A stretch of 24,168 nucleotides of DNA from a virus: IMG/VR virus record IMGVR_UViG_3300025151_000297, positions 1-24,168 of that record, one strand, 5' to 3'. The notes under the pieces were generated by a model. It worked only from the letters and a program-made list of their open reading frames with translations, was not told where the DNA came from and ran no database searches. The translations under genes were made by a program, and so were the position numbers. Each line of letters starts with the position of its first letter. Within the stretch, counting starts at the first letter, position 1. Positions 1 through 24,168 of this stretch are shown here, in pieces.

Positions 1-243
1 GTTAAACAGCTCAAGTGTCTCAGCCAAGCAAAACTCGCCGGACTGAAGCATGAACGGGTCATCCTCTGTCTTGTCCGCGATGTTGATACGCACCAATTCA
101 GGGCTATAGATGCTCTCCACCATCAAGTGATCGCCTAACCGCAAGTCCAAACTGGCTGGATTCAGCAGCTCTTCATCGAATGGGACGACCATATTGCCTT
201 TGCGGCACCGAGCCGAGATCTCCCAATCACACAGAACTGCCAT
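1..243 (-). CDS. dcd: dCTP deaminase / dUTPase-family protein, N-terminal part (cut by left edge)
   Basis: The gene runs off the left edge, so only the first 81 residues are present. I translated it by hand from the ATG at 241-243. Residues 27-36 read NPASLDLRLG, the signature of the dCTP deaminase/dUTPase (Dcd) family. Residues 62-77 (PFMLQSGEFCLAETLE) match the family's conserved 'L.PGEF.LA.TLE' strand that precedes the active site. Enzymes of this family make dUTP from dCTP, or dUMP directly in the bifunctional form, and feed thymidylate synthesis, a common phage nucleotide-metabolism task. The catalytic glutamate region lies beyond the edge, so mono- or bifunctional activity, or plain dUTPase activity, cannot be told. 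It follows the 65-residue gene by 22 bp on the same strand. The family call is secure from motifs; the exact reaction is inference. Confidence 0.85.
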   Translation of the reverse strand, partial: MAVLCDWEISARCRKGNMVVPFDEELLNPASLDLRLGDHLMVESIYSPELVRINIADKTEDDPFMLQSGEFCLAETLELFN

Positions 244-265
244 CCCTAGGACGCAAAAATCAATC

Positions 266-463
266 CTACTGATCTTGACTCAAAATCTCCTTTTCGCTGT
301 GATACGCACCTTTTTGGTACATCTCAGTTACGTCTCGCACCCAAGGCACCAACCAATCATTCACCTGTGAACACTGATCCCAGTTCATAGGCTTGGCGCA
401 CTGCACCACAACAGTTGTCCAGAACGCGCTGATAAACGCCCAGACCCAATAAAACTCACTCAT
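266..463 (-). CDS. small membrane-associated hypothetical protein (65 aa)
   Basis: This 65-residue protein has one hydrophobic, tryptophan-rich segment at about residues 4-22, followed by a polar tail with two cysteines (about 22 and 31). Its ATG overlaps the stop of the upstream C39-like peptidase by 8 nt (ATGAGTGA), which suggests translational coupling. I do not recognise the family. The position behind a membrane-anchored peptidase and the single N-terminal membrane helix would fit a lysis accessory protein such as a spanin-like or regulatory partner. That is only inference; no lipobox or long coiled coil is visible. Confidence 0.6.
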   Translation of the reverse strand: MSEFYWVWAFISAFWTTVVVQCAKPMNWDQCSQVNDWLVPWVRDVTEMYQKGAYHSEKEILSQDQ

Positions 464-1199
464 TAACGAGAATCACCCATCCAGTCCCAGGGCCTTCTGA
501 CTGCCAACGCTGGTAAAACGCAGCCTGCCTCACACGGACGTTACGTCCCAGATGCGGATTACTGTGCCCACCCTTCTCCATCTCGGGGTAACCACGAGGA
601 TCTTGCATGATCCACTCTGGATCGTTGCTGTTCTTGCCCGCGTAACCACTGATCACGCTCCAATGACCACAACCCAAGCCATTGCACATTGGTGGTTCAC
701 CGCGAAGCATGTTGCCAGCGTGCAACCAGCCAACCAGCACTGGTCTGCCAGCTTCGATCTCTAGCTCAACCATGTCAGCGTCACCGTCTTTCCGAAACTC
801 AGCTTCTAAGCCAAGACTGCGCAACGCTGCTAACTGAGCCTCTACTGACGTGGTGTCTCCGTATTTGGCGCGGATCTTGTTGTATTCATCATCCGTTCGA
901 ACCTTCTTGTAAAACGCTGCCACCATCGCAGCTGCTGAACTGAAACACTCGCGGTAGCCCGTTCCAGTCTTGTTGTCGAGCTGCTTGAAGTAGGGCATGA
1001 AGACTTGCTGGTCATAGCCACTCTCCTTCCACGCCTGAAACCAGTCTGCGTCTTCCTCCAATAGCTCCTCTGGCACTGACTCCTCAAGCTCCTTAATTGC
1101 AGCCAGCTGGTGGGGCGTACCACGAAAAAATTCAAAGAACGGAAGCAGCGCAAGCCCCATCACTAGCACCAGCAAGGTCACTTGGATAATGCCGGACAC
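456..1199 (-). CDS. membrane-anchored C39-like cysteine peptidase
   Basis: This 247-residue protein starts at a GTG three bases after the preceding stop. Residues 4-22 form an N-terminal hydrophobic helix, followed by an acidic linker (about 36-60). The rest has the papain-like C39/C39-like peptidase pattern: a catalytic Cys in GYRECFSSAAAMV (Cys85), a His in GCGHWSVISGY (His179) and an Asp in WIMQDPRGY (Asp200). The classic C39 family cleaves double-glycine leaders. C39-like proteins also occur in phages, where a role as cell-wall or processing peptidase is plausible. There is no ABC-transporter domain. With a membrane anchor and small membrane-protein neighbours, a lysis function (anchored or SAR-type lysin) is my leading guess. 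The triad and fold family are seen in sequence; the substrate is unknown. Confidence 0.75.
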   Translation of the reverse strand: MSGIIQVTLLVLVMGLALLPFFEFFRGTPHQLAAIKELEESVPEELLEEDADWFQAWKESGYDQQVFMPYFKQLDNKTGTGYRECFSSAAAMVAAFYKKVRTDDEYNKIRAKYGDTTSVEAQLAALRSLGLEAEFRKDGDADMVELEIEAGRPVLVGWLHAGNMLRGEPPMCNGLGCGHWSVISGYAGKNSNDPEWIMQDPRGYPEMEKGGHSNPHLGRNVRVRQAAFYQRWQSEGPGTGWVILVNE

Positions 1200-1202
1200 T
1201 AC

Positions 1203-1376
1203 CTACTTTTCAACTCTCGTGTCAGGCAACAGCATTTCACGTACATGCTTCACTGCCAAATCATCCAAATCGTTGTCCGTCCTTGCAACGATCTTCTCCA
1301 ACATCGCCAAAATCAATTCTTTAAACGCCCTTGACTTCCATGCGGTCATCAAGATTGGCTTGAGAATCAAAAGCAT
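1203..1376 (-). CDS. small hypothetical protein (57 aa), helical, phage-type
   Basis: I found this gene by reading the minus strand between the C39-like peptidase and the 83-residue gene. ATG at 1374-1376 opens a 57-residue frame ending in TAG at 1203-1205, three bases before the next start. The N-terminus is hydrophobic (MLLILKPILMTAWKSRAF). A leucine-rich helix (KELILAMLEKIVA) and a conserved-looking RTDNDLDDLAVKHVREMLL segment follow. I recall similar small proteins, with a hydrophobic start and a 'TDN.lDD.a' motif, from marine cyanophages, but cannot verify this. It fills the gap exactly, in the same strand and operon, which supports a real gene. Function is unknown; a membrane-peripheral role near the lysis genes is possible. 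The ribosome site is weak (AGAG about 7 nt upstream). Confidence 0.6.
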   Translation of the reverse strand: MLLILKPILMTAWKSRAFKELILAMLEKIVARTDNDLDDLAVKHVREMLLPDTRVEK

Positions 1377-1403
1377 GGGATTGCTCTGAATAGCACTATT
1401 ACG

Positions 1404-1655
1404 TTAATGCCTATCGCTATGACCTTCCAGCCTGGCTACTGAACGCTCCAATTCATTCAATCTTGCGAACACCTCCATATCCTTTGTCTTGATGTCGTTG
1501 TGCAAAATATCCAAACGGCCAGCAAGATTATCGACAGCAGCCGTCAGCCGAATCAATGAATCTTGGCCTTGACGACTCTGACGACTAATACCTGAAGCGC
1601 CCAAACCAGCCACTGTGATTGACGCGCCAGCAACGGCAGCCCAGACTTCAACCAT
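1404..1655 (-). CDS. small protein with N-terminal membrane helix and coiled coil (83 aa)
   Basis: This is an 83-residue protein. Residues 3-24 are a small-residue-rich hydrophobic helix (Ala, Gly, Val). After a basic turn (SRQSRQ), residues 30-77 form a heptad-like amphipathic helix (leucines and valines near 35, 41, 44, 48, 51, 66, 69, 73 and 76). A GAGG ribosome site lies 6 nt before the ATG (plus-strand 1662-1665). This membrane-plus-coiled-coil layout is the mirror of XhlA-type proteins (coiled coil first, helix last) and resembles small phage proteins grouped with lysis genes. It is divergent from the plus-strand holin-like gene, with only 26 bp between the starts, so each promoter must lie inside the neighbouring gene. 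Function is inferred only from architecture. Confidence 0.6.
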   Translation of the reverse strand: MVEVWAAVAGASITVAGLGASGISRQSRQGQDSLIRLTAAVDNLAGRLDILHNDIKTKDMEVFARLNELERSVARLEGHSDRH

Positions 1656-1681
1656 GACCCGCCTCTAGCACTTGCTTCATC

Positions 1682-1951
1682 ATGGCAGAACCCAAGAAAA
1701 CGCAAGACCAAGAACAAGAGGATGGAAACTCAAGACTGGGCGATGTCGTCAAAATCGTCTTGCTTGGCTGGGCTATGGCAATCCTGACCGCTAACTACCT
1801 TGGCGTCTTCAAGCAATCACTTGATCCGACCTACCCAGCCTCAATCCTTTCTGGCACGGCAGCCTCATTCGGCTTAGCAGTCGGGAACAATAGAAAGAAA
1901 AAAGAGGACACTACAATCAAGGAAGAACCATCTACCTCCAAGCCAAAATGA
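1682..1951 (+). CDS. holin-like two-helix membrane protein (89 aa)
   Basis: This 89-residue protein has a charged N-terminus (MAEPKKTQDQEQED), two hydrophobic helices at about residues 24-43 and 51-68, a short turn with a Pro, and a strongly basic then mixed-charge C-terminal tail (NNRKKKED...). This is the classical layout of class II phage holins, which form the membrane lesions that release or activate endolysins. No holin motif is diagnostic, so this is an architectural call; a membrane anchor for the secreted proteins downstream is an alternative. It is the first gene of a plus-strand cluster and its stop overlaps the next start by 4 nt (ATGA). No Shine-Dalgarno sequence is apparent, and only 26 bp separate it from the divergent gene. 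Confidence 0.55.
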   Translation: MAEPKKTQDQEQEDGNSRLGDVVKIVLLGWAMAILTANYLGVFKQSLDPTYPASILSGTAASFGLAVGNNRKKKEDTTIKEEPSTSKPK

Positions 1952-2439
1952 AACGCACACTTTTGGTATTGGGCATCACCCTTGCAGCTGCTTTGCCAGC
2001 CCAGGCTGACATCACGCATAGAATCCAGTCCAGCGTTTCACTGTCTGTTGATGGAGCGGGATCAGTCGCAACGCGGATTCCGTCTACATATTCAATATCT
2101 GGTAATAACGTCACTTTGGACACTGCTGGTGGTCTTGGCACCCTTACTGCCGGTTCCGCTGTTGGTTACACTCCTGCCGATTACAGCGTTACTACTGCTG
2201 GGGACGCTTTTAGTCTTACAGAATCATTCATCGAAGGGGACGCAACACCCACAGCAACCACCGTCACCTCCGGAGTAGTTGGCTCATTGCCAATGCTTGG
2301 TCAAACCACCACAACTTCAGGTGGTGTGGCTGGCAACCTTGCAGGCACAATCGCAACTGACGGAGCGCTCACAATCACAGCTGGTAGTGCTGGCACTCAG
2401 GCAATCGGGCAAGTCATCCAAGAGCTGACAATCAAATGA
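1948..2439 (+). CDS. exported hypothetical protein 1 of a secreted trio (163 aa)
   Basis: This 163-residue protein has a textbook signal peptide: MKRT, a hydrophobic core to about residue 16, then PAQA and a probable signal peptidase I cleavage after residue 20. The mature part is rich in Ser, Thr, Gly and Val and almost lacks Cys and charged clusters. It looks beta-structured, with repeated short Thr/Gly-rich strands, and ends in a more charged stretch (QAIGQVIQELTIK). I do not recognise the family. It is coupled by 4-nt ATGA overlaps to the holin-like gene before it and the second secreted gene after it, so the four genes are surely co-transcribed. Export to the periplasm or outer membrane of the host is well supported; the role there is unknown. 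Confidence 0.7.
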   Translation: MKRTLLVLGITLAAALPAQADITHRIQSSVSLSVDGAGSVATRIPSTYSISGNNVTLDTAGGLGTLTAGSAVGYTPADYSVTTAGDAFSLTESFIEGDATPTATTVTSGVVGSLPMLGQTTTTSGGVAGNLAGTIATDGALTITAGSAGTQAIGQVIQELTIK

Positions 2440-2888
2440 TGTGGACTGCAATTTGGATCACATACGGCGCTTTCTTCGCCATAGCTCTTGCCGCTCCAGA
2501 AGCTAAAGCTGTTCCTGTTGTCCCAAACTTCCAGCAGGGTGTTCTCTCCTCTAAAACCACAACGAAGACCAAGGTGAACGAGGTCATTAACTCGTACGAA
2601 TACCGCACGGGCTATGAACTCAGTGTTTCTGGCACGAACATCGCTCCAGTAAATGGCGAGATTGCGCCACGCGCTTTGACCACTACAACCAACACACTCA
2701 ATGGCATTTCAAGCCGTTGGGTTGGTCTTGATCCTGCTGACAAGCCCGCTTGGAATATCGTCAACCAAGGCGCTAGTTTTCAGTTCGTTGAAACCCTTCA
2801 AGGTCCGGGTCTCGTTAATCACACCTTGATTAACCGAGAAACTGATATTGAATCTCTTACAGAGACGACAAGCACCTTCACCCAATGA
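2436..2888 (+). CDS. exported hypothetical protein 2 of a secreted trio (150 aa)
   Basis: This 150-residue protein has an N-terminal hydrophobic segment (residues 3-20) followed by APEAKA, giving a likely cleavage site after residue 25. The mature chain contains a tyrosine-containing stretch (VINSYEYRTGYELSVSGTNI) and many Thr/Asn/Val positions, consistent with beta structure. No catalytic motif is seen. Two ATGs stand in tandem at the start (2436 and 2439). The first overlaps the upstream stop as ATGA and is preferred. Its own stop overlaps the next gene by 4 nt. Family unrecognised; it is always read together with its two exported neighbours, so a shared envelope-associated function or complex is the reasonable inference. 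Confidence 0.7.
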   Translation: MMWTAIWITYGAFFAIALAAPEAKAVPVVPNFQQGVLSSKTTTKTKVNEVINSYEYRTGYELSVSGTNIAPVNGEIAPRALTTTTNTLNGISSRWVGLDPADKPAWNIVNQGASFQFVETLQGPGLVNHTLINRETDIESLTETTSTFTQ

Positions 2889-3616
2889 AGCGAGTTCTCG
2901 CAACGCTTTTGCTGCTTTCCGCTCCAGCACAAGCACAAGTCTCAAGTACCGCCGCTCCAGTCGCCAACAGCAGTGGTTCGGTCACAAACCAAGCAGTTCA
3001 AGTCGTACCTAGTCGTCAATTCACAAACACTTATGGCGGAGGGATTAGCTGCCAAGGCACAACGCTGAACATCAATCCATTCGTTAGCTCTACAACAAGC
3101 TGGGCCACTCCATACGAATCACACTATGGTGACCCGGTTTATGACACTATCGATATTGTTGGCGCGTTTGATCCAGAAGGCAATCCCATCCCAGATGGCA
3201 GGCCCGATAATCCGGGCAATGTCCTCTTCTATAAACCTGTTCGCACGGGTCAAAAAACCAACTTCTCGATTAACGGCGGAATCACTGCCACACTTTCGAT
3301 ACCGCTAGATCGCGCTCATATCGAAAGCTGCCATCGAGCGGCAGAAAAGCAAGTGGCGCTTCTAGATGCGGCTCTCGCGGACAAGCGTCTTAACTACGAA
3401 CTGGCCAGGCTCAAAAACTGTGCCGAGCTGATGCAAAAGGGCATCATGTTCCACCCAGACTCGCCTTACGCCAAGATCTGTGCTGATGTTGTCCTAACAA
3501 ATCCGCCAGGCATAGTTCCGCCCCACAAACACTCGATCACTTACGCAAAGCCCTCTGAGCCTTCCGGCGTTGCCAAACCGACTCGACGGGAACCTTCTTC
3601 CCCAGTTTCTCCTTGA
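2885..3616 (+). CDS. exported hypothetical protein 3 of a secreted trio (243 aa)
   Basis: This is a 243-residue protein. The signal peptide is MKRVLATLLLLSAPAQA, with predicted cleavage after residue 17. Then come a Ser/Ala/Val-rich segment, a Tyr/Gly-rich section with a single Cys (TYGGGISCQGTTLNINPF, about residues 49-66) and a Pro/Gly/Asp-rich loop region. A beta section with SINGGITATLSIPLD follows, then an alpha-helical part with three cysteines at spaced positions (about 149, 178 and 199) that could form disulfides in the periplasm. The last 35 residues are Pro/Ser-rich and low in complexity. Its final 80 bp overlap, tail to tail, the C-terminal codons of the minus-strand proline-rich gene, so the tail may be a read-out extension. 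I recall proteins of this look in marine cyanophages but cannot assign a function. Confidence 0.7.
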   Translation: MKRVLATLLLLSAPAQAQVSSTAAPVANSSGSVTNQAVQVVPSRQFTNTYGGGISCQGTTLNINPFVSSTTSWATPYESHYGDPVYDTIDIVGAFDPEGNPIPDGRPDNPGNVLFYKPVRTGQKTNFSINGGITATLSIPLDRAHIESCHRAAEKQVALLDAALADKRLNYELARLKNCAELMQKGIMFHPDSPYAKICADVVLTNPPGIVPPHKHSITYAKPSEPSGVAKPTRREPSSPVSP

Positions 3617-4298
3617 TCTTCTTAATTGCTTTTTTGACCGTTGGCTTGACGGCTTTGAGCAAGAAATCACCTAACGGTTTGGCGAAGATGGCTGCCGTAG
3701 TCGCCACCACGGCAATCGTGGCCGTCGTTGCCACAACAGGCGCACCAGGTAAATAATTGCCGATGATCGTTGGTACGTCCAGCGGCTCATAGATCGCTTC
3801 GCACTTGTTTTCACTGGTCCTCTTGTAACCAATGATGACGGCAGTTTGCGCTTTGTTCTTCGCGCCTAAAGGAATTGCGTCAGGTGGAGGACATGGCAGC
3901 TCTATGGCTACTTTTGGAATGTCGGGAGCGGAACCCGACGGCGAAGAGGTGGGTTCCGGCTGACTTGAATCATCAGCCGGTTTTTCTATGTCTGGATCAA
4001 TAACCGGCGGCTTTGCTTCCCCATAAGTCAGAGTGCCGGGCGTGAAATCCAGCGGCTTGTATGAAGGCATCGTCCCATCACAGACAACCACGTTGCCACG
4101 CGGGTCATCGGTGTAAGCGTTCTCATTTCCAGGTTGCGAGTTTCGAGTCTCCACGCAGCCCGGTATATCCGCGACTGGAAATCCAACTTGAAGCGTGACG
4201 GGTGGGGCATCTGGGATACTCTGTGGTGGCATTGAACGCCATGCAGGAATCTCTGGAACGGAGATACGTGACACCCCAATCTCAGGAATTTCTGGCAT
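3537..4298 (-). CDS. proline-rich membrane protein of cyanophage type (253 aa)
   Basis: This 253-residue protein has three parts. Residues 1-35 are a Pro/Ile/Val-rich segment built on a repeated [IV]PEIP-type pattern (MPEIPEIGVSRISVPEIPAW). The middle is loop-like, with paired cysteines (about 48, 73, 136 and 165) and a low-complexity Pro/Ser/Asp linker near 99-125. The C-terminal part has one strong membrane helix (about 188-206) and a very basic end (KPTVKKAIKKIKEKLGKK). I recall marine cyanophage proteins with the same opening motif and tail, function unknown. A membrane- or virion-associated role is inferred. The ATG shares the CATG at 4296-4299 with the divergent plus-strand gene, and no Shine-Dalgarno sequence precedes it. 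The 3' end overlaps the secreted gene by 80 bp. Confidence 0.7.
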   Translation of the reverse strand: MPEIPEIGVSRISVPEIPAWRSMPPQSIPDAPPVTLQVGFPVADIPGCVETRNSQPGNENAYTDDPRGNVVVCDGTMPSYKPLDFTPGTLTYGEAKPPVIDPDIEKPADDSSQPEPTSSPSGSAPDIPKVAIELPCPPPDAIPLGAKNKAQTAVIIGYKRTSENKCEAIYEPLDVPTIIGNYLPGAPVVATTATIAVVATTAAIFAKPLGDFLLKAVKPTVKKAIKKIKEKLGKKVPVESVWQRRKAQRALRK

Positions 4299-4611
4299 GA
4301 AATCAGAACGGTTTACAGCAGGTCAGCTCTGGATTGAGCGCAACCGCAGACGGGAAGGCCCGCCTGTTGTTTACACCGTAATGTGCGGCAAAACAGCAAG
4401 ACCATTTACCGACCACAAGGCTATTCTCAAATTCGTGAAATGGCCGAAAGGAACACCAACTGGTGACAATCTGCGCGAATGGCTAGCGTCGTTTGAGCAG
4501 AAACCTCAAGCTCCCGCTCCAGAACTTGATATGGCAAAAATCAAGGCTGAAGGCTTCGGACCTGAAGCTCATGACGACGATCCAACCGCTAACACCAAGA
4601 TGGTGGTCTGA
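4297..4611 (+). CDS. small soluble hypothetical protein (104 aa)
   Basis: The preferred start is the ATG at 4297-4299, preceded by AGGA at 4284-4287 (9 nt spacing). A longer reading from 4195 would lie entirely within the coding sequence of the opposite gene and gives a low-quality N-terminus. The 104-residue product begins MKSERFTAGQLWIERNRRRE, with a basic N-terminal region, and continues with a compact mixed alpha/beta section containing one Cys. It ends in a Pro/Ala-rich linker and an acidic tail (HDDDPTANTKMVV). There is no membrane segment or signal peptide. Family unrecognised. A plus-strand terminator follows at 4698-4735. It is the only plus-strand gene here outside the four-gene cluster. 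Confidence 0.6.
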   Translation: MKSERFTAGQLWIERNRRREGPPVVYTVMCGKTARPFTDHKAILKFVKWPKGTPTGDNLREWLASFEQKPQAPAPELDMAKIKAEGFGPEAHDDDPTANTKMVV

Positions 4612-4740
4612 GCACTCTTGTGCTATAAAAGAATGGCTAGACCTAGTTCCCAAGCTGTTAGATCAGCCTCTGTTCTGCTAGAGCGTCGGCACTTGAGAAC
4701 CCCAGGCTTACTTGCAACGTGTGTCTGGGGTTTTCTTGTG
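4611..4740 (+). other. intergenic stretch, possible small RNA before terminator
   Basis: This is the longest gene-free stretch of the window (about 130 bp). It holds a 5-bp hairpin AGCAC/GTGCT right at the stop of the small plus-strand gene (4611-4624), an A/T-rich TATAAA at 4624-4629 that could act as a -10 element, and the terminator at 4698-4735. No convincing -35 is present. A short plus-strand transcript of about 100 nt is conceivable; an untranslated 3' end of the upstream gene is the simpler reading. Confidence 0.2.
4698..4735 (+). terminator. Rho-independent terminator, plus strand
   Basis: The inverted repeat AACCCCAG (4698-4705) / CTGGGGTT (4725-4732) can be extended by a G-U and a C-G pair around a 15-nt loop. 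On the plus strand it is followed by TTTTC at 4731-4735. It ends transcription of the small plus-strand gene. On the minus strand the stem is followed by TTCTC, not a U-tract, so it should work mainly in one direction. Confidence 0.65.
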
Positions 4741-4974
4741 TCAAGGCATCTTGAAAGGCACAGCTGGACCTGTAGTGGTCGGCAGCTCTGGCATTGCCGC
4801 ATCAATCTCACCTGGAATCATCTCAGTGACCAGCTTGGTCATTTCTAACGTCAACTCGCTCATGTAATACTTCGTGAGCGATGGAATGCGCGTGTAGAGA
4901 AGCACCGTTCCAATCACCATCCCCGCAGACATCGTGAATGCTGCGACGGACATCACGTTGAAAAGCTTTTGCAT
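4741..4974 (-). CDS. small membrane protein of cyanophage type (77 aa)
   Basis: This 77-residue protein opens MQKLFNVMSVAAFTMSAGMV. The hydrophobic helix covers about residues 6-27 and is followed by a short basic/aromatic juxtamembrane section, an amphipathic helix (residues 33-52) and a Pro-rich end with PELP, AVPF and a final KMP. I recall marine cyanophage peptides with the same MQKLFNV opening, single helix and Pro-rich tail, with no known function. It begins just 6 nt after the U-tract of the terminator behind the outer-membrane-like gene, so it is either expressed by read-through or from a promoter overlapping that gene. The only purine-rich ribosome-site candidate is inside the terminator stem. 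Confidence 0.65.
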   Translation of the reverse strand: MQKLFNVMSVAAFTMSAGMVIGTVLLYTRIPSLTKYYMSELTLEMTKLVTEMIPGEIDAAMPELPTTTGPAVPFKMP

Positions 4975-4980
4975 GGCAAG

Positions 4981-5016
4981 AAAAAACCCCTCCTGCTGTG
5001 TGAGACCAGGAGGGGT
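4981..5016 (-). terminator. strong Rho-independent terminator, minus strand
   Basis: A perfect 10-bp GC-rich inverted repeat is present: ACCCCTCCTG at 4986-4995 and CAGGAGGGGT at 5007-5016, with an 11-nt loop. On the minus strand it is followed by six Ts (4986-4981). It lies about 28 bp behind the stop of the outer-membrane-like gene and should end the long minus-strand tail transcript or a separate transcript of that gene. Confidence 0.9.
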
Positions 5017-5043
5017 AGAAGCGTCTCTGCGACTTTAGCTTAA

Positions 5044-5406
5044 TCAGAAGCTGTACTTCATGCCAACTTTGGTGCCGACAGACAGTTCGTCACCAGTGAT
5101 GCCGCTCAGTTCGCCATAGACAGAGGTTTTCTCGCCAACAGCAACCGAGCCACCGAACTTGCCAGCAAATTCGATTTCGTTCTCAGCACCGTTAGGCATC
5201 ACAACGGCAGGACCACCCTGGATGTAGAAGGAATAAGCGCCTTCAGAAAGCTCGTAACCCACATCAAGGTTGAGCGTTCCACCCAGATAGTCGTCGCCGT
5301 AGGAACCGCCGTTGAACTCAGGGTTCACATAAACGTCTGCGAGAGCAGGAGATGCCAGCGCAGCTGCTGAAACGGCGACACCACTCGCAATGAGAGTTTT
5401 GATCAT
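5044..5406 (-). CDS. exported outer-membrane beta-barrel-like protein (120 aa)
   Basis: This 120-residue protein has a clear signal peptide: MIKT, a hydrophobic core, then ASPALA with cleavage after about residue 23. The mature 97 residues consist of alternating polar/hydrophobic strands with Gly/Asp turns (GGTLNLDVGYELSEGAYSFY and similar) and finish in KVGMKYSF. A C-terminal aromatic residue after alternating hydrophobics is the recognition signature of outer-membrane beta-barrels inserted by the Bam machinery. The length allows roughly eight short strands. I recall closely similar small proteins in marine cyanophages. A role in changing the host surface, for example blocking superinfection, is possible but unproven. 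It has its own strong terminator, so it may be an independently expressed gene. It sits 11 nt behind the 41-residue gene. Confidence 0.7.
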   Translation of the reverse strand: MIKTLIASGVAVSAAALASPALADVYVNPEFNGGSYGDDYLGGTLNLDVGYELSEGAYSFYIQGGPAVVMPNGAENEIEFAGKFGGSVAVGEKTSVYGELSGITGDELSVGTKVGMKYSF

Positions 5407-5417
5407 TGGAAAGAGGA

Positions 5418-5543
5418 TTAACGTTTTCCTTGGCCACGATACTTCTTCCGTCTATGGGACGGTTTTGAATGTGATCCATTCCCCTGACGTGTCTTTTTTG
5501 GCTTGCTAGGGACGAAACTTTGTCCGGTAAGTGATTTAGCCAT
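5418..5543 (-). CDS. tiny highly basic protein (41 aa)
   Basis: I found this gene by translating the minus strand between the outer-membrane-like gene and the next gene. ATG at 5541-5543, TAA at 5418-5420. The 41-residue product starts MAKSLTGQSFVPSKPKKTRQ and ends in RRKKYRGQGKR. It is extremely rich in Lys, Arg, Ser and Gly, without hydrophobic core residues, so it is probably unfolded or nucleic-acid binding. I remember very similar peptides (PSKPKKTRQG...YRGQGK) from many marine cyanophages, which argues that it is real; this memory is not a search result. Its start overlaps the upstream stop by 1 nt (TGATG), a coupling signal. Function unknown. Confidence 0.7.
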   Translation of the reverse strand: MAKSLTGQSFVPSKPKKTRQGNGSHSKPSHRRKKYRGQGKR

Positions 5544-5734
5544 CAGTCAGTTGACTGCAAGTTTTGATACTTAAGAGCTAAGCCAGTGAACAATCCATAC
5601 TGCGGATGGCTCATCTGGTCACGACCATCAAGGAAGTACAGCTCTTCAAGCCACAGCGTTCTCGCCGCCATCGCCTGCACGTCCTCTGCTCCAGGTTTGG
5701 CGGCGATCATTGGATCAGGGCGTTCCATCACCAT
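5543..5734 (-). CDS. small hypothetical phage protein (63 aa)
   Basis: The open frame extends upstream to 5848, but that part lies over the fibre-assembly-like gene in another frame and gives a Cys/Arg-rich, implausible sequence. The real start is probably ATG at 5732-5734 (MVMERPD...) or at 5726-5728. The 63-residue product has an Ala-rich helix (AAKPGAEDVQAMAARTLWLE) and then LEELYFLDGRDQMSHPQYGLFTGL. This 'L..LY.LDGR...HP..GL.TGL' pattern I recall from small phage proteins of unknown function encoded near tail-fibre genes. It overlaps the upstream gene by 20 bp and the next by 1 nt, so it is part of the same coupled operon. Confidence 0.65.
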   Translation of the reverse strand: MVMERPDPMIAAKPGAEDVQAMAARTLWLEELYFLDGRDQMSHPQYGLFTGLALKYQNLQSTD

Positions 5735-6251
5735 TGGGGTTAGGAGTCCACACGTTATAGCTGCTGCCCTGCACATATTCCTGCAAAGCTTGCACTCTGC
5801 CAAAGTCCGCATGAGGCGATGTGTCACCAACCTCAGCAGTTGCTTCAATCGCAGTCACCATCGCAGCGCACTCAGTCCTGATGGTGGAACGCCAAGTGCT
5901 CCAAGGCGAATCGTTGTAAGCCGTCTTGGCTGCTGAAAAGCTGCTATTTGCCTCTTGCAGCTTGGGCCACAGATAATCAGACGGTTGCAGCAGCTTGTAA
6001 GCAGTTTCTTTCGTCTTAGCGATCCAGAAAGCTTTGAGGTCTGCGTAGGTCTTGGGCATCAAGTTGCCATTGGAGTCATAACCCCAATAGAACTTCTGAT
6101 TCCATGACGAAGCGTTTTCAAACCAGCTGATGCTGAGTTCTGCACGATCTTGCGCAGTGCTCAGTCGCAACCAGTTGGCTGGATACTGAATGCCATCGTG
6201 CTCCCAAGGAACGTCGAGAGCTAATGTCCTGTCACCAAGTCGGTAGGGCAT
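5715..6251 (-). CDS. tail-fibre-assembly-like protein (178 aa)
   Basis: This 178-residue soluble protein begins MPYRLGDRTLALDVPWEHDG and contains IQYPANWLRLSTAQDRAEL. Further on is FYWGYDSNGNLMPKTYADLK, which resembles the '(F/Y)Y.g.d..G.l..K....L' segment of phage proteins annotated as tail-fibre assembly or DUF4376-like. A helical part with conserved-looking W and K (WIAKTKETAYKLLQPSDYLW) and a segment ending in YNVWTPNPNGDGTP follow. It sits directly behind the two giant fibre genes (23-bp gap), the usual place of a fibre chaperone or a distal-fibre cap. I am fairly sure that it belongs to the fibre cassette; the chaperone role is inference from position and weak motif likeness. Confidence 0.6.
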   Translation of the reverse strand: MPYRLGDRTLALDVPWEHDGIQYPANWLRLSTAQDRAELSISWFENASSWNQKFYWGYDSNGNLMPKTYADLKAFWIAKTKETAYKLLQPSDYLWPKLQEANSSFSAAKTAYNDSPWSTWRSTIRTECAAMVTAIEATAEVGDTSPHADFGRVQALQEYVQGSSYNVWTPNPNGDGTP

Positions 6252-6274
6252 GGGTCTGAGGCGATAAGTCGATG

Positions 6275-9200
6275 TTACCGCGCACGGGCGGTTTTAAAGG
6301 AATGCTCAGCAAATGCGATATATATGTAATCCGCACCAGACTGATTCATCGCACTGTGACTGGAGCGATACTTAAATCCATTAGAAAGAAAATCAAGATA
6401 ATGAGTGTCAACTTCTGCCTGAGCGTTCTCAGCTAACAAATATGGGCCTTGTGGGTTGTCCGCTTGACGAGTGGCATCCCAAATAAGCCACGAATCAGCA
6501 CCGCTCGTTTCTTTTATCATTAGCCACGCAATTCTAAATCCAGTGTAAACAAAGGTGCCATCAGATGACCCGTTACCGGTGTACGAACCAAACGCGCTAT
6601 AGCCTGCGACAGGTGCAAAGCAGTAGGCAATCATGCCATCACCACTGCCGTTCGTGCCGTTGTTTGTCCCCAGAGTTACAACAGAAGATGATGGAACAGT
6701 ACCGTTAAAAGGTGTTGTTGTTGTCTTAGTACCCGACGTTGTATTTAATTCAAGAACTTTATTTCCACCACCTAGACCATTGTGCCAAACAATCCAATTT
6801 CCAGAATCAGCTCTATTTTTTAAAATGACAAAATAAGGCGCAGCATTCAGACCATGACCAATGGTCGCACCAGCGGTTGCATTACCCGTATAACCAACAA
6901 TTGAGAACCCAGCAGACGCATTGGCGCGAACACTAGAAGTGATGCTGCCGTCAGTGTTGCTGACCGTTGACGTTCCAGCGTCCCAGCACCACGCTACAAA
7001 ATTATGGCCGCTACCGTTCACAGTGCCGTTTGTAGCACCATCGTACAGCCTGTTAATTTCAAATCCGTCTGAATTAAATCCAGTGATTAAACCTGTTGCC
7101 TCGTCAGAAGTCTCGTTTGGAAGTAAGTTTTTGTTTGCGCCACGAACAGAATCTCCGACAGCATGAGCTGCGCCTGAGGTTCGTGATTTAATCCAAACCC
7201 AGTCAGGTTGAAACGAAAGACCAGATATATCGCGCGGAGAATCGTTACTGCCTGCATAAAGAACAGTATCCATCACCGTCGAACCATCGGCAATCGTTGG
7301 GTCCGGCAGATTCGTTGTGCAGAGTGACTTGTAACCCGTTGGTGGCGTATATTCAAATGGGCGTTGCCCGAAATTTACTTTGTAATTAGTGCTAACACCT
7401 CCGTTACCAAAAGAAGGGAAAAGATCTGCAATCTGATGAGTTAAAGCGCCTTGTGAAGAGTTGTTTTTGTAAAAAGTAATTGTTCCTGCGTCAGCATCGC
7501 AAGCGACCCCAATAATGTCACCGACAGTCCATGAGGCTCCATAAGCAACGTCGTTTACCCCGTCTACATTTTTTACCCCTGAAGTTGAATACAGAACAGA
7601 GTTAGAAATACTATAAATATGTCCATCGGGCCTATGCTCTGCTAAGCCTAAGTTCAAGATACCTGCTGAGTTTGTCATTTCAGCCTCAAAGTAGTATTTA
7701 CCTGCAGCCGGTATGGCAATCGTTGCGTGCTGCGTTTTATTGACAGGACACGAACCTTCAAGATTTCCGTCTGACAGTGTTCCTCCTGACGGAGCAAGAG
7801 CTAGCAGATTTAACATGCAATAGTTGCCACCGTTATTGCCGGACGATGCTTCGTAGTTCGTCGGCGTGTCGATCAGGCTGTCAATAACTGATCCGTCTGG
7901 CTTAGAAGCAAATGCTGCGTAGATATACGTTCCACCGTTTGCATTGACGTTTGCAAAGCCAGAAGCAGCATTAAAGCCTGTGTCCGTAATACTAATCTTA
8001 TTGTTATCAGTGCTTTCAGAGCCGGACGTGTCAGCAAGAAGTGTTTTGTTGTTGTCAGTGAGCCCACCCCTTTCGGTGTCGTAAATACCCCAGTTTCCAG
8101 CAGAATCGGCTCTTTTTATCAGCACATAACGTGGTTTGAATCCAGTCGTAACTGTTGGACCACTGGAACTGCCATTGCCGGTATAACTGCCAAACTTGCT
8201 GAATCCCGCGACAGGTGTAAAACAGTAGGCGATAAAGTTATTGCCACTTTGATTATTGCCCTGATTGCTGACACCAAACGTTGAACTTGTAGGAGTTGAA
8301 CCCCAAGTGCCTGAATAAGAGGCTTTAGCGTCAGTTAAATTCAAGTATATGTATTCATTGGCGCTAAAACCTTCAAACCAAACTTCCCATGAGTCTGCCG
8401 CAGAAAGATCCTTGCAAATTACAAGACTCGGTGCAGCATTTAAACCGTGTCCCACGGTCGCTGCAGATCCTGTTCCCGTATAACCAACAATCGAGAATCC
8501 GTAAGTTGTGCTTGCTTTAGTAACTGCCTGAATACTGCCGTCAAAATTAGACGCTCCAGCAGTGCTGTTCGTATTGATTTGACCACCCATTCCTGAGTGA
8601 TTAGCGCAGCTGTAATACAGCGTTGCTACGCCAGTACCCAGAACCAACGTGGTCTTGGCTCCTGCGCTGCCAGGCGTTCCGGTGTGCGTTACACCTGTGG
8701 TGTAATCAGTGCCGTTAGCAGACGTACCAAACCGAATTGGGTGGCCTGCGTTGCTGCTGTCTGATTGGTCAAAGACGTAAGTGCTGCCTTCAGCAAGATC
8801 AAGCGTTACTGCACTGGTGCCAAAATCGTCAAAGCGATACTTGTTGCCGCTGTCGCTAACAACTTTGACGTTATAGGTCTTATTGCTGTTTGCGCCGGCG
8901 TTCCAGCACCAGGCAACGAATGTGCTGTTATTTTCGTTTGCGCCAAGATCAGGTCCTAAACTAAATCCATCCGAATTTAGTGACGTAATAGTATCTGTGT
9001 CCGTTACTTCTGCATTTGTGTTGTTACTGAACAAATACTTAGTAACACCTCTGACTGAGTCAACAACATTGTGGCTATAAGCAACAGAGCGAGCTTTAAT
9101 CCACACTAAGTCAGGTTGAAAATTCAGACCAGTAATCGATTGCGTGCCACCATTGCCTGTGTAGGTGACAACATTAAACCCTTCAGCCGCAGTTTCAAGG

Positions 9201-9961
9201 CCAGCTGTTGCTATAAGGTTATTAACTGTCCAAGTATTGCCGTTGCCGCTGCTATCCGTTCCAAGTGCAGAATTGCTGCTGTTATCGGCAAACTTAAGGT
9301 AGAAACCGTTTGTCCCGTATGTTCCAGAATAAGCTTTTGGGTTCCAGTTGTTGTTATCGTCGTATTCACCAAAGTCAGACGCAGCAAGTGCCTGTCCATC
9401 GATAAAATGTGTTTCAGCTAAATAGCCGTTTAAATTTTGATCGGTGTCTATATCTTCATGACCAATCGTATGCTCTGACGTATTGTTGATTGCAGCCTCT
9501 TGGTTTAAAGTTGGCTGGTTTGGGTAATTTACATCTGTTATTTGAGCGCCATTAACGTAAAATTTGGTGCGGTCATTTGCGGTCGATTGCGTTGTGTCCC
9601 ACGCAAATACAATGTGATACCAAGCAGAAGGGTCTCTAAGTTCAAGATTTTCTGTGTTGACGTTTACGCTTGAAGAACCGCCAACTGAAAAAAAGTATAA
9701 ATTTCCTTGGTATAAGGCTAGTACGAATCTGGTGCTTTCGTTTGTAGTTTGCGCTAAAAGCGTGCCGTGTATGTCTTCCTGCGTTCTCTTGACCCAACAG
9801 CTATAAGTAAACGTCTTGCGATTGCCTGCAGAGGAAGGCGTTCGCGTTAATTTCGCACCATCAGCCGAATTAAATCGCAAGCTACGGTTGATTTGATGCG
9901 CCGCTTCCGCCGCAGCTGCCGCTCCAATAAACAGCGGGCTTGCAGCTCCAGGAATACTCAT
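6275..9961 (-). CDS. giant mosaic tail-fibre/adhesin with LamG-, cupredoxin- and SPRY-like domains (1228 aa)
   Basis: This is a 1228-residue structural protein, probably a receptor-binding fibre. Domains in order: a LamG/concanavalin-like jelly roll (about 26-225, with SCWVKR, WYHIVFAWD and FYVNG); unit A1 (263-353, 'QPDLVWIKAR...DSVRG...FVAWCWNAG'); a cupredoxin-like domain (362-463) with His407, Cys452, His455 and Met458 in GHPIRF and CANHSGMGG. Next come unit B1 (473-584, 'GFSIVGYTG...HGLNAAP...YCFTPVAGF'), unit C1 (587-690, 'FGSYTGNGSS...YVLIKRAD...IYAAFA'), a SPRY/B30.2-like domain (about 705-885, 'GDIIGVACDADAGTITFYKN'), then A2 (897-994), B2 (1004-1117) and C2 (1122-1220). The A-B-C unit is thus duplicated. 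It overlaps the upstream fibre gene by 4 nt (ATGA). The role in glycan or receptor binding is inferred from the domain types; the protein has no catalytic triad that I can see. Confidence 0.85.
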   Translation of the reverse strand: MSIPGAASPLFIGAAAAAEAAHQINRSLRFNSADGAKLTRTPSSAGNRKTFTYSCWVKRTQEDIHGTLLAQTTNESTRFVLALYQGNLYFFSVGGSSSVNVNTENLELRDPSAWYHIVFAWDTTQSTANDRTKFYVNGAQITDVNYPNQPTLNQEAAINNTSEHTIGHEDIDTDQNLNGYLAETHFIDGQALAASDFGEYDDNNNWNPKAYSGTYGTNGFYLKFADNSSNSALGTDSSGNGNTWTVNNLIATAGLETAAEGFNVVTYTGNGGTQSITGLNFQPDLVWIKARSVAYSHNVVDSVRGVTKYLFSNNTNAEVTDTDTITSLNSDGFSLGPDLGANENNSTFVAWCWNAGANSNKTYNVKVVSDSGNKYRFDDFGTSAVTLDLAEGSTYVFDQSDSSNAGHPIRFGTSANGTDYTTGVTHTGTPGSAGAKTTLVLGTGVATLYYSCANHSGMGGQINTNSTAGASNFDGSIQAVTKASTTYGFSIVGYTGTGSAATVGHGLNAAPSLVICKDLSAADSWEVWFEGFSANEYIYLNLTDAKASYSGTWGSTPTSSTFGVSNQGNNQSGNNFIAYCFTPVAGFSKFGSYTGNGSSSGPTVTTGFKPRYVLIKRADSAGNWGIYDTERGGLTDNNKTLLADTSGSESTDNNKISITDTGFNAASGFANVNANGGTYIYAAFASKPDGSVIDSLIDTPTNYEASSGNNGGNYCMLNLLALAPSGGTLSDGNLEGSCPVNKTQHATIAIPAAGKYYFEAEMTNSAGILNLGLAEHRPDGHIYSISNSVLYSTSGVKNVDGVNDVAYGASWTVGDIIGVACDADAGTITFYKNNSSQGALTHQIADLFPSFGNGGVSTNYKVNFGQRPFEYTPPTGYKSLCTTNLPDPTIADGSTVMDTVLYAGSNDSPRDISGLSFQPDWVWIKSRTSGAAHAVGDSVRGANKNLLPNETSDEATGLITGFNSDGFEINRLYDGATNGTVNGSGHNFVAWCWDAGTSTVSNTDGSITSSVRANASAGFSIVGYTGNATAGATIGHGLNAAPYFVILKNRADSGNWIVWHNGLGGGNKVLELNTTSGTKTTTTPFNGTVPSSSVVTLGTNNGTNGSGDGMIAYCFAPVAGYSAFGSYTGNGSSDGTFVYTGFRIAWLMIKETSGADSWLIWDATRQADNPQGPYLLAENAQAEVDTHYLDFLSNGFKYRSSHSAMNQSGADYIYIAFAEHSFKTARAR

Positions 9962-12381
9962 GAGACGTTCAGCAGCGAGGTGACCGTGATACGGGTCGAG
10001 CTTTCCACATAGTAGGCAAGAACATCAACTGCACTAGCCGTTGTCGTCAATGTCGGTGCCGTTCCACCAGCGAACTTATACGCCGAGTTGTAAGCCAGCG
10101 TTCTAGAGCCTGTGCCATCCTGCGTGACCACAATCACACCAGATTGACCAGCAGTAACGTTCGTTGGAGCGCCTAGCGTCCGGTTGCCTGCAAGCGTCAC
10201 CGTGAAGTTATTGCCCAGGCTCAGGTCAACAGCAATCGTTGCCGCATCGGTCAATGCAACAGGCGTTCCACGTTGTGCTTTCGTGAAGCTCTGAGCAACA
10301 GCAAGACCAGCAACAGTCGTTGTCGCATCAGGCAGCGTGACGGTTACGTCAGAGGTGGGATTGCAAGTCAGCGTCAGCTCGTGATCATCAGCAGACGTGC
10401 CCTCCATCACGATGTTGGCGTTAAACGTCGCAACACCTGTGAACGTTGAGGTCGAATCAAACGTCGCAACACCCGTAACGTCCAGCGTTCCAGGGACATC
10501 GACATTGCTGGTGAACTCAACATCAGTACCGTTAGAGGCGGTCTGCAGCAGTTGACGGGCACTACCGTTTGCAAGCTTGCTAACTGCAATCTCAGCGGTT
10601 GTGCTGATGTCTGCGTTGGCAATCGTGCCATCCAGAATCATCGTGCTGGTCACGCTGCCCGTATCACCGGTAGTTACGACAGTGCCTGAGACATTTGGGA
10701 TCGTGATTGTGCGATCAGCGGTCGGGTTTGTGACCGTAATCGTCGTCTCATAGTCATCAGCTGCAGAACCCTCAAACGCCAACACGGCGTTTTGGCCCAA
10801 CAGCACCGTTCCAGTAAACGTCGGGCTAGCACCACCAACCTTTTCAGTGTCAAGCTCTTGAATTGCAGCCTGAACATCAGTGGCTGAGATGTTGCCAGAA
10901 GCCGTAAAGCTGATGTTTGATGCAGTCTGACCAGCGATTGCGTTTGAAACGTCAATCAAAATAAAGTCAGCGCCTGCACCCGTAGACAGCAGCATGTCCG
11001 GTGGTGCCAGTGCAACTGAAGGCGCTGCACCAGATCCCGTTCCAGAAGTCGAGACAACGACGTAATAATTTTGGTTCGTGCTAGCCGGAGCAGGCAATGC
11101 CTGACCATTCGTAAAGCCAGCTGCACTACCTTCACTGGTTACGCTGTCCAGCAGGTTTGTGCTGGCGTCATACGTTCCAGCAAGCACAAGGTTGCCGCTG
11201 ATAATCGTGATCGGCAGGTACGAAGTTCCTGTGTGGATGTAAAGGTCTTCGTTCAGCTCATCAAAGAAGAACTGACCTTTGAAGTCAGAATCGGGGAAGG
11301 TAACAACGTTGTCAGTTGCACCCGCACCACCGAATTTGCAGGTTGATTGATCCGCTAGTTTTGCGCCAGTTACAGCGTCTGAAGCAATCAACGCGCTGCC
11401 AATCGTTCCGCTCGTAATCTTCGATGCCGGAAGATCTGGAATGTCAGTATCCGCAAGGGTGTCGCCAGTTGTGACGTGACCCTGAGCGTCAATCGTTACC
11501 TTCGTGAAGGTGCCAGTCGAGGCAGTATTGCTGTGATTGAGGTTGCCGCTTACATCAACAGCTAATCCCGTTCCGGGAATGATTGCGCCTTTGGCAGAAC
11601 TGGTTGCAGCAGGTAGATCAGCAGCCGTCAACGCACGGCCGCCAGTGATCAGACCCTTTGCGTTATAGGTGACGACATGGTGCGTTGAACTAGCCGTTAC
11701 GTCGTTATTAACCTCAATGGTGTTGGAGTCCATGCGGAGTCCTTCACCGTTGACGATCACACCACCTTTGGCGCTAGTGGTTGCAACAGGAAGGTCGCTG
11801 CCATCAATCGCTCTAAACGCAACCGTACCACCAGCACTGGTGGGACCAGCCATAAACTGATTGGCTGCAGACGTGTCATTGATGACTGCTGCAATCGCAA
11901 CGCTGCTACCTGTGGTTGTTGCAGTGATGTCAACAATGCCAACGGTGCTGCCGCTAACGCTGTTGATCGAACCAGCTGCTTTCAGGCTTTGCCATGCACT
12001 GCCGTCCCAGCAATACAGGTTGTTGTCGTCCGTGTCTAAAGCAAGCTGACCCGTAAACGCTCCAGATCCAGGCAGCGTCGTGACCAGATCAACCGTTGAT
12101 TCGTTGGCAAGCTTTGCCGCTGTGACCGCATCATCTGCAATCTTGGCGGTTGTAATCCCAGAATCAGCAATGTCTGCTGTGGCAATACCGCCAGCAGCAA
12201 ACAGAATCTTTGCGCCAGGAATCGTGTCGTCACTAATCAGGGTGACGCCATTAGCGACTAAATCGCCGATCGTCAGTTTCTTGGTTTCACTGGCGCTGCT
12301 ATCAACGACGGCAACCAGGTCTCCAGTGGCTAGAGCGGAGCCAGCAAGCGCATTAAGCTCACTAATTTTTAGGTCAGCCAT
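9958..12381 (-). CDS. tail-fibre/tail-associated structural protein rich in repeats (807 aa)
   Basis: This 807-residue Ser/Thr/Gly/Ala-rich protein begins MADLKISELNALAGSALATG, an opening I know from marine phage fibre-type proteins. It may be the virion-proximal part of the fibre. Residues 65-92 hold short 'ADIADSGITTAKIADDAVT'-like repeats, and 107-133 a 'GAFTGQLALDTDDNNLYCWD' module (again in part at 366-390). Residues 203-285 hold two 'SAKG..I...G.GL..D' units (204-226 and 262-284). Residues 537-571 and 660-691 are two copies of an 'EG(S/T)..DD.E...T..NPT.D.T.T.P' module. A C-terminal 'QSFTKAQRGTPVALTDAATI' domain runs to the end. This repetitive, beta-rich, low-Cys layout suggests a trimeric fibre shaft. 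It overlaps the next fibre gene by 4 nt and follows the tube-like genes by 17 bp, consistent with a connecting fibre. Confidence 0.8.
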   Translation of the reverse strand: MADLKISELNALAGSALATGDLVAVVDSSASETKKLTIGDLVANGVTLISDDTIPGAKILFAAGGIATADIADSGITTAKIADDAVTAAKLANESTVDLVTTLPGSGAFTGQLALDTDDNNLYCWDGSAWQSLKAAGSINSVSGSTVGIVDITATTTGSSVAIAAVINDTSAANQFMAGPTSAGGTVAFRAIDGSDLPVATTSAKGGVIVNGEGLRMDSNTIEVNNDVTASSTHHVVTYNAKGLITGGRALTAADLPAATSSAKGAIIPGTGLAVDVSGNLNHSNTASTGTFTKVTIDAQGHVTTGDTLADTDIPDLPASKITSGTIGSALIASDAVTGAKLADQSTCKFGGAGATDNVVTFPDSDFKGQFFFDELNEDLYIHTGTSYLPITIISGNLVLAGTYDASTNLLDSVTSEGSAAGFTNGQALPAPASTNQNYYVVVSTSGTGSGAAPSVALAPPDMLLSTGAGADFILIDVSNAIAGQTASNISFTASGNISATDVQAAIQELDTEKVGGASPTFTGTVLLGQNAVLAFEGSAADDYETTITVTNPTADRTITIPNVSGTVVTTGDTGSVTSTMILDGTIANADISTTAEIAVSKLANGSARQLLQTASNGTDVEFTSNVDVPGTLDVTGVATFDSTSTFTGVATFNANIVMEGTSADDHELTLTCNPTSDVTVTLPDATTTVAGLAVAQSFTKAQRGTPVALTDAATIAVDLSLGNNFTVTLAGNRTLGAPTNVTAGQSGVIVVTQDGTGSRTLAYNSAYKFAGGTAPTLTTTASAVDVLAYYVESSTRITVTSLLNVS

Positions 12382-12398
12382 GGGCGGCTAGCTCCGGG

Positions 12399-13268
12399 TT
12401 AAACGTCCTGCTGTAACAGCAGTTTAGCGCCGCTGTCTTGATCCAAGCGTATGTCACCAGAGTCCTCTTGCAAGAGAGCATCTGGCGTCTCCAGCTTCAT
12501 CCTCAACTGTATTTCGCCAGTCGTAATGAAGTCAGCCGTGATTTGCACAGTGCTATCCGGGGAAAACTGGATAGCTGCTGCCGTGATAATCCCTTCTACG
12601 TTCCACCAAATCTCGTCGTCGTTTCGATCGGTTACGCCACTTGGGTTGTACCCAGCTTTCTTGATGTAAAACTGCCCGGAAAAATTACTGCCAACTTTTG
12701 TCCGATGCGCCAACTCGAACAAGTACATAGGCAGTTCGTTAGCTGTATCGCCTGTGTACTCCCAAAAAGCACTGATGCGACCGGAGCCAGAAATCAAGGT
12801 GTTGACCCTGGTGCGAAACTCATCTGACAACACGGTTGTGTCAACAGTTTCGCGTTCAGTATTGATCTCAAAGTTATTGACCTGTGCCAATAATTTTGCA
12901 GCTACGGTCTCAACTTTTACCTTGATTGGAATAGCGTTACCTGGCGCGGCAAGAGCAACAGCGTTTGCCGTACCACCGGCAACGGCCAAGGCAAAAGTGT
13001 TGTAAAGCCTGATGCCGTCTAGCTCATCGACGAAAATAAACTTTTTTACACTTGAATCTGTGTAGCTATCGATAAAATCAAGGGCGCTACCATCGGTGCT
13101 CGTAATTTCAATCTGATCGCCCGTTACCAGCTGACCGTGCTCGAAGTCAAAACTAAATCGCTTAGACCCTGCATTAACATCAGCAACGTCAATCGTTGAT
13201 TGCAATTCACCGCCATTGAACACACGCTTGAGTTCAATTTGTCCGTGCGTTCCAAGATATACCGTCAT
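12399..13268 (-). CDS. tail protein with tail-tube-like domain and N-terminal extension (289 aa)
   Basis: This is a 289-residue protein. Residues 1-115 are an extra domain (MTVYLGTHGQIELKRVFNGG...). Residues about 125-257 align by eye with the adjacent 144-residue tail-tube-type protein: 'NF.....ET..TT.L' near 131-147, an 'SGSGRISAFWEYTGD' segment matching 'SGSATLLYYKEDDG', and 'VEGIITAAAI...ITADFITTGEI' matching 'LTAYITSASI...AEIAFQGTGQL'. The C-terminus (264-289) is a short acidic repeat of LLQED, RLDQD and LLLQQD type. I infer a second tail-tube-fold protein, perhaps a tube-tip or minor tube component, arising by duplication. It overlaps the upstream gene's stop by 4 nt (ATGA). Confidence 0.7.
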   Translation of the reverse strand: MTVYLGTHGQIELKRVFNGGELQSTIDVADVNAGSKRFSFDFEHGQLVTGDQIEITSTDGSALDFIDSYTDSSVKKFIFVDELDGIRLYNTFALAVAGGTANAVALAAPGNAIPIKVKVETVAAKLLAQVNNFEINTERETVDTTVLSDEFRTRVNTLISGSGRISAFWEYTGDTANELPMYLFELAHRTKVGSNFSGQFYIKKAGYNPSGVTDRNDDEIWWNVEGIITAAAIQFSPDSTVQITADFITTGEIQLRMKLETPDALLQEDSGDIRLDQDSGAKLLLQQDV

Positions 13269-13699
13269 GAGATCGTTACGGTAGAAAGCTGACCAGTGCC
13301 CTGGAATGCAATCTCAGCCCTTACGATGTCGCCTGTCGCCGCTCCAATAGACGCACTGGTGATATATGCAGTCAGCTTGATGTCGTTGTTGTCCGTTCCA
13401 TCAACCCAACGGAAAGTCAACTCAACAGTGTCACTGCTGCTAACGCCGTCAGTACCAGTCTTGTAGAGCTTGTTGAGAATGTTGGTGGTGTTAAACGTGC
13501 CATCGTCTTCCTTGTAATACAACAACGTTGCGCTGCCGCTATAGCCCGCAACACCAGGCGAGTAGCTGCGAATATGCTCGTTCAGCGTTGTCGTTTCAAG
13601 CGTTTCCAGGTTTGACGACAGCTGAAAATTAACGACCTTGGCAAGGGTCGTTCCACCGAGCTGCATTACGCCATCTCTGCCGGTGTAGACCTTTGCCAT
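13265..13699 (-). CDS. probable major tail (tail tube) protein (144 aa)
   Basis: This 144-residue protein starts MAKVYTGRDGVMQLGGTTLA. It contains 'VVNFQLSSNLETLETTTLNE', followed by SGSATLLYYKEDDG and a C-terminal 'LTAYITSASIGAATGDIVRA...F.GTG'. The pattern 'W/NF......ET..TT...' with a final 'I.S......G...A...F..TG' fits the small siphovirus tail-tube/major tail protein fold (TP901-1 and lambda gpV types), which polymerises as hexamer rings around the tape measure. Length is normal for the family. It overlaps its neighbours by 1 nt (TGATG) and 4 nt. Its place after the J-like gene is unusual, since tube genes normally come before the tape measure. Function is inferred from these motifs, without a search. 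Confidence 0.65.
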   Translation of the reverse strand: MAKVYTGRDGVMQLGGTTLAKVVNFQLSSNLETLETTTLNEHIRSYSPGVAGYSGSATLLYYKEDDGTFNTTNILNKLYKTGTDGVSSSDTVELTFRWVDGTDNNDIKLTAYITSASIGAATGDIVRAEIAFQGTGQLSTVTIS

Positions 13700-14079
13700 C
13701 AGAACACACCAATCAGATTCACTGTAACAGTGCTAATCCCAGGACGCACCTGGACGAGCTGAGGGGCACTCTCGTACCGATAGCTGTTGCCGTGGATTGT
13801 CGCGCTAATCGCATCCTGATTACCTTTCCAGCCACCCTTGCCTGTTTCAGACGGAACATCAAACGTCTGGAATGTTCCCTGCGTTTCGTCATAGTGATCT
13901 AAAAACAGCTCAGCATTGGCGTCCGTGATGTTCGCGTACGTCAAAGACAGCTTCATGTTGGTGCGGTTGCTGCCATACAAAATCCGATGCTCTTTGCCGT
14001 TCTGCGCCTTGAAAGTCTTGATTGGATAATCCCCAGACTCAAATGAGCGAGACGTTGGGACCAGTGCAGGAAAAGCCAT
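13699..14079 (-). CDS. minor tail structural protein (126 aa)
   Basis: This 126-residue protein begins MAFPALVPTSRSFESGDYPI and continues with a beta-rich body ('KEHRILYGSNRTNMKLSLTYANI', 'AELFLDHYDETQGTFQTFDVP') and a C-terminal 'YRYESAPQLVQVRPGISTVTVNL'. I recall this protein type from marine cyanophages and related siphoviruses as a conserved tail protein of unknown exact role; the beta-rich shape is similar to lambda gpM-type or distal tail proteins. It sits between the J-like gene (1-nt TGATG overlap) and the probable tail-tube gene. No cysteine or catalytic motif is seen. I am confident that it is structural and unsure which tail part it forms. Confidence 0.7.
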   Translation of the reverse strand: MAFPALVPTSRSFESGDYPIKTFKAQNGKEHRILYGSNRTNMKLSLTYANITDANAELFLDHYDETQGTFQTFDVPSETGKGGWKGNQDAISATIHGNSYRYESAPQLVQVRPGISTVTVNLIGVF

Positions 14080-17000
14080 CAGATGTCCTCCACGTTGACA
14101 GAGTTGGGATCTGCAACCAGTTTGGCAAGCTTGCTGGCTTCATTGCTATCGCAAGGATGCTCAGAAGCCACAATATCAACCGTGCCTTCCTGCGAGAACG
14201 TCAGCTGCTCAACAATGTAAATGCTTTGCGAGATTTCTTCGTTCTGAACAGTAAACACTGAATCGTGGAACGTCGAATCAGCAACTTGACCACCACTGAC
14301 TTGCATTTCACCTTGCTCTACATCTTCAGAACCTGTCATGAAGTAGCTGACGCTATACGTTCCATCAGCCAGCTCCTTAACGCTTGTCACTGCACCGGTT
14401 GAGCTAACCGTGCCGTTGTTTGCGCTGCTGTACGGAGAAGAGCTTGTAATCACTTTGATGTATGAACCTGCCCTCAAATTCAGCCCATGCACAGTTGTTG
14501 AGAAATTGATGGTGTGCGATACCAGCTTGCGGATGCCTAGGAAATACTGAGCAACCTTGATTGCATGATTTCTAGAAGTACAGAACTGGGTCAGATCAAA
14601 CTGCTCTTCTGGCAAGTCCCTGTTTGAATCCTCATTAAGGGTGACCTCCATAACCCTTTCTTCTGGCAACTTGTTTCTCGACTCATGCCGATAACGCATT
14701 ACAGCCTTAAATGCCCTGCGCTCTTCGCTTCTTAGATACTCAAGCTTGTAGCTGTCTTCGAGAATGTTGCCTGCTGTAAACAGCTGGTCAATAACCACCG
14801 GCCCAGTGTTGATTTCGCCGCTCAACGGATTATGAGGGACAGCAGGCAGCAAAGAAAACTTGCCATCCATAATTACAAAATTGCACAAGAAATAAGGTGC
14901 AATGTCGGTGATGTACTGGCGGAGGTTGGTACGCTCCACAATCGCCCCATTGAAAAACAGTTCCTGCTTATGCAGGAAACGAGAGGTGTTCTGAAAATCG
15001 CTTACGTTCAGCAAAGGGGCATTGTCTACGTTCATTCCCAAAAGATTGCCCGCTCCAGCCGTCTTGTCAGTCAACAAGTAATAGACAAGATCAGTAAACA
15101 AATTGCTGGGGCCATTGGGTTGTCGATAAGTCAGGCTGTCTGGCTTGTCGTAAGGATTCCCGTCAGAAGCAGCAAAATCAGGGTGCAGACGTTTGACATG
15201 CAAACCACTGCCGACCCAACAACGCAGTTGGTCCAAAGCCGTAAAATTGCGACCGGCTTTTAATGACAAGCCAGCAAGCGTTAACCCGCCATACTCAGGT
15301 GTAGCCTCGTTAGGCAAAACTTCATTTACATAAACAATGCTGTGCTCAGGCTCTGATTCGTTTGATTTCTGCACCAAGCTTCTGTAAGGGCTTAAATCTG
15401 CATATTGGCTTTGCTGCTCAAAAATGGTTTCGCCTGACAAGCGAACTTGACTTGGAACAGTTCTGACATCATTGACCTTATACCTGACACCAACTTCGTC
15501 ATAAACAGTGTAAAAAGGATTGCTGCCGGGAATAACGCTTACAAGATCATCAAAAGTATCGCTCTTGTTCCAATTTGATGTCGTAAAGCCGTCGTCAACA
15601 ACATTAATAGCTTCAGGGTTCGACCAGCCCTTTTGCAAACCGCTGTAGTGGTTGCTAGTCAGCTCAATAACGCTAACTGTCAGTCGTATCCTGACTCTCT
15701 TTGAGCCGACTGTAATATCACGAGTCGCGCTTCTTGTTTCGCCAATAGAGAGGCTTTGAGCATCTCCAAAAATTACGTAATAATAGCCCTGCATTCGCCC
15801 GTAGGCTTGGCTAGTAGTCTCAACGTTGGCGCAATTAAATTTAAATCCTGAGAACGTTAACGTCCCGCCAGGGTGATCTTTTACAAATGGATTATCGTTC
15901 CCGTAAGCAACGTCTGGTCCTGATGTACTACCACTCCCACGGATAAATCGCTCGGGAAAGCCTAGTGACCAGTTAAAAGAACTACCAACAACTTGAGCAC
16001 TGACTCCAAGCCAAAAATGAGTTTGACCGTTGCCTCTTGCATAATGGGTGGCAGAAATCTCACGCTTCTCAACCGTCCACCTGATTTCTAGCCACTTGTC
16101 ACCAAAATCTTCGCGTGTTTCTTTTGTTATTTGCTGTCCAACTACAACTGAGGAAATGTCAGCAGTGCCAAAAATATCGTAGTAAAAAGCGCCGCTCCGC
16201 CCGATTCTTTTTTCCGGTTCATCGCCAACAAGGTTGCTTACTGGCTGACCAAGGGTTATTGATGTGGCTTTGATGAATTGACCGTTTTGATCTTGCGGCA
16301 GTGCAACTTCACGCACAATCGCTGACGGAATTGTTGTCGAGCCATCCTCTAGGGCTGTGACTGGTTTGCGAATAAATTCTTTGTTGAGCCTCAAATCTAT
16401 TTTGTTAACCCTAAGTCCGGCTGCTTCTATCTCAAACGTTCCAAGGTTTGAGACTTGTACGTTTTCTTGAACAATTCCTTGCTGTTCGTCAGATAGTGAC
16501 GCAAAAAGCTGAACAAACTGCTGGCTGTCAGGCAGTTCGCGTAATTCAGACGCTGGAATGCCAACGAATTTGTACTCAAGCTCTACAGGACCTAAATTCC
16601 TTGGATGGGTAAATCTAATAAAGTTGTATTGATCAACAGGTCTACTGCCTCTTACAACAAAGTAAACATCTATGCGAGTGAACCCAAAAGCATCGCCGTT
16701 AGCGTCTAAGCCTGCTTTACGCACAAAGACCTGAAACACTGAAGATCTCATAATTGTGCCTGTGTACGTACCATTGCGTACAGTTACTTCTTCTTTGTCA
16801 AATTCTCCTAGCTCATTTGGAGTGGGAACAGTATTAAAAGCACAGAGGCCATTTAAACGCTGAAAAACTTTACTGCGAATGCCAATTTCAGTTACAACAG
16901 CTGGCTTGTTGTTTCTGACAATGCCAGTGGCCACTCTTGTGATTGGGAAAAATGCAGCACCAATTCCGTTTGGTCCGTCGTCAGCCACAAATCCTTTGCT

Positions 17001-18530
17001 GGGATTAACTACGTTTTGCCTGCTAACAAGCCCAATAGTGCGCTGCTGTGATTCATCAGTGTCAATACACTTCAAGCGGATTTTTTGGGTTTCGTTGATG
17101 TCAGGATCAAACCGCTCCAATCTTCGCCCAGACACCACCCATCGGGTATTGCCAATCGCAAACTCTTCGCCAATCTGCATTGATTCATCAGCTGCAAGCT
17201 GCTCCGCTTCAACGGAAGCATTGATGTCCCCAACGGATTCGCCACCTTTGTTGTCGTTTCGTTGATACTTGTCCTCGGGAATACTTGCTGGAACCATTAC
17301 AAACTCAGCAATATCTCCGACGCTGACACTCTGTATCCCAAAATAACTATCGCTGCCGTCAACCTGTTTCTCTGATCCATCTAATTTTTTTATCAGCCTA
17401 GTTATGCCCATGCGAGGGCTATACATGCGCCCTTTGCCTTTTTGGTTTTGTTTTCGGATTTTCTTCAGCTCATCTGCTTGCCCAGGCTTTGGGTCTAGAT
17501 TGTCAGCGCCGACAATTTTGATGCGGCGCAATGTCAAGTTGAATACTTGTAGTCTTTCTGCTTTAGTGTCAACGTCCCCGATAATTGAGACAGTTTCATA
17601 ATTCACCCTATAACCATTGCCATTTGGCAAAGCCCCATACATTCCAAACTGAGCGCTGTTGCTTAATGAAAATGAGTGGCAAAAAGCTTTATCTCTAATG
17701 CTTTTATCGCTAGGACAAATGAAAGCATCATCCAAATTCCCGTTAAATTGCTCTGGATCACCTAGCTCTGGTTCTCCAGCTGTTCCATACACAACGTTGC
17801 CAGCTCGCAAACGATTAAAGCCTGATGATGTCTGAAGATCCCCTAACGGTGAGTTGCGTTTCCAGTAAAACGCAAAAAAGTCTTCGTATATAGCATCCAA
17901 GGCATTGTTGCCTAAGTAAATGCCTTCAAGGTCAGGTTTTTCAATGCCGTCAGGGGCAACAGCATCAGCATGACCCTGTTCACCCACAACAAACATCATC
18001 TTGGCTGATTGCTGCGTTCCATGGCTAAACATGCGGGACCACACCATTTTTGGCGTAATCAACATGCCACCGATATCCTTCTCTTCGTTGTAAAGACCAA
18101 AAATGATGGGGATAGGTGAGCCGTAATCAGCAAGCTCGTTCAGCGTGTCAAAACCACGACTTGGGGTAAAACGATTCGTAGCATTAACACTGCCAAGATC
18201 CAGCTGACTCCGCTTTGATGCCTCAGGCATCTTTGGCTTTGGCGTCAACAGATATGCAACACCAGTCGTGACAACGCTGATTACAAGGCTTACGATCGCA
18301 ATCGTTGAAGGTTCATTTCTTACGTCCGGAATGTGAGCATATTCAGCTGGACGCACCATGCCTTTACGCCGCACCTCTGCAGCAAATCTGCGGTACTCCT
18401 CTTCAGTTATGCCAATCGTCTTAATTAACTCTTTTTCGTACGGAAGCAGGGGCACGTCGTAAACAGACGGGCCGAAGACCACTGAACCTTCTCCGACATT
18501 CGATTGACGTACAAAATTCCCGTATGCCAT
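14079..18530 (-). CDS. J-like host-specificity / tail-tip attachment protein (1483 aa)
   Basis: This 1483-residue protein corresponds in position, size and style to lambda gpJ and the baseplate hub/tip proteins of siphoviruses. Residues 1-75 are polar, 76-96 a strong hydrophobic helix (IAIVSLVISVVTTGVAYLLT) typical of gpI/gpJ-type N-termini, and 136-146 the family-like YGSPIPIIFG. A middle region (770-980) has a duplicated about 60-residue module beginning YYDIFG (783) and YYVIFG (917), with 'T.HY' and 'SNHY' near the ends. The C-terminal third holds FLCNFVIMDGKFSLLPAVP (1214-1232), SYKLEYLRSEERRAF (1260-1274) and VTSVKELADGTYSVSYF (1381-1397), reminiscent of the J core. It probably forms the tip that contacts the receptor and opens the tail. 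Start ATG 18530 lies within the NlpC/P60 gene (106-bp overlap). Confidence 0.85.
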   Translation of the reverse strand: MAYGNFVRQSNVGEGSVVFGPSVYDVPLLPYEKELIKTIGITEEEYRRFAAEVRRKGMVRPAEYAHIPDVRNEPSTIAIVSLVISVVTTGVAYLLTPKPKMPEASKRSQLDLGSVNATNRFTPSRGFDTLNELADYGSPIPIIFGLYNEEKDIGGMLITPKMVWSRMFSHGTQQSAKMMFVVGEQGHADAVAPDGIEKPDLEGIYLGNNALDAIYEDFFAFYWKRNSPLGDLQTSSGFNRLRAGNVVYGTAGEPELGDPEQFNGNLDDAFICPSDKSIRDKAFCHSFSLSNSAQFGMYGALPNGNGYRVNYETVSIIGDVDTKAERLQVFNLTLRRIKIVGADNLDPKPGQADELKKIRKQNQKGKGRMYSPRMGITRLIKKLDGSEKQVDGSDSYFGIQSVSVGDIAEFVMVPASIPEDKYQRNDNKGGESVGDINASVEAEQLAADESMQIGEEFAIGNTRWVVSGRRLERFDPDINETQKIRLKCIDTDESQQRTIGLVSRQNVVNPSKGFVADDGPNGIGAAFFPITRVATGIVRNNKPAVVTEIGIRSKVFQRLNGLCAFNTVPTPNELGEFDKEEVTVRNGTYTGTIMRSSVFQVFVRKAGLDANGDAFGFTRIDVYFVVRGSRPVDQYNFIRFTHPRNLGPVELEYKFVGIPASELRELPDSQQFVQLFASLSDEQQGIVQENVQVSNLGTFEIEAAGLRVNKIDLRLNKEFIRKPVTALEDGSTTIPSAIVREVALPQDQNGQFIKATSITLGQPVSNLVGDEPEKRIGRSGAFYYDIFGTADISSVVVGQQITKETREDFGDKWLEIRWTVEKREISATHYARGNGQTHFWLGVSAQVVGSSFNWSLGFPERFIRGSGSTSGPDVAYGNDNPFVKDHPGGTLTFSGFKFNCANVETTSQAYGRMQGYYYVIFGDAQSLSIGETRSATRDITVGSKRVRIRLTVSVIELTSNHYSGLQKGWSNPEAINVVDDGFTTSNWNKSDTFDDLVSVIPGSNPFYTVYDEVGVRYKVNDVRTVPSQVRLSGETIFEQQSQYADLSPYRSLVQKSNESEPEHSIVYVNEVLPNEATPEYGGLTLAGLSLKAGRNFTALDQLRCWVGSGLHVKRLHPDFAASDGNPYDKPDSLTYRQPNGPSNLFTDLVYYLLTDKTAGAGNLLGMNVDNAPLLNVSDFQNTSRFLHKQELFFNGAIVERTNLRQYITDIAPYFLCNFVIMDGKFSLLPAVPHNPLSGEINTGPVVIDQLFTAGNILEDSYKLEYLRSEERRAFKAVMRYRHESRNKLPEERVMEVTLNEDSNRDLPEEQFDLTQFCTSRNHAIKVAQYFLGIRKLVSHTINFSTTVHGLNLRAGSYIKVITSSSPYSSANNGTVSSTGAVTSVKELADGTYSVSYFMTGSEDVEQGEMQVSGGQVADSTFHDSVFTVQNEEISQSIYIVEQLTFSQEGTVDIVASEHPCDSNEASKLAKLVADPNSVNVEDI

Positions 18531-18793
18531 GTGACTGCAAATGCCCAGGATTGCTGCGGTAGCAGCAGAATATCCCCATCATACTGAGGTCGATCAACGC
18601 GGAAACCCCAACGCATAAGGTCTCGGCAGATCTCCCACTTGCTCGCTTCGTACCAAGATTGCTTAAACGGTGGAGCGTCAACGCCCATCCGCTCCAACGC
18701 CTGATAACACAGGTGGATGCAATCGATATAGCCGTCACTGCCGTCAGCGCCAAAGCGATACGGCATTCCGATTAGATCACTGCAGTCGGACAC
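18425..18793 (-). CDS. NlpC/P60-type tail-tip cysteine peptidase (122 aa)
   Basis: The product resembles lambda gpK's C-terminal NlpC/P60 part, a cell-wall peptidase at the tail tip that opens peptidoglycan during DNA entry. With a GTG start at 18793 it is 122 residues: 'DLIGMPYRFGADGSDGYIDC' places the catalytic Cys at residue 25, in the usual 'G.PY..G...P..fDC' context. The matching His90 is in VTWHTGILYVN. An upstream TTG at 18820 is open in frame but gives MWATCRLAT, an extra non-homologous stretch, so I prefer the GTG. It overlaps the upstream gene by 17 bp and the J-like gene by 106 bp in a different frame. The conserved-looking end CFRTKK falls inside that overlap, so the overlap seems real. 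The gene is short compared with lambda gpK, which has an extra N-terminal JAMM domain; none is present here. Confidence 0.75.
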   Translation of the reverse strand: MSDCSDLIGMPYRFGADGSDGYIDCIHLCYQALERMGVDAPPFKQSWYEASKWEICRDLMRWGFRVDRPQYDGDILLLPQQSWAFAVTWHTGILYVNRMSEKVQWSSARLFTTCPCFRTKKS

Positions 18794-19277
18794 TGTTGCT
18801 AATCGGCAAGTTGCCCACAAGTTTTTGCGTCAAAGATCGCATTGGAACATCCGTTCCAACAGCATCCAACACTGAACTCAGCTCTAGGTTGAGCGACACG
18901 TTGTCCCACTGTCCACCAGTAACGACGCCGGTATAGGTGTGAACAGTCGTGTGCGTTGCTGATGTCCCAGAGTCAGGGTCAGAATCTTCAATGATCAGCA
19001 CCTCAACTTCCATCAGATAACTGCCTTCAATCGCACTGACGCCCCAACCGCGTGCCAACTTGTTATTTGGAAAAGCCAGCGATGCTTCAAGGCCATCACC
19101 TGTGCGATTCACGGTGACACCAGAAAAGCCAAACGGCGCGAACTGATAACTTTGCGCTGTTTGATCCGTTGTGCCTTGGTGGGTCAGCTGTTTGCCAATG
19201 AAAAAGTTTTGATAACGAAATTCAACAGTGTCCGTTGGCTTAATCCTCAGGACATGACCAAAAGCAAACTGCGTCAC
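18777..19277 (-). CDS. gpL-like minor tail protein (166 aa)
   Basis: This 166-residue protein starts with a GTG whose GTGA overlaps the stop of the tape measure gene by 4 nt. The body is beta-rich: 'FAPFGFSGVTVNRTGDGLEA', then 'IEGSYLMEVEVLIIED', a Thr/His-rich loop, and 'YTGVVTGGQWDNVSLNLELS', ending 'DAVGTDVPMRSLTQKLVGNL'. The region 'Y.G.v.g......l.l...l....' is like the DUF1833/gpL-type minor tail proteins that sit between tape measure and the NlpC/P60 protein in lambda-like modules. Position agrees (H-L-K-J order). Probably part of the distal tail or hub ring. Assignment rests mainly on order and partial motif likeness. Confidence 0.65.
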   Translation of the reverse strand: MTQFAFGHVLRIKPTDTVEFRYQNFFIGKQLTHQGTTDQTAQSYQFAPFGFSGVTVNRTGDGLEASLAFPNNKLARGWGVSAIEGSYLMEVEVLIIEDSDPDSGTSATHTTVHTYTGVVTGGQWDNVSLNLELSSVLDAVGTDVPMRSLTQKLVGNLPISNSVRLQ

Positions 19278-22180
19278 ATTCCCAACCTCTTACGAGTGCC
19301 GCTGCTCATTTGCAACCGCTTCAATGTTTTCTGCTCACCCTGTTTAGCACCCTGATCAGCAGCTTGCCTCAAGCCAGCCTGGAACTGATCAGCCGTCACG
19401 TAATCAACGCTGTTGATACGCTCCACGGTGTAGCGAACGTCGATTGGTGCGGCAACTGCTGTTCCGCCACCTTCGCCTGACGTTCCAGACGCTCCTCCAT
19501 CTGGGATGACTGAAGATCCGCGAGCGCCACGAGAGTAACGCGACATGCTTTCACGCATCTTGCTTTCAGGAATAACGTATTCGCCTTGACCACCTTCGCC
19601 AACGATTGCATTGGTTGGACCAGAAACGTAACCACCGTTTGCAAGCTTGATCGGAGTCGAGGCCGCAACGTCCGCAAGGTTTCCTGTATCTGGCAGAACT
19701 GACGCCACATTGGAACTAAAAGGATCAGGCGTTGAACTGTTACCACCACTAATGCCAGCAAACATCCTGGCAATGCCGATCGCGATATAAGTCGCAATCA
19801 TTTGTGCAGCCTGTTTGGCTAACACATCAGCAATGCTCTTCAACATGTCCGCAAAGACTTCCTTGACGCTTTGCGCTCCAGTGACAAGGTTCTGCATACC
19901 GTTGACAAGCGAGTTGCCAATGGCATTGCCGACACCTTGAGACACCTGAACAGCGTGCTGCTCAAGGTCGTTCAAGCTTTCAACTGACTGTTTAATAAAT
20001 TGGTTAAGAGGACTGTTTTCTGCAGATATTTGCCGCATCAAATCACCAACCTGTCCAAGTTGTGACTCGGACATTCCACCCTCTTTTAGCTCTTGCAAAT
20101 CTTTTTCGATCCGAAGCCGCTCACGCTCTGCTTCGCTTGTGGCTTGACTGATTGCAAGTTGATACTCAAGATCTGCAACAGTATCGTCAAACAACTCCTG
20201 ACGCATACGCTGTTCTTCCGTGATCTGACGTTCAGTTTCACGTTGAGCAGCCAGCTTTTCAGTGGCTTTGCCGATATTGATCGCCTCTATCTCGCGCTGA
20301 TCCGTGACACCAATAAGAGCTTGTTTACGGCTGGCTTCGATTTCAGCCATTTTCTGTTCGCCTTGCAAGCGAATAACCAATTGAGTATCGCCAAGAGCTT
20401 CAGCAGCTGCGATTTGATCCCTGAATCGAGAAATCTCAAGAACTTTCTGACGCTCTTCCTCAAGCTTTGCTAATCGTTTCAGCAATCGGTCTTCTTCTCT
20501 TGCCGCTTTGTCTGCACCACGATCTGGTCGGTCTGCAGCTCTAAGCAACTCCAAACCTGTTGGCTCGATAGCAGCACCTTCTGGGATTACTTGACCGCCA
20601 AATTTTTCTACCGCAAGTCGCTTACCTTCTGGACTAATTACGCTTTTAGTTCTTGCGCCACCTTGGCCACCAACTTCCTTGGTAAACGGCTTTAAAAATT
20701 CTTCAATTTCTTTTGCTCTAGCGCCCGTAGCTTCGCTCATCAAAGCGTTGAACTGGTTATTCAGCACAACATCTCCAACAACTTTGTTTATTGCGGCTAA
20801 CAACGGAGTCAAAGCTCTTGAAATAAATGCTTGAACTTGAAGTATTAAGGCATTAAACAACTTGCCCATTTTATTGGCTTCATCGCCAAGATCTTTCAAG
20901 GCTTTTAGGCCAGCACCGCCAACCTGTTTGGCCATCTCCTTGGTCATCAAGGCAGCCGCTTCGGTGACCTTTCCTTCTTCAATTAGCTTTTCAATGCGGA
21001 ACTGCATTGCATCAGAGCTAAACAAGCTCTTTTCAGCCATAAAGTCAGCTGCGCCACCAACACTGGTGAAGGCTTTGCCAGCCTCAACCATACTTGCAAC
21101 AAATTGATCAATTTGCTGACCAATGGCGCTGAACGCAATTTGCGCTCCAAAAGATCCTGTTAGTCCGCCTGCTGCGCCACCAAGAACTGCGCCTGGACCG
21201 CCACCAAACAACAATGGGAAGCCAGCACCAAGACCAACTTGCTCAAGTCGTCCTCTTCTGCGTTTTCCGCGCTGTGTTGCGCGATTTTGAGAAATATCTT
21301 TGGCTGTTTCTTCTAGCTGACCCAAAGCTGTAGCCCAGCTTCGTTTGACCTGAGCGTTTCTTGCTTTAAAAACTCCAGCTGTTTCTTGCAGCTCTCCTAA
21401 CGCTTTAGCCCAAGATCCTTGGACTTGTGCAGCTCGAAGCTCTGTTGCCTTGGCGGCTTGAATTGCTTTGGGAGAACCGGGAATTGCTGTACTTCCTCTA
21501 ATAGGAAGAGCAGCACCACCAGTTGGGAAACTAGGACCAAAAGGAGTTCTAGAAACCGTTGCACCAGCAAGGAACGCTGGTGATCCTGGAAAATTAAGTC
21601 CACCTCTAATCGGGCTTGCAATCTGACGACCAGCTGCAGCAATTTGAGCTGGAGAGCCCATCATTGTGCGCGTTCCACCTACCGGACTAGACGCAAACCC
21701 CTGGCGCTGCTCTTTAAGGATTCGCAGTTTTGACTGCTCTAAACGAATACTCTTTTCTAAAATTCGAAACTCTTTCTCGGCGCTGCCAAAACGCCTATTG
21801 CTTTGTTCAGTTGTCGCCTTTGCTAGCTGCTTTCTTAACTTGCTGACATTGAGGCCCTTCGCCTCCATTTCGTTAATCCTGTTCAGCAGACGAGCACGTT
21901 TTTCTTGTGTTTTAACAAGTGTATCTATGCTTAACGCTTGATCTCTGGTCTGTTTATTTATCTCCCGCTGCCTTAGTGCTATTTTTCTATTTACCTTGTC
22001 AAGGCTTTGTATTTTCATTGCAGTTGCATTCAGCATCTCCGTGCTGGGCAACGCAAGAACAGGTTGTTTTTTTCCGCCTTTGCCTCTGCCAATGTTATTT
22101 ACAGCCTTATCAACCTTCTTAAGATCTCGCTCGAGCTGCTGGGTATTGATCTTGATATTGACTTCGTACTCAGCAGCCAC
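19274..22180 (-). CDS. tail tape measure protein (968 aa)
   Basis: This 968-residue protein starts with GTG at 22180. Residues 1-160 are mostly coiled coil, and 160-250 a Pro/Gly-rich linker with repeated PGSP/PIRG motifs. Residues 251-275 and 276-300 are a perfectly aligned 25-residue tandem repeat (AQV..SWA.ALG.L.ETA). Hydrophobic, Gly-rich stretches at about 313-360 and 785-812 are typical of the membrane-inserting parts of tape measures. Residues 560-705 form a long charged helix. Near the end is GPTNAIVGEGGQGEYVIPES (853-872), the common tape-measure 'GE.G.E.viP' motif, and a C-terminal DVRYTVERINSVDYVTADQF region. The length suggests a tail of roughly 140 nm if about 0.15 nm per residue holds. 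It acts inside the tail as ruler and probably channel former. No muramidase or peptidase domain is seen. Confidence 0.9.
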   Translation of the reverse strand: MAAEYEVNIKINTQQLERDLKKVDKAVNNIGRGKGGKKQPVLALPSTEMLNATAMKIQSLDKVNRKIALRQREINKQTRDQALSIDTLVKTQEKRARLLNRINEMEAKGLNVSKLRKQLAKATTEQSNRRFGSAEKEFRILEKSIRLEQSKLRILKEQRQGFASSPVGGTRTMMGSPAQIAAAGRQIASPIRGGLNFPGSPAFLAGATVSRTPFGPSFPTGGAALPIRGSTAIPGSPKAIQAAKATELRAAQVQGSWAKALGELQETAGVFKARNAQVKRSWATALGQLEETAKDISQNRATQRGKRRRGRLEQVGLGAGFPLLFGGGPGAVLGGAAGGLTGSFGAQIAFSAIGQQIDQFVASMVEAGKAFTSVGGAADFMAEKSLFSSDAMQFRIEKLIEEGKVTEAAALMTKEMAKQVGGAGLKALKDLGDEANKMGKLFNALILQVQAFISRALTPLLAAINKVVGDVVLNNQFNALMSEATGARAKEIEEFLKPFTKEVGGQGGARTKSVISPEGKRLAVEKFGGQVIPEGAAIEPTGLELLRAADRPDRGADKAAREEDRLLKRLAKLEEERQKVLEISRFRDQIAAAEALGDTQLVIRLQGEQKMAEIEASRKQALIGVTDQREIEAINIGKATEKLAAQRETERQITEEQRMRQELFDDTVADLEYQLAISQATSEAERERLRIEKDLQELKEGGMSESQLGQVGDLMRQISAENSPLNQFIKQSVESLNDLEQHAVQVSQGVGNAIGNSLVNGMQNLVTGAQSVKEVFADMLKSIADVLAKQAAQMIATYIAIGIARMFAGISGGNSSTPDPFSSNVASVLPDTGNLADVAASTPIKLANGGYVSGPTNAIVGEGGQGEYVIPESKMRESMSRYSRGARGSSVIPDGGASGTSGEGGGTAVAAPIDVRYTVERINSVDYVTADQFQAGLRQAADQGAKQGEQKTLKRLQMSSGTRKRLGM

Positions 22181-22207
22181 GACTAACCCGAAGACATTGC
22201 CTTCAGG

Positions 22208-22408
22208 TTAGCGCACACGGCGATATTGAGCCTGCTGACGACTTCGCTCGATCTCCTTCTGCTCCCGATCAGACTTAACTGAGCAGTAGGCGCTCCAAGC
22301 GACAAGCTCTTCCATCGACATGCTGGCTCGAAGCTGAGCCAGTGTCATGCCTAGCTTTTCAGCAATGAAGAACTGCAGGAACAGAAAGTGATCCTTCTCA
22401 ATCCTCGC
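22208..22408 (-). CDS. T extension of the frameshifted tail-assembly chaperone G-T
   Basis: This is the downstream frame of the chaperone pair. After the shift at 22409-22412 the product continues ARIEKDHFLFLQFFIAEKLG...LRASMSMEELVAWSAYCS and ends QQAQYRRVR, 66 residues in all. The 'FL.FF....G.T...L...MS..E...W.AY' pattern is what the T part of phage tail chaperones looks like (lambda gpGT, DUF4035-like). The open frame also reads upstream to an ATG at 22474, but those residues (MCWTLCPRCRAW...) are Cys/Trp-rich and implausible, so expression as a G-T fusion of about 186 residues is favoured over independent start. The T part recruits tube subunits and binds the tape measure in lambda; it is expected here 27 bp before the tape measure gene. 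Confidence 0.75.
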   Translation of the reverse strand, partial: ARIEKDHFLFLQFFIAEKLGMTLAQLRASMSMEELVAWSAYCSVKSDREQKEIERSRQQAQYRRVR

Positions 22409-22474
22409 TTTTAAGGTCGTCCGCTTCTTCCACCTCATCCATGCTCTGCATCTTGGACATAATGTCCAGCACAA
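22398..22474 (-). other. programmed +1 ribosomal frameshift region of the G/G-T chaperone
   Basis: In the G frame the minus-strand codons read GAC CTT AAA AGC GAG GAT TGA. The T frame is the +1 frame (TTA AAA GCG AGG). The A run at 22412-22409 allows the lysine tRNA on AAA to slide one base forward with perfect re-pairing, yielding ...DDLK then ARIEKD. A -1 shift would meet TAA at once and is excluded; a -2 shift would reach the T frame but without good re-pairing. The mechanism (+1 on AAA-A) is inferred from sequence. Confidence 0.6.
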
Positions 22475-22769
22475 TGCTCAAAGGCAAGCGGTTGCGAATC
22501 TTGGCACGGTCGCCGTCCGAAAAGATCCGATTGCCAGCTTCGTCTTCTGCTTTGCGAATGACCATCTGGATCGCAAAATCCAAGTTGTCCTCAGACGCGC
22601 CAATGTTCAGCGCTTTCAACGAGTTGTTGATTGCATCGCGATCAGCAATCGTCAAAGGCTTCCAATACAGCTTGAGGACCACTTCCTCACCGCTTTTAAT
22701 CGTGTAGCTGCTGCGTTGCTCGACGCTAAACGCTTGACACAACTTGTCGATTGCGCGTGCTTCAGCCAT
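22398..22769 (-). CDS. tail-assembly chaperone G (123 aa)
   Basis: This 123-residue protein lies directly before the tape measure, in the place of lambda gpG. Sequence: MAEARAIDKLCQAFSVEQRS, then VVLKLYWKPLTIADRDAINN and a helical part (LDFAIQMVIRKAEDEAGNRI, NRLPLSIVLDIMSKMQSMDE) with an acidic end (DEVEEADDLKSED). The 'L.Y.PLTI.DRD.I' feature and small helical size fit phage TAC (tail assembly chaperone) proteins, which coat the tape measure before tube assembly and are not in the mature particle. The stop at 22398-22400 follows the AAAA slip site by 8 nt, so most ribosomes make G and a fraction make G-T. Confidence 0.75.
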   Translation of the reverse strand: MAEARAIDKLCQAFSVEQRSSYTIKSGEEVVLKLYWKPLTIADRDAINNSLKALNIGASEDNLDFAIQMVIRKAEDEAGNRIFSDGDRAKIRNRLPLSIVLDIMSKMQSMDEVEEADDLKSED

Positions 22770-22797
22770 AAAACTCAGTCAACTAGCACAATATAGC

Positions 22798-23286
22798 TTA
22801 TCCCAAGCGAACGCCTTGAAAAGCTATGTCTAAATCAAGAAACAAGCCTGTATCTCTGCTTGTCTCCGTATAAATCTTGTACCAGTTTGGTCCTGGCTTG
22901 GCTGTACTTCTCTGCGGTGGCCTGGTTTCACCGTAAGTCTTGGGCACTCCCTCGCTGTCTGGAAGCTTGGCCTGTGGGTTATTGACGGCATAGCCTGCGT
23001 AGTCAGCCAAGTTGCCGATATACAGAGGGCTGTTGATCGGAACTCTTAAGACGGAACGCCTTAAAAAGTTTCGAGCAGTAGGCATTTTTGGATCCTGCCA
23101 ATCACGCTCATTGCTTACTACCGGCTTGACTGGCGTAGGGCTAAGCTCCCACAGCTCGCCAAAGTTTCCGGTCCACCATGGGCCTTTCATCTGCAGACTA
23201 AACACAATCTCTGGACCTGCCGCTGCACGCCCATCTTCAATCAACTTACGAATGTCCTTGGTCAGCTCAGTAATAGGCTTGGCCAT
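22798..23286 (-). CDS. head-tail neck / tail-completion protein, gp10-gpZ-like (162 aa)
   Basis: This 162-residue protein starts MAKPITELTKDIRKLIEDGR, an amphipathic helix. Then follow 'FSLQMKGPWWTGNFGELWEL' and a central 'FLRRSVLRVPINSPLYIGNL...YAGYAVNNP'. The 'v.N..pY....e.G...' element and N-terminal helix are typical of the HK97 gp10 / lambda gpZ class of neck or tail-completion proteins. It comes between the probable tail terminator gene (1-nt TAATG overlap) and the chaperone pair (28-bp gap), in agreement. Probably bridges head and tail during joining; classification is by order and weak motif, without search. Confidence 0.6.
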   Translation of the reverse strand: MAKPITELTKDIRKLIEDGRAAAGPEIVFSLQMKGPWWTGNFGELWELSPTPVKPVVSNERDWQDPKMPTARNFLRRSVLRVPINSPLYIGNLADYAGYAVNNPQAKLPDSEGVPKTYGETRPPQRSTAKPGPNWYKIYTETSRDTGLFLDLDIAFQGVRLG

Positions 23287-23711
23287 TAAACCGCTGTAAA
23301 TCGACAGCTAACCACGCTGACGAAATGACTATTGTTTTCATCGGTCACTGCGGTTGGACCAGTGACTTGGCCTACACGCGGTTTTACTGAATAAGTGTCC
23401 GTGTAACCAGAGGCATTTACAGAGGTCAACCCATCAATAACTGACTCTGCAATCGCAGCAGCTGCAGCACTGCCTTTGTCCCTTGGCGTAAAAATGCCGC
23501 ATTGCACCGTTCCAGCGTATTGATCGATCGCTGCGCCATGCGGTTGAATCGTTGACTGATCAAAGTTGATCGTCACCATCACGTACTTTTTTGCCTTACC
23601 CGGCGTCGTAAAGGGCATGTTGTCAAACACCACTGAAACCGTGGCATCCGCTGCTGTCACTGCAGTGTTGATCGCAGTTTCAAAAGCAGCTCTAGCGTTT
23701 ACAAGCGTCAT
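23286..23711 (-). CDS. tail terminator-like protein, gpU/DUF4128-like (141 aa)
   Basis: This is a 141-residue alpha/beta protein: an N-terminal helix (MTLVNARAAFETAINTAVTA), then strands 'ATVSVVFDNMPFTTPGKAKK', a 'YVMVTINFDQSTIQPHGA' strand, 'QYAGTVQCGIFTPRDKGSAA' and a helix 'AAIAESVIDGL'. This 'v.fdN.pf..p......v.v.....Q.........y.G.v...if.p...G...a...a..i' pattern is the DUF4128/gpU-type tail terminator fold that caps tail-tube polymerisation at the head end. It overlaps neighbours by one base on both sides. Good agreement of pattern and order. Confidence 0.7.
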   Translation of the reverse strand: MTLVNARAAFETAINTAVTAADATVSVVFDNMPFTTPGKAKKYVMVTINFDQSTIQPHGAAIDQYAGTVQCGIFTPRDKGSAAAAAIAESVIDGLTSVNASGYTDTYSVKPRVGQVTGPTAVTDENNSHFVSVVSCRFTAV

Positions 23712-24094
23712 CAGAACACCACCCGGAGAATATACATGTACTCTTGATCGCCTCTAAACGTCCGAATGTCTTGAATCTTGGCTGCTCTTGCCGATCCAGC
23801 AAATTGCAATGACACCTCGTCCTGCAGTGTTGCCTGATTGTCACCAATTTGATCTGGCGTTATATAAAGCCGAGCAGTGTTCTCTTGATACCCACCCTCT
23901 TCGTCAGAAGCAATAAATTCGATTGGGGCGTCAAACGAATAACTTGTGTCAGTCGTCGTAACAGCACCAGTCGCAAGGTTGTAACTAGCAGAGGCCTTGC
24001 GCGTGTAAGTAATCGTCGTGTCTAACGACTTGCCCAAGTCAGCAACAACCTGCTTGGCAACGTTTTTAAAAAGACTGTCGAGCGCTCCAGCCAT
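23711..24094 (-). CDS. head-tail connector / head-closure-like protein (127 aa)
   Basis: This 127-residue protein starts MAGALDSLFKNVAKQVVADL, with an amphipathic N-terminal helix, followed by beta strands ('TTITYTRKASASYNLATGAV', 'DTSYSFDAPIEFIASDEEGG', 'ARLYITPDQIGDNQ', 'EVSLQFAGSARAAKIQDIRT') and ends in EYMYILRVVF. The beta-barrel-like body, the 'Y...G.......Y...A....' spacing and the location before the tail terminator fit head-closure or stopper proteins of siphoviruses (lambda gpFII or SPP1 gp16 type). It is an inference from order and general character; precise homology is untested. The stop overlaps the next ATG by 1 nt (TGATG). Confidence 0.55.
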   Translation of the reverse strand: MAGALDSLFKNVAKQVVADLGKSLDTTITYTRKASASYNLATGAVTTTDTSYSFDAPIEFIASDEEGGYQENTARLYITPDQIGDNQATLQDEVSLQFAGSARAAKIQDIRTFRGDQEYMYILRVVF

Positions 24095-24095
24095 G

Positions 24096-24168
24096 TCAAC
24101 CTCTCACAGTGCGGACTTGATATGAGCCGCTGCCGCCCAAACAGTAAGCGCCGAGATAAGACTGAAGC
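24096..24168 (-). CDS. C-terminal end of an upstream gene (cut by right edge)
   Basis: Only the last 24 codons are present. In the best frame they read LQSYLGAYCLGGSGSYQVRT and VRG, ending TGA at 24096-24098, one base before the ATG of the connector-like gene. This spacing matches the tight packing of the whole operon. Another frame stops at about 24107 and reads as an alanine-rich helix (ALTVWAAAAHIKSAL); I consider it less likely but cannot exclude it. In order, a head or connector protein would be expected here. Confidence 0.45.
   Translation of the reverse strand, partial: LQSYLGAYCLGGSGSYQVRTVRG

Follow-up and report, generated by a model that had tools for sequence, protein, structure and literature searches.

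What does a marine cyanophage do with a block of overlapping genes, most of whose products appear to be exported, that is read against its tail genes? The question is raised by a 24,168-base virus sequence (the window, in what follows), whose minus strand is filled with genes for a tail terminator, a tape measure, major and minor tail proteins, a J-like fibre and large fibre proteins. This gene set identifies the source as a siphovirus-type cyanophage. Among annotated phages, the J-like protein matches only those of S-LBS1, S-CBS1 and S-CBS3, at about 32% identity and over less than 20% of its length.

Four coupled genes and their convergent partner

The block consists of four plus-strand genes. 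The first, g1 (1682..1951), encodes a small membrane protein of 89 aa with a charged, lysine-rich C-terminus (DUF6450 / phrog_721 / T4-GC218). It is followed by three genes for proteins predicted to be exported: g2 (1948..2439; 163 aa, Ser/Thr/Gly-rich; phrog_564 / T4-GC237), g3 (2436..2888; 150 aa; DUF6322 / phrog_650 / T4-GC236) and g4 (2885..3616; 243 aa; phrog_848 / T4-GC235). As a sequence-only reading of this DNA had noted, each gene overlaps the next by an ATGA, at 1948..1951 (g1/g2), 2436..2439 (g2/g3) and 2885..2888 (g3/g4), and junctions of this type recur in near relatives (76/76, 57/79 and 78/80, respectively). The signal peptides with AxA sites predicted in the same reading are also found, with cleavage between AQA and D in g2, AKA and V in g3, and AQA and Q in g4; a crude test is positive in 208/223, 306/322 and 320/328 of their homologues (93-98%), against a background of 265/882 ORFs (30%) under a lenient rule. 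All four genes match a phage protein family in a PHROGs/Pfam-type search (E 2e-16 to 7e-89), have relatives in 359-440 annotated phage records and show a low median dN/dS among close relatives (0.08, 0.17, 0.12 and 0.10 for g1 to g4). By these measures, they are genuine genes under purifying selection and not chance ORFs. The earlier remark that they carry no recognisable domains thus holds for function but not for families, since DUF6450, DUF6322, phrog_564 and phrog_848 are all recognised.

The unit does not end at 3616, where it had been closed. A convergent minus-strand gene, r5 (3537..4298; 253 aa; phrog_570 / T4-GC234), overlaps g4 by 80 bp at its 3' end and travels along with it. We gathered about 320 loci from different phage types through their g4 relatives and mapped the gene families on them; conditional on g4, with which the loci were fetched, g3, g4 and r5 lie within 4 kb in 100/100 loci with enough flank (siphovirus-type, T4-like and T7-like groups). 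Because of this linkage, r5 belongs to the cassette as its fifth member, as judged from gene order. On whether the four plus-strand genes always occur together, the answer is therefore mixed: g1 is within 4 kb in 90/100 of these loci, while g2 is present in 91/91 loci outside the T7-like group and in 0/9 inside it. The genes are scattered to the extent that g1 stands apart in T4-like phages and TIM5 and that g2 is missing in T7-like phages; otherwise they are linked. The cassette had also been described as running against the rest of the genome, and g1-g4 do lie on the plus strand, although they are not alone there. Between r5 and the minus-strand gene r6 sits another plus-strand ORF (4300-4611; 103 aa, phrog_37139), a small insertion-like gene found only in part of the near relatives.

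The layout varies with the phage type. In siphovirus-type contigs, an endolysin gene, s57 and h83 on the minus strand are followed by g1-g2-g3-g4 on the plus strand, which converge on r5, r6 and an outer-membrane-like barrel gene. The podovirus AP013546 also has the four genes, linked by ATGA, plus r5, and TIM5 carries the cassette too. In T4-like phages, g2-g3-g4 converge on r5, r6 and g1. T7-like phages have the order r5-g1-g3-g4-s57: genes related to g1, g3 and g4 are common to P-SSP7 (PSSP7_042-045) and its equivalents in P-SSP10, P-SSP2, S-RIP2 and S-SBP1, with an r5-related gene in P-SSP7, P-SSP10, P-SSP2 and S-RIP2. These versions differ from that of the window in occupying a single strand, in having a short r5 without cysteines, in lacking g2 and in the extensive overlap of g3 with g4. 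Annotation of the region is uneven. In P-SSP10, g3 (L085:3690-4085) is unannotated, hidden by a wrong out-of-frame start of PROG_00048 inside it, while the gene omitted from the annotation of S-RSM4 and S-SCSM1 is g4.

The system had been put forward as undescribed, but the core of the cluster was already reported as linked hypothetical genes: Sullivan et al. 2010 (PMC3037559) described, in T4-like phages only and with no function reported, a 'mobile' cluster in 15/16 T4-like cyanophages made of T4-GCs 218, 219, 234, 235 and 237 plus a plasmid stability protein. In phmmer comparisons with the genes of S-SM1, g1 matches GC218 (2.5e-8), g2 GC237 (6e-32), g4 GC235 (4e-76), r5 GC234 (2e-34) and r6 GC414 (1.4e-11), and g3, between g2 and g4, corresponds to GC236; GC219 has no match among the 12 window ORFs compared. 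These matches place the cassette in a known, functionally blank cluster. Both versions have g2-g3-g4 converging on r5; in the window, however, the operon starts with g1 and every junction is an ATGA, whereas the T4-like g1 is usually downstream of r5 on the other strand. What is new here, from the comparison of genomes, is that the cassette is also present in siphovirus-type contigs, a podovirus, TIM5 and T7-like phages. Literature naming DUF6322, DUF6450 or the T4-GC numbers was not found in the name forms searched.

The 2010 idea of plasmid stability implies that these could be independently acting genes that merely travel together through mobility. The cluster does occupy different genome places in different phages, as one would expect of such a set. 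On the other hand, g3, g4 and r5 remain together in phages whose backbones differ greatly, and two of the genes are paralogous (see below). Moreover, r6 (4741..4974, minus strand; phrog_568 / T4-GC414), the gene annotated 'plasmid stability', encodes a 77-aa single-TM protein; outside T7-like phages it is usually found downstream of r5, but no r6 was detected in T7-like loci, although these keep the cluster. We regard co-travelling as quite improbable, and mobility by plasmid stability was set aside given that r6 is a tiny membrane protein. The label itself, which papers have used to argue for mobility or plasmid-like states, looks doubtful for a protein of this kind.

A profile search found g3 and g4 to be absent from S-PM2, Syn5, P60, P-SS2, S-CBS4, S-CBS2, S-CREM2, S-CREM1 and S-SZBM1, several of which infect estuarine Synechococcus. 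Because some lytic cyanophages do without these genes, the module is, by its distribution, accessory, and perhaps tied to host type. Relatives of g4 also turn up in bacterial and archaeal assemblies (L336-L350), including MAGs of several phyla, Prochlorococcus single cells and a 188-kb Nonlabens xiamenensis contig. A host origin of the cassette is not supported, the 15 genome-contig matches being MAGs of unrelated taxa, single-cell genomes and one isolate assembly; they look like mis-binned or infecting cyanophage DNA.

Predicted anatomy of the proteins

The first gene product had been called holin-like, with two membrane helices. A simple hydropathy scan gives one clear TM helix, at residues 19-35; the second rests on a relative, PSSP7_043 of P-SSP7, whose record carries a TMHMM note of two TM regions. 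Compared with class II holins (two TM segments, 65-95 aa, charged C-terminus), g1 has 89 aa, a charged C-terminus and one clear TM by hydropathy. It thus resembles T7 gp17.5 as a small membrane protein with a charged C-terminus, and holds the corresponding slot in T7-like genomes, but differs in matching no holin family: PHROGs, Pfam and NCBIfam returned only function-less families or nothing. The resemblance is one of architecture only.

The exported proteins g2 and g3 are, from profile comparison, distant paralogues (hhalign 85.8%, E 5e-6), and the g2 profile also matches g3 of S-RSM4 (E 3e-4). An AlphaFold2 model of g3 (pLDDT 87, pTM 0.49) predicts a small beta domain of good local confidence with strands of 24-25 residues, at 9-32 and 100-124, whose conservation alternates (entropy even/odd 0.75/1.31 and 1.75/0.58). 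A single antiparallel register accommodates the conserved pairs E24-R109, T16-T117 and I26-I107, although other registers of the same parity correlate too. The mostly polar character of the strands gives no indication that they insert into a membrane. The g4 model is weaker (pLDDT 71, pTM 0.40), with a beta-rich N-terminal part followed by a 42-residue helix, and four Cys are invariant across its homologues. As for r5, it has a proline-rich N-terminal arm, also with four invariant Cys, one TM (188-204) and a basic C-terminal tail; a signal peptide is absent. Four invariant cysteines in each of g4 and r5 are what one would expect in an oxidising compartment, which fits export. Taking these features together, we consider it very probable that the cassette products are located at the envelope.

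Structure searches add little to this. Foldseek against the PDB gave no significant match at E<=1e-3 for the g3 or g4 models and no chaperone or translocase fold, and PDB sequence searches with four profiles were empty or returned chance matches. Against a viral structure library at E<=1e-3, g3 finds mostly uncharacterised phage proteins, the top one belonging to a phage which also has g3. Its weak Foldseek list includes pore-state beta pore formers, phage collars and spore-appendage fibres, which we read only as an indication of long beta strands in the model. It would be tempting to see an aerolysin/lysenin-type pore former in g3, since the long strands are alike and several weak matches are pore-state chains. 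However, its strands are polar, no match reaches E<=1e-3, TM-scores are 0.13-0.30 and the best pore former in the PDB is lysenin (E 0.07, TM 0.14); we claim no homology and set this reading aside on polarity and insignificant scores.

A different reading of the same features is that the proteins belong to the virion, as minor parts of the tail or fibres with N-termini that merely resemble signal peptides. Tail-fibre genes are next to the cassette in T7-like phages, as tail genes are in the window, and g3 is weakly similar to phage collar/tail proteins (Foldseek best E 1.6e-3, TM 0.18). Nevertheless, the signal peptides are kept across distant phages, and S-TIM5 marks neighbours of the cassette, and not the cassette genes, as 'virion structural protein'. 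Going by the annotation of S-SCSM1, whose 'virion protein' flags we take to be the mass-spectrometry set (the paper gives 45 proteins detected), g2 (SSCSM1_167), g3 (166), r5 (165) and r6 (163) are annotated without the flag given to structural genes, while g4 is unannotated. The virion tables of S-CREM2 and S-SZBM1 are uninformative for g3 and g4, as both phages lack these genes. On the S-SCSM1 flags as we take them, the prospect that these would turn out to be plain virion components finds no support for g2, g3 and r5, and this reading was set aside; we hold it to be very improbable.

Timing, genome slot and neighbouring lysis genes

A T4-type late-promoter motif, [AC]TAAATA, turns up in the 110 bp ahead of g2 in 26/44 and 41/50 of the sequences from the T4-like and mixed groups, where about 4 would be expected in each set. 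Its occurrences cluster at 25-35 nt from the gene start, and it is found upstream of none of the siphovirus-type cassettes. For comparison, the late element of T4 reads TATAAAT. In T7-like phages, the block lies in the late region between the tail fibre and the small terminase (TerS), as in P-SSP7, where the order is tail fibre, r5, g1, g3, g4, PSSP7_046 and TerS. Thus, the cassette is probably expressed late in infection. The sequence-only reading had proposed a joint activity at the host envelope, covering lysis, surface change or exclusion; what survives is a conserved unit with products predicted for the envelope, whose late-promoter motif and genome position agree better with lysis than with exclusion early in infection. 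We put at roughly 85% the probability that marine cyanophages have in the cassette a late envelope module, an estimate that rests on gene and protein sequences.

The place between fibre and TerS deserves attention of its own. S-CBP2 keeps there an endolysin related to that of the window, and T7 has its holin 17.5 in this slot. Syn5, which lacks the cassette, has in it s57 and the TM-plus-helical-looking gp47. Beside its cassette, S-SBP1 carries s57 as well as gp50, a relative of gp47, so these are not simple replacements of one another. Among cyanopodoviruses (L329, L352, L355), the slot content varies between an endolysin (S-CBP2), Syn5 gp47 or S-SBP1 gp50 (phrog_12220), and the cassette. This slot would be a useful place for seeking lysis genes in cyanopodoviruses.

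In the window, the cassette abuts a conventional lysis locus that lies at the left end, all of it on the minus strand. An endolysin-like papain/C39-type peptidase (456..1199; phrog_10051) is followed by s57 (1203..1376; phrog_2738), a conserved protein of 57 aa, and by h83 (1404..1655; phrog_26178), of 83 aa with an N-terminal TM and a helical-looking C-terminal part, whose homologue in S-CBS1 lies immediately upstream of the endolysin region. Close to its N-terminus, the endolysin is hydrophobic over residues 3-19 (mean hydropathy 2.5), so it may be of the membrane-tethered or signal-anchor-release type. The s57 gene adjoins the endolysin in siphovirus-type contigs but lies immediately behind g4 and ahead of TerS in T7-like cyanophages (loci L178, L216 and L085).

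A possible role at the outer membrane

For a late set of exported and inner-membrane-anchored proteins, swapped as a unit between unrelated phages that share a host group and found near lysis genes or in the lysis slot in two layouts, action on the envelope late in infection is the most economical explanation. Our tentative suggestion, which we would hold at well below even odds, is that it disrupts the outer membrane or aids release at lysis; we rank this ahead of surface remodelling. In such a scheme, g1 would sit in the inner membrane, where r5 would be anchored by its C-terminal TM, with the basic tail in the cytoplasm and the Cys-bearing proline-rich arm in the periplasm. Exported g2 and g3 would form an oligomer held together by their long beta strands, located either in the periplasm or at the outer membrane, and disulphide-bonded g4 would join this assembly, via its long helix, to the r5/g1 base. 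At the end of infection, the complex might then weaken or rupture the outer membrane, doing part of the spanins' job beside a conventional endolysin; this is the least certain step. We could speculate further that the r5 arm, g1, the paralogous g2/g3 and the g4 connector provide a hitherto unrecognised way through the outer membrane that needs no spanin and passes as one module between cyanophages of the siphovirus, podovirus, T4 and TIM5 types, although in this complete form the proposal is doubtful.

The likeness to spanins (Rz/Rz1, u-spanins) would consist in an inner-membrane anchor with a periplasmic arm and exported partners, produced late and acting at the outer membrane. In r5, the candidate for the anchored protein, a single TM lies towards the C-terminus and the long arm, which would be periplasmic, holds the four invariant Cys. 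In contrast to spanins, the cassette has more components and no lipobox, outer-membrane lipoprotein or similarity to a named spanin family: lipobox-like motifs are found in 0/223 g2, 3/322 g3 and 5/328 g4 homologues, and no candidate lipobox ORF was found within the window. About 20 marine cyanophages, including P-SSP7, Syn9, P-SSM2 and S-SM1, are without a recognisable spanin according to Kongari et al. 2018 (PMC6139136). The cassette is present in P-SSP7, Syn9, S-SM1 and S-RSM4, all on this spanin-less list, and we count the missing spanins in its favour for an outer-membrane role.

Several points weigh against the proposal. Several 'spanin-less' phages also lack the cassette; since S-PM2, Syn5, P60 and others do without it, the lysis of marine Synechococcus does not need it, and a universal replacement of spanins was rejected on S-PM2, Syn5, P60, P-SS2 and S-CBS4. 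The window has its separate endolysin/h83 locus, most T4-like phages have the cassette away from their lysis genes, and family and structure searches gave no homology of its proteins to any holin, spanin or pore former. As r5 has no signal peptide, the route of its arm across the membrane is the least explained step. In addition, Kongari et al. suggest that fragility of the host's outer membrane may be what lies behind the lack of spanins.

The main rival is that the exported proteins could remodel the envelope without lysis, coating or modifying the outer membrane of the infected cell so as to keep further or released phages from adsorbing or to alter its surface. Their beta-rich, Ser/Thr-rich composition would suit this, the cassette often adjoins a phage outer-membrane barrel, and its patchy spread, with absence from the tested phages of estuarine Synechococcus, suggests a host- or niche-linked role. 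Yet the T4 exclusion genes are early, unlike a set with a late-promoter motif, and a surface coat has no obvious need of an inner-membrane-anchored r5 or a membrane protein like g1. We consider remodelling unlikely, and less so than the remaining idea, that the complex folds, exports or inserts another envelope protein of the phage, such as the barrel just mentioned. This cyanophage outer-membrane-like beta barrel (5044..5406, minus strand; PF24653 / phrog_417) is a neighbour outside the core; it lies within 4 kb in 35/35 siphovirus-type loci with flank and adjoins the cassette in S-SM1 and AP013546. Such constancy would befit a client, but the barrel is near only 7/32 T4-like loci and no T7-like loci with flank, and the structure searches found no chaperone or translocase fold. 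Moreover, a DUF680 protein, the label of the barrel's S-SM1 relative, was detected in purified virions of S-SZBM1 (PMC9146016 Table 1), a phage without g3 and g4. An accessory role in assembly or secretion is, accordingly, improbable.

Outer-membrane disruption at lysis is the reading that we tentatively prefer. Annotated records with relatives of the cassette genes number more than 400; they come from phages of Prochlorococcus and Synechococcus, dominant ocean phototrophs, and the labels of these genes remain 'hypothetical protein'. With predicted envelope location, probable late expression and a place in a lysis slot, the cassette would be a specific and testable candidate for how these phages open the outer membrane of their hosts.
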